Part shown: one piece after another, positions 1 through 64,000 of the stretch
Numbering within the stretch: position 1 is the stretch's first letter
How the letters are laid out: the number at the start of each line of letters is the position of its first letter
NCBI RefSeq assembly: GCF_015207375.1
Contig: NZ_JADEWY010000005.1
Coordinates: forward strand, 1-64,000
Source of the DNA: Coleofasciculus sp. LEGE 07092
GTDB taxonomy: Bacteria > Cyanobacteriota > Cyanobacteriia > Cyanobacteriales > Coleofasciculaceae
Direction of reading: 5' to 3'
Length of the DNA: 64,000 nt
Position numbers and translations under genes: made by a program
The notes under the pieces: generated by a model
What the model saw: only the letters and a program-made list of their open reading frames with translations
Database searches by the model: none
What the model was told of the DNA's origin: nothing

Positions 1-37
1 CTCCCCATCTCCCCATCTCCCCATCTCCCCATCTCCC
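1..37. repeat. Short tandem repeat (CTCCCCAT)
   Basis: Four perfect copies of the 8-mer CTCCCCAT followed by a partial copy, running right up to the stop codon of sppA on the minus strand. This is the short tandemly repeated repetitive (STRR) type of sequence that is common in cyanobacterial intergenic DNA. Related G/A-rich or C/T-rich tracts recur elsewhere in the window (about 1861-1930, 19340-19440, 31318-31355 and 44138-44172). Confidence 0.85.
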
Positions 38-1854
38 TAATCCAATCGCCAGTTAAAAGGCAAACGCGCATAAATCCCTTTCGGATCATTCATTGCCTGC
101 AAAATCCCTAAGTCTGCTTTCAGTTTCAGAAATTCTGCGGTGAGGAGATCCGATTGCAACCGATTGCGGACACCGCCTTCTCCAATGAGATTTGTCAAAA
201 TCTGTTCTTCTAAGCTGCGAACTTTTGGATACTCTTCCAGTTCCCAATCATTCCCTAACTTAGCTTGCTTGGCTGCATACTCGATAGCGGCATCAAGTCC
301 ACCAAGCTCATCGACTAAACCTAATTGCTTGGCATCGATTCCTGACCAAACCCGTCCTTGGGCAATCTGTGCTACTTTTTGTTTGGGGAGTTTGCGGGAT
401 TCTGCTACTTTATTGAGGAAGCGATCATAAATCTGATTGACCATGCTTTGATAGATTGTCAGTTCTTGGGGTGTTTTGGGACGGGCAACGGTTTGACTAT
501 CTGCAAGACGCCCGGTTTTTACCACATCCCAGGTGATGCCATTCTTGTTTGCCAGTTCTTGAACATTCGGTAGTAATCCAAAGACACCAATAGAACCGGT
601 GACTGTATTCGGTTGGGCAAAAATGCGATCGCTATAGGTAGAAATCCAGTAACCACCCGATGCTGCCACATTTCCCATTGATACAATCACAGGCTTCTTC
701 TCGCGGGTAAGTCGCACCTCTCGCTGAATCACATCAGAAGCCGTCGCACTCCCCCCCGGACTATTAACCCGCAGCACTACCGTTTTGACGTTTTCATCAA
801 GTCGTAACTGCCGCATCTGTTCAGCAAAGCTGTCTCCCCCTATCTGCTGAACACCACCTTCACCATCAACAATTTCGCCTTCGGCGTAGAGTACAGCAAT
901 TTTATTGTCTGAAGAGCGATGTATTGCCTTTTTATTTTTTACATCTGCGTAGGTAGCGAGGCTAATTTGTCGGAACGATTCATCCTTTTCACTAGCACCT
1001 GATAATTCTTTGAGTTCAGCAACGACTTCATCAGAATAGGCGACTTTATCCACCAAACGCCCCTGAAGCGCTGCCTCAGCCATTAATACTCCTTGATTAT
1101 TAGCGATCGCTTGTAACTGTTGCGGGGGAATTTTGCGACTCTTGCCCACTTCTGTCAGAAATTCATTCCACAAATCGCCCAACAAGGCTTGCATCTGCTG
1201 TCGGTTTTCGGGACTAAGCTGTTTGAGAACAAAAGGTTCTACCGCTGACTTGTACTTTCCAACCCGAATCACCTGAACACCAATGCCAAACTTTTCCAAT
1301 GCCCCTGTAAAAAATAGCGGTTCGGAACTAAAGCCATTCAGTTCCATGCTACCCATCGGGTTGAGTATGATTGTATCCGCAACTGAAGTCAGGTAGTACT
1401 CATCTTCACCTAAATCCACGTCGTAGACGATAATTTTCTTGCCCGTCGCTTTAAAACGCTCTAAGGCTTCCCGTACCTCTTTGAGAGTGGCAAAGCCAGT
1501 ATTGCTGCCAGCACCTGTGCGAGAACCGTCTAAGTAAAGGGCAACAATGCGTGAGTCTTTGGCTGCCTTATCCAAGTTGTCTAGAACGGTACGCAGGGTA
1601 ATTGTATCGGTTACCTCGCCCAATACCGCCTCTTGGAGCGCGTCGCTAGTGCTAGAACTCGGATCAGTATCAGTGATAGTCAATGCCGTATCGAAAACCA
1701 GCACCGACTTATCCTTAACCTGTGGACTCGTATCTCTTGAGGCTGCTGCAATAATGAGTAGTAGTAGCCCAGTGGTTCCTAAACCGAAAAATAAGATCAG
1801 ACCTGCAAGGCTACCAATCAAGCTGGCAAAGGTTTGTTTGAAGAATTGACGCAT
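37..1854 (-). CDS. sppA: Signal peptide peptidase SppA, long (protease IV) form
   Basis: Membrane-bound serine protease that degrades cleaved signal peptides and other membrane peptides. The product is 605 residues, the double-domain length of E. coli-type SppA. One N-terminal membrane segment lies at about residues 12-38. The Ser/Lys dyad is visible: Lys202 in VGKYKSAVEPF and Ser399 in GNVAASGGYW. Both tandem S49 peptidase domains are present, the N-terminal one carrying the lysine and the C-terminal one the serine. It stands alone, with STRR repeats on both sides. In cyanobacteria SppA homologues have been linked to light acclimation and phycobilisome turnover. That link is family knowledge and nothing here tests it. 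Confidence 0.95.
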   Translation of the reverse strand: MRQFFKQTFASLIGSLAGLILFFGLGTTGLLLLIIAAASRDTSPQVKDKSVLVFDTALTITDTDPSSSTSDALQEAVLGEVTDTITLRTVLDNLDKAAKDSRIVALYLDGSRTGAGSNTGFATLKEVREALERFKATGKKIIVYDVDLGEDEYYLTSVADTIILNPMGSMELNGFSSEPLFFTGALEKFGIGVQVIRVGKYKSAVEPFVLKQLSPENRQQMQALLGDLWNEFLTEVGKSRKIPPQQLQAIANNQGVLMAEAALQGRLVDKVAYSDEVVAELKELSGASEKDESFRQISLATYADVKNKKAIHRSSDNKIAVLYAEGEIVDGEGGVQQIGGDSFAEQMRQLRLDENVKTVVLRVNSPGGSATASDVIQREVRLTREKKPVIVSMGNVAASGGYWISTYSDRIFAQPNTVTGSIGVFGLLPNVQELANKNGITWDVVKTGRLADSQTVARPKTPQELTIYQSMVNQIYDRFLNKVAESRKLPKQKVAQIAQGRVWSGIDAKQLGLVDELGGLDAAIEYAAKQAKLGNDWELEEYPKVRSLEEQILTNLIGEGGVRNRLQSDLLTAEFLKLKADLGILQAMNDPKGIYARLPFNWRLD

Positions 1855-1860
1855 TTGGGA

Positions 1861-1930
1861 AATGGGAGAATAGGGAATAGGCTTCCGCCGTGAGCATCAG
1901 CCGAACGGGAATGGGAAATGGGGAATAGCA
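1861..1930. repeat. STRR-like tract with embedded GCCGTGAGC...CGAACGG segment
   Basis: A GGGAATAGG / GGGAATGGG tract interrupted by a short segment running from CCGCCGTGAGC to GCCGAACGG. The same composite design recurs at about 19343-19441, where the inner segment is longer and holds a GCGTGACCCT...AGGGTCACGC hairpin. It is non-coding and separates sppA from fni. Confidence 0.6.
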
Positions 1931-1978
1931 AGAACTTTGCCCCAATCGCCAATAACCACCTACCAGGTATCAATACCT

Positions 1979-3007
1979 TTATCCTAGCTTCTGCAATGCG
2001 TCGGATTGTTTCAGTTGAGACAGGGTAGCATTACCCGTACAAAAAAGTACCGTAGTAATTTCTGCAATTAATAGCTGCACTAGGGCATCAACGGTATCCC
2101 CCGACTCAGCGGCGGCTTGCAGAAAGGGAAATGCCAAACCTGCAATATCAGCCCCCAGTGCGATCGCTTTGGCAACCTCTAACCCATTCCGCAATCCCCC
2201 AGAGGCAATTAATGGTACATCGGCAGCAATTGCCCGAATGCTGGTAATGCATTCCGCCGTTGGCAATCCCCAATTAGCAAAGGTTTGTCCCAACCGACGT
2301 TGCTGGAGGTTTAATGCCCGTTCGCTTTCGACTTTTGCCCAGGAAGTGCCACCAGCACCCGCAACATCAATGGCTGTCACCCCCGCACCCAGTAACTTAT
2401 GTGCCATTTGCGCGGAGATACCGTTTCCGACTTCTTTCACAATGACGGGTACGGTTAATTTACTGCACAAAATGTTAATTTTGTCAATCAATCCTCGAAA
2501 ATTTGTATCCCCTCCAGCCTGAACGCATTCCTGTAAAGGATTGAGATGCAAAATCAAGGCGTCTGCGGATAAAAGCTCAACCACACGCATACATTCATCG
2601 AGTCCGTAACTGTAATTGAGCTGAACTGCACCGAGATTAGCAAATAATAGGATATCAGGAGCGAGCGATCGCACGGCAAAGGTATTGGCAACGTTGGGGT
2701 TTTCTACCGCTACCCGCTGAGAACCAACGCCCATCGCTAGTTTATACTGTTGAGCAACTTCAGCTAGACGAAAGTTAATCATCTTTGCCTGTTCGGTTCC
2801 CCCAGTCATGGACGAAATCAGCAGCGGTGCGCCTAGGGTTTTGCCCAGAAACTTGGTGCTGATGTCAATCTCACTGCGGTTGAGTTCTGGCAAACAACTG
2901 TGAGTGAAGCGGTAGCGTTCCAGTCCATTGGTGACGCTGTGAAATTGGACATCTTCATCAAGACAAATTCTGATATGGTCTGCCTTTCGCGTCTGGGTGT
3001 CGGTCAT
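1979..3007 (-). CDS. fni: Isopentenyl-diphosphate delta-isomerase, type 2 (FMN-dependent)
   Basis: Interconverts isopentenyl and dimethylallyl diphosphate, feeding carotenoid, phytol and quinone synthesis. The 342-residue length is normal for the type 2 enzyme, which uses FMN and NADPH and is unrelated to type 1 Idi. Visible family features are RKADH near residue 7, SSMTGG near residue 65, the GVGSQRVA segment, QLNYSYG, EVGNGIS and the phosphate-binding ASGGLRNG near the C-terminus. It is a single gene whose start lies about 70 bp from the right terminus of a small inverted-repeat element. Type 2 is the usual form in cyanobacteria. Confidence 0.95.
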
Positions 3008-3340
3008 AGGTCTGGGATGGGCAGGTTAACGAACGATCTTGATTGTCCCATCAACCCGTACATTGGCTAAATATGCAAGCATCTCTGATTGTGGAGTCTG
3101 TACGCGGTAATTTAACGCTTGTATTCCTTGCTAGGCTTGCCTTGGAGCGTTTTCAGTTGGTTAGGAGATGCTTGCAAAATCCCCCAACCTTTGACTAGGC
3201 AAGGATTTCGGAGTTCTCCTGCTTTGGAAAAAATGAGGATTTGGCAAAAATTTGACCCTTTTGTAGCTCCTAACGGGACTTAAACAAATATCAGCCCCAG
3301 ATAAAGCCCAAACTGGCTTTATATTGGTATTCTTTTAACC
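3008..3340. other. Intergenic region with a small inverted-repeat element
   Basis: No gene is seen here. The stretch holds the 103-bp inverted-repeat element listed separately, followed by AT-rich sequence leading into the transposase remnant. Confidence 0.6.
3074..3176. mobile_element. MITE-like element with 12-bp perfect terminal inverted repeats
   Basis: TGCAAGCATCTC at 3074-3085 is matched exactly by its reverse complement GAGATGCTTGCA at 3165-3176, giving a 103-bp unit with no coding capacity. That layout is typical of a miniature inverted-repeat transposable element. No clear flanking target duplication was found by eye. It lies upstream of fni and next to a decayed transposase. Confidence 0.5.
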
Positions 3341-3553
3341 CTAACCATCCCTTGGCTTCTTGATAAATTCTTTGTCTTTTTTTCCTGACTCTAATGCACG
3401 GGAGGGCTGATACAACTCTATATCTAACGGCAAGCTTTTTTTGCCATCGTATAAATGGGTCGTTACTACCACTACCCCGTTATCCGTTTTCCCTATTTCT
3501 CCAATGTATTGTCTTCCTACCCCGGCGGTAAAATTCCCGCTTTGTTCCAACAC
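3341..3553 (-). pseudogene. Remnant of an IS701-type DDE transposase
   Basis: A 70-codon open stretch whose residues (VGRQYIGEIGKTDNG, VVVTTHLYDG, SLPLDIELYQ) resemble the part of IS701-family transposases that follows the first catalytic Asp. An in-frame TAA lies directly before the GTG at 3553, and the reading ends at 3341, so more than four fifths of the roughly 400-residue protein is missing. Its upstream edge coincides with the point where the broken glycosyltransferase begins. The simplest reading is insertion followed by deletion. It cannot encode an active transposase. Confidence 0.7.
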
Positions 3554-3558
3554 TTAAT

Positions 3559-4651
3559 CCTCGGAAAGCTTATGGAGGTACAAGTACAGCTATAAAATTT
3601 TTTCAGGAACTTTCTAAGACTTTCAAATACGTTCGCTTAATCTGCTACGATGAAATAAATGCTGAAACATTAGCAATTTTTTTTGAATATAAATTGTTTT
3701 CCTTGAAAAAAGATACAAATGAAGCCAAACAAATTATATCCTTAGCTAACTCTAGTGGATGTAGTTTAGCTGTCAGAGCTGAAGATATTTTTGTCGTTAC
3801 CCATTGGCTTACAGCTTATTTGGGTCAGCAGTTAGTTTCATGGCAAAAACAAGAGTTTAATCAGCCTCCTAAACCAATGGTTTATCTTATTCAAGACTAT
3901 GAAGCCGGATTTTATCCGTGGGGTAGTGAACATCTGCTAGTGCGTAGCACTTATGAATATAAGGAACCAATGATAGCCGTGTTTAACAGTAACTTGCTAA
4001 AGCAGTATTTCCATAAGCAGAATTACCACTTTGACCATGAATACAGTTTTGAGCCAAAAATGAATGAGGCGCTAAGTAACCTGCGTAGCAACTTGAAGGA
4101 AAGGAAAACGTAAGCAAATACTTGTTTATGGTCGTCCTTCAGCGCAAAGAAATGCATTTAGCTTGATTGTTGAGGGATTGCGTATTTGGCGTCACCGTTT
4201 TCCCCTGGCATCCACTTGGACAATACTATCAGCGGGACAGCCTCATTCCAATATAGATCTCGGTGATGGTGTAGTAATCAAATCTATGGGCAAACTTAGT
4301 TTAAAGAACTATGCTTACGCTCTTGGTGAATCTTCAGTAGGCTTATCTTTAATGGTGTCACCTCATCCGAGTTATCCACCGTTGGAAATGGCTCATTACG
4401 GAATGTGGGTGATTACCAATAAGTATGAAAATAAGGATATTTCTTTATGGCACGATAATATACTTTCAATAAATGATTGTTCTCCTGAAAATATTGCTAA
4501 TAACTTAATCACTCTCTGCCAACGGATTGAAGCTGATCCAATGTCCGGTTGGGAGGGCAAATCACATATAGAGGATTATGTTTCGGATGCTCCTTTGTTC
4601 CCGTTCATAGAAGAATTGTGCGAGCTATTACAAAAAAGTGCCGATTTTTAA
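3559..4651 (+). pseudogene. Decayed WsaF-like (rhamnan synthesis) glycosyltransferase
   Basis: Two adjoining reading frames form one damaged gene. From about 3559 the frame reads AYGGTSTAIKF, then continues through codons at 3694 to a stop at 4111-4113. The protein continues in the next frame with KQILVYGRPSAQRNAF to 4651, so there is a frameshift close to 4105. The two halves match the N-terminal (YGG-T-A) and C-terminal (nucleotide-sugar binding, SPHPSYPPLEMA) domains of WsaF-type GT4 rhamnosyltransferases, which build cell-surface polysaccharide. The 5' end is lost at the junction with the transposase scrap. AT-richness is higher than in the neighbours, which fits a horizontally acquired polysaccharide locus. 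Confidence 0.75.
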
Positions 4652-5093
4652 CTGGATGGAAACTTTATCCCATATTCCCTACATCAACTTGTGAGATACA
4701 AGTATTACGTTAATTCTAGGTATATAAATCGGCGAGTCGGTCATGGGTTGAATCTTTATCTCCAATAGATAATCACGGGAAGAATCTACTCGTTCTGAGG
4801 TAGTTCTGTTCAAGATAATCGGGAGCATCCCATTTTGGAAAAGAGAGAAAACTAATTCACGAGATTCCATCACGAATAATGCTTTGAGCCTTTTCCTAAA
4901 GTACCGTTTTAGCTGTGCCGCACCAGTAATATCCTTATCCTTAAATTTTGCAATTGTTCTTGCTGACTATTACCTCGACTACTGTGTAGCTGTGTGTGGC
5001 TGCTGATTTGGCTACTGACTTATCCAAATGAGCGAACGGTAAGTACTCACTGGTGCTATTACCTTTGATACCGTAAGTTGAATTAAATCTTGT
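4652..5093. other. Gene-poor region between the broken glycosyltransferase and pyrR
   Basis: AT-rich stretch without a convincing gene. A 64-codon minus-strand reading (4679-4873) has no recognisable motif and probably belongs to the same decayed island. The stretch ends at the GCATCTTGC palindrome at 5094. Confidence 0.5.
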
Positions 5094-5115
5094 GGGGTGG
5101 GCATCTTGCCCGCCC
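5094..5115. terminator. GCATCTTGC palindrome after pyrR (repeat family)
   Basis: GGGTGGGCA-TCT-TGCCCGCCC forms a 9-bp stem (one G-T pair) with a TCT loop. It starts 2 bp beyond the pyrR stop codon. The same core with different stem bases occurs at 38451-38467 and 61341-61359, each time just outside the 3' end of a gene, so it probably acts as a hairpin terminator or mRNA 3'-end stabiliser. Confidence 0.6.
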
Positions 5116-5116
5116 T

Positions 5117-5662
5117 TCACGACGGTAGAACTTTAACTAACTCCACAGCATCCCGCCCATCGATTTCTTGCAAATAAACCTTCACCTGTTCTTCCCTAGA
5201 TGTAGGTAGCTGCTTACCTGTAAAATCAGGACAAATCGGCAACTCCCGATGTCCCCGATCGACAAGAACCAATAACCGAATGGCTTGAGGTCTACCGTAT
5301 TCCGTTACAGCATTCAAGGCAGCCCGAATAGTACGCCCACTATAAATAACATCATCTACTAATACCACCGTCTTGCCAGACAGATCACAAGAAATTTCAG
5401 TTTTAGCCGGTGTCCGGGTGCCAATTCGATCCAAATCATCTCGATAAAAAGTAATATCTATCGCTCCCACCGACACCGATACCTGTTCTAAAATTTCTAT
5501 CTGACGCCCTAGCAGCTTGGCTACAGCTACGCCTCTGGTGTAAATCCCTAATAGCACAACTTTAGACAAGTCTCCCGATTGTTCGATTACCTGAGACGCC
5601 AAGCGGGTAATCGTGCGGCGTAATTCTTCGGGGGAGAGAATTTCAATAATTTGGGTAGACAT
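5117..5662 (-). CDS. pyrR: Bifunctional PyrR: pyrimidine attenuation regulator / uracil phosphoribosyltransferase
   Basis: Member of the PyrR family, which converts uracil and PRPP to UMP and in some bacteria binds pyr mRNA leaders. The PRPP loop [13 protein letters not shown] is intact. Starting at the ATG at 5662 gives 181 residues beginning MSTQIIEIL, the normal family length. An extended reading to 5770 adds 36 residues with no family counterpart and was not chosen. It is not next to pyrimidine genes here. RNA-binding attenuation is not established for cyanobacteria, so the regulatory role is inferred from family alone. Confidence 0.9.
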
Positions 5663-5917
5663 TCTAAATGATGACATTCTAACGCTTAAAGTCCTTGGTT
5701 CACCGACCCCTGAAGAGTTGAAAACGTTAAACTCTGTCATTACAGAAATCAATACCTGGTTGACTGACACAACTTGTGAGCAGATGCCCAGAAAGCCCTC
5801 ACCCTAGCCCCCTTCTTGATAACAACTTTATTTTATATAGACAGGTAAGGGTTTACAGGCAAATTTGGGTAAGTCCTGGTACATTTAGTTTTCTTACCCA
5901 CTCCCCAACTTATTCTT

Positions 5918-6892
5918 CTAGCTAGAAAGGACTAACAGAGCGATCGCTAAAGCAAGCCAAATAAAAACGCAATACCTTGTCAACTGTAAAGCTTGGTTAA
6001 TTGTTGCTGGGGTAATGGGGTGAACCGCATCGCCCAACAACGGTTTATATTTGGCAATGCCCTGATACCAATTCGTTCCTCCTACTTGCACCTCCAGAAT
6101 TACGGCATAAGCACACTCACTCCACCCGGAATTAGGGCTAGAGTCTTTAGAAGCATCGCGGCGGCAAACGTTTAAGACAGTTCCAGGTTTTCCAGACACA
6201 AAAGCCAGAGTCAGTACTGTTAAGCGACAGGGTAGCCAGGTAAGGAAGTCTTCGAGTCGCGCACTAAACCAGCCCAAATCTTGATACGGTTCGTGTCGGT
6301 AGCCAATCATGGAATCGAGAGTACTGGCAGCTTTATACCCTAATGCCAGAGGAACGCTACCCACTACCGGGAAAAATGCCCCAAGAATAGCATAGAAGAG
6401 AGGAGCCGTTACGCCATCAGTGGCATTTTCCGTCACCGTCTCCAGTACAGCGCGGAAGATTTCGGGTTCGGACAGTTTTTCTGTATCTCTACCAACATAC
6501 TGACTTAATTTCAAACGCGCTTCCTTGAGTTGTCCTGTGGTTAGCGGTTGCAATACATCAACGGCGGCTGCCCGCAAACTCCGACCGGCAAAACAGCTAG
6601 CTAGTAGAATTCCTTCTACCGCAATACCCGCCACCGGATGCAGCCAGCTTGCACCTCGAACTATCAACCATCCCATTAGTCCGCTACCGATGATCACTCC
6701 CAAACCCACTCCAATTCCCCCTAGCCGTTCCTGCCATTTACTGTGGCAGTTATTAATAATCCATTGAGTGCAGCGAGAAATTATCCAGCCCATAACCTGT
6801 ACTGGATGCAGCCAACCCCAAGGATCGCCAATTAGGAAATCTAAGCTAGCCGCTATTAATAAAACAATGGTAGTAATCGTGGTATTCCCCAA
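5918..6892 (-). CDS. cobD: Adenosylcobinamide-phosphate synthase CobD/CbiB
   Basis: Integral membrane enzyme that joins aminopropanol (phosphate) to adenosylcobyric acid in cobalamin synthesis. The product is 324 residues with at least four hydrophobic segments (near 5-20, 55-80, 85-105 and 305-323). Family features seen are LIGDPWGWLHPVQVMGW at the N-terminus, the ENATDGVTAPLFYAILG segment and YKAASTLDSMIGYRHEPY. A second corrin gene (cobI, 13822) lies about 7 kb away, so the organism makes cobamide, probably pseudocobalamin as in other cyanobacteria. Confidence 0.95.
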   Translation of the reverse strand: MGNTTITTIVLLIAASLDFLIGDPWGWLHPVQVMGWIISRCTQWIINNCHSKWQERLGGIGVGLGVIIGSGLMGWLIVRGASWLHPVAGIAVEGILLASCFAGRSLRAAAVDVLQPLTTGQLKEARLKLSQYVGRDTEKLSEPEIFRAVLETVTENATDGVTAPLFYAILGAFFPVVGSVPLALGYKAASTLDSMIGYRHEPYQDLGWFSARLEDFLTWLPCRLTVLTLAFVSGKPGTVLNVCRRDASKDSSPNSGWSECAYAVILEVQVGGTNWYQGIAKYKPLLGDAVHPITPATINQALQLTRYCVFIWLALAIALLVLSS

Positions 6893-7095
6893 AATTAATC
6901 AGCGATGAACTTTCCAGAAGGCTGAGGGCAGAAGAATGGATTGGATGAACCAAAAGCCATTTACCCTAGTTGTGACAAGTTTTGACCCAATGGTCTAACA
7001 AATTTTGGATAATAGGTAACGGCAAAATGCCAATGATCCGCTTCTGCCCAGGTTTTATTGTCCGCACGAATGGGTTAGTTCTGAGGGAAGCTGTT

Positions 7096-7485
7096 CTAGT
7101 CTTTTAGCTTGTCGATATTCTCTTCCCAATTGGCACCATCGAACGGCACAATCTGAAATCGAGACAGTCTATCACCATCAAGACAGCGCACATTAACATC
7201 AATTGCGTGTGGATGAGAACGAGGTCGATAAAAGGGATGAATACCACAAATACGGCAAAATGTATGTTTAGCCGTGTGGGTGTTAAAAGTATAGGTTGTT
7301 AAGGTATCAGTGCCCCTGAGTAAGGTAAACTGTTCGGGGGACACTATCAGGTGTAAGAATCCCTTTTTTTTACACATCGAACAGTTGCAATCAACTGCCT
7401 CGTGCTTGTCAACAATTACACGGAAGCGGACGGCACCACAGTGACAGCCGCCTTCATAGGTAACGAGTGGGTTTGCGTTCGTCAT
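7096..7485 (-). CDS. GFA (CENP-V/GFA-type) zinc-binding protein
   Basis: Small 129-residue protein of the glutathione-dependent formaldehyde-activating enzyme family fold. The zinc ligand sets are visible: CHCG near residue 14, CNCSMC near residue 33 and a third cysteine pair in FCRICG near residue 77. The family name comes from one S-hydroxymethyl-glutathione synthase and most members have no proven reaction, so the substrate is unknown. It lies 18 bp downstream of the rrf2-type regulator on the same strand, so the two are probably co-transcribed. Confidence 0.85.
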   Translation of the reverse strand: MTNANPLVTYEGGCHCGAVRFRVIVDKHEAVDCNCSMCKKKGFLHLIVSPEQFTLLRGTDTLTTYTFNTHTAKHTFCRICGIHPFYRPRSHPHAIDVNVRCLDGDRLSRFQIVPFDGANWEENIDKLKD

Positions 7486-7503
7486 CTTGGTTGAAAAATT
7501 TAC

Positions 7504-7947
7504 TCAAATAACGAAACTGGTTTCTGCTCCTTGTGCCGCTTGCCAACTACGGGCATCGTAGTAAAGATCGGCAAGGGTAATACTATATAAAGCCTCTTTG
7601 AGCTTTTGGTGCAACCGATGCCAGAGAGTAAATGTTACCCAGTCTTCGGCTTGCTTGGCATCGGGGGTATGGTGGGGTAAAGGTTCGATTGTTTCACCGA
7701 CAGCTTCTAAGATATCACCCAGAGAAATTTTTGAAGGCTCACGAGCTAATTGATAGCCACCTTGAGCGCCCCGCACGGAATCCACTAAATGAGCGCGACG
7801 CATTTCAATCAACAGCTTTTCTAAATAGGGAGCGGGTAAGTCTTGGCGATGAGCGATCGCTTTGACAGATGTCGGTCCGTAACCGGGTTGCAGGCTGAGA
7901 TCTAGCAGTGCTTTGACACTGTAATGTCCGCGAGTTGTAAGCTTCAT
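7504..7947 (-). CDS. Rrf2 family transcriptional regulator without Fe-S cysteines
   Basis: Winged-helix DNA-binding protein of 147 residues. The N-terminus (MKLTTRGHYSVKALLDL) and the recognition-helix region LPAPYLEKLLIEMRRA are characteristic, followed by the wing VDSVRGAQGGYQLA. The three cysteines that bind an Fe-S cluster in IscR or NsrR are absent, so it must sense something else or act without a cluster. Gene order suggests it controls itself and the downstream GFA gene, and perhaps the divergent cyAbrB gene at 8181. Confidence 0.9.
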   Translation of the reverse strand: MKLTTRGHYSVKALLDLSLQPGYGPTSVKAIAHRQDLPAPYLEKLLIEMRRAHLVDSVRGAQGGYQLAREPSKISLGDILEAVGETIEPLPHHTPDAKQAEDWVTFTLWHRLHQKLKEALYSITLADLYYDARSWQAAQGAETSFVI

Positions 7948-8180
7948 ATTGATTAAAAATTTCCTTCATTATCCCAAGGGTTTGGTTGTTTACAACCTCT
8001 CACTACGGATAGATCCCGAATTACAAACCCGGATCAAAAAAATATAACGAACCTAGTTGACAGTTTCCGTGTAATATAGTTTTATAGGCTGATATAACAC
8101 CAAGATTTTTTGTCTTGGTTGACGATCAGTAGAGCGAAACCGCTGCATACCAGTTAACTGCTTAGTGTAAATTCAAGTTA

Positions 8181-8576
8181 ATGGCTAAAAAGAAAAAAAT
8201 GGATCCCTTAGAGGGTGAAGCACTGATTCAGAAAGTCAAAGAGCTAGGGAATCTCAGCAAAGAAGAAAAAGCCAGAGCCTGTGGCTACTACACCGTCACA
8301 AAGAACGGAGTAGAGCGAGTCAACATGATGAAGTTTCTCAATGCTCTCATTGATGCTGAGGGGATTGAGTTAGACAGCAAAGTCAATGGCAATGGACGAG
8401 GTGGAAGGAGTGCCAGTTATCGCATTTCGGTGCAGTCTAACGGCAACCTGCTAATTGGTTCTGCCTACACCAAACAAATGGGCTTACAACCAGGAGATGA
8501 ATTTGAAATCACCTTGGGACGAAAGCACATTCACCTCAAACAAATCGATTCAGAAGACGAGGTTGAGGAAATCTAA
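8181..8576 (+). CDS. cyAbrB-type transcriptional regulator
   Basis: 131-residue DNA-binding protein of the cyanobacterial AbrB class, in which the AbrB-like swapped-hairpin domain sits at the C-terminus (about residues 85-125, with GLQPGDEFEITLGRKHIHL) rather than at the N-terminus. Such proteins act as global regulators of carbon/nitrogen balance and cell differentiation in cyanobacteria. The N-terminal half (LEGEALIQKVKEL, KARACGYYTV) matches the conserved cyAbrB region. The long divergent intergenic space to rrf2 (233 bp) probably holds both promoters. Confidence 0.92.
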   Translation: MAKKKKMDPLEGEALIQKVKELGNLSKEEKARACGYYTVTKNGVERVNMMKFLNALIDAEGIELDSKVNGNGRGGRSASYRISVQSNGNLLIGSAYTKQMGLQPGDEFEITLGRKHIHLKQIDSEDEVEEI

Positions 8577-8718
8577 GTCCCTTTCCCAAGGAAAAGGATA
8601 GAGTTATCAAGATTCGATTGTTCTACAAACCTCAATGGTTCTTGAGGCAGAAGCTGCTCAATCGATAAATTTATGTCCTAACTGCTAGTTTTGGCAAGTC
8701 GATTAGGTAACGACAGAA

Positions 8719-8753
8719 AGCCCACGCTACAACCGTTGGGTTTAACGTGGGCT
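8719..8753. terminator. Bidirectional hairpin between convergent genes
   Basis: AGCCCACG (8719-8726) pairs with CGTGGGCT (8746-8753) and encloses a smaller CAACCGTTGGG structure. It lies between the 3' ends of the cyAbrB gene (+) and the GT39 gene (-), as expected for a shared terminator. There is no strong T tract. Confidence 0.65.
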
Positions 8754-8806
8754 AGTGTCGGGTAAATTATGTTCTAAACCATTAGGAAATCTTCAGGTTC
8801 CCTAGA

Positions 8807-10225
8807 TTAGCCAGGAGAGTCGGTTGAATCTATTGAAGGTTTTCTCAAAGAGAGAAGATCCAGGGATCTGCCTGTGGGTGCGCCTGAGTGAAGAACAGTG
8901 TCAACCGATTCAACAGGGGTAACTTCGGGTAGTTTCCACATCCAATGGGGAGAGGTTGTAAACAACAGCAGCGAGACATAAAGACCCCAAAACAGAATAA
9001 AAATAAACTGTAAGTCGCGTCGGGCTACCAGAAACGCTGCGATCGCTAGAGTCAAGGCAACGGAAGTGGAAATGACAGGCAAGGAACGATCAGCCGTTGT
9101 GAACACAAAATAAACAGTAGCGGCGACTCCCCCGACAGCCATGAGGCTCAAACCAATGCTCCAGAAACGGGGATAAAACTGACGGATAGAGCCATTCCAA
9201 ACTTCAGCAAGCTGAAATCCAGCAGCAAGTGCTAAGGCGGGGTAGATAGGCAAAATATACCAGGGCAGTTTGGTTGCCATCAAGGAAATTGCCACAAAAC
9301 CAACACCAGCCCAAACCAGGACTAGTTTTGCCCAACTCCAATTACGATGTTCCCAAGCCAGCCGTAATCCGTAGGGTATAAACAGCAACCAAGGGGCTGA
9401 AAATTTCAAGAGTTCTACCCCGTAGTACCACGGAAAACCGTTGTTACCTTCAACGGCTATCCAGAGCGGTTTAAAGGACTGGTTTACAACACCAGTGATA
9501 AATCCTGGACCGTATTCTAGCCAACCCGCCATGTACCAAGCTAAGGCGGGTGCAATGCCCAGAAGCAAGCCAATCCACCAGTAAATAGACGTTAAGAGTC
9601 GGGGAGTATCCCAGGCTAGAAATAAGCAGACAATTGCTCCCACCAAAAATCCCAGGAAAAGTCCTTTGGTAAGGCAAATCAACCCCAATCCTATGCCCAC
9701 GCCCAATGCCCAACGGAAGTCACGACGCGATCGCAATGCGCACCCTATCGCCAGCATTACAAAGCACAATGCCGCTCCATCCGGGATTGCCAGACGCCCG
9801 TAACCAACCACTGGCAATAGCGTTAAATAAATCAAGCTAGCAAAAATTGCGCTCTGACGCGAGGGAAAAATTTCTCGACCAATTCCATAAAGTAGCGGGA
9901 CTGAAAAGGCACATAATATAGCACCTGGCAAGCGTATTGCCCACTCGTTATCGCCACCCACCTTATCGGCAAAAACAATTAGCCAGTAAAGGAGGGGAGG
10001 CTGTTGATGGTTCAGGTTGCCATCAACAGTTGGATAAAACCACTGCCAAGACGCTACGGTTGTTTTACTAATTTCATGACTTAACAGCGGTAAACTGTCT
10101 AGATTAATGCAAAATAAGAGCAACGCTGCTAGGAGTATCCCTAAAAGCCACATTCGCTCAACCCAGCGTTGAGTTTTGCGAATTCTGTTTCCTGAACGTC
10201 CCCAAGTAAAAGTTTGACGATTCAT
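8807..10225 (-). CDS. GT39/ArnT-like membrane glycosyltransferase
   Basis: Polytopic membrane glycosyltransferase of the GT-C class (PMT_2 domain), which transfers sugar from polyprenyl-phosphate to lipid or protein on the outer face of the membrane. Family features are the acidic loop after the first membrane helix (SLPLLSHE), NHQQPPLLYWL and roughly ten hydrophobic segments. The ATG at 10225 (MNRQTFTWGRSG) gives 472 residues with the first helix shortly after it. An in-frame extension to 10318 crosses a hairpin at 10255-10279 and adds non-family residues. The sugar and acceptor cannot be told from sequence. Confidence 0.88.
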   Translation of the reverse strand: MNRQTFTWGRSGNRIRKTQRWVERMWLLGILLAALLLFCINLDSLPLLSHEISKTTVASWQWFYPTVDGNLNHQQPPLLYWLIVFADKVGGDNEWAIRLPGAILCAFSVPLLYGIGREIFPSRQSAIFASLIYLTLLPVVGYGRLAIPDGAALCFVMLAIGCALRSRRDFRWALGVGIGLGLICLTKGLFLGFLVGAIVCLFLAWDTPRLLTSIYWWIGLLLGIAPALAWYMAGWLEYGPGFITGVVNQSFKPLWIAVEGNNGFPWYYGVELLKFSAPWLLFIPYGLRLAWEHRNWSWAKLVLVWAGVGFVAISLMATKLPWYILPIYPALALAAGFQLAEVWNGSIRQFYPRFWSIGLSLMAVGGVAATVYFVFTTADRSLPVISTSVALTLAIAAFLVARRDLQFIFILFWGLYVSLLLFTTSPHWMWKLPEVTPVESVDTVLHSGAPTGRSLDLLSLRKPSIDSTDSPG

Positions 10226-10318
10226 CTCAACTAAACAATTCAGATTGCTGCTTGTTGCCAGTCGGATTGCGGCTGGCAAGCGTGCGTTCAATGTCAGTCG
10301 CCCAGTTGCACTGCGCAA

Positions 10319-10969
10319 TCAAAAGGTGACTTTACCAATTATGGCTTTCCAATTAGAAATAAAAAACGCATCTCTACAATAATTGGTGTAAATTGTCGGG
10401 TGACTTGTCCGCAAGCTAAGAGCTGTAGCGCCTGCTGCACGAGATAAAGGAGGGAGTAAAAGCCTGATAGCCGTGACTTCCCTGCCAACATCGAAGTGCT
10501 AAAATACCTGGAATGAAGCACACGTTAATTTTTTTTTCAAATTTCCATCCAAATTTCCAAAGTTGTTGTAAAGCGGTACGCTCAGAGTTTCCTCTAACTA
10601 CATCCTTACGGAGGTAGCTCGGCTCATTCAGTAACAATCCTCCAAAATAGAGCAGAAAATCAATACGATGAGAACCAACATAGCCCCAACTGTACAACAA
10701 TGACAGCCAGACGATTCCCCCTCGCATTCTCCAGAAGAAAATCTATTATACGGTGGAGTTGGCAACCTTCACGACAATTACGACATGACAGCAACCAGGA
10801 TTTTTTGAAAAAAGCAAGAGAAGCTAGAGATGCTCTAGGGGCAGTGTTAGTTCACAATCATTACTTTGAGACAAATGACCTATCAACAAACTCAACCCAC
10901 TGCTACATTTAAACATGGAAAAGAATGAGGCAATAAGACCTGAGTCGATCGCCAGCGACAGGTACGCAT
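10319..10969. other. 650-bp intergenic region without a supported gene
   Basis: Two overlapping minus-strand readings (10339-10521 and 10416-10727) and one plus-strand reading (10700-10912) are present, but none shows a recognisable motif and they overlap in conflicting frames. The region separates divergent GT39 and antiporter genes and so should contain their promoters. Confidence 0.5.
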
Positions 10970-12877
10970 ATGGAAGGATCGTTTGAATTAACCCTACAGA
11001 TGGTCATCACCATCTTCGCCGGAATCAGTGCGCAGGTCATTGCTGAGTACTTAAAAGTTCCCAGTATTGTCTTTCTCCTGATCTTTGGCGTTTTGCTCGG
11101 ACCTGATGGCTTCGGTCTGTTGCATCCGCAAGAACTGGGCATTGGCTTAGAAGTCATTGTCGCCCTCTCTGTGGCAGTCATTCTATTTGAGGGAGGACTG
11201 AACCTAAATCTACGAGACTTGGGCAAAGTTTCTGGCAGTCTGAGAAACTTGGTAACGCTAGGGACGCTGATCACGTTACTGGGAGGCGGAATGGCAGCCC
11301 ACTGGTTAGGAGAATTTCCCTGGTCTATCGCCTTTCTTTATGCAGCTCTCGTAGTCGTTACCGGTCCAACAGTTATTGGTCCGCTGCTCAAACAAGTGAA
11401 AGTCGATCGGCGAGTCGCAACACTTTTGGAAGGCGAAGGCGTTTTAATTGACCCCGTAGGTGCCATTCTTGCGGTTGTCGTACTAGACACGATCTTAAAT
11501 AGTGATGCTGGTCCTTCAGCAGCAATTATCGGTCTGAGCCTACGCCTCGGCATTGGCGGTGCTATTGGCGGTATTGGTGGCTGGTTGCTAGGTTTGTTTC
11601 TCAAACGTACTGATTTTTTGTCAGAAGACCTGAAAAATCTGGTTGTGCTGGCGGGACTGTGGGGCTTGTTCGGATTGGCTCAAACGATTCGCTCTGAATC
11701 TGGACTAATGGCAACTGTCGTGGCGGGAATCGTGATGGGAGCCTCTTCCCTACCTGAAGAGCGGTTGTTGCGACGGTTTAAAGGACAGTTAACCGTTCTC
11801 GGTGTCTCGGTGCTGTTCGTTTTGCTTTCGGCAGACCTTTCCATTGCCAGTGTCTTTGCCTTGGGTTGGGGCAGTCTCTTTACCGTCTTAGCGCTGATGT
11901 TTGTCGTGCGTCCCCTGAGCGTCAGCCTGTGTACATGGAATAGTGGGCTAAACTTCCGGCAGAAACTCTTTCTATTTTGGATTGCTCCCAGAGGAATTGT
12001 CAGCGCTTCGGTTGCGTCCTTGTTTGCAATTCTCTTGACGGATCGGGGGATTAATGGGGGTGATTCTATCAAAGCGTTAGTCTTTCTCACCATTATGATG
12101 ACGGTATTTTTACAAGGGCTAACGGCTCGCTGGGTTGCAAAATGGCTGCAACTCAACCCCCAGGAGAAGGCAACCGGTGCGGTAATCGTAGGGTGCAATC
12201 CACTCAGTCGCCTGATTGCCCGTATTTTTCAAGAGCGAAACGAATCAGTGGTACTGATTGATACTGACCTAGAAGCGTGTCAAAAAGCAGAGGAAGAAAA
12301 TCTGCGAGTCTTCCACAGTAGTGGTTTAGATGTTGATGTACTTGAAGATGCCGGAATTGAATCGGTGGGAACCTTTCTAGCAATGACTAAGAATGCTGAG
12401 GTGAACTTGGTTTTGGCTCAACGCACGGCTGAGGAATTTACTCCCCCACGAGTTTTAGCCGTATTTCCTCGTGACCCCCAAGCTAACCCAAGTAACAACA
12501 AAAACAAAGTCACTCAGGCGTTTGTTCCCCAACTTTCTATCAAAGCTTGGAACCAATACATTACGGATGGGCAAGTGAAGTTGGGTAAAACGACATTGAA
12601 AGAAGCTGGATTAGCGTTTCAACGAGCACATTTACAAGCCCTCATTCGTTCAGCAGAACTGGTGCCTCTTCTGGTAGAACGGGAGGGTAACGTTCAAGTG
12701 GCAGGAGCCAATGAAACGTGGCAGGCAGGGGATGAAATTATTTATCTGCTACACGATCCTAGACCCAAACTTTTGAAACGCTTGTCGGGTGGCTCATCTT
12801 CCTCTCGTCTGGCGGTAGAGAAGCTGCCAGAAGTGGAAGAAATTCCCATTTCAGAGCCGATCTCAGAACTGATTTAA
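10970..12877 (+). CDS. CPA1-family cation:proton antiporter with C-terminal TrkA-N/RCK domain
   Basis: Na+(K+)/H+ exchanger of the NhaP type, 635 residues. About twelve membrane helices occupy residues 1-395. The ion-binding helix reads GEGVLIDPVGA, with the family's acidic residue. From about residue 400 a Rossmann-like TrkA-N domain (AVIVGCNPLSRLIARIF) is followed by a TrkA-C-like segment (FQRAHLQALIRS, AGDEIIYLL), which would bind a nucleotide and gate transport. The closest described relatives are the cyanobacterial NhaS antiporters, but the exact number cannot be assigned. The ATG at 10970 starts directly before the first amphipathic helix. Confidence 0.92.
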   Translation: MEGSFELTLQMVITIFAGISAQVIAEYLKVPSIVFLLIFGVLLGPDGFGLLHPQELGIGLEVIVALSVAVILFEGGLNLNLRDLGKVSGSLRNLVTLGTLITLLGGGMAAHWLGEFPWSIAFLYAALVVVTGPTVIGPLLKQVKVDRRVATLLEGEGVLIDPVGAILAVVVLDTILNSDAGPSAAIIGLSLRLGIGGAIGGIGGWLLGLFLKRTDFLSEDLKNLVVLAGLWGLFGLAQTIRSESGLMATVVAGIVMGASSLPEERLLRRFKGQLTVLGVSVLFVLLSADLSIASVFALGWGSLFTVLALMFVVRPLSVSLCTWNSGLNFRQKLFLFWIAPRGIVSASVASLFAILLTDRGINGGDSIKALVFLTIMMTVFLQGLTARWVAKWLQLNPQEKATGAVIVGCNPLSRLIARIFQERNESVVLIDTDLEACQKAEEENLRVFHSSGLDVDVLEDAGIESVGTFLAMTKNAEVNLVLAQRTAEEFTPPRVLAVFPRDPQANPSNNKNKVTQAFVPQLSIKAWNQYITDGQVKLGKTTLKEAGLAFQRAHLQALIRSAELVPLLVEREGNVQVAGANETWQAGDEIIYLLHDPRPKLLKRLSGGSSSSRLAVEKLPEVEEIPISEPISELI

Positions 12878-13073
12878 CGACTTGCTATCAGGTATCAGTT
12901 CTCTGTTATTGCTCTGGGTGCTGGGTACAGGACACGGGTAAAGGCATTCCCTATTGTGCTTCCCCTCGATCTGCCTTAAATAATAATTTCTTGGGAGCGT
13001 TATTCATATTACCAAGATGGTGAGGACGTTACATTCAACCTCTCTACGTCATGGCAGGAAAGTCGATTGTCTA

Positions 13074-13778
13074 TCAAATCAAATACGATACCCAAGATTC
13101 CATAGATTCCGGCGAACCATACCAAAGTCCCACTCTCCTCGGAGAATGCAGCACCCCTTCCAGCGTAAGATTTGTTGCCCCTTCCAAATGAGCCGCATCA
13201 ATCGGCGTGATACCATCACCCCAACAGTTACCTTCACCACAGGTCAACTTATAACTGTTATAAGCCAACCACTGACCTAAGCGCCTCTTACCGTAAATTG
13301 CCTTACCCGCCACACAAACATACCGAACCTGCGGGTAAAACGCACCCGGATAGTGAATTTTCACAAAATCCAGATTTCGTTTAGTCCAACGTTCTTGGCT
13401 GATATGAGGTGTACCCAGCGTCACCAACGTCGCAACGTCAGGGTGAGCGTGCCACAACCCGACTGTTGATTCAGTTACATCCCCATGAATAATGTAGGGT
13501 TTTTCCCCTAAATAAATCCGCGCAATCCAGCCCCCCGCCGAGTGACCGATTAAGTTAACTTGAGAAACGTTATACTCCTCAAGCATCCCTTTCACGGTTT
13601 GGTCGATTGTCCGCAAAATCGGTACGATTGAACGCCCTCCCACCGTGGGAAACCAATCCCGTTGTTGCAGGGGTACAGTGACGGTAGGAAACCCCAATTC
13701 CTGTAAGGATTGCTCTAAAGCCCGATATTCAGTTGCCCCAGCGAAAAAACCCGGTAAAATGACGGTCGGTAACGGCAT
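13074..13778 (-). CDS. Alpha/beta-hydrolase lipase-like protein
   Basis: Predicted esterase or lipase of 234 residues. The nucleophile elbow is GHSAGGW with Ser near residue 80, preceded by the strand VNLI. The N-terminal strand PTVILPGFFAG supplies the oxyanion region, and the histidine is likely in EGVLHSPR near the C-terminus (Asp possibly in DGITPIDAAH). Plant plastid proteins of similar layout exist, but the substrate is unknown. It runs convergent with the antiporter gene and divergent from cobI, only 43 bp from the cobI start. Confidence 0.85.
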   Translation of the reverse strand: MPLPTVILPGFFAGATEYRALEQSLQELGFPTVTVPLQQRDWFPTVGGRSIVPILRTIDQTVKGMLEEYNVSQVNLIGHSAGGWIARIYLGEKPYIIHGDVTESTVGLWHAHPDVATLVTLGTPHISQERWTKRNLDFVKIHYPGAFYPQVRYVCVAGKAIYGKRRLGQWLAYNSYKLTCGEGNCWGDGITPIDAAHLEGATNLTLEGVLHSPRRVGLWYGSPESMESWVSYLI

Positions 13779-13821
13779 TTAGGATTTAAACTGTTACATT
13801 TTCTTTACATTTTAGAAGATT

Positions 13822-14556
13822 GTGCAACCCGGTATTCTCTATGGCATCAGTGTTGGACCCGGCGATCCCGAATTAATGACGCTCAAAGGACTGCGAATTT
13901 TGCAACAAGTGCCCGTGGTGGCTTTTCCGGCTGGAGTTCACGGCAAACCAGGATTCGCTCAACAAATTGTGAATTGTTGGTTGAATGAGCATCAGGTGCA
14001 GCTTTCCTTAACTTTTCCTTATGTGCAAGACCTTGACATTTTGACTCAAGCATGGATAGAAGCGGCAGAGCAAGTCTGGCACTATCTTCAAGCCGGTCAG
14101 GATGTGGCATTTGTTTGTGAAGGCGATATTAGTTTTTACAGCACGTTTACCTATTTGGCGCAAACCCTGCAAGAACAGCATCCTATGGTGACGGTGCAGA
14201 GGGTTCCGGGAGTCTGTTCACCGATGGCAGCCGCTTCAGTGTTAGGGTTGCCCCTAACCTTGCGGCAAGAGCGCCTCATTGTGCTGCCGGCTCTCTATAA
14301 TGTGGAGGAGTTGGAAACAATTTTAGACTGGGCAGATGTCGTAGTCCTTATGAAAGTAAGCTCGGTTTACGAACAAGTCTGGAAAATACTCCATCGCCGT
14401 CAGCTATTGGAGAAGGCGTGGGTGGTGGAACGAGCAACACTACCTGACCAAGTAATTTATGAGGATTTACACGATCGCCCTACCCTAAACTTGTCCTACT
14501 TTTCTTTAATGATTATAAAAGTGAGCGAATCCTACCCCTCAATTGACGCAAGTTAA
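13822..14556 (+). CDS. cobI: Precorrin-2 C20-methyltransferase
   Basis: SAM-dependent enzyme that adds the C20 methyl group to precorrin-2 in corrin ring synthesis. The 244-residue product begins at a GTG (13822), immediately followed by the SAM-binding loop GISVGPGDPELMTLKG. The family segments AFVCEGDISFYSTFTYL and VPGVCSPMAAAS are present. With cobD at 5918-6892 it shows a genome-encoded cobalamin pathway spread over separate loci. No cobalamin riboswitch is visible in the short upstream space. Confidence 0.92.
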   Translation: MQPGILYGISVGPGDPELMTLKGLRILQQVPVVAFPAGVHGKPGFAQQIVNCWLNEHQVQLSLTFPYVQDLDILTQAWIEAAEQVWHYLQAGQDVAFVCEGDISFYSTFTYLAQTLQEQHPMVTVQRVPGVCSPMAAASVLGLPLTLRQERLIVLPALYNVEELETILDWADVVVLMKVSSVYEQVWKILHRRQLLEKAWVVERATLPDQVIYEDLHDRPTLNLSYFSLMIIKVSESYPSIDAS

Positions 14557-14637
14557 TAGATAAAACTTTTCTACTGATCCCATCCCCCGACCCAACAACC
14601 TGCGTACCCCAATGCAGTGAAGTGAACTATAACAGCT

Positions 14638-15858
14638 ATGTCTAAAGATTCCTTTATCAAAAGCGTCTCTGAAAAGCTCAATCAACCCACCAGTATCGCA
14701 GTAATGGCATCTGTAGGTATTCACGCCATACTCGGAGTGTCACTACCCTACGTCATGCCGGTTTTTTCCCGCGAAGAACCGCCACTGCGACAGACTGTTC
14801 AAGTGCTAGAGTTAACACCAGCAGATTTGAGCCGTCTCCCGGATCTTTCTGTACCGTCTTTACCGCCCTATTATCAGACACCGTTGTCTTCTCAGTCGCT
14901 GCTACCGCCTCAAACCCCACCAGATTCCCGAAAGTCTGGTAGCACGTTTTCTTTAGATCCTCGCCAGTCATTTCAAATTCCTTTGGGAGGTAAACAAACT
15001 GATCAAAGGGGAAGTAAACGAACCGCTCAAAAGGGCAAAGGTGAAAAACAGGAGCAGCCCCAATCCAGAATTGTCGTGCCTCATAAGAATCCGGCAATGA
15101 TAAATCTGCCCCTATCAGGTGGCAGACTCGCTTCGGCTTCCCTTGAACAATTTGAGTCTGAGAATCAGGACACTCAATCACAAGGCTCCTCCACTACAAG
15201 GATGGATTCAGGGACTAGTGAGCGTCGGAATCAAGAGCGGGAGTCTCAGAGAGGGATTGCACCACCAGGAGAAGCTTTCAAGCACGACATTGTTGCCCAT
15301 AATCCCCAAGCCAACCATCAATCGCCAACCAATGAAAATTCTGACGCTCAACGCCCACGGCCGTCACAACAAAACACCCATGATCTAGCGGGGAACTCGA
15401 AACCTGACAGCACAAGTACTGACAATCAGGAAGTTGCGCCAAATAATCCTACAGGGCGAGATGGGAATACACCAACGATAGAAATGCCTTTGGCTGGCAC
15501 CTATCCGAAAGAGGCTTGCTCAAAAAAACTGAGCGGTACAGCAGTCTTTGGGGTATTAGTGGGTGCTGATAGCAAGATTGCTAATATACAGGTACTCCAG
15601 AGTGCGGGTGAGCTTCTCGATACACAGGCGCGACGACAGATCAATGCCCGCCGTTTTGAAAATTCAACGGGTCAACAAAAAGCTTATCGGGTTTCCGTCC
15701 CCTTTGAGTACAACAATAAGATTTGTCCTTCTTCGTCGGCTCCCCCAGACTCCCCTCAATCGGAAAACTCTCCTGAACCGGAAAACTCTCCAGCAGCTCG
15801 GCAAACTCCCAAACCGGAAAACTCTCCTGACGCTCAAGAGACGCCTGATAACGAATAA
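14638..15858 (+). CDS. TonB-like energy transducer / TonB C-terminal domain protein
   Basis: 406-residue envelope protein. A single membrane segment lies near residues 20-42 (SIAVMASVGIHAILGVSLPYVM), with the His typical of TonB anchors. A long low-complexity linker rich in Pro, Gln, Ser, Asn and charged residues follows (about 60-275). A TonB C-terminal-like domain occupies about 280-360 (YPKEACSKKLSGTAVFGVLV, QARRQINARRF). The tail ends in a short Pro/Glu/Asn repeat (P-E-N-S-P). It probably couples membrane energy to outer-membrane transport or spans the envelope. No receptor gene is adjacent. Confidence 0.8.
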   Translation: MSKDSFIKSVSEKLNQPTSIAVMASVGIHAILGVSLPYVMPVFSREEPPLRQTVQVLELTPADLSRLPDLSVPSLPPYYQTPLSSQSLLPPQTPPDSRKSGSTFSLDPRQSFQIPLGGKQTDQRGSKRTAQKGKGEKQEQPQSRIVVPHKNPAMINLPLSGGRLASASLEQFESENQDTQSQGSSTTRMDSGTSERRNQERESQRGIAPPGEAFKHDIVAHNPQANHQSPTNENSDAQRPRPSQQNTHDLAGNSKPDSTSTDNQEVAPNNPTGRDGNTPTIEMPLAGTYPKEACSKKLSGTAVFGVLVGADSKIANIQVLQSAGELLDTQARRQINARRFENSTGQQKAYRVSVPFEYNNKICPSSSAPPDSPQSENSPEPENSPAARQTPKPENSPDAQETPDNE

Positions 15859-15978
15859 CCTGTCCGTTCTACTGGAATCCCCAAATTTCAAGGGCGCTGG
15901 ATGAGAGAATAAGATTAGCAACGATTCGGGGCTTAACCAAGCCGTGTTCAGATTACAACAAGAGGAACCCAAGTCACT

Positions 15979-17055
15979 ATGCCTTTAAGAGAACCTCGCC
16001 ACTTGTTAGTAACGGGTGGAGCGGGGTTTATCGGCTCCAATTTCGTCCATTACTGGTGCGATCGCTACCCAGGTGATCGCGTAGTTGTGCTAGATTTGCT
16101 CAGTTACGCTGGCAATCGCCGCAATCTAGAAGCGTTGGAGGGAAACCCCAATTTTCGGTTTGTACAGGGAGATATTTGCGATCGCACCTTAGCAGACGCC
16201 CTACTGCAAGCTGAAAATATCGATACCATCGCTCATTTTGCCGCAGAATCCCATGTTGATCGCTCGATCTTAGGACCTGAAGCCTTTGTGAGAACTAATG
16301 TTCTCGGCACCTCTACCCTTTTAGAAGCCTTTCGACAACACTGGCAGCAGCGAGGGCAAAAGAATAACACCTTTCGCTTTTTCCACATTTCCTCCGATGA
16401 AGTATTCGGTAGTCTCAATCCTGAGAGCCCACCGTTTACAGAAACCACGCCCTATTCTCCCAACAGTCCCTACGCTGCCTCCAAAGCGGGTAGCGATCAC
16501 ATCGTCCGTGCCTATCACCACACCTACGGCTTACCCACACTCATTACCAACTGCTCAAATAATTACGGTCCCTACCAATTTCCCGAAAAGCTGATTCCCT
16601 TGATGTGCATTAACATCTTAACGGCTCAACCCTTACCGATTTACGGAGATGGAGAGAATGTACGGGATTGGCTTTACGTCGGTGATCATTGCAACGCTAT
16701 TGATTTGGTGATTCACAAAGGCACCCCAGGAGAAACCTATAACATTGGTGGTAATAACGAAATTAAAAATATCGAACTGGCTCGCATGGTGTGCCAGCTT
16801 ATGGATGAACTGGCACCCAACTTGCCCGTGCGCCCGAGTAGCCAATTAATCACCTTTGTCAAAGATAGACCAGGACATGACCGTCGTTACGCTATTGATG
16901 CTAGCAAGATTAGCACTCAATTTGGTTGGAAACCTCAAAAAACGATTCAAGAAGGTTTGCGCCAAACTGTTGAATGGTATTTAAATAACCGTGATTGGTG
17001 GGAACCCTTGCTGTCAGACGAATATCAAGCTTACTACCGACAAGTTTACGCTTAG
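15979..17055 (+). CDS. rfbB: dTDP-glucose 4,6-dehydratase
   Basis: Second enzyme of dTDP-rhamnose synthesis, converting dTDP-glucose to dTDP-4-keto-6-deoxyglucose with bound NAD+. The 358-residue sequence has the Rossmann motif GGAGFIGSNF near residue 12, SSDEVFGS with the active-site Asp/Glu pair, and the YAASK catalytic Tyr-Lys near residues 167-171. It supplies deoxysugars for surface polysaccharide. msrA follows after 12 bp on the same strand, so the two probably share a transcript although their functions are unrelated. Confidence 0.95.
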   Translation: MPLREPRHLLVTGGAGFIGSNFVHYWCDRYPGDRVVVLDLLSYAGNRRNLEALEGNPNFRFVQGDICDRTLADALLQAENIDTIAHFAAESHVDRSILGPEAFVRTNVLGTSTLLEAFRQHWQQRGQKNNTFRFFHISSDEVFGSLNPESPPFTETTPYSPNSPYAASKAGSDHIVRAYHHTYGLPTLITNCSNNYGPYQFPEKLIPLMCINILTAQPLPIYGDGENVRDWLYVGDHCNAIDLVIHKGTPGETYNIGGNNEIKNIELARMVCQLMDELAPNLPVRPSSQLITFVKDRPGHDRRYAIDASKISTQFGWKPQKTIQEGLRQTVEWYLNNRDWWEPLLSDEYQAYYRQVYA

Positions 17056-17067
17056 AAATTTGTCCTT

Positions 17068-17538
17068 ATGGAAAAAGCTACATTTGGAGCCGGTTGCTTT
17101 TGGGGAGTAGAGGCAGCATTCGGCAAAGTCAAAGGAGTGACATCTACCTCAGTCGGTTATATGGGGGGGCATTTTCCCAACCCCTCCTACCTTGATGTTT
17201 GTGCCAGAATAACCGGACATGCTGAAGTCGTACAGATTGAATACGACTCCTTGCAGATCTCCTACTCTGAACTCCTTAATGTAGTTTGGACTATCCACGA
17301 CCCCACCCAATTCAACCGCCAAGGAGTTGACAGAGGCGAGCAATACAGATCCGTGATATTTTTCCATAATTCTGAGCAGGAGAAAACCGCAAGAGCATCG
17401 AAACAGAAACTTCAGCTATCTGGCAACTATGACAAAGACATTGTGACGGAAATTAAGCCAGCGTCAGACTACTATTTAGCTGGAGAAGAACACCAGCAGT
17501 ATTTTGAAAAGCGGGAACGACGGATCAATCATTCATAA
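17068..17538 (+). CDS. msrA: Peptide-methionine (S)-S-oxide reductase MsrA
   Basis: Repairs methionine-S-sulfoxide in proteins, important under photo-oxidative stress. 156 residues. The catalytic cysteine is in GAGCFWGVE at residue 10, and the family segments VGYMGG, TGHAEVVQIEYD and EHQQYFEK are intact. Resolving cysteines near the C-terminus are absent, so recycling would need an external reductant acting directly on the sulfenic acid. Its 3' end overlaps the 3' end of the convergent nadE gene by 10 bp. Confidence 0.95.
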   Translation: MEKATFGAGCFWGVEAAFGKVKGVTSTSVGYMGGHFPNPSYLDVCARITGHAEVVQIEYDSLQISYSELLNVVWTIHDPTQFNRQGVDRGEQYRSVIFFHNSEQEKTARASKQKLQLSGNYDKDIVTEIKPASDYYLAGEEHQQYFEKRERRINHS

Positions 17539-19265
17539 TTCACCCAACGACTAGCAATCGGCATCCGCCAACCCGTGCCAAAAGCGCGATCGGTAATTTT
17601 CAGTCCCGGTGGGGCTTGCCTGCGCTTGAATTCAGCACGGGCAACCATTCGCAGAACTTTATTCACAATGGCTCGATCATGACCGACATTGATAATTTGC
17701 TCCGGAGATTGATGGTTGTGAATCAGTCGGTGCAAGATGTCATCAAGAACGTCGTAAGAGGGTAGAGAGTCTTGGTCAAATTGATTGGGCTTGAGTTCTG
17801 CACTGGGGGGTTTAGAGAGAATAGAACTCGGAATAATTTCGTTTTGGAAACTGGATTCAGATGTCCCAATTCCCCTACTATTAATCCACTTACATAAGGA
17901 ATAAACGCGGGTTTTAGGAACATCTGCGATCGCAGCCAATCCCCCATTCATATCCCCGTAGAGGGTGCAGTACCCAACTGCCATCTCTGATTTGTTACCC
18001 GTCGATAAGAGCAGATAGCCAAACTTATTCGCAACTGCCATTAACAAGTTACCCCGAATCCGGGCTTGAATGTTCTCCTCGGCAACGCCAAACTCCGTCC
18101 CCGCAAATAGCGGTTCTAACGTCTGTTCATACCCTTCCATTAAGTTCCCAATCGGCAGAACGTGAGTCTTGATGCCCAAATTTCCTGCTAAAGAGAGGGC
18201 ATCGCTAACCGAGTGTTCAGAACTAAACGGCGACGGCATCAGCACACCCAGCACATTTTTAGCCCCTAATGCTTCTACTGCAATCGCCGCAACCAGAGAC
18301 GAATCAATACCACCACTCAACCCAATAACAACTTGCTTAAAACCACATTTACGGGTATAGTCTTTTATACCGAGAACGAGGGCTGACCAAATCTCCTCAT
18401 CTTCATTGGCTGATGCTGCTGCTAAGGTTGTTGGCAGCAAGTCTCTCATGTCCTCCTCAAAGTCCAAAATTATCAAATCCGTCTCAAACCCACGGGCGTG
18501 ACAAACTTTCTCTCCAGCCCGATTAAACGCCACACTGTTACCATCAAAAATCAGGTCATCGTTTCCCCCCAACTGATTGACGTAGAGAAGGGGTTGCTGG
18601 TAGCGCTTTGCAGTATGCTGCAACAGCGCCTCTCTCAGTTTCTGCTTGCCGACACTGTAGGGCGATGCTGAGAGGTTAACAATAATATCGACACCCTGTT
18701 CGGCTAAGTCTGTAATGGGATTGACTGCATAATTTTTTTTGCCCCAAAACTCCTCATCATTCCATAAGTCTTCGCAAATGGTAACGCCTATTTTGACTGA
18801 GGATGTCACAGGCTTACTCTGCTGTGTTTCTACAACCTCTAAGGTAAAAGAATTACTGTGAAGCCCTGGTTCAAAATAGCGGTTTTCATCAAAGACATCG
18901 TAAGTGGGCAAGAGTCGCTTGTGAAAAACCTGCTGCACCTTACCCTGCTCAATCAAGGCGATACTATTAAATAGGGGCTTACCACCTGCAATTTGTGCTT
19001 TGGGATTTGGCGTCACTGTTCCCACCAAAACCGCTAAAGAGGGGGGTAGCTGCTGCGTTAGCTGTTCCAAGGTAACAGCCATAGAGTCCACAAAACTGGG
19101 ATTGAGCAGCAAGTCTCTGGGTGGATAACCACACAGCGAAAGTTCTGGGGTTAGCAAGAGGCGAACACCCTGACGGGCAACCCTATTGGCAGCCTCGAGA
19201 ATCTGTTGGGCATTGTCAGTGAGGTTGCCGATGGTGGGATTGAGTTGAGCGATCGCGAGTTTCAT
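17529..19265 (-). CDS. nadE: Glutamine-dependent NAD+ synthetase
   Basis: Makes NAD+ from deamido-NAD+, ATP and glutamine. The N-terminal nitrilase-type glutaminase domain (residues 1 to about 265) has the Glu in LLTPELSLCG, Lys in FHKRLLP and nucleophile Cys in GVTICEDLW. The C-terminal synthetase domain has the P-loop LSGGIDSSL near residue 320. The ATG at 19265 (MKLAIAQLNP) gives 578 residues. Ten extra codons to 19295 are read through non-family sequence and were rejected as start. The intact Cys here is a useful contrast with the nitrilase homologue at 53052-54140. Confidence 0.95.
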   Translation of the reverse strand: MKLAIAQLNPTIGNLTDNAQQILEAANRVARQGVRLLLTPELSLCGYPPRDLLLNPSFVDSMAVTLEQLTQQLPPSLAVLVGTVTPNPKAQIAGGKPLFNSIALIEQGKVQQVFHKRLLPTYDVFDENRYFEPGLHSNSFTLEVVETQQSKPVTSSVKIGVTICEDLWNDEEFWGKKNYAVNPITDLAEQGVDIIVNLSASPYSVGKQKLREALLQHTAKRYQQPLLYVNQLGGNDDLIFDGNSVAFNRAGEKVCHARGFETDLIILDFEEDMRDLLPTTLAAASANEDEEIWSALVLGIKDYTRKCGFKQVVIGLSGGIDSSLVAAIAVEALGAKNVLGVLMPSPFSSEHSVSDALSLAGNLGIKTHVLPIGNLMEGYEQTLEPLFAGTEFGVAEENIQARIRGNLLMAVANKFGYLLLSTGNKSEMAVGYCTLYGDMNGGLAAIADVPKTRVYSLCKWINSRGIGTSESSFQNEIIPSSILSKPPSAELKPNQFDQDSLPSYDVLDDILHRLIHNHQSPEQIINVGHDRAIVNKVLRMVARAEFKRRQAPPGLKITDRAFGTGWRMPIASRWVNYE

Positions 19266-19295
19266 CGTGTCGGTTTTGCGGCACACAATATCCAA

Positions 19296-19806
19296 ACTCT
19301 AATCGATCTGTGAAGGATGAGCAAAGTTTAGGTGAATTTTAAGGGAGTAGGGAATAGGGAGTAGGGAGTAGGCTTTTGCCGTGAGCGTGACCCTAAGACC
19401 TGTCGAAGGGTCACGCCGAAGTCCGAACGGGAGTAGGGAATATCAGGGGCTGTTACCGAACCTTTGCAAAAAATACACGTTATGTTTGTTACAAATGAAG
19501 CAAAGTTCACCGTTTCTTTTTAATCGGTTAAATTTTGTTTCTCATTTCTTTAAGTTTGTGGTCTATGGAGAGAAGCTATTCACTGTATTATTACTAGTTA
19601 CAGGCAGTATGAAATTAGGAGTTTTAAGGTTTTAGAGTCTAATTTAAAAAAAATACCGTTCAATGCCTTCCTTTTATTCGTTAAAATCCTAGGTAAATTT
19701 GCCAAATTTAGGAACGGAAACTAATCGGTTTAAGTTGTCGTCAAGAATTAACTGAGACTGATTCTGGCTGTAGGATTCATGATTAGAATCGGAGAAACAT
19801 AAACAT
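19296..19806. other. 510-bp intergenic region with composite repeat
   Basis: No gene is supported. At 19343-19441 a GGGAGTAGGG-type tract encloses a segment with a GCGTGACCCT...AGGGTCACGC hairpin (about 19387-19421). The rest is AT-rich and must contain the promoter of the DUF928 operon that starts at 19807. Confidence 0.6.
19343..19441. repeat. Composite STRR/hairpin repeat
   Basis: GGGAGTAGGGAATAGGGAGTAGG, then TTGCCGTGAGCGTGACCCTAAG and an inverted AGGGTCACGC, then CCGAACGGGAGTAGGG. The flanks match those of the shorter element at 1861-1930, which suggests one repeat family in which the inner hairpin is present or absent. Confidence 0.65.
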
Positions 19807-20649
19807 ATGGTTTACTGGAAGCATCTTTCCTATCTAGGCGCTTTTGGCGTCACCCTCTTTTTACAAGTGGCAACATTTTCTTTGGCAGTACCGCAGCTCA
19901 AGGCGCAATCCCTAGAAGTTAGTCTCACTTTTCCACCTGGAAAGGGTGTAGGAGCGCCCGCTAGAACAGGTGGCGGGGGACGGCGTTCGGGACTTAGTTG
20001 TGTGCAAGGTAATATTCCCCTAACCGCCTTAACCCCGACGAATAATCTGATAACAACTGCTTCCGGGAATCCCACCTTGTTTTGGTATATTCCTGCCACT
20101 AAGGCGGATTCGGCAGAACTGATTGTGGTTGACGAAGAGGGAAACGAAGTCTATTTGAATACCTTAGCACTTCAGAATGCTCCTGGTGTTGTGGAACTGA
20201 GTCTTCCAGAACAGGTATCCCTGGAACCAAATAAGCGATACATCTGGCAGTTTTCTATTATTTGCAATCCGTTAGATCGGAGTGAGGATAATTACGTCCG
20301 GGGTTGGATTGAGCGTAAACAGAGTCAGGAGCTGGACATAACCTTAGCGGAACTGAATCAAAACCTGAAGGAACTGGAAACTAACCCCTGTGAGGTAAAA
20401 AAACGCCTGCAACAGCAAGCTAAAGATTTAGCAGGGGCTCAGATTTGGGCAGAGACAATTACCATTCTTGCCCGGTTATACCAGACACTGCCAAAAGATC
20501 GCACGATCGCGACGGAATGGGAAGAACTATTAGAATCAGTGGAGTTAAATGCGATCGCGACAAAACCCCTATTGGATTGTTGCAGACCTGAACCCCAACC
20601 GACTGACGGGGTAACGATGTCTCCAGAGGAGATATCCGACGAAAATTAA
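19807..20649 (+). CDS. Secreted DUF928 domain protein
   Basis: 280-residue protein with an N-terminal signal segment (residues 7-33, ending near LKAQ). It then has a Gly-rich stretch and the DUF928 core (GNIPLTALTP, PTLFWYIPA, YIWQFSIICN, RGWIER). The C-terminal half is helical (EVKKRLQQQAKDLAGAQIWAETIT) and resembles a short TPR-like or DUF928 tail. Function is unknown; DUF928 proteins are largely cyanobacterial. It is the first gene of an apparent operon with the duplicated secreted protein (30 bp downstream) and the CHASE2 cyclase. Confidence 0.85.
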   Translation: MVYWKHLSYLGAFGVTLFLQVATFSLAVPQLKAQSLEVSLTFPPGKGVGAPARTGGGGRRSGLSCVQGNIPLTALTPTNNLITTASGNPTLFWYIPATKADSAELIVVDEEGNEVYLNTLALQNAPGVVELSLPEQVSLEPNKRYIWQFSIICNPLDRSEDNYVRGWIERKQSQELDITLAELNQNLKELETNPCEVKKRLQQQAKDLAGAQIWAETITILARLYQTLPKDRTIATEWEELLESVELNAIATKPLLDCCRPEPQPTDGVTMSPEEISDEN

Positions 20650-20679
20650 AACAGACTTTTGCTATAGCAACCAATTTGT

Positions 20680-21375
20680 ATGAATAAGAGCCTTACTATC
20701 TGTGCTATTACTGCCACCATTTTGATTTTGGGTTCAGTGTCTACCAAGGCGCAGACAACCTTTCAAAATCCCTTATTGTTTTCCCAACAACGCAGCAATA
20801 CGCAAACGACTGAGGGTGAAACGAGGGTTCGTATTGACCTCAATCGTGCCAAAAACTTAGCTCGTCAAGGGGCAGAGAGAGCTAATGGTGGACTTGGGCG
20901 CTATCGTGCCGAACCAGCTATGCATGGTCCGATAGAAGAGTCGCCTTATGTGGATAATGGTGATGACACTTGGACGTTTACCTTTCAGGGAGGCGCACCG
21001 AATTCCAGACCTGATATCGAGACAGTTGTAACGGTTAGCGAAACGGGAACGGTAACGATAGACTACAACGGCGCAATTCGTACAACCGAAAACACCATCA
21101 CTCAACGACGCAACGCTACTATTGACCTTAATCGGGCTAAAAATTTAGCCCGTCAAGCGGCTGAAAGACTCAATGGCGGATTGGGGCAGTATCGCGCTGA
21201 ATCGTCTATGCACGGTCCGGCAGAGAAATCGCCTTATGTAGATAATGGTGATGGCACCTGGACGTTTACGTTTAAGGGCGGCACACCCACTGATCAACCC
21301 ACAATTGAGACGGTGGTAACGGTTAACCAGACGGGGAACGTAACTGTAGACTACAACAGTTCAATTCGCCAGTGA
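20680..21375 (+). CDS. Secreted protein of two tandem 83-residue repeats, function unknown
   Basis: 231 residues with a signal peptide (1 to about 24, cleaved near TKAQ). The mature part is almost entirely two copies of one 83-residue unit, residues 52-134 and 148-230 (DNA 20833-21081 and 21121-21369). By my count 63 of 83 positions are identical. Each unit runs IDLNRAKNLARQ, NGGLG, MHGP, SPYVDNGD, TWTFTF, IETVVTV and ends in DYN..IR, suggesting a helix followed by a beta-rich sheet. I do not recognise the family. Its place between a DUF928 protein and a CHASE2 cyclase suggests an extracytoplasmic partner of that receptor, but that is inference. Confidence 0.8.
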   Translation: MNKSLTICAITATILILGSVSTKAQTTFQNPLLFSQQRSNTQTTEGETRVRIDLNRAKNLARQGAERANGGLGRYRAEPAMHGPIEESPYVDNGDDTWTFTFQGGAPNSRPDIETVVTVSETGTVTIDYNGAIRTTENTITQRRNATIDLNRAKNLARQAAERLNGGLGQYRAESSMHGPAEKSPYVDNGDGTWTFTFKGGTPTDQPTIETVVTVNQTGNVTVDYNSSIRQ

Positions 21376-21424
21376 AACTAATGTAGAGATGTACCTAGGT
21401 ATGTCTCTATAGGATGAAACAATT

Positions 21425-23674
21425 ATGCCAAGACCCTTAAAGCAACTACTTTGGGAATGGCGCGGCGTGTGGATTACTGCCCCGGCTGTTACAGGTGTAG
21501 TGATTTTACTGCGCCTGACTGGTTTTTTCCAGTCATGGGAGTGGGCAGCTTACGATCAATATATGCGCCTGCGTCCTTATGAAGAACCCGATCAACGAAT
21601 TGCGATTGTGGGTATTGATGAAGCGGATGTGAACGAAATCGGTCAGGCAATTATTCCCGATGGCACTTACGCCCAGTTAATTGAAAAACTCAAAACTAGC
21701 GAACCGAGAGCTATTGGTTTAGATGTTTATCGGAATGTACCAGTAGAACCTGGCAATCGAGAATTGTTGCAGGTGTTCCAATCGACACCCAATCTGGTTG
21801 GCATCCAAAAAGTGGTTGGGGACAGCAGCCGGGAGGCTGTAGCACCGCCACCTGTCCTGAAAGAAAAAGGGCAAGTGGGTGCCAATGATATTATCTTTGA
21901 TTCCGATAGCAAGGTTCGGCGCGGCTTGCTGCAAGTCGAGAGTAGCAATGGGGAAACTCTTCCCAGCTTCGGATTGTATTTGGCACTGCTTTATCTAGAT
22001 GCTGAAGGTATTGCCCCCAAACCCTTTACTGACAATCCTTTTATATGGCAGTTGGGCAAAACTATGTTTACTCGGTGGCAAGCCAATGATGGGAGCTATG
22101 TGCGAACTGATGACCAGGGTTATCAAGTAATGTTGAAGTATCGGGGAGGTGAGAAACCCTTTGAAACCGTCTCTATGCAAGATGTTCTGAAAGACCGCTT
22201 ACCGAAAGATTGGGGACGCGATCGCATTATTTTAATTGGTTTTGTGGGTGAGAGTTTTCAGGATTTTATCTTTACCCCCGATAGCAGCAGTTTGTTTGCC
22301 CTACCAAAACGCATGGCGGGGGTTGAATTCCATGCAAATCTCACCAGTCAGGTTATCAGTGCTGCCTTAGAAGGTCGCCCTCTCATCAAAAGTTGGTCAG
22401 AACCTGTAGAGGGCTTGTGGATTTTGCTATGGTCTGCCGTGGGTGCTGTTTTGAGTTGGCAGGGACGATACAAGCGTGGCATTCGCCAGATTTCTTTGGG
22501 CAGGATGATAAAACCGATTCTGGCTGGGGGAATTTTGGTGGGGAGTACGTTTGCAGCATTTTCTTTGGGGTGGTGGATTCCGGTTATACCCCCCTTCGTT
22601 GCCATATCGGGGGCAGCGATCGCCATTACCAGTTACCTGGCGTACAATGCAGGCAAAATCCGCGAAACCTTTGGGCGCTATCTCACCGATGAAGTGGTTG
22701 CCAACTTACTAGAAAACCCCAACGGCGCAAAAATCGGGGGCGAACGGCGCAAAATCACGATCCTCACCTCTGATTTAAGGGGCTTTACTGCTACATCAGA
22801 ACGCTTGCCGCCTGAAGAGGTGGTGAAGGTACTCAACCTGTATCTGGGGCACATGGCAGATATCATTACCCAGTACCAGGGAACCATTGATGAGTTTATG
22901 GGGGATGGGATTTTAGTGTTGTTTGGTGCTCCTACCCTCAGAGATGATGATGCCCAACGAGCGATCGCTTGTGCAGTTGCCATGCAGTTAGCCATGGTAT
23001 CTGTGAATCAGGAGATGAAGCGATTAGATTTGCCATTTTTAAAAATGGGAATTGGCATCAACACGGGTGAAGTGGTTGTGGGAAATCTGGGATCGACAAC
23101 ACGAACCAAATACGGTGTAGTTGGCAGTCAAGTGAACCTGGCTTATCGTATCGAATCCTATACCACTGAAGGTCAAATTTTTATCTCTGAGTCTACTTTA
23201 GACGCTGTTGGGCAAACTGTAAAAATTGAGGGGGAGAAGCAGGTTCAACCAAAAGGAATCAAGGAACCCATTACCATTTATGAGGTGGGTGGAATTGGGG
23301 AACCTTTTAATCTGATTTTGCCCAAAGAAGAAGAGGTATTCGTTGAGCTAGCCGCAGAAATTTCTATACACTATTCTGTTCTCGAGGACAAGCATATCAG
23401 CAACACCCGCTTTGAGGGCAGTTTAACGAAACTTTCTACTAAAGGAGCTGAAGTGCGATCGCCGCATTCTGTTGCCCCCTTGAGTAATATCAAGCTAAAT
23501 TTATTAAGCTCAAATAATCAATCTCAATTCAGTGAAGATATTTATGCTAAAGTGTCGGAAAAACCAACCTCTAACGAAAGCTTTTACATCCAATTTACAT
23601 CCTTACCACCTACGGTAGAAAGCATTCTGGAAAATCTCTATCAGTCTTCTCAAGTTGACATCTCCCTCGGTTAA
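21425..23674 (+). CDS. CHASE2-domain class III nucleotide cyclase, probably guanylyl (Cya2-like)
   Basis: 749-residue membrane receptor cyclase. It has an N-terminal membrane helix (about 15-35), an extracytoplasmic CHASE2 sensor (about 40-325), three membrane helices (about 328-345, 362-382 and 385-406) and a class III catalytic domain (about 440-620). Metal-binding Asp450 (TSDLRGFT) and Asp494 (FMGDG), transition-state Asn571 and Arg575 are present. The substrate-selecting Lys of adenylyl cyclases is Glu490, and the Thr/Asp partner is Gly564. That pattern resembles guanylyl cyclases such as Synechocystis Cya2. Residues 630-749 look like a degenerate PilZ-type beta domain (LSTKGAEVRS). Third gene of the DUF928 operon. 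Confidence 0.9.
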   Translation: MPRPLKQLLWEWRGVWITAPAVTGVVILLRLTGFFQSWEWAAYDQYMRLRPYEEPDQRIAIVGIDEADVNEIGQAIIPDGTYAQLIEKLKTSEPRAIGLDVYRNVPVEPGNRELLQVFQSTPNLVGIQKVVGDSSREAVAPPPVLKEKGQVGANDIIFDSDSKVRRGLLQVESSNGETLPSFGLYLALLYLDAEGIAPKPFTDNPFIWQLGKTMFTRWQANDGSYVRTDDQGYQVMLKYRGGEKPFETVSMQDVLKDRLPKDWGRDRIILIGFVGESFQDFIFTPDSSSLFALPKRMAGVEFHANLTSQVISAALEGRPLIKSWSEPVEGLWILLWSAVGAVLSWQGRYKRGIRQISLGRMIKPILAGGILVGSTFAAFSLGWWIPVIPPFVAISGAAIAITSYLAYNAGKIRETFGRYLTDEVVANLLENPNGAKIGGERRKITILTSDLRGFTATSERLPPEEVVKVLNLYLGHMADIITQYQGTIDEFMGDGILVLFGAPTLRDDDAQRAIACAVAMQLAMVSVNQEMKRLDLPFLKMGIGINTGEVVVGNLGSTTRTKYGVVGSQVNLAYRIESYTTEGQIFISESTLDAVGQTVKIEGEKQVQPKGIKEPITIYEVGGIGEPFNLILPKEEEVFVELAAEISIHYSVLEDKHISNTRFEGSLTKLSTKGAEVRSPHSVAPLSNIKLNLLSSNNQSQFSEDIYAKVSEKPTSNESFYIQFTSLPPTVESILENLYQSSQVDISLG

Positions 23675-23777
23675 AACACGAAGGATTCTAAGAGGATGTG
23701 GCTACGGGGTCTAAAAGACGCCCTACGCCACACTCCTTACGATATGATTTGGTCAGACAACTGATTACATCGTATCG

Positions 23778-23945
23778 TTGTGGGACTGCCAAATCTCCCC
23801 TTTAGAGTTAATGGTGCGGAGTTCTTTCCCGGTGCGACTGTCCCACAGTTTAATTGTCAGAACGTTACCGTAGTTATCGTAACTGCTGCTAGGGAAGGAG
23901 GGAAGGTTTGCCCGTTGGGACTGAATCTTGAGATAATCTTCTTCT
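23778..23945 (-). pseudogene. WD40-repeat gene remnant
   Basis: Reading the minus strand gives NVLTIKLWDSRTGKELRTI followed by a short tail and a stop near 23770. This is an unmistakable WD40 blade end (IKLWD-TGKEL-TI). Further upstream, FSPNGQTF, the start of a blade, appears in a different frame, so at least one frameshift separates the two parts. No start or earlier blades are seen. It is a decayed 3' end of a WD40 protein, of the kind often fused to Ser/Thr kinases in cyanobacteria. Confidence 0.7.
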
Positions 23946-23948
23946 TAG

Positions 23949-24161
23949 TCAAGCTTTCGGCTGATTTCCGCAGACCAAGCAGGACTCCATCAGTATAATT
24001 AAAGGCTGACCGCAATAGACGCATTTTCTCTCAAAAGAATTGCTCAGTTGCTCTTGAGGCAATTCCCGACACTTCAGGCACCCGAAAAACTCATCCCGGC
24101 TTTTAACGGCAAAGCAGCAGCATCCCGAGCATTTTTGTACTTTCCAAGTTACGTCGAGCAT
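23949..24161 (-). CDS. Possible small zinc-ribbon protein
   Basis: 70 codons starting at an ATG, with ten cysteines mostly in Cys-x2-Cys pairs: CSGC, CLKC, CVYC and CLVC. These could form two zinc knuckles. It lies directly upstream of the WD40 remnant on the same strand, so it may be either an independent small protein or the start of a broken gene. No family is recognised, and there is no clear ribosome binding site. Confidence 0.4.
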   Translation of the reverse strand: MLDVTWKVQKCSGCCCFAVKSRDEFFGCLKCRELPQEQLSNSFERKCVYCGQPLIILMESCLVCGNQPKA

Positions 24162-24354
24162 TGATTATTAAGCAAACGGTAAATAAGCTGCCACCTAAAT
24201 GCCATCGATTGCGCTGATAAAGTCGCATTACTTCAGTCACTAAGGAGCAGACGGTGAATTCAGAGCCAAGAACGCAAAAACTTTCTCTCCGTTTTCTCAT
24301 CCACAAGAGGGAAGCAAGAAATTGAACGGGCGGGTTATTTTTGCTTTGGCTGAC

Positions 24355-24467
24355 TATATAGCGTTTTTCTATCGAGTGAGATACAAAGCCCTGGATTTCA
24401 GGGAGTCAAGAGTAGGCAGTAGGCAGAAAACTCGATGTACCTGACTGTAAAGAGGAATTGCTATATA
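24355..24467. mobile_element. MITE-like palindromic element, copy 1
   Basis: Starts TATATAGCGTTTTTCTATCGAGTGAGATACA and ends with the imperfect inverse TGTACCTGACTGTAAAGAGGAATTGCTATATA. The centre carries GGGAGTCAAGAGTAGGCAGTAGG. A second copy with the same termini, in which the central tract reads on the other strand, is at 44095-44204. About 113 bp and non-coding; likely a small mobile or REP-type repeat. Confidence 0.6.
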
Positions 24468-24637
24468 AACTCCACTAGTTTGGCACAAGTTTTTATCATC
24501 TACCATAGGGTAGATTTCTTTTAGTCCACTGGGGCAGACTCTTAATGTATTTTTTACGAGACTACTCCACAGATCGGGCTACCCTGTAGGGGAGATAAAC
24601 CCTACTACAACCTAAACAGAGTTCTGACGAGAGTTTT

Positions 24638-26086
24638 ATGACACAACCAAGCTTTGGCGTAATTGGTTTGGCAGTGATGGGAGAAAACCTGGCTCTTAAT
24701 GTTGAGAGTCGAGGATTTCCCGTAGCCGTTTACAACCGTACCGCCGCAAAAACCAAAGATTTTATGGCGGAGCGAGCTCCGGGCAAGAACGTTAAGGATA
24801 CTTATTCCGTTGAAGAATTCGTGCAAGCTCTAGCACGCCCCCGCAAAATTCTGGTAATGGTAAAGGCAGGCAAACCCGTTGACGCAGTTATCGATCAACT
24901 CAAACCCCTGCTAGAACCCGGAGATATGATTATCGATGGCGGAAACTCTCTCTATGAAGATACCGAGCGACGTACCAAGGAGTTAGAAGCCACAGGACTA
25001 GGTTTTGTGGGCATGGGTGTCAGTGGTGGCGAAGAAGGAGCGCTCCACGGCCCGAGCTTGATGCCAGGAGGAACTGATACGGCTTATAAGGAGTTAGAGC
25101 CAATTCTCACCAAGATTGCAGCTCAAGTCGATGATGGTCCTTGCGTCACTTACATCGGTCCCGGTGGTGCCGGTCATTATGTAAAGATGGTGCATAACGG
25201 TATTGAGTATGGCGATATGCAACTCATTGCTGAAGCCTACGACTTACTCAAGAACGTCCTAGGACTTGATCACAACCAGCTTCATGAGGTGTTTGCCGAA
25301 TGGAATACCACCGACGAGCTGAATTCGTTCTTAATTGAAATTACCGCCGATATTTTCAAGTACATTGACTCAGACACGAAGGGTTCCCTGGTAGAGTTGA
25401 TTCTTGATTCTGCCGGACAAAAGGGAACGGGACGCTGGACGGTGGTAAGTTCTCTAGAGTTGGGTGTACCGATTCCGACGATGTACGCGGCGGTGAATGC
25501 CCGTGTGATCTCGTCTTACAAGCAAGAACGGGTGGCTGCTGCCAAAGAGCTAACGGGACCAACGAGCAAGTTTGATGGGGATGCGAAGGCATTTGTCAAC
25601 AAAATTCGTGACGCCCTCTATTGCTCAAAGATGTGTTCCTACGCTCAGGGCATGGCATTGTTGAGTAAAGCGTCTGAGGAGTTTGGCTATAATCTGAACT
25701 TGGCAGAAACGGCTCGGATTTGGAAAGGTGGGTGCATTATTCGTGCAGGCTTCCTGGATAAAATTAAGAATGCCTTCAACGAAAATCCCAAGCTACCCAA
25801 CCTGCTGCTAGCGTCTGAGTTCAAGCAAAGTATTTTGGATCGGCAAGAGGCTTGGCGAGAGGTGCTGATAGTCGCGAATAAACTGGGGATTCCAGTTCCG
25901 GCGTTCAGTGCTTCCTTAGATTACTTCGACAGCTATCGACGGGAACGCTTGCCGCAAAACCTGACGCAAGCACAGCGTGATTATTTTGGTGCGCACACTT
26001 ACGAGCGAACCGATAAAGAGGGCGTCTTCCATACGGAATGGACTCAAACCGATAAAGAGTCGTTGCAACTTGGCACTACTGATTAG
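24638..26086 (+). CDS. gnd: 6-phosphogluconate dehydrogenase, decarboxylating
   Basis: Oxidises 6-phosphogluconate to ribulose 5-phosphate with NADPH formation, the last oxidative step of the pentose phosphate pathway and the main dark route in cyanobacteria. 482 residues, full length. The NADP-binding motif GLAVMGENLALN lies near residue 10; the substrate site GVSGGEEGALHGPSLMPGG near 126 and HYVKMVHNGIEYGDMQ near 186 are intact. Expected partners (zwf, opcA) are not in the window. Its 3' end is followed by a hairpin and then the CRISPR array. Confidence 0.97.
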   Translation: MTQPSFGVIGLAVMGENLALNVESRGFPVAVYNRTAAKTKDFMAERAPGKNVKDTYSVEEFVQALARPRKILVMVKAGKPVDAVIDQLKPLLEPGDMIIDGGNSLYEDTERRTKELEATGLGFVGMGVSGGEEGALHGPSLMPGGTDTAYKELEPILTKIAAQVDDGPCVTYIGPGGAGHYVKMVHNGIEYGDMQLIAEAYDLLKNVLGLDHNQLHEVFAEWNTTDELNSFLIEITADIFKYIDSDTKGSLVELILDSAGQKGTGRWTVVSSLELGVPIPTMYAAVNARVISSYKQERVAAAKELTGPTSKFDGDAKAFVNKIRDALYCSKMCSYAQGMALLSKASEEFGYNLNLAETARIWKGGCIIRAGFLDKIKNAFNENPKLPNLLLASEFKQSILDRQEAWREVLIVANKLGIPVPAFSASLDYFDSYRRERLPQNLTQAQRDYFGAHTYERTDKEGVFHTEWTQTDKESLQLGTTD

Positions 26087-26111
26087 GGAGGGTTTTGCCC
26101 TTACCTTCTAA

Positions 26112-26139
26112 CCCCCTCTCTCAATATTGGGAGAGGGGG
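26112..26139 (+). terminator. Hairpin after gnd
   Basis: CCCCCTCTCTC pairs with GGGAGAGGGGG around an AATATT loop, 25 bp after the gnd stop. It has a strong stem but no T tract. It also sits at the leader-distal end of the CRISPR array. Confidence 0.6.
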
Positions 26140-26158
26140 TGTTCACTAGTGCAACTGA

Positions 26159-27418
26159 GTTTCAATCCCTGATAGGGATTATAGAGGATTGCGACATCCG
26201 CTACATCCTGAATGGCGTCCAAGTAAAAGGTTTCAATCCCTGATAGGGATTATAGAGGATTGCGACTTATACCTATCCTCACACCTGTTATTCAGAAGTA
26301 GGTTTCAATCCCTGATAGGGATTATAGAGGATTGCGACCTGGGGCTACCTCAAAAATTACCTCATGAGGATGTTTCAATCCCTGATAGGGATTATAGAGG
26401 ATTGCGACCTTCATCAACTTGGCGATCACGGAAATAGATTGCTAAGTTTCAATCCCTGATAGGGATTATAGAGGATTGCGACTCATGCCGAACTACTGGC
26501 TGATCAGACCGAAGCTGTTTCAATCCCTGATAGGGATTATAGAGGATTGCGACCTAATGATAAATTACGACGCAGACTCTAGCCAAAAGTTTCAATCCCT
26601 GATAGGGATTATAGAGGATTGCGACTTACTAGTTTTATAGCACTTTTGCTACTTTTATAGGTTTCAATCCCTGATAGGGATTATAGAGGATTGCGACATT
26701 TGGTTATTCGCCGCCATTGCAGAGTAGGCTGATACGTTTCAATCCCTGATAGGGATTATAGAGGATTGCGACTAAATTGCAGCAGTACTTCCCCAAGGAA
26801 AAGCACGGTTTCAATCCCTGATAGGGATTATAGAGGATTGCGACGTAGCTCAGTGGTAGAGCAGCTATTTAATAGTTGGTTTCAATCCCTGATAGGGATT
26901 ATAGAGGATTGCGACTTGGCTGTTTTGCCTCTCAGTTCGGGAAAAACCCGTTTCAATCCCTGATAGGGATTATAGAGGATTGCGACCAAAGGCTTGAGCA
27001 GGATTGCCATTGAGTTCGCAGTTTCAATCCCTGATAGGGATTATAGAGGATTGCGACAATCTTTAGGTAAAGTTCCTCATCAATGGGTTCTGTTTCAATC
27101 CCTGATAGGGATTATAGAGGATTGCGACTAAAGGAAACTATCAGATGATGTTCCTGAAACTAGTTTCAATCCCTGATAGGGATTATAGAGGATTGCGACC
27201 TTCCTGTCTCAAATTTTGAAATAATTGCCCCATTAGTTTCAATCCCTGATAGGGATTATAGAGGATTGCGACGGACGAAGCGTTCCGCTCATTGCAAGCC
27301 AGCTACCTGGGTTTCAATCCCTGATAGGGATTATAGAGGATTGCGACCATCGATCATCTTTCCGAAGAAGCCTCGGAGTTGGTTTCAATCCCTGATAGGG
27401 ATTATAGAGGATTGCGAC
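26159..27418 (-). CRISPR. CRISPR array, 18 repeats and 17 spacers
   Basis: A 37-bp repeat (plus strand GTTTCAATCCCTGATAGGGA, continuing TTATAGAGGATTGCGAC) occurs 18 times, at 26159, 26230, 26302, 26372, 26446, 26517, 26589, 26661, 26736, 26808, 26879, 26950, 27021, 27092, 27163, 27236, 27311 and 27382. I see no sequence variation among the copies. Spacers are 33-38 bp. On the minus strand the repeat ends in GGGATTGAAAC, the usual 3' end that leaves the crRNA 5' handle ATTGAAAC, and has an AATCCCT/AGGGATT stem. Transcription is therefore predicted leftward, with the leader at 27419 onward. No cas gene is in the window, so the type cannot be fixed. Confidence 0.98.
26845..26878 (-). other. CRISPR spacer 10, resembling a tRNA D-arm
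   Basis: Between repeats 10 and 11 the plus strand begins GTAGCTCAGTGGTAGAGCA, which is the consensus tRNA position 7-26 region with a paired D-stem (GCTC/GAGC). The remaining GCTATTTAATAGTTG forms a near-perfect stem that does not give a standard seven-base anticodon loop in the canonical register. Because the array is probably read from the minus strand, the crRNA guide would be antisense to such a tRNA. Confidence 0.7.
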
Positions 27419-27782
27419 CGCAGGCATCCAGAACCCTTACCGTATTTAGTTTTCAAGGTGCGTTGGTGACAGTCTCCTCTCATAATAGCATTCCAGAGCC
27501 AAAGGTTGACAAGAGGAAATTTTTAAATCGGCTGAAATCCATTCATAGTAAGGCTTTCAGAAGCGGTGACACCCTCCTTTACAAGGTAAAGGCTGTAAAC
27601 CCTTATCCAATAAGGAATGTAGCCCGAAAATCCAAACAACTTCAGAAAACACCTACAGGTTGTCACCATCAAGGGAAAAAATCGAATTATCTCGCAATTG
27701 CTCACCGCCAATTCTCTCCATTTTACCCTGGCAATAAGGACAAAGAGAGTAAAAGCTAACGCAAATACCTCTTCAAGTACTC
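27419..27782 (-). promoter_or_regulatory. Predicted CRISPR leader region
   Basis: 364 bp with no supported gene between the last repeat (27382-27418) and the Uma2 gene. Repeat orientation places the array promoter and leader here, transcribing toward lower coordinates. AT-rich stretches such as AAATTTTTAAATCGG fit a leader, but no specific promoter elements could be fixed. Confidence 0.5.
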
Positions 27783-28376
27783 TTATCCCTCACCCCGCCG
27801 CAGTCCTCGTGTAAATTCCCTTAATGCCTCAATTTTGGAAGCCATCATCAGACACCGAGATAGTAGGTTGATGTCCAATTGTGGCAGAACTTCTGAGCGC
27901 TCAATCCGCTCGTATTCTGACTTACGCAAATGGTAGAGCCTAAACACCCCATCTTCCCAAAGCCATACTTCAGGGACACCTAAAGCTTGATAGCGAGTCA
28001 ACTTGCGTGAGCTGCCACTGGTAAAAATCACTTCAATCGAGAGATCGGGACGGGTCGCTGAGAAGCTCCCAATAGCAAAGGATTCATCAGCTTGTGCCGA
28101 AACCTCAAGTTCCTCTTTTTCTTGAGTACAGCTACCTAGTGGGTTAAATTCGAGTTCTTTCTCCAGAAAATACTGAACTAATAACGCCGTAATCATTCGG
28201 CTGATTGATTCGCAGTCTGGAGAAACTCTCAAGATCTCAACCTCTTCCTTGTAGTAACCCAGCCGTATCCCAGGTGAGTCGGCAAAGCTTTCCTGTAGTA
28301 GCTTGAACTGTTGCCAGTTCATTCCAGTGTGAATGAACTGTTGTGTTGTTGGCTTGTCTAGTGGTTTTGTGGTCAT
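27783..28376 (-). CDS. Uma2 family (DUF820) PD-(D/E)XK protein
   Basis: 197-residue member of the Uma2 restriction-endonuclease-like fold, a family greatly expanded in cyanobacteria and without a settled role. The core catalytic pattern is visible: the acidic residue in RPDLSIEVIF near residue 112 and the following SSRKLTRYQALGVPEVWLWE. The pocket start is MNWQQFKLLQ near residue 19. It reads toward the CRISPR array but does not resemble any Cas protein. Presence next to the array is probably chance. Confidence 0.88.
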   Translation of the reverse strand: MTTKPLDKPTTQQFIHTGMNWQQFKLLQESFADSPGIRLGYYKEEVEILRVSPDCESISRMITALLVQYFLEKELEFNPLGSCTQEKEELEVSAQADESFAIGSFSATRPDLSIEVIFTSGSSRKLTRYQALGVPEVWLWEDGVFRLYHLRKSEYERIERSEVLPQLDINLLSRCLMMASKIEALREFTRGLRRGEG

Positions 28377-28477
28377 GGCGATCGCCTCTTAATCTGCCCT
28401 CTTAGGACTAACAAATGGCATCTAAACTTATGCCACAGACTACTAGTAGATTGCTAAAACCTTGTCAACAAGCTCTG

Positions 28478-30475
28478 TTATCGTTTGGTCTGGGCTGCTA
28501 GAAGCATACTCAGAGCGTATTCGTTATGCGGTTGAATTGCCAATGCTTTTTTGAGGGAGACAACGGCATCATCAAAGCGTTTTAGATCCATCAAGGCTTC
28601 GGCTTTGTTGACCCAAGCATCGACTGAATTGGGATTAAGAGCAGTAGCTTTGTCAAGGGCAGTAAGCGCTTTATCAGGATTCCCTAACAAAATGAGTGCG
28701 ACTCCCTGGTTAATCCAGGCATCGGCAAAATCGGGATTGAGTGTTGTGGCTCGTTCGTAGAGCGCTAATGCTTCTTGGTGCTTTCCTTGCTGTTGCAGGG
28801 CAGAACCCTTACTCCACAGCGCCTCTGGGTAGTTTGGGTTAATGGCAAGTGCGCGATCGCAGGCGGTAATTGCTTCAGCAAAACGTTGCTGCGTGTTCAG
28901 ATTGTAGCAGCGCTGCCACTGGGCGGCGGCGGCGGCTGCATCGACTTGGGGTTCAGGGGGAGGGGCAGCCGGTTTAGCAGGGGATGGTGCTGGAGAGGCT
29001 TGAGGGGCAGCAGGTTTATTTGACGTTGGTGGTGCTTGAGTACCAGGGGGTTTTTCTGAAGCTGAGGGGGTTTGGGTAGCCGCAGGTTGCTTTGGTGATT
29101 GAGTCGTAGCCGATGTCGATGGGTTTGTATCCTTCGGCGTACTTTCAGCAACAGGACGTTCAGAGGGAGCTGGCTCGGACTCCTTATCCGTTTTTTCAGG
29201 GGTCTTTTCAAGGTTGGAACGATCAGTTGCAGGTGGCTTGGCTGACTCCGTAGAGCTGACAGCCGTCTGTTCGGCTGACGTTTTATCGGTAGGAGTTTGA
29301 CTGACAAACTGGGAGAAGAAAAAAGTCCTAGCCAGCAAACCTCCTCCACCCACTGCGGCTAAAATAGCGATCGCGAATAAAGGCTTGAGGAAGCGTCTCT
29401 GGGCTGGTTCCGGTGCAGCAAGGGTTGGCGATGAACTCCCCGATGAGTGTGCAAAGTGGCGTTCCGTTGTGGGTGGGGCTGTGTTGCTAGCCGCAGGTTG
29501 AGGCTGAACTGGGGGGTTTGTCGGCACCCAAAAATGGGTCGATAAATCATCTGTCCCAGATGCCGTTGAGTCTGGGGTTTGAGCGGATGCGGGTAAGGAT
29601 AGTGCGATCGCTCCTGAGATACTCTGCAAGGCGTCCAACGCTGCTGCTGCTGTCTGGTAGCGAACGCGAAAGTCGTAACGCACCATCAGGTCAAGAAATT
29701 CCGTCAGTTCAGGGTTAACTTGAGGTGCAAAATCGCGCCAGTTAATTTCTCCCGTTTCGGAATCTTCCCGTAGCAACTTGGGATGAAGTCCGGTTAGTGC
29801 CTGAATCCCAATGATACCCACGGCGTAAATATCGCTGCTAAAGCGAGGCTGTCCCCCTAACTGTTCTTTGGGAACGTAACCCTGAGTGCCAATTGAAATA
29901 GTCAAGTCTGTTTTGCCAGATGAGGGATTGAGCAACTGCGTCGTAACTTGCTTGACCGCACCAAAGTCAATCAGTACAATTTTGTCATCTGAGGAGCGAC
30001 GCATCAGATTGGACGGTTTGATGTCGCGGTGAATGACATTCTGATCGTGAACGAAAGCCAGCACCTGGAGAACATCTTGCAGCAGGGCAATCGTCTGGCT
30101 TTCTGACCAAGGCTTACCATTCCGCAACTCTTTGGTGAGGGGGTTTCCGACAACCAACTCCTGAGCCAGATAAAATTCTTCATTCTCCTCAAAGTGGGCA
30201 AGCAGGCGGGGGATCTGGTCGTGGTTACCAAGTTGGTAGAGAACTCTAGCTTCTGTATCGAAAAGCCGTCTTGCCGTTTGCAGAAAGGCAGCATCATGGG
30301 TCTGAGGCTTGAGCTGCTTGACCACGCATTGGGGTCGATCTGGTAAATGCAAGTCTTCTGCCAGAAAGGTTTGACCAAACCCACCCGCTCCTAGCTGGCT
30401 GATAATTTTGTAGCGTCCGCCTAGGGGTTTCTCGGAGTTGGTCGGTTGAAATAGACGTAAAAGGTTCAATCCCAT
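28478..30475 (-). CDS. Membrane Ser/Thr protein kinase with TPR repeats
   Basis: 665 residues in three parts. A Hanks-type kinase domain (about 20-290) has the glycine loop LGAGGFGQTF, ATP-binding Lys in CVVKQLK, catalytic VIHRDIKPSNL and metal-binding LIDFGAVK. One membrane helix (about 365-388) follows. A long Pro/Thr/Ala/Ser-rich linker leads to three to four TPR units (about 520-660, NPNYPEALWSKG, NPDFADAWINQG and NPNSVDAWVNKA). The kinase is thus cytoplasmic and the TPRs lie across the membrane. The divergent FHA gene at 30774 suggests a phospho-signalling pair. It begins at the ATG at 30475. Confidence 0.95.
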   Translation of the reverse strand: MGLNLLRLFQPTNSEKPLGGRYKIISQLGAGGFGQTFLAEDLHLPDRPQCVVKQLKPQTHDAAFLQTARRLFDTEARVLYQLGNHDQIPRLLAHFEENEEFYLAQELVVGNPLTKELRNGKPWSESQTIALLQDVLQVLAFVHDQNVIHRDIKPSNLMRRSSDDKIVLIDFGAVKQVTTQLLNPSSGKTDLTISIGTQGYVPKEQLGGQPRFSSDIYAVGIIGIQALTGLHPKLLREDSETGEINWRDFAPQVNPELTEFLDLMVRYDFRVRYQTAAAALDALQSISGAIALSLPASAQTPDSTASGTDDLSTHFWVPTNPPVQPQPAASNTAPPTTERHFAHSSGSSSPTLAAPEPAQRRFLKPLFAIAILAAVGGGGLLARTFFFSQFVSQTPTDKTSAEQTAVSSTESAKPPATDRSNLEKTPEKTDKESEPAPSERPVAESTPKDTNPSTSATTQSPKQPAATQTPSASEKPPGTQAPPTSNKPAAPQASPAPSPAKPAAPPPEPQVDAAAAAAQWQRCYNLNTQQRFAEAITACDRALAINPNYPEALWSKGSALQQQGKHQEALALYERATTLNPDFADAWINQGVALILLGNPDKALTALDKATALNPNSVDAWVNKAEALMDLKRFDDAVVSLKKALAIQPHNEYALSMLLAAQTKR

Positions 30476-30773
30476 GCCCTGCCCTTACTAGCTCATTATT
30501 TTAACCGATTATTTTCGAGGAGGGGTTGTTGTCCTATCTACCCTACCGTCGTAATTATTTTTAACTATAGTATTGTTTGTAGTTACCCACTCCTATCGTC
30601 AATATTGCCAAGATTCTGAGTCCTTCGTCCCAGAGTTTTGACGTTAAAACTCCCGCTAGAGTTTCAGTTTCCTCCTAAGTTGGGAAAACGGTTATCAAAT
30701 CTGAAATAGCCAGATAACCCTAGTTTTTTGACTAAATAACGATGTCAGCCGGCGTTTTATATCCATTTGACTT
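30476..30773. promoter_or_regulatory. Divergent promoter region between kinase and FHA genes
   Basis: 298 bp without coding signal that separates the two oppositely transcribed genes and must contain both promoters. Specific elements could not be assigned. Confidence 0.5.
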
Positions 30774-31361
30774 ATGTACATTCAATTGAGGTGGGAAGAC
30801 CCAGAAACCGGGGAGGTAAAGCGATCGCTTTTGGTAGCGCCAATTGCTGTTGGTCGAGAAGCAGACCAGATGCCAGAACAGTGGGGAGGACGAGCTGTCT
30901 CGCGTCTAGAGTTAGTCCATCAGGAAATTTCTCGGTTTCACGCCCTGATTTCAGTGGAGAACAACAAGCTCTATGTTACCGACCAGCAGAGCGCCAATGG
31001 CACCTTTCTCAACGGACGCCGAGTTCGACAAAGCACCCAGCCCTTTGGCAGTAAAGATACACTCCGCATCGGTCCTTATAAAATGACAGCAACACTGATG
31101 GGGGAAAATGACCTTAATGCCACTGCTCAAAATCCCGATCAGTCGAATCTTTCACCACCCGTTAAATCACTTTCTAAGAACACCCTAATCGTTTGGACAA
31201 TTGGTGTGGGCGTGCTGCTATTGGCAGGTTTTGGGGCTTGGGCAGCATTCAGTGCCTTACTAGAGCAATCCCGTCCTCAGGTGCCAACGACTCCCACGCC
31301 TAAGACAAGTTACTTGAGGCAGGGAAGGGGAATGGGGGAGCTGGGGAAATTTAATTGCTAA
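30774..31361 (+). CDS. FHA-domain single-pass membrane protein
   Basis: 195 residues. The FHA domain (about 5-105) would bind phosphothreonine peptides; it shows the conserved SRxH-like motif as ISRFHALISV, then NGTFLNGRRV. One membrane helix lies at about 138-162 (LIVWTIGVGVLLLAGFGAW). It is divergent from a Hanks kinase and upstream of the MscS/DEP gene. The C-terminal residues after the helix read into a GGGAAGGGGAATGGGGG repeat tract (31318-31355), so the end of the protein may have been replaced or extended by an STRR insertion. Confidence 0.88.
   Translation: MYIQLRWEDPETGEVKRSLLVAPIAVGREADQMPEQWGGRAVSRLELVHQEISRFHALISVENNKLYVTDQQSANGTFLNGRRVRQSTQPFGSKDTLRIGPYKMTATLMGENDLNATAQNPDQSNLSPPVKSLSKNTLIVWTIGVGVLLLAGFGAWAAFSALLEQSRPQVPTTPTPKTSYLRQGRGMGELGKFNC
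31318..31355. repeat. STRR-like tract inside the FHA gene 3' end
   Basis: AGGGAAGGGGAATGGGGGAGCTGGGG-type sequence, in the same class as the intergenic tracts elsewhere in the window. It encodes the last residues of the FHA protein, so either a repeat was recruited into coding sequence or a short original end was lost. Confidence 0.5.
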
Positions 31362-31419
31362 TTTATGGCTCGCTTACAACTTTTTAGCTCAATTATTAAC
31401 TTCTCCCAACTGCTGACTC

Positions 31420-33537
31420 ATGGCGTTCTCTAAGCAACCCCTTTCTAGAGTCTTTCGTTTTAAAGCGATCGCTCCCCGATTCTGGCGTTGGTTTCAACAA
31501 CCTGTCCATTTCCAGTCAAACAGACAAAAACAGTACCACAGCAGGCGGCGTTGGCGGTTGGTGTTGCTGGGTTTGCTGGCGCTGCTGCTGACTTTAATAT
31601 CGGTTCCCAGCGCGGCGCAAACGTCCCCTGTTGAACAGAATAAAGTTCCTGTAGTACTGGACGGTCGCGTTTTGTTTGAGGTGGGGAATTTTGGCACTGG
31701 CTACCGGGCTGCTAAACGAGCCGAAATCATTAATAACGCTCTGAAAGAAGAGGTGCAATCGCCTCAATTGGCAGAGATTGTCGTGGTTCGGGAAGATGAT
31801 TTGATAGCCCTTCGCTCTCGGCAGAACCAACGCCATCTTTTAACGGTGAGGGAAGAAGATACCCTTGAAGGTCCAAACAGTTTGAGCCAAGCCAATTTTT
31901 GGCGGAAGACTATCGAAGATGCCCTGCGTCGGGGGCAGCTAGAACGAACTTCAACCTATTACCGTAAGGCGCTAATGCTTGCGGTTGGTGTGGTACTCGG
32001 GGCGATCGCTGTTCATGTTAGCCTACTCTTTTTTAGAAAATGGGCATCTCACCGCCTGTCTCTCTGGCTGAATGAATCGACTTCCCCACTTCATTCGTGG
32101 GAGCAGTCGGCTCGGCTTTTGCTAAAACTGGCGCTGCTGGGAGTACAGGCAGGTTTGTGGACGGCAGTTGCTTTTTACCTGACTGACTTGTTTCCCCAAA
32201 CCCGAAGCTGGCGCTATGAGCTATTCAACTTTCTCCCCAAGTTATTTAACTTCCTAAATTCTCCCGTCATTAATCTAGGTAACAGCAATTATTCAGCTCT
32301 GCAAATGCTGTTACTGCTGGGTTTGACGGTAGGACTGTGGTTTGCCGTTAGCTTTGTCACCAAACTTTTTAAATCCTACGTCTTGGGTCGAACAGGAGCT
32401 GAACCGAGGGTGCAGGAGGTTATTGCGGTGCTAACGCAGTATACCCTCACTTTCCTGGGATTGATTGTACTGTTGCAAATTTGGGGGTTGGATGTTGGTT
32501 CTTTAACGATTCTCGCCAGTGTCTTGGGGGTGGGAATTGGCTTCGGCGTTCAGAACATTGCCAACAACTTTATCAGTGGCTTGATTATTACCTTTGAGCG
32601 ACCGATTCAGGTCGGAGATTTTGTGAAGGTGGGTGAGTTATTGGGAACGGTGGAGCGAATTGGCGCACGGAGTACAGAGATTTGCACCCTTGATCAGGTG
32701 ACGATGATTGTACCCAACTCCCGATTTTTAGAGAGTGAAGTGATTAACTGGAGTCACGGAAATCCTATTTCTCGCCTGCGGATTCCCATTGGTGTGGCTT
32801 ACGGTTCTGATGTGAAGAAGGTACAAATGGCACTTATAGAAGCCGCCAAGAGTCATCCAGAGGTATTGCTGCAACCCCATCCCCAGGTTTGGTTTCAGGG
32901 ATTTGGTGATAGCTCCCTCAACTTTGACTTATTAGTCTGGATTGGAGACCCGAAGCGGCAGTTTAAAATTAAGAGTGACCTCAACTATCGGATTGAGGAG
33001 ACTCTCCGGTGCTACGAACTGGAAGTACCCTTTCCCCAACGCGACTTGCACTTGCGATCGCCCCAACTGGATGCATTAATGGGGGCATGGCTCCAACAGC
33101 AGACGCCAATGCTATCTCTACCCCAGCAAACGGAGGCTCCGAATGGTGATCAACCCAGTGTAGAGTATAACTATACTCCAGAGAATCCCTTAGACGATAC
33201 TGTAGGTTCAGCAGAACCTTTATCTGAGCAATTGTTAACCTCGACTGTTGTCAAAAAGGAACTGACCTATACAGACATTGAGGCATTAGTCAAGGCAATG
33301 CGGGAATCAGGGGGACTCGAAATTAAAGACCGCAGCTATCGTCTGAATATCTATCCAAACTGTTTTATTGGGGCACAAGCCGTTGAATGGTTGGTGCAGC
33401 AGCAAAAGTGTTCCCGGAAAGAAGCGATCGCTCTAGGGCAGTTCTTGATCGATCGCGGTATTATTCATCACGTACTAGATGAACGTTCTTTCCAAGATGA
33501 CTATTCATTCTATCGGTTCTATGTTGATGAACGATGA
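31420..33537 (+). CDS. MscS-type mechanosensitive channel with C-terminal DEP domain
   Basis: 705 residues. An N-terminal hydrophobic segment (about 48-66, probably a signal anchor or signal peptide) is followed by a soluble region, then helices near 185-210, 235-255, 295-320 and 340-360. The MscS pore and beta domain lie at about 365-540 (VLGVGIGFGVQNIANNFISG, FERPIQVGDFVKV, VPNSRFLESEVINWSH). Residues 614-705 form a DEP domain (GAQAVEWLVQQQ, RGIIHHVLDE, DDYSFYRF). DEP domains usually mediate membrane or signalling contacts, so the fusion points to regulated channel gating. The stop overlaps the next gene's start. Confidence 0.92.
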   Translation: MAFSKQPLSRVFRFKAIAPRFWRWFQQPVHFQSNRQKQYHSRRRWRLVLLGLLALLLTLISVPSAAQTSPVEQNKVPVVLDGRVLFEVGNFGTGYRAAKRAEIINNALKEEVQSPQLAEIVVVREDDLIALRSRQNQRHLLTVREEDTLEGPNSLSQANFWRKTIEDALRRGQLERTSTYYRKALMLAVGVVLGAIAVHVSLLFFRKWASHRLSLWLNESTSPLHSWEQSARLLLKLALLGVQAGLWTAVAFYLTDLFPQTRSWRYELFNFLPKLFNFLNSPVINLGNSNYSALQMLLLLGLTVGLWFAVSFVTKLFKSYVLGRTGAEPRVQEVIAVLTQYTLTFLGLIVLLQIWGLDVGSLTILASVLGVGIGFGVQNIANNFISGLIITFERPIQVGDFVKVGELLGTVERIGARSTEICTLDQVTMIVPNSRFLESEVINWSHGNPISRLRIPIGVAYGSDVKKVQMALIEAAKSHPEVLLQPHPQVWFQGFGDSSLNFDLLVWIGDPKRQFKIKSDLNYRIEETLRCYELEVPFPQRDLHLRSPQLDALMGAWLQQQTPMLSLPQQTEAPNGDQPSVEYNYTPENPLDDTVGSAEPLSEQLLTSTVVKKELTYTDIEALVKAMRESGGLEIKDRSYRLNIYPNCFIGAQAVEWLVQQQKCSRKEAIALGQFLIDRGIIHHVLDERSFQDDYSFYRFYVDER

Positions 33538-33800
33538 GGAGAAGATTGGGACTGATGAAGCGAAATGAAATAAGTCAAGAGTGTCAACCCGAGTTGAAGA
33601 AACTTAGAGAGCAGTCAGGATTATCACAAGCAGCGCTTGCCAAATTAGTTGGCGTCACAGGCAAAACTGTAAGTAATTGGGAACGAGGAGTAACTCCTGC
33701 TAATTTGACTCTTTATCAAATGAAGGATTTATGCAGTGCGCTGGGGGTGACGCTTGAGGAGTTTACGGAATTATTTGGCTCCGTTCAAGTTGATGATTGA
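33534..33800 (+). CDS. XRE family helix-turn-helix regulator
   Basis: Small DNA-binding protein of 88 residues (or 81 from the internal ATG at 33555). The HTH motif SQAALAKLVGVTGKTVSNWERG is complete. The ATG at 33534 overlaps the MscS/DEP stop in an ATGA arrangement, which implies translational coupling and a shared transcript. It may autoregulate the signalling block. No partner toxin gene is visible, so it is not called an antitoxin. Confidence 0.88.
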   Translation: MRRRLGLMKRNEISQECQPELKKLREQSGLSQAALAKLVGVTGKTVSNWERGVTPANLTLYQMKDLCSALGVTLEEFTELFGSVQVDD

Positions 33801-33916
33801 GCAGGTAGATCATGAACCGAAAACCTTTGTAATATGCTTGTTGAATCTTACAGTAACAATTGTTTCATCAGTTGGGGAAAGTAAGGTTGATTTAGACTCA
33901 TTGAAGCAGGAGATCC

Positions 33917-34774
33917 CTACTGCTGCTGCAACGAGCGCCGCATAGTATCAACAGGTGGCATTTGTCCCAACCAGATTTTTAAAGCCGCAGCGCCTTGTTG
34001 CACCAGCATTTCCAACCCATCAATAGTAATCGCTCCCTGTTGTTTTGCCTGTTTCAGAAATTGGGTAGGATTGGGAGTGTAAATCAAGTCATAGGCGATC
34101 GCTCCTTCCCGCAATCCTTGCATTGTTACCGCATCTACAGGAGATTGCTCAATGTGAGGATACATCCCCACAGGTGTCGTGTTAACCAGTAAATCCGCTT
34201 GGGGTAAAACTTGGGGGAGTTGCTCCCAATTATAAACGTTGATACTTGCAGATAGGCTAGTATTTGCCCAACTTTGCTGAAATTGGCTTAATTTTTCCCG
34301 ATTACGACCGACTACGTGAATCTGGGTGCAACCCAACTGCATACAACCAACCACAACCGCTCGCGCTGCACCTCCGTAACCTAAAATAACGATTTGGGTT
34401 TGACTCCAATCTTGCTCGTCAGCTTTTAAGGGAGTAATAAACCCTTCAACATCAGTATTAGTACCACTCCAACCACTATCAGTACGCCAAACCGTATTCA
34501 CGGCGCCCACGAGTCGAGCAATATCTGATACCTCAGATAATAGGGGAATAATCCCTTGTTTGTGGGGAATAGTGAGATTGAATCCTTGCAAGCCAATCGC
34601 GGCAAACCCTGCAATCGCCACATTCAAATCTTCTGGTTTTACAGGTAAAGGGAGGTAGACATAATCAACACCCAATTGTGCGATCGCGCTATTGTGCATG
34701 ATCGGAGAGAGAGAATGCTCGACCGGATGACCGATAACACCCAATAGTTTAGTTGTCCCTGTAATCTGTTGCAT
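33917..34774 (-). CDS. aroE: Shikimate dehydrogenase (NADP+)
   Basis: Reduces 3-dehydroshikimate to shikimate in aromatic amino acid synthesis. 285 residues. Shikimate-binding segments GHPVEHSLSPIMHN and NLTIPHKQG (catalytic Lys near residue 70), NTVWR, and the NADP-binding loop VILGYGGAARAVV near residue 131 are intact. Monocistronic, with an STRR-like tract upstream near 34825-34850. Confidence 0.95.
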   Translation of the reverse strand: MQQITGTTKLLGVIGHPVEHSLSPIMHNSAIAQLGVDYVYLPLPVKPEDLNVAIAGFAAIGLQGFNLTIPHKQGIIPLLSEVSDIARLVGAVNTVWRTDSGWSGTNTDVEGFITPLKADEQDWSQTQIVILGYGGAARAVVVGCMQLGCTQIHVVGRNREKLSQFQQSWANTSLSASINVYNWEQLPQVLPQADLLVNTTPVGMYPHIEQSPVDAVTMQGLREGAIAYDLIYTPNPTQFLKQAKQQGAITIDGLEMLVQQGAAALKIWLGQMPPVDTMRRSLQQQ

Positions 34775-34949
34775 TAAAATCCATTGGTCTACTACTAAAG
34801 CTAGTTTATGGGACTCCGTGAACTAGGGACAGAATAGGGAATGGGGAATTCAATAGTTGTTGCATACAAATGTATCCTTTCCTTCTATAGGATTAAACGT
34901 AAACTCAGAAGCTTCTAACTTAAGAGAGATAGCTTCAGCTCCCATAGAC

Positions 34950-34967
34950 GTTACATTTATTTACATA
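34950..34967 (+). promoter_or_regulatory. HLR1 (RpaB-binding) site of the hli gene
   Basis: GTTACATT-TA-TTTACATA: two direct copies of the (G/T)TTACA(T/A)(T/A) half-site separated by 2 bp. This is the exact HLR1 design bound by the response regulator RpaB in cyanobacteria. It ends 34 bp before the hli ATG. In known cases RpaB at such promoters controls high-light genes. Confidence 0.85.
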
Positions 34968-35001
34968 AGCACTAGTAAGTGATTGAAAAGGAGCTTTTTC
35001 C

Positions 35002-35199
35002 ATGACTAACCAACCCAACACACCCATCACTAATCCCGAAACCATCACCAATCCCCAAGAGCGTAATGCATGGATATTCGGCTTCAATCCCCAAGCAGAA
35101 ATTTGGAATGGTCGTCTAGCCATGCTAGGATTCCTTGTCGCTATTCTCATCGAACTATTTTCTGGGCAAGGACTCCTACACTTCTGGGGACTCCTCTAA
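35002..35199 (+). CDS. hli: High-light-inducible protein (single-helix Lhc-like)
   Basis: 65-residue thylakoid protein that binds chlorophyll and carotenoid and protects photosystem assembly in high light. The chlorophyll-binding helix has the ExxNGRxAMxGF signature ([13 protein letters not shown]) near residues 33-45, followed by hydrophobic residues to FWGLL. The ATG at 35002 follows a good ribosome site (AAAGGAG, 9 bp upstream). An HLR1 element lies just upstream and a terminator follows at 35231. Family ortholog number (HliA to D) is not assigned. Confidence 0.95.
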
Positions 35200-35230
35200 A
35201 TGAGTTGTTCCATTAGTCTAAAACAAGAAC

Positions 35231-35264
35231 TTGAGAGGTTGAGACAAGCCTCTCAGGTTTTTTA
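35231..35264 (+). terminator. Rho-independent terminator of hli
   Basis: TGAGAGG pairs with CCTCTCA, followed by GGTTTTTTATT. A standard stem plus T tract 32 bp after the hli stop. Confidence 0.85.
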
Positions 35265-35600
35265 TTCCACAAAAATTATCTTCAAATTAACTAATGTAAA
35301 CCTCCCGCCGGCTTTTATAAATACCACCACCCGTTATCATAAAAACCGCCAATCTTCTTCCTAATCTCCTCAACTCCTGCCACCAAACCTCTCCTCCTCT
35401 CTGCGTACCTCGGCGAAAACCTCTCTTGCCCCTCTGCGTAAAAAAAAAGCCACCTATCGAGCCTACTCAAAAATCTCAACCTCCAAAACTATCTAAACTG
35501 CAACAGCAACAATAACATCTCAATTCATAAAAGTTTGGACTCAAGCAAAAGCTAAAATACAATAGAGAACTGTTGCAATCAAATAGCCAACTAAACGCCT
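35265..35600. other. Intergenic region upstream of gatB
   Basis: No gene is seen. It contains CCTCTCTGCGTACCTCGGCG and CCTCTGCGTA repeats at about 35394-35441, a short CT-rich repeat often found between cyanobacterial genes. The gatB promoter should lie in the AT-rich part after 35500. Confidence 0.5.
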
Positions 35601-37085
35601 ATGACCACTGCTGCACCGGCTAAAACGGAGTACGAAGCAATCATTGGTCTAGAAACCCATTGTCAGCTCAGTACCCAAACCAAAATTTTCTCATATTCCT
35701 CTACAGAATTTGGCGCTACCCCAAATACCAATATCGATCCGATCTGTATGGGATTGCCAGGAGTGCTGCCCGTCCTCAATCAAAAGGTACTAGAATATGC
35801 CGTCAAAGCGGGTTTGGCGCTCAACTGCCAAATTGCCCCCTACAGTAAATTTGACCGCAAACAGTACTTCTATCCCGACCTTCCCAAAAACTATCAGATT
35901 TCTCAGTACGATTTACCGATCGCTGAACACGGTTGGCTAGAAATCGAACTAACAGACGATGAGGGCAACCTCATCCGCAAGAAAATCGGCATTACTCGCT
36001 TGCATATGGAAGAAGATGCTGGCAAGTTGGTTCACGCAGGAAGCGATCGCCTTTCCGGTTCCACCTACTCCCTAGTGGATTACAATCGCGCCGGGGTGCC
36101 ATTGGTAGAAATTGTCTCAGAACCCGATATGCGATCGGGTAAAGAAGCCGCAGAATACGCCCAGGAACTCCGCCGGATTATGCGTTACCTCGGCGTTAGT
36201 GACGGCAATATGCAAGAAGGTTCCCTGCGTTGCGATGTGAATATCTCCGTGCGCCCCATCGGACAGGAGAAGTTCGGCACTAAAGTCGAAATCAAAAACA
36301 TGAACTCCTTCAACGCCATCCAGAAGGCGATTGAACATGAAATCGAGCGGCAAATCGCCGCTATTGAAGCAGGAGAAACCATTTTTCAAGAAACGCGACT
36401 GTGGGAAGAGGGTAGTCAGCGCACTATTAGTATGCGGATCAAAGAAGGCTCTAGCGACTACCGCTACTTCCCCGAACCTGACTTACCGCCGATTGAGGTA
36501 TCCAAAGAACAGTTAGAGCAATGGCGGGGTGAACTGCCCGAACTTCCGGCACAGAAACGGTATCGCTATGAAAAAGAACAGGGACTTTCGGCATACGATG
36601 CCCGCGTGCTGACTGAAGATCGGCTAGTTGCCGAGTATTTTGAAATGGCGGTTGCAGCTAATGCCAATCCCAAACAAGTCGCTAACTGGGTAATGGGAGA
36701 TATTGCCGCTTATCTGAATACGGAAAAGCTGATTATTAGCGAGATTGCCCTCAAACCTCTTATCTTGGCAGAACTGATTACTCTCATTGAAGAGGGTACG
36801 ATTAGCGGTAAGATTGCCAAAGATATATTGCCCGAACTCCTGACTAAAGGCGGTTCTGCAAAAGAATTGATTGAGCGCAAGGGATTGATTCAAATCTCTG
36901 ATGCAAGTCAACTTGACGCCATTATTGACGAGGTGATTGCCGCTAATCCCAAGGAGCTTGAACAGTATCGCAATGGCAAAACTAAGCTGCAAGGGTTCTT
37001 TGTCGGTCAGGTGATGAAGAAAACCAGTGGACGAGCTGACCCCAAACTGACTAATCAACTTTTGGGCAAGAAGCTGAAGGCTTAA
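35601..37085 (+). CDS. gatB: Aspartyl/glutamyl-tRNA amidotransferase subunit B
   Basis: Subunit of the GatCAB complex that converts Glu-tRNA(Gln), and Asp-tRNA(Asn) where needed, to the amide form. 494 residues. The conserved N-terminal segment [20 protein letters not shown], the catalytic-domain cysteine-free zinc region LPGVLPVLN, the [14 protein letters not shown]-like [11 protein letters not shown], and the C-terminal YqeY-like tail ([23 protein letters not shown]) are all present. Cyanobacteria lack GlnRS, so this gene is essential. gatA and gatC are not adjacent. Confidence 0.97.
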
Positions 37086-37182
37086 GAGGAATGTCACTGG
37101 CTTAAACCGACATACCCCGCTTTCAATTAAACTTCACAGAAACTTCAAATGAGGGGTAACACCCCCCATCCTATTATTGCTA

Positions 37183-37250
37183 TACTGTGATATGTAGATG
37201 CACCCTGATGATCGGGAGAGTCGCCTTAAGTGGCTCTCCTTTTATTTTTT
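37183..37250 (+). ncRNA. Candidate small RNA or terminator transcript
   Basis: A TATACT -10-like box at about 37182-37187 is followed, a few bases on, by a roughly 55-nt stretch. It ends in a stem GGAGAG (37215-37220)/CTCTCC (37234-37239) with the T-rich tract CTTTTATTTTTTTTC. It could be an independent short RNA or just the distant terminator of gatB, 130 bp upstream. No known family was recognised. Confidence 0.3.
37215..37250 (+). terminator. Rho-independent terminator
   Basis: GGAGAG-(13 nt)-CTCTCC followed by TTTTATTTTTTTT. It is the strongest terminator in this part of the window and lies 130 bp beyond the gatB stop. Confidence 0.85.
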
Positions 37251-37396
37251 TTCTAGTGGAGGTTGGCAGAAATAACTGACCCCATCTAGAGTATGAAAAG
37301 CTTTCACTGTTTGACTGCTAGGGAATCACCGTGGCTTCAGCCCGGTGAGGATGTCAAACCCCTTATTGTTGCAATCGTTCAACCCAAGTTCATAAG

Positions 37397-38416
37397 ATGA
37401 ACCTACCTGCATCAAGCCGAACCCAATTTACCCCGGATTTAAACATTTGTCGCATTTTAAACGGAATGTGGCAAGTATCGGGTGCCCATGGACGCATCGA
37501 TCCCAAACAGGCAATCCAGACGATGTTCGATTACATGGATGCTGGTTTCACGACTTGGGATTTGGCAGACCATTACGGACCTGCCGAAGATCTTATTGGC
37601 GAGTTCAGGCGTCAACTCGCCGAAACTAGTGGTAAAGAGGCGTTATCTAACCTGCAAGCCTTCACGAAATGGGTACCAAGACCCAGCCGCATGACCAAGC
37701 AGGTCGTTGAGAAAAATATCGACATCTCCCTGAAACGGATGGGAGTAGAAAGTCTCGACCTGATGCAGTTCCATTGGTGGGAATACCGTGACCCCAGCTA
37801 CCTAGATGCTCTCAAGTATATGACGGAACTCCAGGAGGAGGGAAAAATCAAGCACCTGGCTTTAACCAACTTTGATACCGAACATCTGAAAATTATCACC
37901 GATGCAGGTATCAAAATTGTATCGAACCAGGTGCAATATTCTCTAATTGACCGCCGTCCAGAAGTCAGCATGGTAAAGTTCTGCCAGGAACAGGATATCA
38001 AGCTGTTTACTTACGGTACTCTCGGCGGCGGTTTGCTATCAGAAAAGTATCTGGGACATCCTGAACCAAAAGGGACAGAAGTAACTACCGCTAGCTTGAG
38101 AAAGTACAAAAATATGATCGATGCGTGGGGCGGTTGGAGTCTGTTTCAAGAGTTGCTTTCTGTACTTCAGGATATTGCTGTCAAGCATAAGGTCAGTATT
38201 CCGAATGTGGCAGTGCGATATATTTTAGATAAACCTGCCGTTGCTGGTGTAATTGTGGGTGCCAGATTGGGAGTATCCGAGCATTTGGCGGATAATGGCA
38301 GGGTATTTGAGTTTGAGTTGGATACTGACGATTGTCATCGGATTGATGGAGTTCAGGCTAAGTCGCGGGATTTGTATCAACTCATTGGTGACTGTGGTGA
38401 CGAGTATCGACGGTAA
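37397..38416 (+). CDS. Aldo/keto reductase family oxidoreductase
   Basis: 339-residue NADPH-dependent carbonyl reductase fold ((beta/alpha)8 barrel). Features are the catalytic Tyr in DLADHYGPAE near residue 55, Asp at the end of the TTWDLAD strand, MQFHWWEYRDPSYLDAL with the active-site His, LTNFDTEHL, and the C-terminal NADP-site segment GVIVGARLG. The substrate is unknown. Monocistronic, with a GCATCTTGC palindrome directly after the stop. Confidence 0.93.
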   Translation: MNLPASSRTQFTPDLNICRILNGMWQVSGAHGRIDPKQAIQTMFDYMDAGFTTWDLADHYGPAEDLIGEFRRQLAETSGKEALSNLQAFTKWVPRPSRMTKQVVEKNIDISLKRMGVESLDLMQFHWWEYRDPSYLDALKYMTELQEEGKIKHLALTNFDTEHLKIITDAGIKIVSNQVQYSLIDRRPEVSMVKFCQEQDIKLFTYGTLGGGLLSEKYLGHPEPKGTEVTTASLRKYKNMIDAWGGWSLFQELLSVLQDIAVKHKVSIPNVAVRYILDKPAVAGVIVGARLGVSEHLADNGRVFEFELDTDDCHRIDGVQAKSRDLYQLIGDCGDEYRR

Positions 38417-38450
38417 CGGCTGCATTCCAATATTGAAAAATTTCCCTAAA

Positions 38451-38467
38451 GCAGGCATCTTGCTTGC
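38451..38467. terminator. GCATCTTGC palindrome after the aldo/keto reductase gene
   Basis: GCAGGCA-TCT-TGCTTGC, a 7-bp stem with one G-T pair, 34 bp after the stop. Second member of the palindrome family described at 5094-5115. Confidence 0.55.
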
Positions 38468-38523
38468 TGCTTGAGTCGGACGGACTGCAAATCGGTAAAC
38501 ATCCACCAAATTAGTCGGGAGTT

Positions 38524-38540
38524 CCCCCGTTTAGCGGGGG
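38524..38540. terminator. Hairpin between convergent genes
   Basis: CCCCCG-TTTAG-CGGGGG, a perfect 6-bp stem located between the 3' ends of the aldo/keto reductase gene (+) and the TolB-like gene (-). No T tract on either side. Confidence 0.55.
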
Positions 38541-38584
38541 AGTTTCCGTTTAGAAGCGGCTAAAAGCTTTCTATTGCCAAAATT

Positions 38585-39103
38585 CTACTCATAAGTTAAA
38601 AGCCGTTTCCCAGAGCGATCGCAAACTATAATATCCCATTGACCATTTTCACTCGATTCAAAAGCAATAGTACTGCCATCGGCGCTAATCGTAGGATTAC
38701 GAACTTCAGCGTTAAGATTTTCGGTTAGATTCCGCAACTGATGAGTGTCCTGGTTATAGAGGTAAATACCGGAACGCCCTTCCTGTGTAGCAGCAAAAAC
38801 GAGGGTTCGCCCATCTTCGGAAATCGCGGGGTGTGACGAGATCGCATCTAGAGCATTGAGTCCTGGCAACTCGACTAAGCGGCGATCATTAATAGCGTAC
38901 AGGTAAACATCCTGACTCCCAGCTCGATCAGAAACAAATACAATTAACTGTCCGTTGACGTGAGGAGTTAATTCAGAAGCGGGACTGTTCAAACTACGTC
39001 CCCCGCTATCAAAGGGAAAACTCAGCAGGTGTGAATTTCCCGTACAACTGGTCAATATCCCGACCAGGGTACACGCTATTAGGAGTAACAGGAAACGCTT
39101 CAC
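38585..39103 (-). CDS. TolB-like beta-propeller lipoprotein (second of a pair)
   Basis: 172 residues. N-terminal lipoprotein signal with lipobox LTSC (lipidated Cys near residue 20). The rest is a partial beta-propeller with three TolB/PD40-type blades (DGRTLVFAATQEG, ADGSTIAFESSENGQWDI). The GTG start at 39103 overlaps the stop of the preceding paralog (GTGA), so translation is coupled. TolB-like repeats usually bind other envelope proteins. Three blades cannot close a ring alone, so it may form a complex with its partner. Confidence 0.85.
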   Translation of the reverse strand: MKRFLLLLIACTLVGILTSCTGNSHLLSFPFDSGGRSLNSPASELTPHVNGQLIVFVSDRAGSQDVYLYAINDRRLVELPGLNALDAISSHPAISEDGRTLVFAATQEGRSGIYLYNQDTHQLRNLTENLNAEVRNPTISADGSTIAFESSENGQWDIIVCDRSGKRLLTYE

Positions 39104-39651
39104 TCTTGAGACACTGGACTCCCATCCGGTATATCTAATTCAACATCAAAACCTCGATCGAGTACTTCAATATCCCACTGTCCACGACGGGAGGTTTCAA
39201 ATACAATAGTACGACCATCGGGGCTGATACTGGGATTTCTGACTCCCCTGCGATAGCCAAGGGGCAGAATTTGTGATCGCTGGGTGGCTTGGTCGTAAAG
39301 TTCGATGACTGGGGTTCCCCGTTCATTGGCGATATAAGCAATGTAACGACCTGTATAACTCAAGCTGGGACTCTCTGCGATCGCATTTCGTCGATTCAAG
39401 CTTGGTAAATCTACAAGTTGTTGCTGTTGCAGGTCGTACATCAAAATTTGGCGAGTTCCACCCCGGTTAGACACAAAAGCCAGAAAGCGACCATTACCGC
39501 TCAAGGCAGGTTGCTCTTCTGTATAACGGCTGTTCAGGGTAGTGGGTTCAATTTGAGAGTTTACAGGAGGACTGCAAGCGACAATTAGACCCGTCAGTAT
39601 CAAAACAATTCCCCAAAGCAGCCGTTTGGCTCTTTGCTGTCTGGCACTCAC
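39100..39651 (-). CDS. TolB-like beta-propeller lipoprotein (first of a pair)
   Basis: 183 residues from a GTG at 39651. That start places a lipoprotein signal (RLLWGIVLILTGLIVAC, lipobox IVAC) at the very N-terminus and avoids overlap with ycf66, which ends at 39677. Longer in-frame readings to 39777 would overlap ycf66 by 100 bp and push the signal inward. The mature part has three TolB-like blades (YTGRYIAYIANERGTPVIELYD, DGRTIVFETSRRGQWDIEV). Paralog of the downstream gene, with which it overlaps by 4 bp. Probably one transcript with psbX and ycf66. Confidence 0.82.
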   Translation of the reverse strand: MSARQQRAKRLLWGIVLILTGLIVACSPPVNSQIEPTTLNSRYTEEQPALSGNGRFLAFVSNRGGTRQILMYDLQQQQLVDLPSLNRRNAIAESPSLSYTGRYIAYIANERGTPVIELYDQATQRSQILPLGYRRGVRNPSISPDGRTIVFETSRRGQWDIEVLDRGFDVELDIPDGSPVSQE

Positions 39652-39676
39652 TGATTTCGCCGTCTTACCATTCAGC

Positions 39677-40492
39677 TTAGTACTCCGAACCTCTCGGTAT
39701 GGTGTCCTCGTCCTCTTCTTCCAAGGGGTCAATTGGTTGATAATCGACATAATCGCCAGATGCCGTATCTGTCTCAACAGGAGGGACAGATGGCTTGCGA
39801 TCTTGGGGCGGACGCCGCTTTCTCGGTCTTGATACCGTCTCCTCGTCTAAGTCGCGGTTGGGTGGACGTGTTGGGCGGGTACGGCTTCTGGGAGAAGGTC
39901 TTTCTTCCCACTCACTCTCTACATCTACTTCAGCGTCCCAACTCTCAACCGACCGCTCCGGAGGAGCACTGCTCGGACGAGGGCGGCGCTTACGGTAGCT
40001 ATCTTCGGGTGGTACAGACCGTTCTGAGGTGCCGCGACTCCGAGAACGGCGAACGTCTTCTTCCTCGTACTGATCTCGATAGCGAGGGTCTGCCGTTCCC
40101 CGCAACCGCCGATTGACGTATCGATCCTCAATAGGTTCGAGTTCATCCAACTCGGCAACTTCTCGGTACACCTTACTAACAGGTCGCTCATCGTCCACAA
40201 TCCGTGTATTGCGCTTTGCCTGTTCAGTCGCAATACCCCGCAAACGAATCGTTTCTACACCAAAAAAGATAGCAGAACCCGTGAGCAGAAACTGACCGAA
40301 TTGCAAAATCGGATCGAGTCGCCACCCTTGAAATAAGAGGATAAAACCACACAAGAGTCCTACTGCGGCAAAAAAGATATCATGATCTCGTGCCAACTCT
40401 GGACGTACCGAACGCAAAAAATAAAGTCCCGCTCCGGCAACTGCCAGAAAAATACCCAGAATGCTGGCTGAGTTCAGCCCAAAATTTACCAT
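39677..40492 (-). CDS. ycf66: Ycf66 family membrane protein
   Basis: 271 residues. The conserved Ycf66 region is N-terminal (residues 1 to about 95), with three hydrophobic helices (ILGIFLAVAGAGLYFL, IFFAAVGLLCGFILLF and FGQFLLTGSAIFFGVETI). The remainder is a highly charged, Arg/Pro/Glu-rich disordered tail. Found in cyanobacteria and some plastids; function unknown. It follows psbX, an arrangement conserved in cyanobacteria, which suggests a link to photosystem II. Confidence 0.9.
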   Translation of the reverse strand: MVNFGLNSASILGIFLAVAGAGLYFLRSVRPELARDHDIFFAAVGLLCGFILLFQGWRLDPILQFGQFLLTGSAIFFGVETIRLRGIATEQAKRNTRIVDDERPVSKVYREVAELDELEPIEDRYVNRRLRGTADPRYRDQYEEEDVRRSRSRGTSERSVPPEDSYRKRRPRPSSAPPERSVESWDAEVDVESEWEERPSPRSRTRPTRPPNRDLDEETVSRPRKRRPPQDRKPSVPPVETDTASGDYVDYQPIDPLEEEDEDTIPRGSEY

Positions 40493-40659
40493 CGCTGCTC
40501 TCCTACAGTCAGTCCTATGGTAGCGAGTTTCCTGACCAACCTCTACTCTAACTGAGATGGTGCAAAAATTTATCGGCGTCAGCCCTGCCGATTGAAACAG
40601 GGCAGCTAACTTCCCCGCTGCCCTGTCTTGATTGAGGTTTCAAAAACTGATACTCAAAA

Positions 40660-40779
40660 TTAGGAACGTTGGACTCTGTCCTTCTGACTGATAAAGATTA
40701 GTGCAACCGTTGCGGGGATAACCACGATTGCGCCACCTAAAAGTAGACTCCAGAAAAAGTTTGCTAACGAGGGCGTCAT
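40660..40779 (-). CDS. psbX: Photosystem II reaction centre protein X
   Basis: 39-residue single-helix thylakoid protein beginning [16 protein letters not shown] and ending [10 protein letters not shown], an almost canonical PsbX. It is associated with the PSII core near the QB/cytochrome b559 side. The ATG at 40779 is preceded by AAGGATTGAAGTTCT, giving a ribosome site at good spacing. It lies upstream of ycf66 on the same strand, with a 167-bp gap. This gene is easy to miss because of its length. Confidence 0.95.
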
Positions 40780-41169
40780 AGAACTTCAATCCTTGTTGAT
40801 ATTCTTCATATTAATTTTAATGGTCTGTGGGCGACTTGAGAAGTCTCTATCTAAATAAGACGCGATCGCACCAGTCCCAAGGCAGCACTTCAGTAGCGTG
40901 TCCACTTCCTACTCCCGACTCGCCATTGAACGACCTTCTTTATCTCTTAAAGCTTCGTTAAAATTTGTGTAGCCATAGCGCTTAAAATTTTAGGATTGTG
41001 GGGGTCTGACCTCTACTCCCATGGCTGGTGGGATGTCTTTGATGAATATCATTTCCCCCCTCTATCCTGAATTTTGCGATCGCACCCTTTGGGGCGGTGG
41101 CAAAGTCAATCACACCTAGCCACTGAGGATTTACACTCAACTCAATCTAAAAATTGCGAACTCTAACCC
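40780..41169. promoter_or_regulatory. Divergent region between psbX and yggT
   Basis: 390 bp with no supported gene. It must hold the promoters of psbX (-) and the Ycf19/YggT gene (+). HIP1-type GCGATCGC sequences occur within it. No HLR1 site was recognised. Confidence 0.5.
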
Positions 41170-41454
41170 ATGACTGCTGCTACTGTTGCTAATTGGATTC
41201 TCGGCCCCTTACTGGGACTTGCTATCTTTTTATTTATCTTCCGCATCATACTCACTTGGTATCCCCAGGTAGACTTGAACCGCTTTCCGTTTAACGTGAT
41301 TGCGTTACCAACGGAACCCTTCCTAGTGCCGATGCGCAAACTTGTCCCGCCGATTGGTGGGGTTGACATTACTCCAATTCTATGGGTGGGAATTTTTAGT
41401 TTGCTGCGAGAGCTTCTTTTAGGTCAGCAGGGATTACTGAGAATGATTCACTAA
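41170..41454 (+). CDS. YggT/Ycf19 family membrane protein
   Basis: 94 residues with two membrane helices (about 5-27 and 68-86) separated by the conserved loop RIILTWYPQVDLNRFPFNVIALPTEPFL. Family members (CCB3/Ycf19) assist thylakoid or cytochrome b6f biogenesis in plastids and shape nucleoid or membrane organisation in bacteria, but the exact role here is open. It lies next to psbX-ycf66 and converges on accC. Confidence 0.9.
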   Translation: MTAATVANWILGPLLGLAIFLFIFRIILTWYPQVDLNRFPFNVIALPTEPFLVPMRKLVPPIGGVDITPILWVGIFSLLRELLLGQQGLLRMIH

Positions 41455-41494
41455 AGTTAAGGTTCAGCCTCCCTGCGTCTTCCAGAATGAAAGT

Positions 41495-42841
41495 TCACGT
41501 TTGCATCATCTGCTCGACAAAATTGGTATAAACTTCCCCCTCTAGAAACGCTGGGGTTTCCAGAATTTTTTGATGGAAACCGATTGTGGTGGGAACGCCC
41601 GTAATCGCACATTCCCGAAGTGCCCGTTTCATGCGCCGAATGGCGGCATCGCGGTTGGGTGCCCAAACAATTAATTTGCCAATCAGTGAATCGTAATAGG
41701 GGGGAATTTCATAATCGGTATAGACGTGGGAGTCCATACGCACCCCCGGTCCTCCCGGTGGCAAGTAACCGCTGATTCGTCCCGGTTGGGGGCGAAAACC
41801 GTGATCGGGGTCTTCAGCATTAATTCGGCATTCAATTGCATGACCCTTAAGAACAACTTGGTTTTGGGTTAGCTGTAATGTCTCCCCTTGAGCGATGCGA
41901 ATTTGTTCAGCAATCAAGTCGAGTCCTGCAATCATCTCGGTTACGGGGTGTTCGACTTGAATGCGGGTGTTCATTTCCATGAAGTAGAAGTTACCGGACG
42001 CATCGACGAGAAACTCAACCGTACCTGCCCCCACGTAGTTAATCGACTTAGCTGCCATTACTGCTGCCGTACCCATTTTTTCTCGTAGTTCTGGGGTAAG
42101 AAGAGGACTGGGTGCCTCTTCAAGGAGTTTTTGATGACGCCGCTGAATGGAACAATCTCGCTCACCTAGGTGGATGACATTGCCGTAACTGTCGGCGAGA
42201 ATTTGAAACTCGATGTGGCGAGGGCGAACAATAAATTTTTCCAGATAAACCCCTGGATTGCCAAAGGCAGCTTCTGCTTCTCCTTGAGCTGCTTGGAAGA
42301 GCTTGGTCATAACACTCTCTTCTGGCACAAAGCGCATCCCGCGTCCGCCACCGCCTGCAGTGGCTTTAATCATGACCGGATAGCCAATTTGTTTGGCAAT
42401 GGTTAACGCTTCTCGTTCGCTGGTCAGCAATCCCTCACTGCCTGGTACGGTCGGTACGTTAGCCTGTTGCATGGTTTCTTTAGCGGTGGATTTGTCTCCC
42501 ATTGCCCGTATTGCTTCTGGAGAAGGACCGATAAAGGAAATTTGATGATCAGCGCAGATTTCGGCGAATCGGGCATTCTCTGCCAAAAAACCATAGCCGG
42601 GATGAATGGCAGTCGCGTTGCGAGTCAAGGCGGCGGCAATAATATTAGGAATGTTCAAGTAACTTTTGCTACTGGGGGGTTCGCCAATGCAAACGGCTTC
42701 ATCTGCTAGTTGTACGTGAAGAGCGTGTCGGTCAATTGTAGAGTGAACGGCAACGGTGGCGATTCCCATTTCTTCACAAGTTCGGAGAATCCGCAGGGCA
42801 ATTTCCCCGCGATTGGCAATCAGAATCTTTGAAAATTGCAT
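41495..42841 (-). CDS. accC: Acetyl-CoA carboxylase biotin carboxylase subunit
   Basis: Carboxylates the biotin on AccB with ATP and bicarbonate, the first step of fatty acid synthesis. 448 residues. N-terminal [16 protein letters not shown]-grasp glycine loop [14 protein letters not shown] near residue 160, and [16 protein letters not shown] with the catalytic Glu/Arg near residue 290 are intact. Other acc subunits are not in the window, as is usual in cyanobacteria. Confidence 0.97.
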
Positions 42842-42987
42842 AAAACAGTGCTGCTATATCCGTATCAGTAGGATAGAGGCGATCGTGTACTCTGTTGGAT
42901 ACTGTATGTAGTTGCGTTCGATCCCAAAGTTGGAACGAGAAAGCGAACTAGCCCAGAAGCAGTAATTTTCTCATGACGGCTTTACTC

Positions 42988-43020
42988 ATTTTTAGCGATC
43001 GCACTATTTTTAGCGATCGC
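42988..43020. repeat. Tandem 15-bp repeat containing HIP1
   Basis: ATTTTTAGCGATCGC occurs twice (42988-43002 and 43006-43020) upstream of the tRNA gene. Each copy carries the cyanobacterial HIP1 octamer GCGATCGC, which also recurs throughout the window. Confidence 0.8.
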
Positions 43021-43081
43021 CACCCAAAAATTGCTGGATTAGAAGTAGATCTGCATTTTTTTTGATATACTGAGTAATCGC

Positions 43082-43163
43082 GCGGATGTGGTGGAATCGG
43101 TAGACACGCACGCTTGAGGGGCGTGTGACGAAAGTCTTGCGAGTTCGAGTCTCGCCATCCGCA
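43082..43163 (+). tRNA. trnL-GAG: tRNA-Leu (anticodon GAG)
   Basis: 82-nt class II tRNA. The acceptor stem GCGGATG (43082-43088) pairs with CATCCGC (43156-43162), followed by discriminator A. The anticodon stem is CACGC/GCGTG with loop TTGAGGG, so the anticodon is GAG (Leu, CUC/CUU). A long variable arm (TGACGAAAGTCT) and the T-arm GCGAGTTCGAGTCTCGC are present. CCA is not encoded. A protein reading that crosses this gene (43125-43445) is rejected. Confidence 0.97.
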
Positions 43164-43531
43164 CTGCCCAAGGGTGCGTTGTCAAAACTCCTGACGGGTG
43201 CTTTCTATAAAAGTTCATCTCCCGCCGATAAGCGTTGGAGATTGCCAGTCATCAGTCAATTGAACTGGAAACTGGTAGCCGAGAACTGGGGTAGCAGTTT
43301 TCCTTCCGTCCTTTGGAAGGAGACGGGCATCTTTGCTGCCTCTGGTGAAATCGGATTTTCTGGTGCGGACAAGCAGCAGGCTATGGCTGCTTGCGTTCTG
43401 GTGCTGGAATATTATTGCTGGGCATTTATTACAAGCATTCAATGAATGAAAGTATTCGTTGCTTGTAACAATTTGTAATATAATGTGAGCAACATTTACA
43501 GAAAAAATGTTCGGTTCAACACAACAAGGGG
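43164..43531. other. Intergenic region after tRNA-Leu
   Basis: No supported gene. An imperfect inverted repeat ACAAGCA...TGCTTGT lies at about 43433-43467, followed by a TATAAT -10-like box at 43479-43484. That box could serve the small gene starting at 43532-43541, although no good -35 is seen. Confidence 0.45.
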
Positions 43532-43906
43532 GTGAAGGTTGTGAATAAAGAACTCAAGGAGTACAACTTCATGATGCTTGATTTAACAGAAAACGTATGG
43601 GTTAACACTCTCATTCCCAGTGCTAACCATGCCGCCTTACGGTCTGGATTTGCTGGATATCCGATTAATCCCCGTTGGAATGCTGCAAAGTTTAAGGCAT
43701 GGAAAACGGGACGTCAGTGGCGAGAAGCACTCGACCGAGGTGAGATGGTTGTGCGTTCTACAGACTCCATGCTAGTGCCTACAGCCAAACAGGAGGAAAA
43801 GTTGACTGACCAAGGCAATCGTTCCCCAGAAAAATCTTCGGAATCTCATCGATTTAAGTTCCCCTTCGGGGCTAAACAATTGTTAGCAGCGTTCCACGCT
43901 GTCTGA
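43532..43906 (+). CDS. Small cyanobacterial protein of unknown function
   Basis: 124 residues from the GTG at 43532, or 121 from the GTG at 43541, which sits better behind GGGGGTGAAGG. The central part is compact and conserved-looking (LTENVWVNTLIPSANHAALR, NPRWNAAKFKAWKTGRQWREA). The tail is polar and probably disordered. Codon use matches the neighbours. No family is recognised with confidence. It stands alone between tRNA-Leu and a MITE-like repeat. Confidence 0.7.
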   Translation: MKVVNKELKEYNFMMLDLTENVWVNTLIPSANHAALRSGFAGYPINPRWNAAKFKAWKTGRQWREALDRGEMVVRSTDSMLVPTAKQEEKLTDQGNRSPEKSSESHRFKFPFGAKQLLAAFHAV

Positions 43907-44223
43907 ATTGACGACAACGGCAGAATTGCTGTGGATTGAGTTGGCAAATCTGATATGGATTATTTTAGTTTTTAGAGGCGCGAGCAATCGCGTCTCTACG
44001 AGTATAGAGAGTCCTAATTGTTAACAAAAATAAGGAAAAGGGCAAAATTAATGGTTTCGTTTAACCCTTTTCCTTTCCCTTAACTTAAATAGAATATAGC
44101 GTTTCCTGGCGTCGTAAGGTACAGCATCGTTTTCTTACCCACTCCCTACTCCCTACTCCCTGAACTCCCAAGTGTTGTACCTCACCAGATAGAGAAACGC
44201 TATTGTGAATGCATACCCGAAGG
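43907..44223. other. Intergenic region with MITE-like copy 2
   Basis: About 317 bp between the 3' end of the small gene and the 3' end of the secreted protein gene. It holds an AAAGGGTTAAA...TTTAACCCTTT hairpin-like segment near 44036-44080 and the MITE-like palindrome at 44095-44204. No gene. Confidence 0.55.
44095..44204. mobile_element. MITE-like palindromic element, copy 2
   Basis: Begins TATAGCGTTTCCTGGCGTCGTAAGGTACA and ends TTGTACCTCACCAGATAGAGAAACGCTATT, an imperfect inverse. The centre is CCCACTCCCTACTCCCTACTCCC. It shares the termini TATAGCGTTT and GGTACA/TGTACC with the copy at 24355-24467. About 110 bp and non-coding. Confidence 0.65.
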
Positions 44224-44829
44224 TTAAATCTGACTACGGGCAGCATTAAGCAGTATCGTCAACACCGCTTGAATTGCCCTTAATTCTTCAGGGGGTTCGT
44301 TTAAGAGGTCAAAATCACTAGCATTAATCAGGGCGTTGTAGACTTCAATCACATTGACAAGTTGAGCTGCTTCCACCCTCCCCCCAGCAGTCAGGTTCGG
44401 CAGACTAGAGGCTAAGTTTTGGGCAAGGGTTTGACTTGCCCCGGCATTAATCAGAGCATTCTGAATTTGAGTGACACTCAAACCCACATTGCCCTCTCCA
44501 GTCACAATCAGTCCTAAATTTTGCTGTACCGATGCTGGAATTGCCGTAGGAGTTCCGTTAGCAACAACGGGCAAATTTCGCTGCTCTAGCCGTTGGTTAA
44601 TTACACTAGCAGCGCTGTTGACGGCGTTCTCAATCTGCGGAGTTCTGAATACTAAAACCTCATCTCTAGCACTACCACGGACGAAGGCACCGTTAACGAT
44701 GTCACCGCTTGTAATAATACTGCCGCTAGTATCGGTCTGAGCTGAGGCTGGTAGCATTTCCCAAACACCCCCAGCCGTTCCCAAAATCAAACCGAACCCG
44801 ACCTGTAAAACAAAATCCTTAGCGTTCAT
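44224..44829 (-). CDS. Secreted protein of unknown function next to an SLH porin
   Basis: 201 residues from the ATG at 44829 (MNAKDFVLQ), which follows an AGAGG ribosome site. A signal peptide covers about residues 1-30, ending PASAQ. The mature part is helical, with repeated QNL/INA segments (IQNALINAGASQTLAQNLASSLPNL). No family is recognised. The 5' end of a longer reading to 44889 overlaps the upstream SLH gene and was rejected. The gap to that gene is only 37 bp, so they are probably one operon. Confidence 0.75.
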   Translation of the reverse strand: MNAKDFVLQVGFGLILGTAGGVWEMLPASAQTDTSGSIITSGDIVNGAFVRGSARDEVLVFRTPQIENAVNSAASVINQRLEQRNLPVVANGTPTAIPASVQQNLGLIVTGEGNVGLSVTQIQNALINAGASQTLAQNLASSLPNLTAGGRVEAAQLVNVIEVYNALINASDFDLLNEPPEELRAIQAVLTILLNAARSQI

Positions 44830-44866
44830 AACGACCTCTTTTTTCCCGATACGTCCAACTTCTGAC

Positions 44867-46480
44867 CTAGAACGAGATGGCATAACCAATCCCTAGGATA
44901 AACCGTACTCCATCCCCAGCTTCTCCAGTGATATCGGCAGCAGCGGGAGTGATGATGAGAGGTACACCCTTGATGGGGACAATTGAAGCGCCCACGTTCA
45001 AATCTTGACCGCTCCATTCGGCAATCACCGTAACGGGTTCAATGACTTGCACGCCAATACTGCCAAAGACGTTGGTCGAACCCTCTTCATTCTCAATATC
45101 ATCAGCGGAACGAAACCGACCACCGCCGAGACCTACGGAGGCAGTAACCCGGCTGAAGGGGGCTGACCTTTCCTCCTGTAGTTGAAATATTTTACTCACA
45201 ACGCCGTAAACACTGCTGACAGCATCGGGTTCGCCCCAGTTAATCAGATTCTCGACGCCAACTGCCACGGCTAAATCCCCCGGCAATAAGCGGTGAACCT
45301 TGAAGCTGACGCCCCCATCTTCAAAGGTATCGCCAAACAAATCATAAATTGAAACGGCGGTTTCGAGGGCAACGAGTCGTTCTGCATCCCCAAGACCGAA
45401 GCCCAGTACAACCCCGCCATCGTCTTTATTAGAAAGGCGGGTACTTTCTTGATAACTTGCCCCAACAAAAAAGTCACCCGTTTGAGCACCAAACGCCGTC
45501 GGCGTCATAATACTCGAATTTCCCCGCACAATCCGCCGCAGCCGTTCTTCTACTGGCGGAGTTGGGAGTAGGTACTGCTGTCGTAAAGCGGTTAAGTCTT
45601 GGGGAGGAGTTGGGGGTTGAGCGATGGGGGGTTCGTAGCCAACAATATACCGACTCGCTACACTTGTGGGACTCAACTGTGGTAAGACGCCTTCGTTCAC
45701 TAACGCCTGATAAATAAATGCTGCCACATCAGCACGGGTAGCAATCTGGTTGGGGTTCAAGAACGCTACATTCGGATAGTTGACCACCAACTGATTGACG
45801 GTTGCCGCTGCCACGCTATTCCTAGCCCAGTCAGGAATTTGGGCGGCGTCTTGAAAGTACTGATTTAATACCGCCGTTGCTTGAGCTGGAGCGGACAAAT
45901 CTAGCCCACTCGCCAAGGCAACGAGTACCTGGAGGCGAGGAATATTTTGCTCAGGCAAAAAGATATTGTTAGGATAGCCTTCCAAAAATCCCATGCGGTA
46001 GGCTTCTTGAATGGCATCAAATGCCCAATAATTTCGGGGGATATCAACAAATTGTGTACCCTGGCGTTGAAGGCTTTGTTCAAACGCCTGACGAATCATC
46101 GCTGCGAACTGAGCACGGGTAACGGGTTGATTCGGTCGAAACGTGCCATCAGGAAACCCGGCAATGATATTCCGCTGGGTTAGGGCTTCAATAAAAGGCT
46201 GTGCCCAGTTACCCTGAATATCGGGGAAGGATCTAGCTTGCGCCAGTTGTGCCGCTGTACCTGTTGGGGGTTGTGTTGTCCCCGTAGTAGGGTTTTGAGG
46301 ACGCAGGGCATCGGCTCCTAGCATATTATTCAGGAGAGACGAGCCTAATGAACCTCCCTGGTCAGTTTGCGAATTAGTTTCGGCTCGGGCACTACCCTGA
46401 AGATTGGCAACGACGGTTGCTGCCCATAGCATTGTGCTACCGAGGATGGAACTAATGAAAATACGTCCCCAGTACCGCAT
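44867..46480 (-). CDS. S-layer homology domain outer-envelope protein
   Basis: 537 residues from the ATG at 46480 (MRYWGRIF), with a signal peptide to about residue 34 (GSARAE). Three SLH modules cover about 75-280 (FPDIQGNWAQPFIEAL...AGFPDGTFRPNQPVTRAQFAAMI; FVDIPRNYWAFDAIQEA; IPDWARNSVAAAT) and anchor it to peptidoglycan-linked polymer. The C-terminal 220 residues are beta-rich (DFFVGASYQES, GGVVLGFGLGD, VRFILGIGYAISF) and end in an aromatic residue, as in beta-barrel outer-membrane proteins. That architecture resembles cyanobacterial SLH proteins, but with a smaller barrel than the major porins. Confidence 0.88.
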   Translation of the reverse strand: MRYWGRIFISSILGSTMLWAATVVANLQGSARAETNSQTDQGGSLGSSLLNNMLGADALRPQNPTTGTTQPPTGTAAQLAQARSFPDIQGNWAQPFIEALTQRNIIAGFPDGTFRPNQPVTRAQFAAMIRQAFEQSLQRQGTQFVDIPRNYWAFDAIQEAYRMGFLEGYPNNIFLPEQNIPRLQVLVALASGLDLSAPAQATAVLNQYFQDAAQIPDWARNSVAAATVNQLVVNYPNVAFLNPNQIATRADVAAFIYQALVNEGVLPQLSPTSVASRYIVGYEPPIAQPPTPPQDLTALRQQYLLPTPPVEERLRRIVRGNSSIMTPTAFGAQTGDFFVGASYQESTRLSNKDDGGVVLGFGLGDAERLVALETAVSIYDLFGDTFEDGGVSFKVHRLLPGDLAVAVGVENLINWGEPDAVSSVYGVVSKIFQLQEERSAPFSRVTASVGLGGGRFRSADDIENEEGSTNVFGSIGVQVIEPVTVIAEWSGQDLNVGASIVPIKGVPLIITPAAADITGEAGDGVRFILGIGYAISF

Positions 46481-46733
46481 AGTTGGGTTAACTGAATAAA
46501 AATCACTCCTACACCTAGAGTCCCTCATCACTTTTGCTATGCTCCCACAGTTAGTTGAATACCTCCAAGTTACATGAGTTTAGCGAATTAATTGCCCTAA
46601 TTTCCCGAATGCTAAACCCCAATCTAACCCTCCTCTTGAAGCTGGGATAGGATGTTTGTGGCTCATTGCTTGACTCCCGTGAATCCTCAACCTTTAGAGA
46701 TAACTATCCCGCTTTCGGCTAGTCGTCACTAAT

Positions 46734-47375
46734 CTAATGTCCCTGCCACCGATTTAGAGGAATACAGTCAACATTTAACTGATCAAAAGCCCGCGCTACC
46801 ACAAAATCTACTAAATCTTCAATGGTTTGAGGGTTGTGATACCAAGCCGGGATAGCTGGCACAATTCTAGCACCAGCTTCTGCCAGGGTGGTAAGATTAC
46901 GCAGGTGAATGAGGCTGAATGGTGTCTCGCGGGGGACAATTACTAATTGACGCCCTTCTTTGAGTTGAACATCTGCGGTTCGCTCTAGCAGGTCAGAACT
47001 TAAACCGTTAGCGATTTTTGCCACCGTACTCATGCTACAGGGAAGGATCACCATTCCTAAGGTGCGAAAGGAGCCACTAGCAATTGTTGCTCCAACATCT
47101 CCCCAACGGTGACAAATCAGTTTGCCTCCTATGGGTACTCCTGCTTGCTGACGCCAGAATTGTTCCTGTTGGTCGGGTTCTGGAGGCATTCGGATGTTCT
47201 GCTCTGCCTGCCAGACCATATAGGCTGATTTAGATGCAACTACTTCAATGTTGTAGTCAGCTTCTAGGAGAAATTTTAATGCCCGTACTGCATAAATTAA
47301 GCCAGAGGCACCCGTAATGCCGAGAATTAAGGGGAAGGTTTGAGGGGTGAAATTGGAGTTTTGAGTTGAAGACAC
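46734..47375 (-). CDS. ubiX: Flavin prenyltransferase UbiX
   Basis: Makes prenylated FMN, the cofactor of UbiD-type decarboxylases, which in cyanobacteria serve quinone synthesis. 213 residues. The FMN-binding loop GITGASGLIYAVRAL near residue 19, the PCSMSTVAKIANGLSSDLLERTADV segment and VPRETPFSLIHLRNLT are intact. No ubiD gene is in the window. The 3' end is followed by a convergent-free gap. Confidence 0.93.
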   Translation of the reverse strand: MSSTQNSNFTPQTFPLILGITGASGLIYAVRALKFLLEADYNIEVVASKSAYMVWQAEQNIRMPPEPDQQEQFWRQQAGVPIGGKLICHRWGDVGATIASGSFRTLGMVILPCSMSTVAKIANGLSSDLLERTADVQLKEGRQLVIVPRETPFSLIHLRNLTTLAEAGARIVPAIPAWYHNPQTIEDLVDFVVARAFDQLNVDCIPLNRWQGH

Positions 47376-47594
47376 GGGATTTTCAAGGGGGAATTAACAC
47401 CTGATGTTATCCCCCCTAATTAAAGGGAGGTTGGGGGAAAATCTATTTAAAGTAGTTCAAATTTAACGGTAGAGAGAGTAAGGTAGGCTCTCTTGTACGG
47501 AAAGTGATGCACTACCCGCACCTTATTCGAGGGAAGATTTTAGTTTCTTTGCACACGGACTCTTTAATAGCATACCCCCATTCTTCATTCCTGA

Positions 47595-48299
47595 TTATTG
47601 AAAACCCAAAATTTCGCTGAGTGCATTGACAATATCGAGGTAAAAATTGCCGTTCATCTGGCGAAATAGCTCAAAAGAGGAGCTGGGCTTGCCGAAGAAG
47701 GGGCGTAACGTCCAGGCTAGCTGTGTACCGACAAAGGCGTAGAGGACGAGCCAAAACCGTAAAATATTCATCCGGGTTTCGAGTCCTTCGGTGTCTTCTT
47801 CAGAGAGTAGCTGCATACCCTGATAGAGAAACTTGACGCCAATAAAGCCGGTGATGGCAAAGATAGCGACATTCAGGAGCTTGTAAAACTGGTAATGATT
47901 AGTGGAGATTAGGAAAAACAGGGTAATCGGCGCGAAGCTAAAGAGGAGAACACTAATCACTGCCACTGCTGTTAAGAGCATGGCAAAATGCTGCCCAAAG
48001 CTTTTTCGAGAACCAAAGAGGATATTGAAAAAGTATAAGGTAGGAAAGCAAATAATTAGGGTAATTAGGTAAAGTGCCGGTAGTTTGATGGCTGAGGATA
48101 GTGCCTGTAGTAAACTGTGGGACGAGCCGATAATGGCTCCGTAGACGGCAAAAAAGAGGGAACTGCAAATCAGCAGCGCTGTAATCTTTCCTTCTAGTTT
48201 GATGCCTTGACGGATTTCTTTGAGAAATAAGGAGCGATCGCGCAGCAGCCCGATTAAGGTGGTAAAGTACCGCGTTGTCTGCACTGGACGTTGAACCAT
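47595..48299 (-). CDS. Yip1-like integral membrane protein
   Basis: 234 residues with five or six membrane helices (about 40-60, 70-92, 105-130, 140-162 and 190-210). The first 35 residues are cytoplasmic and basic. The pattern resembles Yip1-domain proteins, and such cyanobacterial proteins are sometimes labelled 'actin-binding WH2', which is not supported by anything visible here. No catalytic motif. Single gene; function unknown. Confidence 0.75.
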   Translation of the reverse strand: MVQRPVQTTRYFTTLIGLLRDRSLFLKEIRQGIKLEGKITALLICSSLFFAVYGAIIGSSHSLLQALSSAIKLPALYLITLIICFPTLYFFNILFGSRKSFGQHFAMLLTAVAVISVLLFSFAPITLFFLISTNHYQFYKLLNVAIFAITGFIGVKFLYQGMQLLSEEDTEGLETRMNILRFWLVLYAFVGTQLAWTLRPFFGKPSSSFELFRQMNGNFYLDIVNALSEILGFQ

Positions 48300-48431
48300 A
48301 GTCCTCTCCCCTAGTGTTTATCCAGTTCTAGCAAAAATTTTTGGGCAATCCCCTTATTCGCTTAAAATCTTATACTTGACAAAGAAAACGGATGATGTAT
48401 AGTTAAGTAGTGTGTGTGAGGAAAAAAGAAG

Positions 48432-48472
48432 AAGCGCTTGGAGTCGAAACACGGCAAGACGCCCAAGCGCTT
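48432..48472 (-). terminator. Rho-independent terminator of the fatty acid hydroxylase-type gene
   Basis: AAGCGCTTGG (48432-48441) pairs with CCAAGCGCTT (48463-48472), a 10-bp perfect stem. On the minus strand it is followed by CTTCTTTTTTCC; on the plus strand by TTTCC. It ends transcription of the gene at 48520-49005. Confidence 0.85.
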
Positions 48473-48519
48473 TTTCCATTGAATTTTTCTATTGAGAGAG
48501 TACAGGTCAGTGAACTGAC

Positions 48520-49005
48520 TTACCACCACCGCAGTTGCAAATAACCTCGTTCGGGTTGGTTTACTTCCTCCTCTGTCAGCCACTCAACGGATTTGTAGGT
48601 GCCAAATAGTCGATCCCACCAATCTACTGCCAGACCGAAGTTGTGATGCCACATCTGGTATTTATGATGCACGTAGTGAACCGGCATTTTCATCCAAAAG
48701 CACTTGGTTGGGTTTTCGTGCTGAAGCTGATGAGCATAGGCGGAAAAGGCGGAGTAAACTAATCCCCCCAAAAACCAACCGAGTCCGGCATCCCACGAAT
48801 AGAGAAACATTAGACACATCACCAGTAGACCAGCCTGCACGTAATCCCGAAACTCCCACAGTACACCCTGACCTTCATTACGGCGATGATGGTCACGATG
48901 GCGTTTACCAACCCGAGCATTGACGTGCATCAGGCGATGTATCCAGTACTCCAAGAAACTCGCCAGGATAAATCCCAGGACAAAACAGATGATCGGGGTT
49001 ATCAA
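48520..49005 (-). CDS. Fatty acid hydroxylase / sterol desaturase family protein
   Basis: 161-residue membrane di-iron enzyme candidate. Histidine boxes HRLMH (near 23), HRDHH (near 37), HQLQH (near 92) and HYVHHKYQMWHH (near 109) are all present. Two or three hydrophobic segments occur near 3-18, 55-85. It is short compared with typical family members. Possible reactions include carotenoid or lipid hydroxylation, but the substrate cannot be told. Single gene. Confidence 0.88.
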   Translation of the reverse strand: MITPIICFVLGFILASFLEYWIHRLMHVNARVGKRHRDHHRRNEGQGVLWEFRDYVQAGLLVMCLMFLYSWDAGLGWFLGGLVYSAFSAYAHQLQHENPTKCFWMKMPVHYVHHKYQMWHHNFGLAVDWWDRLFGTYKSVEWLTEEEVNQPERGYLQLRWW

Positions 49006-49343
49006 CTTTCTTTCCTCGCACGCTTTGCTTTCTAAAAAATACCCCTCTGGAGATTTTTACATCCTTAGGGTTACTGATAATGTAGCTATTTTCTCACTTT
49101 CGAGGTGAGTTCGCGCACATTGAATTTGCCTATCCTCAAACCAAGATAGAGGCGATCGCTCCTTTTGCCCAACGGTTGCCAACTCTCCCTTGCTGACAGT
49201 AGCGGCAACTTGTAAAAGTACTCCAGCGTCGTCAGAGTTTGTTGACGCTAGCCCCCAGACAACTCCTCTACCATTTGGAGCTACTGGATAAATCTGCTTT
49301 AATCAACGTTTAATGCATTCTTGGGAATTGGTGTGAGGCTTTA
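49006..49343. other. 338-bp divergent intergenic region
   Basis: Lies between the hydroxylase gene (-) and GH3 gene (+) and must hold both promoters. One minus-strand frame is open across about 49040-49310 but has no start codon and no recognisable motif, so it is not called. Confidence 0.5.
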
Positions 49344-51050
49344 ATGGCGAATTATTTACTGCCACTTTTGACTGCTTTTGCTGGACGTGTTAAAGCTAAT
49401 TTCGTTCAAAAAACCCACCAGACTGAGGCGATACAGGAGCAGTTTTTGCTGCAACTGCTGCGGGTTCATCAGGATACTGAGTTCGGTCGTCACTACGGGT
49501 TAAGGGATATCAAAACCGTTGACCAATTCCGCGATCGCTTGCCAGTTCTGCCCTACAGCAGCTACGAACCCTACACTCAGCGCATATCTCAGGGGGAGAC
49601 TAATGTTTTAACCCCCGATCCGGTCGTTTACATCAATCTCACTAGCGGTTCGACCGGTCCTCAAAAACTGATTCCTGTCACCAAGGGATTTCAGAATTCC
49701 TTGAGACGGGCGAATTTAACCAGCATCGGCTTTTTAGCCGACGCCTTAAAAAAGAGAGAGAGTAAATTTGGCAAATTGCTGCTCACCAACTCCGCTCATA
49801 CCCTAGGACGCACGCCAGGGGGAATCAATTACGGTCCAGCTAGTGTTGGGGTGCTGCGTATGGGAAAATTTCTCTACAAGCAAGTCTTTGCCCACCCCTT
49901 CGAGACACTGCTACCGGATGATAGCTTAGCCCGTCATTACGTTTGCTTGCTGTTTGCACTGCGCGATCGCACAATGCGGGGGATAATTGCCAATTTTCCC
50001 ATGCTACTGCTGCGTACCAGCATCTATTTGGAGCGCTACGCTGAAGACTTCATTCGAGATTTGGAAAAAGGCACCATTGCCTGCTGGCTAGAACTAGAAC
50101 CCACCGTCCTTGCTCAATTGGAGCATCAGTGGTCAGCCGACCCCATTCGCGCCCGTGAACTGAAGGATATTCTAAACCGTGAGGGACGGCTAACTCCCAA
50201 ACAGGTTTGGTCTGATTTATCCTTTGTTGCCACTGCACGAGGCGGCACCTCTGATTTTTACTTCGAGCGCTTTCCTGAGTATTTTGGTGATATCCCAGTA
50301 TTTGGAGCCGTTTACTCTTCTGCTGAAGCTACCTTTAGTATTTACCCAGATGTTGATACCGATGGTAGCGTTTTGGCAATTGAGAGTGGCTTTTTTGAGT
50401 TTCTGCCTGAAGACCAATGGGACCTAGAATACCCCAAAACTCTCCTACCAACAGAGGTGAAAGTCGGAGAATGCTATCGCTTATTAACGACCAACTACAG
50501 TGGTTTCTACCGCTACGATATTGGCGATGTGGTAGAAGTTGTAGGATTCTACAACACAGCTCCTTTAATTGTCTTCCGTTACCGTCGCGGTGGTATGATG
50601 TCTGCGACGAGTGAGAAGACAACTGAGTATCATGCCACTCAGGTAATGCAAGCCCTACAAAAAGAATTTGACGTGGCTCTAGAGGATTTTTGTCTCACTT
50701 TGTCTGAGAGTGTTGTTTCAACTCGCTATCTAGTGAATATTGAACTGGCTCCGGGTGAAAAACTAGATGATCCGGAAGCATTCCTCGCCAGTTTTGAGCG
50801 CAACCTTCAACAAGCCAATGCCTCCTATGGGGCGAAGCGACCGAGTAATTATATCCCGACACCTCGCCTGCGTATCCTTGCGCCTGGTAGTTTTGCTATC
50901 CTCCGCCAGCGCCAGATAGAACGGGGAATTCCGGATTCTCAGCTTAAATTTCCTCACACGAGTGAAGATAGGCAGTTTTTGGCGGGTCTAGAGGTGCAGC
51001 AGGAGGTAAGGTTGCCGGAGGATGTGAGCGAACCGACTGTATCGGTTTAG
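49344..51050 (+). CDS. GH3 family acyl-adenylate amido synthetase-like protein
   Basis: 568 residues, full GH3 length. In plants GH3 enzymes adenylate acidic hormones (auxin, jasmonate) and conjugate them to amino acids. Bacterial members have unknown substrates. ATP-binding motifs are visible: NLTSGSTGPQKLIPVT (motif 1, near 107-122), FGAVYSSAEATFSI (motif 2, near 320), YRYDIGDVVEVVGF (motif 3, near 391) and RYRRGGMMSATSEKTTE. Single gene with its own promoter region. Acyl acid and amine partners are open questions. Confidence 0.92.
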   Translation: MANYLLPLLTAFAGRVKANFVQKTHQTEAIQEQFLLQLLRVHQDTEFGRHYGLRDIKTVDQFRDRLPVLPYSSYEPYTQRISQGETNVLTPDPVVYINLTSGSTGPQKLIPVTKGFQNSLRRANLTSIGFLADALKKRESKFGKLLLTNSAHTLGRTPGGINYGPASVGVLRMGKFLYKQVFAHPFETLLPDDSLARHYVCLLFALRDRTMRGIIANFPMLLLRTSIYLERYAEDFIRDLEKGTIACWLELEPTVLAQLEHQWSADPIRARELKDILNREGRLTPKQVWSDLSFVATARGGTSDFYFERFPEYFGDIPVFGAVYSSAEATFSIYPDVDTDGSVLAIESGFFEFLPEDQWDLEYPKTLLPTEVKVGECYRLLTTNYSGFYRYDIGDVVEVVGFYNTAPLIVFRYRRGGMMSATSEKTTEYHATQVMQALQKEFDVALEDFCLTLSESVVSTRYLVNIELAPGEKLDDPEAFLASFERNLQQANASYGAKRPSNYIPTPRLRILAPGSFAILRQRQIERGIPDSQLKFPHTSEDRQFLAGLEVQQEVRLPEDVSEPTVSV

Positions 51051-51315
51051 AATATCGTTACCTGGAGGATGAGGGTGAGGTACAAGGGTTGGTGTGATGT
51101 TCATCCGCTGATGAAATCGAGTAATAACATCAGGGTAATTTTCTACCAAGGTGCGAACTTCTTGCTCTCGCTGGTGCAGAATTTCTTAGAACTGATTAAT
51201 AAGGGTTGCATCATCAACAAGTTACGGTATGTAGTAGGGGCAGAGCCTCTTTAATTATTCTGCAAGATCTGATCTTTGAGAAACCAGTCAGGGGCTAGTG
51301 GAGTCTTAATAATGA
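51051..51315. other. Gap with possible decayed minus-strand coding remnant
   Basis: On the minus strand the sequence reads EILHQREQEVRTLVENYPDV and onward, but is interrupted by a stop just before. It may be part of a lost gene or chance. The upstream region of the HhoA-like gene lies at the right end. Confidence 0.35.
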
Positions 51316-52845
51316 ATGAAAGGAATCAAACCCTCTGCCCGCCCATTGCCTATCCCTTCGAGATCGAAAATGTTACGACAGTTCCCTAAGGTTCAAGCCC
51401 ATCAACTTATGAGTACTAAACGCCTGCGTATCGCCACATCGGGAATCATTACTGCCGCAGCCGCTATTGGTGCTATTACCTTTGACGCGATCGCAACTGT
51501 TGATGGGTTCAGTTTTTCTCTGAAACCTCATGCCGTTTTAGCTCAAGATATTGATGAACAAATCAACATTCGCGTCTATCAACGAGCCAGCCCAGCCGTA
51601 GTTTCGATTGACACGGGAAACAGTACCGGCAGCGGCAGTATCATGACATCGGATGGGATAGTTTTAACCAATGCCCATGTTGTTGCCGGTTATCCTACCG
51701 TTAATGTGATGTTGGCAGACGGTAGACGGTTAGCGGCAGATGTTATCGCTTTTGGGGATAGCGGTTTGGATTTAGCCGTTTTAAAAATTCGCAGTCAGAA
51801 CAATTTACCCACCGTTACCCTTGCGCAGACTTCCGTTCAAGTGGGACAGCGAGCCTTTGCGATTGGCAATCCCTTTGGTCAGTTTCAAGGCACGTTTACC
51901 GTGGGAATTGTCAGCCGCATCGACCCACAACGAGGTTTAATTCAAACGGATGCTGCCATTAATCCTGGTAATTCTGGAGGACCCCTACTTAATAGTCAGG
52001 GTGAATTGATTGGCGTCAATACCGCTATTTTTGGCAGTCCTAACGGTGGTAATATTGGGATTGGGTTTGCGATCGCCATTGATAAAATTCAACCCTTTTT
52101 AGCCGCTGTACGTGAGGGACGCGCTCCCCGAACAGCCGTGCAGCAAGCCCCCACCCCTAGTGATCGCCGCCCGCAACCCTTAGCCTTAAATGGTGCGGTG
52201 GTGCCTGGTCGATTGGGTCAGGGGAGTAATGTTCTGCCCGTAGACAACAGCTTCTTTGACCTCTATGCTTTTGAAGGAAGGGCAGGTCAGCGAATCCAAA
52301 TTGACATGAGCAGTCGGCAAATTGATTCCTATTTGATTTTGCTTGATGTTAATGGTAATGATTTAGCTCAAGATGATGATAGTGGAGGTGGGACTAACGC
52401 CAAAATCGTTACTACCCTACCCACCAATGGTACTTACCTATTAATTGCTAACTCCTATGAAGCCGGACAAGCTGGAAGTTACAACCTACAGGCGGCGGCG
52501 GCAGGGAGAAGTTCAGTAAGTCGCGATCGCTTTATTTTGCAGCAAGAGGGCATTCTCGATCCCGGTGCGTCCGTACTTCCCTCTGATGGCAGTTTGTTCA
52601 AAGTTCATGCCTTTGAAGGTCGAGCCGGACAGTCAGTAACCCTTGACTTGATTAGTCCTGATTTTGACACCTATTTAGTTGTACTCGATTCTAACGGTCA
52701 GCCGATTGGTGAAAATGATGATATCAGTCAAAACAATTCTAATTCCAACCTCACCGTTACCTTACCTCGTACTGGCGTCTACAATGCGATCGTTAATGCC
52801 TATGATCGGCGCGGGCGGGGTCGGTATCGTTTGACGGTACGGTAA
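51316..52845 (+). CDS. HhoA-like trypsin-family serine protease with two PPC domains
   Basis: 509 residues. A signal segment (about 37-60; possible start also at 51409, MSTKRLR) precedes an S1C protease domain (about 85-270). The catalytic triad is visible: His in LTNAHVV, Asp in SGLDLAVLK and Ser in NPGNSGGPLLN. The usual C-terminal PDZ domain of HtrA/HhoA is absent. Instead there are two pre-peptidase C-terminal (PPC) domains (about 300-390 and 415-509, each with FEGRAGQ and DxxLxLLD-like patterns). It is a secreted or periplasmic protease with beta-sandwich binding modules. Single gene. Confidence 0.9.
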   Translation: MKGIKPSARPLPIPSRSKMLRQFPKVQAHQLMSTKRLRIATSGIITAAAAIGAITFDAIATVDGFSFSLKPHAVLAQDIDEQINIRVYQRASPAVVSIDTGNSTGSGSIMTSDGIVLTNAHVVAGYPTVNVMLADGRRLAADVIAFGDSGLDLAVLKIRSQNNLPTVTLAQTSVQVGQRAFAIGNPFGQFQGTFTVGIVSRIDPQRGLIQTDAAINPGNSGGPLLNSQGELIGVNTAIFGSPNGGNIGIGFAIAIDKIQPFLAAVREGRAPRTAVQQAPTPSDRRPQPLALNGAVVPGRLGQGSNVLPVDNSFFDLYAFEGRAGQRIQIDMSSRQIDSYLILLDVNGNDLAQDDDSGGGTNAKIVTTLPTNGTYLLIANSYEAGQAGSYNLQAAAAGRSSVSRDRFILQQEGILDPGASVLPSDGSLFKVHAFEGRAGQSVTLDLISPDFDTYLVVLDSNGQPIGENDDISQNNSNSNLTVTLPRTGVYNAIVNAYDRRGRGRYRLTVR

Positions 52846-52870
52846 AAGTCAAAAACTCACCCCCCTAATC

Positions 52871-52888
52871 CCCCCTTAAAAAAGGGGG
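52871..52888 (+). terminator. Hairpin after the HhoA-like gene
   Basis: CCCCCTT-AAAA-AAGGGGG, 25 bp after the stop. The wider CCCCCCTAATCCCCCCTTAA context is a frequent cyanobacterial intergenic motif. Confidence 0.6.
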
Positions 52889-53051
52889 ATATGTCTATAG
52901 TGCAGCAAAAGTAACTTTAGTATTGAAACCGATATGGCTGCTTATCGGCGTGAATTAGATGCTGAAGTCTCTGACTCAGAAGACAGTTCCGAGGAGAGCC
53001 AGTCAGTGTGAGTCGATATAGCATTTTTATTCAGAGTGACAAAAGAGCGAT

Positions 53052-54140
53052 TCAAATCAAGCCCATTTTATCCAAACGCTCAATCGCTTCTCGCTGAGTT
53101 TGGATAAAATGCTGACGATTGGGGACACCATCCACCATCGTGTTTGCTGGATAAACCTGAAATTGGCGGTAGCTGTCGGCATACAGTTCCAAGCGCTGGC
53201 GGGAAAGCAGGTTATTCAATCCCGGACGGCGGCGGTATCGTCGCAAAGCCGCTAAGTCAATCTCAGTAAACGCTGCCATACTTTCTCCTGCCCCTGTTTC
53301 CGTTAATACCAATCCCCGATAATCAATAATCTTAGATCCACCATCTACAGATGCTTCTGGAATGGGAATATTGGCAATCCCTGCGGTATTGGCAGATACA
53401 ATATATGCCATATTTTCGACCGCACGGGCAATCTTAGCTGCTTCTTTAGGCGATCGCAGATTACCATACACTTCTGACGTTGAGTGCAAGAAAATCTCTG
53501 CCCCCCGCAATGCCAAACACCGTGCTACCTCGGGATAGAGGATTTCTTCAGATGCTAGTGCTGCTAAATTACCGATCGCAGTTTTGGCAATGGGAAATAC
53601 CCCCTCTAAACCATAACAGTCGAGGTATTTGTCCCATACGTCATGAGGAGTAGGGGCAAACATAGAATTAAGCCGTCGATATCGCAACACCATCGCTGCC
53701 GATGGATCGAGAATAAAGCAAGTCTGGAAATACAATTTGGGAAAGTTAGGATCGAGTTCGTAGGCATTTCCCGCCAGAAAGATGTCATGCTTCTGGGCAA
53801 TTTCGCCCAATGCCTCGTAGATTGGATCTGCCATATCCAGACAAGCTTTCTCTGCCCAAACCGTCAGCGATTCTCCCATCGGAAAACCCGTCAGGAAGTA
53901 TTCCGGCAACACTACTAACTTACAGTCTGACCCGATAAAGGCAATACTTGCAGCAATTTGTTGATCTAAACCCTTGATGGCATTTTGTATGAATGATCGC
54001 GCTTCGGTACTGTCACGCGCTTGATTAACGGCGTGACACTTAACCTGGAGTGCTAGGGCAACGAAGGAATCGATAGCAGTACTCAAGTTAATGAAATGAT
54101 TGAGAAGGGGGAAAGGGAAAATAGTCCCGCGATCTTTCAC
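53052..54140 (-). CDS. Carbon-nitrogen hydrolase family protein with Ser in place of catalytic Cys
   Basis: 362 residues with the nitrilase alpha-beta-beta-alpha fold. The catalytic Glu is present in LVVLPEYFLTGFP (Glu80). At the nucleophile position the segment reads LAALASEEILYPEVAR, and alignment by spacing to the conserved YPE places Ser198 (codon TCT) where Cys is expected. The usual Lys region reads YRRLN, with Arg. The rest of the fold is intact (ALRGAEIFLHSTSEVYG). It may be a non-catalytic member or one with altered chemistry. The N-terminal 25 residues may be upstream of the true start. Single gene. Confidence 0.85.
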   Translation of the reverse strand: MKDRGTIFPFPLLNHFINLSTAIDSFVALALQVKCHAVNQARDSTEARSFIQNAIKGLDQQIAASIAFIGSDCKLVVLPEYFLTGFPMGESLTVWAEKACLDMADPIYEALGEIAQKHDIFLAGNAYELDPNFPKLYFQTCFILDPSAAMVLRYRRLNSMFAPTPHDVWDKYLDCYGLEGVFPIAKTAIGNLAALASEEILYPEVARCLALRGAEIFLHSTSEVYGNLRSPKEAAKIARAVENMAYIVSANTAGIANIPIPEASVDGGSKIIDYRGLVLTETGAGESMAAFTEIDLAALRRYRRRPGLNNLLSRQRLELYADSYRQFQVYPANTMVDGVPNRQHFIQTQREAIERLDKMGLI

Positions 54141-54276
54141 TTGTTTCTTAGAAGACTCTACCTTATCCCTGTAAAAATCGCTAATTTCCTCTATTGCTCT
54201 TGAAGGGCTAGAGGCTAGCTCCTTTGACAGAAGAGGGAGTAAGACTCCTCGGTTTTCCTACTCCCTGTCCCTAGGA

Positions 54277-54555
54277 TTAAATGGCTCCTGCGTTAGTCAA
54301 TCCCAAGATAACGCCAGCGCCGATAATATGACCCAAGCTGACTGTCGCCAAGAGTTCGGGCAGACCAAAGCGTTTGAAAATATCTGGCTTGGGAACTGGT
54401 AAATCTGGACCTACCCCACTTTTCTGGATAGCGAAGTAACCGACTGCGATCGCAAACAGGTTACACAAAATCATAACTAGTCCGACCGTAGGCGTCCACG
54501 CTGGGGTTGGCGGTACGGTGGGTTGGACAGCGGCTAATAAGATTGTGTCAATCAA
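54277..54555 (-). CDS. psaK: Photosystem I subunit PsaK
   Basis: 92-residue thylakoid protein with two membrane helices (about 23-42 and 66-88) at the edge of PSI, involved in state transitions and antenna docking. Start is TTG at 54555, chosen because TAAGGAG lies 9 bp upstream and MIDTILLAAVQPTVPPTP matches the PsaK N-terminus. Characteristic segments are VGLVMILCNLFAI, QKSGVGPDLP and LPELLATVSLGHIIGAG. Confidence 0.95.
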   Translation of the reverse strand: MIDTILLAAVQPTVPPTPAWTPTVGLVMILCNLFAIAVGYFAIQKSGVGPDLPVPKPDIFKRFGLPELLATVSLGHIIGAGVILGLTNAGAI

Positions 54556-54814
54556 GAGATTTTCTCCTTATGTTGATAAACTGATACAGAGCCAACTGCT
54601 ACACCGACAAGCGGATATAGCTTGTAACTCACCAGAAAACTGGTTGAAGCCTACGGCGTATTGACTGACGCCGACTCCTCCGTCTCTACCGAAAACTGAT
54701 TTCGGATGCCAGTAGAGGAGAGAATATAAAAAAATAATAAAAAGCTTTAGGTAGAAAAATATCAATTTGTTTTGAATAATTAACAATTTTTACAAAAGAC
54801 TGCCAATTTCAACC

Positions 54815-55444
54815 ATGCGGGTCAAAATTTGCGGCATTACCACACCAGAGCAGGGTAGGGCGATTGCGGAACTAGGCGCAACAGCTTTGGGATTTGTCTG
54901 TGTACCCGCCTCCCCCCGTTACGTCAGTCCCAGTCAAATTCTGGCTGTGATTGAACAGTTGCAGAAATCTGTTGACCGGGTTGGTGTATTTGCCAATACT
55001 CCTGTTGAGGAAATCTGCAAGATTGTTATCGAAGGGAGTTTAAATGCAGTTCAGCTACATGGTGCTGAACCAATCGAATTTTGCAGACACCTGCGTCAAG
55101 TACTCCCAGAAGTAGAGATTATCAAAGCCCTGAGAGTGAAAACACCAGATTGTTTAAAACTGGCTCAGACTTACACCCCTTGGGTGGACACGCTACTGTT
55201 GGATGCTTACCATCCTAATAGCCTAGGCGGTACTGGCAAAACTATTAACTGGGAAACCCTAGAACAGTTTCATCCTAACCGTCCTTGGTTTCTAGCTGGT
55301 GGCTTGACGCCAGATAATGTCTTAGATGCGCTCAAAGCAGTCCAACCCAGTGGAATTGATTTATCCAGTGGTGTTGAGCGATCGCCAGGTGATAAAGATT
55401 TAGACAAAGTTGCCTTACTCTTCCAGAAGATAGCATTGCTGTGA
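54815..55444 (+). CDS. trpF: Phosphoribosylanthranilate isomerase
   Basis: Third step of tryptophan synthesis, an Amadori rearrangement in a (beta/alpha)8 barrel. 209 residues. Catalytic Cys is in [12 protein letters not shown] (residue 7), catalytic Asp in TLLLDAYHP near residue 127, and the phosphate loops [11 protein letters not shown] and [17 protein letters not shown] are intact. It is separate from other trp genes, as in most cyanobacteria. Confidence 0.96.
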
Positions 55445-55562
55445 CTCCTAGCTAAGGGTCTGGTTTTCCCAGTGAGGCTCCCGTTATAACGTGGGAGTGT
55501 TTAACGGGAGAGAACATCACGGAAGGTAGCCAATTCAGGAGTCACAGCTTGGAAGGCAACGA

Positions 55563-55859
55563 CTAACGATGGTAATCTGACCCAGGACGAACTCCCACGG
55601 TAGGGTCATTAGTAACATAATCCGTAGTACTTACACTAGGTTCTCTGCGCTTTTTACCAGCTAAACCTGCTAATCCTAACAAACCAAGCAAACCTAACCA
55701 ACCCCAGTCGAAGTCATTTTCAGTTTCTACTTCTTCAACTCCATCATAGGTCTCAGGTTCGGCATACTGAGCTTGTGCGGGAGCCGTGAAGGGGGCAACT
55801 GCTAAAGTAGCTGCCATTACACTAGCTCCAGCCCATTTGGAAAACTTAGAAAGGTTCAT
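55563..55859 (-). CDS. WGxxGxxG family secreted protein
   Basis: 98 residues. Signal peptide (about 1-30, ending APAQAQ), a short acidic stretch, then DFDWGWLGLLGLLGLAGLAGKKRRE, which is the WGxxGxxG motif and hydrophobic helix followed by a basic cluster, as in C-terminal sorting-type signals. Here a 25-residue polar tail follows the basic cluster. Function unknown; family members are small surface or membrane proteins. Single gene with a ribosome site GGAG before the ATG. Confidence 0.85.
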   Translation of the reverse strand: MNLSKFSKWAGASVMAATLAVAPFTAPAQAQYAEPETYDGVEEVETENDFDWGWLGLLGLLGLAGLAGKKRREPSVSTTDYVTNDPTVGVRPGSDYHR

Positions 55860-56181
55860 TACTTTTATCTCCTTTTTTTCAAGGCGATGTTATTACTTAA
55901 CTACTTTATTCTTTGTTTATTTAACTTCAATCAATCTTTAGTATGAAGCTTTAAGAAATGGGGATGAGACTGAAGAAGGAGACAATTAGATGAGGTAATC
56001 TCCCAAAAAGAGGATGGTCAAAAAACCTTTTATCCTAAAGAGACTCGCAGGGGAACTGATAAGGCTTTTTTTGTTAATTATTTACACTCGAGCTTCCCTA
56101 GATTCTCTCCATTGAGAGAAGCGCTTGAGCCTAACCCAAACAAAAGTTGATAAGATTGCAAAAAAAGCGCGGGAGATATCC

Positions 56182-57048
56182 ATGTCTGTACTAGAAGGAA
56201 CGTGGCAGCACAAGTACATTGTCAGCAATTGGGTCAAACTGCACTACGTGACCGAAGGGGAAGGTCCGCTGATGCTGATGCTGCATGGATTTCCAGAGTT
56301 TTGGTACTCGTGGCGTCACCAAATTCCGGAATTTGCCAAAAATTATAACGTGGTTGCCCTAGATATGCGCGGCTACAACGAAAGCGACAAACCACAAGAG
56401 CAAACCGCCTATGCAATGAGAGAGCTGATTGCAGATATTGAGGGCGTAATTCGGGCGCTAGGGTATGATCGCTGTATACTTGTGGGTCATGACTGGGGTG
56501 GTGCGATCGCTTGGTGTTTTGCCTACGCTCATCCTGATATGGTAGAGCGGCTGATTGTACTCAATATACCCCATCCTGCTAAGTTTATAGAAGGGTTGCG
56601 AATTCCCCAGCAATTGTTGCGTAGCTGGTATATATTGTTCTTTCAGTTACCCCTATTGCCAGAACTGTCCTTGCAGGTATGGGATTACAGCTTAATTGAT
56701 CGTATCCTTACGGAGATGACAGTTGATAAAAACACCTTCACCCCAGCCGATATAGAAGCCTATAAGGATGCAGCAGCGCGACGGGGGGCATTAACGGCAA
56801 TGCTCAACTACTATCGCAATATTGTCAGCGGACTGCTGCAAAAGGAGTGGGGTGTCCTGTCGGTGCCAACGCTGATGATTTGGGGTGAAGAGGACAAAGC
56901 TTTGGAGAAGGAGTTGACTTATGGAACGCAAGCCTATGTCAGTGACTTCCAAATCCGTTATATTCCCAATTGCAGTCATTGGGTGCAACAGGAACAACCA
57001 GAGTTAGTCAACCAGTATATGCGAGAGTTTCTAGAAAATGGAGAATAG
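56182..57048 (+). CDS. Alpha/beta hydrolase, epoxide-hydrolase-like
   Basis: 288 residues from the ATG at 56182, preceded by GGGAGA. A TTG at 56125 would add 19 residues without family support. The oxyanion motif HGFPEFWYSWRHQIPEF, nucleophile Asp in VGHDWGGAIAW (near 105), acid in MIWGEEDKAL and His in NCSHWVQQEQPE are in order. Asp as nucleophile points to soluble epoxide hydrolase or haloalkane dehalogenase. The HGFPEFWYSW form favours epoxide hydrolase. The substrate is unknown. It may form a transcript with the ferritin-like gene 85 bp downstream. Confidence 0.9.
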   Translation: MSVLEGTWQHKYIVSNWVKLHYVTEGEGPLMLMLHGFPEFWYSWRHQIPEFAKNYNVVALDMRGYNESDKPQEQTAYAMRELIADIEGVIRALGYDRCILVGHDWGGAIAWCFAYAHPDMVERLIVLNIPHPAKFIEGLRIPQQLLRSWYILFFQLPLLPELSLQVWDYSLIDRILTEMTVDKNTFTPADIEAYKDAAARRGALTAMLNYYRNIVSGLLQKEWGVLSVPTLMIWGEEDKALEKELTYGTQAYVSDFQIRYIPNCSHWVQQEQPELVNQYMREFLENGE

Positions 57049-57133
57049 AAGATTGAGAGATTCAGTGTTTTGAAAATCTCTGAGCTTTCGAGGACAACCC
57101 TAAGTTAACCTAATCACTAAACACTCAAAATTG

Positions 57134-57568
57134 ATGAAAGAGCTTGATCTGCAAAAGACTATTAGCCTCCTCAACAGCATCATGGAATTCGAGCTGGCGG
57201 GTGTTGTGCGTTACACCCATTATTCTCTGATGGTGATAGGTCCCAACCGAATTCCAATTGTAAATTTTTTTAAAATGCAGGCAACAGAATCTTTACTCCA
57301 TGCTCAACAAGCCGGAGAGATTATTACGGGCTTAGAAGGGCATCCCAGTCAGAAGATTTCACCCATTGAGGAAACTTACCAACATTCAGTGCGGGATATT
57401 TTGGCAGAAAGCCTCAACCACGAGAAGAAAGCATTAGAACTGTATAAAGAATTACTGGATACTGTTGACAATGCGAGCGTGTATCTAGAAGAATTTGCCC
57501 GTACCCAAATCGGTCAAGAAGAAATGCACAGCCTAGAAATTAAAAAGATGTTGCGCGACTTTGGTTGA
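57134..57568 (+). CDS. Ferritin-like (bacterioferritin-type) protein
   Basis: 144 residues from the ATG at 57134, a four-helix bundle of the ferritin-like superfamily. Di-iron ligands are in place: Glu in MEFELAG, ExxH in TESLLHAQ, Glu in NHEKKALELY and ExxH in QEEMHSLEI. The Met haem ligand of true bacterioferritin cannot be assigned by eye. It is 32 bp upstream of an FTR1 iron permease on the same strand, so the pair likely couples iron import to storage. Confidence 0.88.
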   Translation: MKELDLQKTISLLNSIMEFELAGVVRYTHYSLMVIGPNRIPIVNFFKMQATESLLHAQQAGEIITGLEGHPSQKISPIEETYQHSVRDILAESLNHEKKALELYKELLDTVDNASVYLEEFARTQIGQEEMHSLEIKKMLRDFG

Positions 57569-57600
57569 TTCGTCCTTCGTCTTTAGACTCGCTATAAATC

Positions 57601-58545
57601 ATGGATTTTAGTCCTGCTATACCCACTTTTGTTATTACTCTCCGGGAAGGAGTAGAAGCTGCCCTTGTGGTAGGAATTGTACTGGCGTGCCTCCAAAAAG
57701 CCAAAGCCGAACAGCTCAACCCTTGGGTGTATAGCGGTGTGGTGGCGGGAATTGTTGTCAGTGTTTTAGTGGGTATCTTATTTACTTGGGGCATTCAGGC
57801 TTTGAGTGCCACCTATCCCGAGTACGCCCCCGTAATTGAACCCCTTCTAGAGGCAGTGTTTGGTGTTATAGCGATCGCACTGCTCAGTTGGATGCTAATT
57901 TGGATGACGCAGCAGGCGAAATCGCTCAAAGCTGAAATAGAAGGGAATCTCCAATTAGCGATCGCCCAAGGGACAAAAGCAGGTTGGGGCGTCTTTGGCT
58001 TGATTTTCATTGCCGTTTTGCGAGAAGGTTTTGAAACGGTTGTCTTTATCGTTGCTAAGTTTCAGCAAGGGCTGGTGCCTGCTTTAGGAGCAGTGGCTGG
58101 CATCATCGGAGCTGTCGTCGTTGGTTTTCTCCTATTCAAGTGGGGCGTCAAGATTAATATCCGCCAGTTTTTCCAAGTGATGGGCGTCTTATTACTCCTG
58201 ATTGTGGCGGGTTTAGTCGTGGGAGTCTTAGCTCATTTTGATCAAGCTGCTGCTGCTTTGGCGCAGATAAACCCTCAGTCACAACCTTTGTGCTTCTACT
58301 ATGATCACTTGGCAGAAGAGCATTCCTGCTTCTTGGGAGCAAGGGTTTGGGATACTAGCGGTATTTTACCCGACAATAAATTTCCCGGTTTAGTACTTAA
58401 AGCGTTATTTGGCTATCGAGCCAAAATCTATTTACTGCAAGCGGTGAGTTACTTGCTATTTTTGTTTGCGATCGGCAGCATTTATTTCCGCAGCTTAAGT
58501 GTACCAACCAGGGAACCCGTGAACAGCGATCGGGCAGTACAATAA
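57601..58545 (+). CDS. FTR1 family high-affinity iron permease
   Basis: 314 residues with about seven membrane helices. Two REGxE iron-binding motifs are visible: LREGVEAALVVG near residue 14 and LREGFETVVFIV near residue 140. FTR1 proteins transport iron, usually Fe3+ after oxidation. No multicopper oxidase gene is adjacent; the ferritin-like protein just upstream may be the partner. The stop abuts a convergent hypothetical gene by a single base. Confidence 0.93.
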   Translation: MDFSPAIPTFVITLREGVEAALVVGIVLACLQKAKAEQLNPWVYSGVVAGIVVSVLVGILFTWGIQALSATYPEYAPVIEPLLEAVFGVIAIALLSWMLIWMTQQAKSLKAEIEGNLQLAIAQGTKAGWGVFGLIFIAVLREGFETVVFIVAKFQQGLVPALGAVAGIIGAVVVGFLLFKWGVKINIRQFFQVMGVLLLLIVAGLVVGVLAHFDQAAAALAQINPQSQPLCFYYDHLAEEHSCFLGARVWDTSGILPDNKFPGLVLKALFGYRAKIYLLQAVSYLLFLFAIGSIYFRSLSVPTREPVNSDRAVQ

Positions 58546-58851
58546 CTAACGAGGCTCCTGTCTTAGTTCTTCACTAAGGTCACGGATCGTATTTTCATGG
58601 TTTTTTGCCATTACCGCAGCCGCATTACTCGCTTGTGTTGCACGCCGAGACGCCACAACAGCTTCCCTAGCCGTTTGGGTGAGTTCGGTAATGGCGATCG
58701 CTTGTTCAGTTAATACACCAACAAACTGCTGAATCATTTGCTGCTGCTCCTGTGCTGCCTGAGCTTGCCGTTCTACAGTCTCAGCAAGCTGTTCGACTAC
58801 TGCTAACAGGCGCTCTAGACGCTCTTCAGTTGGGTCTAGTGGCAAGGTCAT
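58546..58851 (-). CDS. Small coiled-coil protein, function unknown
   Basis: 101 residues, almost all helical, rich in Gln, Ala and Glu (ERLLAVVEQLAETVERQAQAAQEQQQ), with heptad spacing typical of a coiled coil. The start is the ATG at 58851. It ends one base from the FTR1 stop on the opposite strand. No family recognised. Its composition is like small cyanobacterial coiled-coil proteins of unknown role. Confidence 0.7.
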   Translation of the reverse strand: MTLPLDPTEERLERLLAVVEQLAETVERQAQAAQEQQQMIQQFVGVLTEQAIAITELTQTAREAVVASRRATQASNAAAVMAKNHENTIRDLSEELRQEPR

Positions 58852-59045
58852 TGTGTTGCTCGTGTAGTTATCTAGACTCTACCACTGAGAGTCATCAGCA
58901 AAAACAACGAATAATAACAACACTTTGACTTCACTGCCAACAAGACCGCTTACAACATCTTTCCGTGAATGCTCCAGCGCTTCACCCTGACTAAAGTCTA
59001 GAAATCACATGACGTTTAGGCTTTGCTATCACTTGATGCTGACCC

Positions 59046-59786
59046 TCAACTAGAATTGGATGCTTCAGCCACACTGAGGATAGTACCTTCGAGTTGGGCA
59101 TTGTTTAACTTAGCATGGGTAAAGTCAGTGCCAGCTAAGTTAGCATCCCTTAAGTCAGTATTCTCTAACAAAGCCGCATTGAGTTTAGCGTAAGCAAGGT
59201 TAGCTCGGCATAAACTAGCACTTTCTAGGTTAGCTTCCGTCAGGTTAGCTTCAATAAGGTTGGCTCCACCCATGTTGGCATTACTCAGGTTGGCACTACT
59301 CAGGTTGACTCCAATCATGTTGCTAATAGTCAAGTTAGCTCCACTTAAGTCAGCCTCATAGAGGTTGGCTCTAATCAGGTTGGCACCACTGAGATAGGCA
59401 GTCGTTAAATTGCTGTGACTCATGTCAGCACAGCTTAACTCAGCACCACTTAAATTGGCACCAATCAAGTTGGCATCCCGGAGATTGGCAACACTCAATT
59501 TGGCACCAATCAAGTTGGCATCCTGTAGGTTGGCATCTCGCAAATCGGCATTCCTAAGACTGGCAAGAATTAGGTCAGCACCACTGAGATCGGCACCCAT
59601 CAAATTAGCGTCGCGCAAATCGGCTTCGCTGAGGTCAGCATCATGCAAGTTGGCACCGGTTAGGTCTGCCTCCCGCAAGTTGATCTCACGCAAATCGGCA
59701 CCGTGCAGGTCAACTTCGCGCAGGTCAATGTCTGGAAAATCCCTCTCTCCTGCTGTATAACGCGACTGAAGTTCGTCGGCATCCAT
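59046..59786 (-). CDS. Pentapeptide repeat protein (paralog A)
   Basis: 246 residues, nearly all A(D/N)LxX pentapeptides (for example ADLREINLREADLTG, ANLHDADLSEADLRD), which fold into a right-handed quadrilateral beta-helix. The N-terminus MDADELQSRYTAGERDFPD is shared with paralog B (59906-60610), so the two arose by duplication. No catalytic motif. Family members can mimic DNA or act in protein contacts; the role here is unknown. Confidence 0.92.
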   Translation of the reverse strand: MDADELQSRYTAGERDFPDIDLREVDLHGADLREINLREADLTGANLHDADLSEADLRDANLMGADLSGADLILASLRNADLRDANLQDANLIGAKLSVANLRDANLIGANLSGAELSCADMSHSNLTTAYLSGANLIRANLYEADLSGANLTISNMIGVNLSSANLSNANMGGANLIEANLTEANLESASLCRANLAYAKLNAALLENTDLRDANLAGTDFTHAKLNNAQLEGTILSVAEASNSS

Positions 59787-59905
59787 AGGTATGTCTGGTG
59801 TTGTAGGAATTCAGGTTTAACAGAATTTTGCCACCAAACATTGAAGGAGTATGAAGAGATAGATATTCCTTTACACTGAGATTGACTCAGGTCAATTCTG
59901 TTTTA

Positions 59906-60610
59906 TTAAGACATTGAGCTAGGTTGGGAACTTTCAGTCATTTTCAGAAGAGTTCCTTCTAAGTTGGTTCGCTCTAGATTGGCATCGGTTAAGTCTGTTT
60001 GAGCTAAATTGGCGTCTTTTAAATTTGCATGATACAAAGAAGCTCCCGTTAATTTGGCATGAGCTAGATTCGCTCTATATAGCTTGGCTTCATTTAAGTT
60101 AGCACCACTCAGATTGGCTTCAATCAAGTTAGCGCCACTCAGGTCTACACCAATTAAGTTGGCATCGACCAAGTTGACACCAATCAAGTTGGCAAGACTT
60201 AAATTCGCACCACTCAGATTAGCCTCACTGAGGTTGGCTTTAATTAAGCTGGCATCACTGAGATAGGCACGACTTAAACTAGCACGCACCAGGTTAGCAC
60301 CCCCCAATTCCGCACTAATCAGGTTGGCACCCACCAGATTCGCCTCACTCAGATTGGCAATACCCAACCGAGTCCCAATCAGATTAGCCTCGTTCAGGTT
60401 GGCACCACTCAAATTTGCATCACTCAGAATGGTAAAAATTAGATCGGTATCTGATAAGTTAGCACCACGCAGGTCAGCCTCGCTCAGATTGGCACCACTC
60501 AAGTCAGCATTCCTCAGGTCAACTTCCCGCAAGTCTGCCCCCTGAAGGTCAACCCCCCGAAAATCTCGCTCTCCGGCGGCATAACGCAACTGAATTTCTT
60601 TAGCATCCAT
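59906..60610 (-). CDS. Pentapeptide repeat protein (paralog B)
   Basis: 234 residues of the same layout as paralog A. The N-terminus MDAKEIQLRYAAGERDFRG is followed by about 40 A(D/N)LxX repeats. It precedes paralog A on the same strand with a 120-bp gap. The internal DNA is itself repetitive, making the pair prone to recombination. Function unknown. Confidence 0.92.
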   Translation of the reverse strand: MDAKEIQLRYAAGERDFRGVDLQGADLREVDLRNADLSGANLSEADLRGANLSDTDLIFTILSDANLSGANLNEANLIGTRLGIANLSEANLVGANLISAELGGANLVRASLSRAYLSDASLIKANLSEANLSGANLSLANLIGVNLVDANLIGVDLSGANLIEANLSGANLNEAKLYRANLAHAKLTGASLYHANLKDANLAQTDLTDANLERTNLEGTLLKMTESSQPSSMS

Positions 60611-60947
60611 GGGTTTTGTTTGAAAACATAGTTTTTAACAGACCTTTTCTCAAGGTTCAGTCCCTGAACCAGGCTTTGCCACTTAAACGTCTCTAACCCC
60701 AGCCGCGATCGCTTGAGGAATTAACGAGGAGAGTACAAGTTTCTTGCCAACTTTCAGGAATGGCTGAAAAACACCTTGTAGAAAGTATTAACGTAGTTAG
60801 TTTTACTTGAGTGTATCCCGTTAGCCAGGAAATTTTTGACCTGAGTCTGTGGGATTTCCTTCTAGTTCCTGAATGTCGGTAGTTGCAGGGGTTTTGGCAA
60901 CTGCCGCTCTTCTTTTTGTCAGTCAATCAGGAAACAGCCTTTAAGAG
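60611..60947. other. Intergenic region, no supported gene
   Basis: 337 bp. A 77-codon minus-strand reading at 60693-60926 is Ser/Arg-rich with no motif and is not accepted. Promoter of the pentapeptide pair lies at the left part. Confidence 0.5.
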
Positions 60948-61238
60948 CTACCGTTTGAGAACATTACAAATCAGCTCACCTGTACCATTGGGTTCAAACG
61001 GTACAGCCGTTCCATCTTTTTGAACTCTCAGGCGTGAGCGACAGTTATAGATCTCAAGGGGTCGCTCAATTCCATCGACACTAACGACAGCTCTATACTC
61101 CCAATAATATTTAGCACTGCGCTTGATACTCAAAATACAAATAGAGTGGTCTTTCGTGTTGCGGCAAAAAGACGCTTCAGCAGGAAAAGCAATAGCAAAG
61201 GATAGTACCAAGAACAACACGAGAGTCATCAATTTCAT
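60948..61238 (-). CDS. Small secreted protein, function unknown
   Basis: 96 residues from the ATG at 61238 (MKLMTLVLFLVLSFAIAFPAEA), a clean signal peptide. The longer reading to 61298 would bury the signal. The mature part is about 75 residues with four cysteines (SFCRNTKDHSICILS, IYNCRSRLR, GELICNVLKR), which could form two disulphides. No family recognised. Single gene. Confidence 0.7.
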   Translation of the reverse strand: MKLMTLVLFLVLSFAIAFPAEASFCRNTKDHSICILSIKRSAKYYWEYRAVVSVDGIERPLEIYNCRSRLRVQKDGTAVPFEPNGTGELICNVLKR

Positions 61239-61340
61239 GAGCAACACAAAGTACAGGGTAGAGGCACGGCAGATGTAATGGTTCTCTAGACTCATCAAGC
61301 CGTGCCTTTAGGGAACTCCAAACAATAAATTACCCCGTAG

Positions 61341-61359
61341 GACAGGCATCTTGCCTGTC
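61341..61359. terminator. GCATCTTGC palindrome at the 3' end of pgm
   Basis: GACAGGCA-TCT-TGCCTGTC, a perfect 8-bp stem, 20 bp beyond the pgm stop on the minus strand. Third member of the palindrome family. Confidence 0.6.
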
Positions 61360-61379
61360 AAAGATGTCAAAGACGACCA

Positions 61380-63083
<1,704 letters not shown>

Positions 63084-63239
63084 CTAGGGAAACATACCCA
63101 GGTTAAGACAGTATAAATTCCAGGAGTTACTCTTCATTTTCAGGGATTTCCTTCACCACCGGGAGCATTTATGGAAGAAAGGGTGTGGGGTATGAAAAGA
63201 AGGGGGATTGTTGCTTTACTCTTCCCAAAAATTCTCCTG

Positions 63240-64000
63240 CTACACTCTACCTCCCTTTGAGAATTTCTGCTGCTGTCTTTCCTGCTGACGCACCCGCTTC
63301 TCTGGTGTCAGGCTCTCAAAACAATAGGGGCAGGAAATACCCGCCTCGTATTGGGGGGAAGTTTTATCGGTATCAGAAATAGGGTGTCCGCAGCTTTGAC
63401 ACATCTCATGGGTTCCTTCTGCCAAGCCATGCTGAATGGCTACGCGCTCATCGAAAACAAAACACTCCCCCTGCCATAAGCTTTCTTCGGCTGGGACTTC
63501 TTCTAAATACTTGAGAATGCCTCCTTTGAGGTGATACACCTCCTGAAAGCCTTGACTTAGCAGAAAGGAAGATGCTTTTTCGCAGCGAATGCCGCCTGTA
63601 CAAAACATGGCAACTTTTTTGTGCTGGGTTGGATCGAGATGGCGGCGAATGTAATCTGGGAATTGTCGAAATGAGGCGGTTTTTGGATTTTCTGCTCCTT
63701 TAAAGGTGCCGATATCTACTTCGTAGTCGTTGCGGGTGTCAATGACAACAACGTTTGGATCACAGATGAGAGTGTTCCAGTCTTTGGGACTGACATAAGT
63801 GCCAACTTGGTTGTTTGGGTCAACTTCAGGAACACCCAAGGTTACGATTTCTTTCTTGAGTCGTACTTTCAGGCGCTCAAAGGGGGGAGAGTCGGTGTAG
63901 GACTCTTTTGGCTCTAAGTCTGCTAGGCGGGAGTCAGAACGCAAAAAGGATAGGGCTGCATCAATCCCCTGACGCGAACCTGCAATCGTGGCGTTAATGC
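63240..64000 (-). CDS. trhO: Rhodanese-like tRNA uridine(34) hydroxylase TrhO, 5' end cut by window
   Basis: Forms 5-hydroxyuridine at the wobble base of some tRNAs with oxygen. The reading frame is open to the right end of the window ([20 protein letters not shown] before residue DSRLADLEP), so about 90 N-terminal residues lie outside. The rhodanese domain has the active-site loop [15 protein letters not shown]. The C-terminus carries a CxxC...CxxC zinc-type cluster (CQSCGHP, CPYCFE) and ends KFSKGGRV, as in the family. Confidence 0.93.

What the first reader, a model, noticed from the sequence alone, without database searches (positions are those of the whole stretch)
26845..26878. CRISPR spacer that reads as a tRNA D-arm, with crRNA antisense to it
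Seen: spacer 10 starts GTAGCTCAGTGGTAGAGCA on the plus strand, matching tRNA positions 7-26 with a GCTC/GAGC stem. Repeat orientation predicts a crRNA complementary to that tRNA. The following 15 nt do not give a canonical 7-base anticodon loop. In the canonical register the loop collapses to a 3-base loop; in a shifted register a 5-bp stem with anticodon UUA (reading UAA) is possible. Inference: the target is probably a tRNA gene on a phage or plasmid, and an RNA-targeting system could deplete a phage tRNA, possibly a suppressor. Self-targeting of a host tRNA is an alternative.
Basis: partly seen in the sequence, partly recalled or inferred. Interest (0 to 1): 0.75.

Follow-up and report, generated by a model that had tools for sequence, protein, structure and literature searches.

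The report
CRISPR spacer from a tRNA-like gene
One immune-memory entry in a cyanobacterium's CRISPR array was copied from a tRNA-like gene that is absent from its own genome and from every database searched, most likely carried by an unsampled virus; it is an unusual but essentially ordinary entry, and nothing shows that it acts by destroying a tRNA.

Summary
Window 26845-26878 is the tenth of 17 spacers in an 18-repeat array. Its first 19 nt are exactly a tRNA D-arm (G7-A26), and it is transcribed on the minus strand (leader at 27419+ shared by six arrays), so its crRNA is antisense to the tRNA strand. The repeat matches the array beside a complete type I-D cas locus in the same genome (36/37), so the expected action is PAM-dependent DNA interference, not tRNA depletion; a type III-B effector with no array found next to it leaves RNA targeting open.

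Self-targeting is very unlikely: the best host tRNA, tRNA-Thr(UGU), matches 27/34 but only 3/8 in the crRNA seed. No protospacer was found with <=3 mismatches in about 515 cyanobacterial genomes, nor exactly in IMG/VR, so the target is inferred. The D-arm is identical in tRNA-Thr of cyanophages and of the host. A freshwater cyanophage (S-CRM01) has an unannotated degenerate tRNA with the same D-arm and a collapsed anticodon hairpin.

The anticodon arm cannot be settled: the canonical register gives AAU, the collapsed one a 3-nt loop, and neither is beyond chance. A suppressor identity is not shown. Verdict: new member of a known kind, modest interest.

The parts
26159..27418 (-). CRISPR array, 18 identical 37-nt repeats and 17 spacers, transcribed on the minus strand
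   Evidence: (CRISPR-DR5 on minus strand)
26845..26878 (-). Spacer 10 (eighth from the leader); the + strand reads as tRNA positions 7 to about 41-44, the crRNA is its reverse complement
26845..26863 (+). tRNA D-arm GTAGCTCAGTGGTAGAGCA (G7-A26), identical to host tRNA-Thr and cyanophage tRNA-Thr; falls in the PAM-distal end of the crRNA
26864..26878 (+). Anticodon-arm-like tail GCTATTTAATAGTTG, unlike any host tRNA; pairs with the 5' (seed) end of the crRNA
27419..27640 (-). CRISPR leader, conserved in six arrays of the genome; end coordinate approximate
   Evidence: same sequence beside arrays on C127, C288, C183, C10 and C224

Best explanation
[quoted passage not shown] The likeliest source is a cyanophage that carries a tRNA cluster. 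Shown: the array, the transcribed strand, the type I-D repeat match and the mismatch to all host tRNAs. Inferred: the pre-crRNA is cut by Cas6d, and the crRNA (5'-AUUGAAAC-CAACUAUUAAAUAGCUGCUCUACCACUGAGCUAC) is loaded into the Csc1/Csc2/Cas10d Cascade, which recognises a GTN PAM beside the anticodon-arm end of the target gene and recruits Cas3d to destroy the element's DNA. Because transcription runs against the tRNA, the seed falls on the variable anticodon arm and the conserved D-arm at the PAM-distal end. That is why a spacer sharing a 22-nt exact run with a host tRNA-Thr should not attack the host.
For: Full I-D locus (Cas1, Cas2, Cas4, Cas6d, Cas5d, Cas7d, Cas10d, Cas3d) on C288, with its own array whose repeat differs by 1 of 37 nt and whose leader is the same. 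Host tRNAs: 27/34 at best, 3-4 of 8 in the seed for the four best. Nothing within 3 mismatches in 196 relatives and 386 phylum genomes, about 515 distinct. Cyanophage tRNA-Thr genes carry the identical 20-21 nt D-arm. Freshwater cyanophage S-CRM01 carries an unannotated degenerate tRNA with 21 nt identical (TAGCTCAGTGGTAGAGCAGCT) and a collapsed anticodon hairpin. Type I-D PAM GTN and in vivo DNA interference: PMC9123187, PMC10212523.
Against: No protospacer is known, so neither the PAM nor the carrier could be checked. None of the other 16 spacers gave a convincing match to phages or plasmids, so the array gives no independent hint of its targets. The array lies on another contig than the cas genes and has no cas gene among the flanking genes annotated. 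No expression data.
Confidence: 0.72

Rival explanations
1. The crRNA is used by an RNA-targeting type III-B complex of the same genome and cuts the tRNA or its precursor, depleting a phage tRNA.
For: Two III-B effector loci exist. One on C189 (Cas10b, Cmr3, Cmr4, Cmr5, Cmr6) shows none of the tested repeat motifs on its 10-kb contig. The crRNA is antisense to the tRNA as required. I-D Cascade itself binds ssRNA without a PAM in vitro (PMC9123187).
Against: The repeat belongs to the I-D locus. The other III-B locus (C79, with RT and Cas1) has its own unrelated repeat. A folded, modified mature tRNA is a poor antisense target (inference).
Confidence: 0.1
2. The target is a phage suppressor tRNA whose loss would block a recoded phage.
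For: Of 47 places in viral and genome collections matching AGAGCAGCTAT-N3-9-ATAGTTG, the only one that is a tRNA is an amber-suppressor (CUA) tRNA, one of a tandem pair, in a 155-kb phage.
Against: One case only; its loop is 4 nt longer than the spacer's. Nearby genes of that phage read normally under the standard code. The canonical register reads AAU.
Confidence: 0.06
3. Self-targeting of a host tRNA gene (autoimmunity or regulation).
For: 22 nt of exact identity with host tRNA-Thr(UGU), and 19 nt with the two other tRNA-Thr.
Against: Seed matches only 3-4 of 8 for these; no site within 3 mismatches in the genome other than the array.
Confidence: 0.03
4. The source is a Y RNA (YrlA) tRNA mimic rather than a tRNA.
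For: YrlA is Rfam's second match to the spacer (11.5 bits against 13.8 for tRNA). S-CRM01 carries a YrlA-like, permuted tRNA-like RNA in its tRNA cluster.
Against: The spacer's D-loop has the short tRNA-Thr form, and the match covers only the shared D-arm.
Confidence: 0.06

Closest known systems
Cyanobacterial type I-D CRISPR-Cas (Synechocystis 6803; PMC9123187, PMC10212523)
   Same: Same gene set, an AUUGAAAC-type handle, spacers of about 34-38 nt
   Different: This array is remote from the cas genes and holds a tRNA-derived spacer; the PAM could not be checked
tRNA-Thr genes of T4-like cyanophages (Syn1, S-RIM2, Sf-FS3)
   Same: First 20-21 nt of the spacer identical
   Different: Anticodon arm differs: 25-26 of 34 overall, 2 of 8 in the seed
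Degenerate tRNA-like element of freshwater cyanophage S-CRM01 (NC_015569.1 131970-132038)
   Same: 21 nt identical, collapsed anticodon hairpin, cyanophage tRNA cluster
   Different: 25 of 34 ungapped; different hairpin sequence; not the protospacer
tRNA-homing guide RNAs of V-K CRISPR-associated transposons (from own knowledge)
   Same: A CRISPR guide directed at a tRNA gene
   Different: Here the spacer sits inside a normal array between perfect type I-D repeats and does not match host tRNA genes; Cas12k was not searched for

Membership tests
Type I-D CRISPR-Cas array | Repeat shared with an array beside I-D cas genes | tested here: met
   36 of 37 nt identical and same leader as the C288 array next to Cas1, Cas2, Cas4, Cas6d, Cas5d, Cas7d, Cas10d and Cas3d
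Type I-D CRISPR-Cas array | cas genes adjacent to the array (usual, not obligatory: remote arrays are common) | tested here: not met
   The annotated genes around the window array are metabolic, signalling and structural; the cas genes lie on another contig
Type I-D CRISPR-Cas array | Protospacer flanked by a GTN PAM | not testable with these tools
   No protospacer found
tRNA-derived protospacer | D-arm with tRNA consensus and a 4-bp stem | tested here: met
   G7-A26 perfect; Rfam tRNA best of all families
tRNA-derived protospacer | Anticodon arm of 5 bp with a 7-nt loop | tested here: inconclusive
   Canonical register has U33, A37 and 2 of 3 testable pairs; the alternative 3-nt loop fold is preferred by Rfam and RNAfold; neither beyond chance. 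Real tRNA fragments of equal length score 18.8-25.9 bits against 13.8
tRNA-derived protospacer | Full-length tRNA containing the spacer exists | tested here: inconclusive
   None in the own genome, about 515 cyanobacterial genomes at <=3 mismatches, IMG/VR (exact), the INPHARED phages or PLSDB
Self-targeting spacer | Match in own genome including the seed | tested here: not met
   27 of 34 at best with 3 of 8 in the seed
Spacer against a suppressor tRNA | Anticodon CUA, UUA or UCA in the target | tested here: inconclusive
   Anticodon not determinable without the protospacer; one suppressor tRNA shares the anticodon stem
RNA-targeting type III guide | Array belongs to a type III effector | tested here: inconclusive
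   III-B on C79 has another repeat; no tested repeat motif was found next to III-B on C189
tRNA-homing guide of a CRISPR-associated transposon | Guide matches a host tRNA gene and lies beside transposon and Cas12k genes | tested here: not met
   No host tRNA gene matches and no such genes among the flanking genes annotated; Cas12k elsewhere in the genome was not searched for

The most novel reading that the evidence does not exclude
Some cyanophages carry tRNA-like genes whose anticodon arm has collapsed to a short hairpin (as in S-CRM01), acting as tRNA mimics or decoys, and this spacer is host memory of such an element. The guide discriminates it from host tRNAs by seeding in the collapsed arm.
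Probability: 0.12. Interest if true: 0.55.

Novelty: new member of a known kind. Interest (0 to 1): 0.3.

Why it matters
It shows a CRISPR array storing a piece of one of the most conserved gene families in the cell while apparently escaping autoimmunity, because the seed falls on the part of the tRNA that differs from the host. If the protospacer is found it would tie a cyanobacterial host to a tRNA-carrying phage and settle whether anticodon-less tRNA-like genes are real phage genes. A scan of 386 cyanobacterial genomes for a TGCTCTACC D-arm in antisense inside GGATTGAAAC-type arrays found only this spacer and one apparent chance match, so such spacers are rare.

Tried and rejected
Exact and gapped patterns in IMG/VR, GTDB genome contigs, phage and plasmid BLAST: no protospacer. 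The other 16 spacers against phages and plasmids: nothing convincing, so no PAM could be derived. RT-Cas1 acquisition from RNA considered: an RT/Cas1/Cas2 cluster exists on C79 but serves an array with an unrelated repeat, so it gives no support here. A group I intron in the anticodon loop was considered as an explanation of the odd tail and could not be tested without the target. A tRNA-homing transposon guide was set aside because the spacer is in a normal array and does not match host tRNAs; Cas12k was not searched for. Streptomyces phage tRNA-Thr is the best database match (29/34), but its hosts are actinobacteria; it is read as shared tRNA conservation.

Full report
WHAT IS THERE. The window is part of contig C122 of a 6.7-Mb draft genome, cyanobacterial by its Cyano-1 RNA and its gene content. 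The array at 26159-27418 has 18 identical 37-nt repeats and 17 spacers of 33-38 nt. Spacer 10 in + order, 26845-26878, is GTAGCTCAGTGGTAGAGCAGCTATTTAATAGTTG. Its first 19 nt are exactly tRNA positions G7 to A26, which is not chance.

ORIENTATION. Rfam CRISPR-DR5 matches every repeat on the minus strand. Five other arrays in the genome (C127, C288, C183, C10, C224) have the same leader, starting (C)GCAGGCATCCAGAACCC or a close variant, at the end that corresponds to 27419+ here. The array is therefore read on the minus strand, the spacer is eighth from the leader, and the crRNA is CAACTATTAAATAGCTGCTCTACCACTGAGCTAC behind AUUGAAAC.

WHICH SYSTEM. The annotated genes flanking the array are not cas genes. 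On contig C288 an array with the repeat differing by 1 of 37 nt lies directly beside Cas2, Cas1, Cas4, Cas6d, Cas5d (Csc1), Cas7d (Csc2), Cas10d (Csc3) and Cas3d: a complete type I-D system. An RT, Cas1, Cas2 and III-B cluster on C79 has an unrelated repeat. A second III-B effector on C189 shows none of the tested repeat motifs nearby. The parsimonious effector is type I-D, which recognises a GTN PAM and has been shown in vivo to attack dsDNA only; it binds ssRNA in vitro (PMC9123187, PMC10212523). Depletion of a tRNA is therefore not the expected mode of action, though a III-B contribution is not excluded.

NOT SELF. All tRNA genes found in the genome were compared. The three host tRNA-Thr match best (27, 25 and 24 of 34), with the first 19-22 nt identical, then tRNA-Asn (23). 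In the 8-nt seed at the crRNA 5' end these four match only 3-4 of 8. No site within 3 mismatches exists in the genome apart from the array, nor in 196 relatives or 386 phylum genomes. The geometry explains the tolerance: the conserved D-arm is PAM-distal and the variable anticodon arm is the seed. That explanation is inference from known type I behaviour.

WHAT THE TARGET MAY BE. No protospacer was found in INPHARED, PLSDB, IMG/VR or GTDB contigs. The D-arm is that of tRNA-Thr in T4-like cyanophages (20-21 nt identical). Freshwater cyanophage S-CRM01 has an unannotated tRNA-like element at 131970-132038 with 21 nt identical to the spacer. ARAGORN misses it, Rfam scores it 26.0 bits (cut-off 29), and it folds as a cloverleaf with a collapsed anticodon hairpin GCUUUC-GAUA-GGAAGC. 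It is the only IMG/VR contig with this D-arm followed by GCT-N1-7-ATAG, but that pattern was written after seeing it, so the hit is not independent evidence.

ANTICODON ARM. In the canonical register there is no indel: U33, A37, pairs A30-U40 and U29.G41, a U31/U39 mismatch (also seen in the Streptomyces phage tRNA-Thr), nominal anticodon AAU. Phage tRNA-Ile(AAU) exists but is rare; one was found. Rfam and RNAfold prefer a 5-6 bp stem with a 3-nt loop. On shuffled tails the canonical features arise in 11% and a hairpin of 6 bp or more in 5%, so neither is established. The spacer scores 13.8 bits where equal-length pieces of a phage and a host tRNA-Thr score 18.8 and 25.9, so the tail is atypical. 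The UUA register is sterically doubtful because C25 would be used twice.

SUPPRESSOR. A gapped search for the same anticodon stem in IMG/VR and GTDB returned 47 places. One is a tRNA, an amber suppressor that is one of a tandem pair in a 155-kb phage; ARAGORN was run on ten of the 47 and the others were judged from their sequence context. Local genes of that phage do not need TAG readthrough. Suggestive at most.

VERDICT. A real tRNA-derived spacer of a type I-D system against an unseen element. Rare but of a known kind.

Noticed in passing
L046 (G000:C86:85323-92388): Cluster of about 27 tRNA genes on one strand in the host genome, resembling the trn operon of Anabaena 7120 (PMC10272220).
   Followed up: partly
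L041:13266-14143: A HepT-like ribonuclease and MNT-like nucleotidyltransferase pair (toxin-antitoxin) inserted between cas10d and cas3d of the type I-D operon.
   Followed up: no
L135:114-182 (NC_015569.1 131970-132038): Unannotated degenerate tRNA-like element with a collapsed anticodon hairpin in the tRNA cluster of cyanophage S-CRM01.
   Followed up: partly
L141:2723-2837 (NC_015569.1 132222-132336): YrlA (Y RNA)-like or permuted tRNA-like RNA in cyanophage S-CRM01, T-arm before D-arm, 35.9 bits (below the cut-off of 69); the neighbouring 613-aa protein has no Pfam match.
   Followed up: partly
L073:2338-2490: Two tandem amber-suppressor (CUA) tRNA genes in a 155-kb phage whose neighbouring genes read normally under the standard code.
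   Followed up: partly
L043, L044, L060 compared with window 27419+: Arrays with a second repeat type (GTTTAAACTCCACTTAATCCCTATCAGGGATTGAAAC) share the leader of the type I-D arrays.
   Followed up: partly
L144:168-7563: A III-B effector locus (Cas10b, Cmr3, Cmr4, Cmr5, Cmr6) with none of the tested repeat motifs on its contig.
   Followed up: partly
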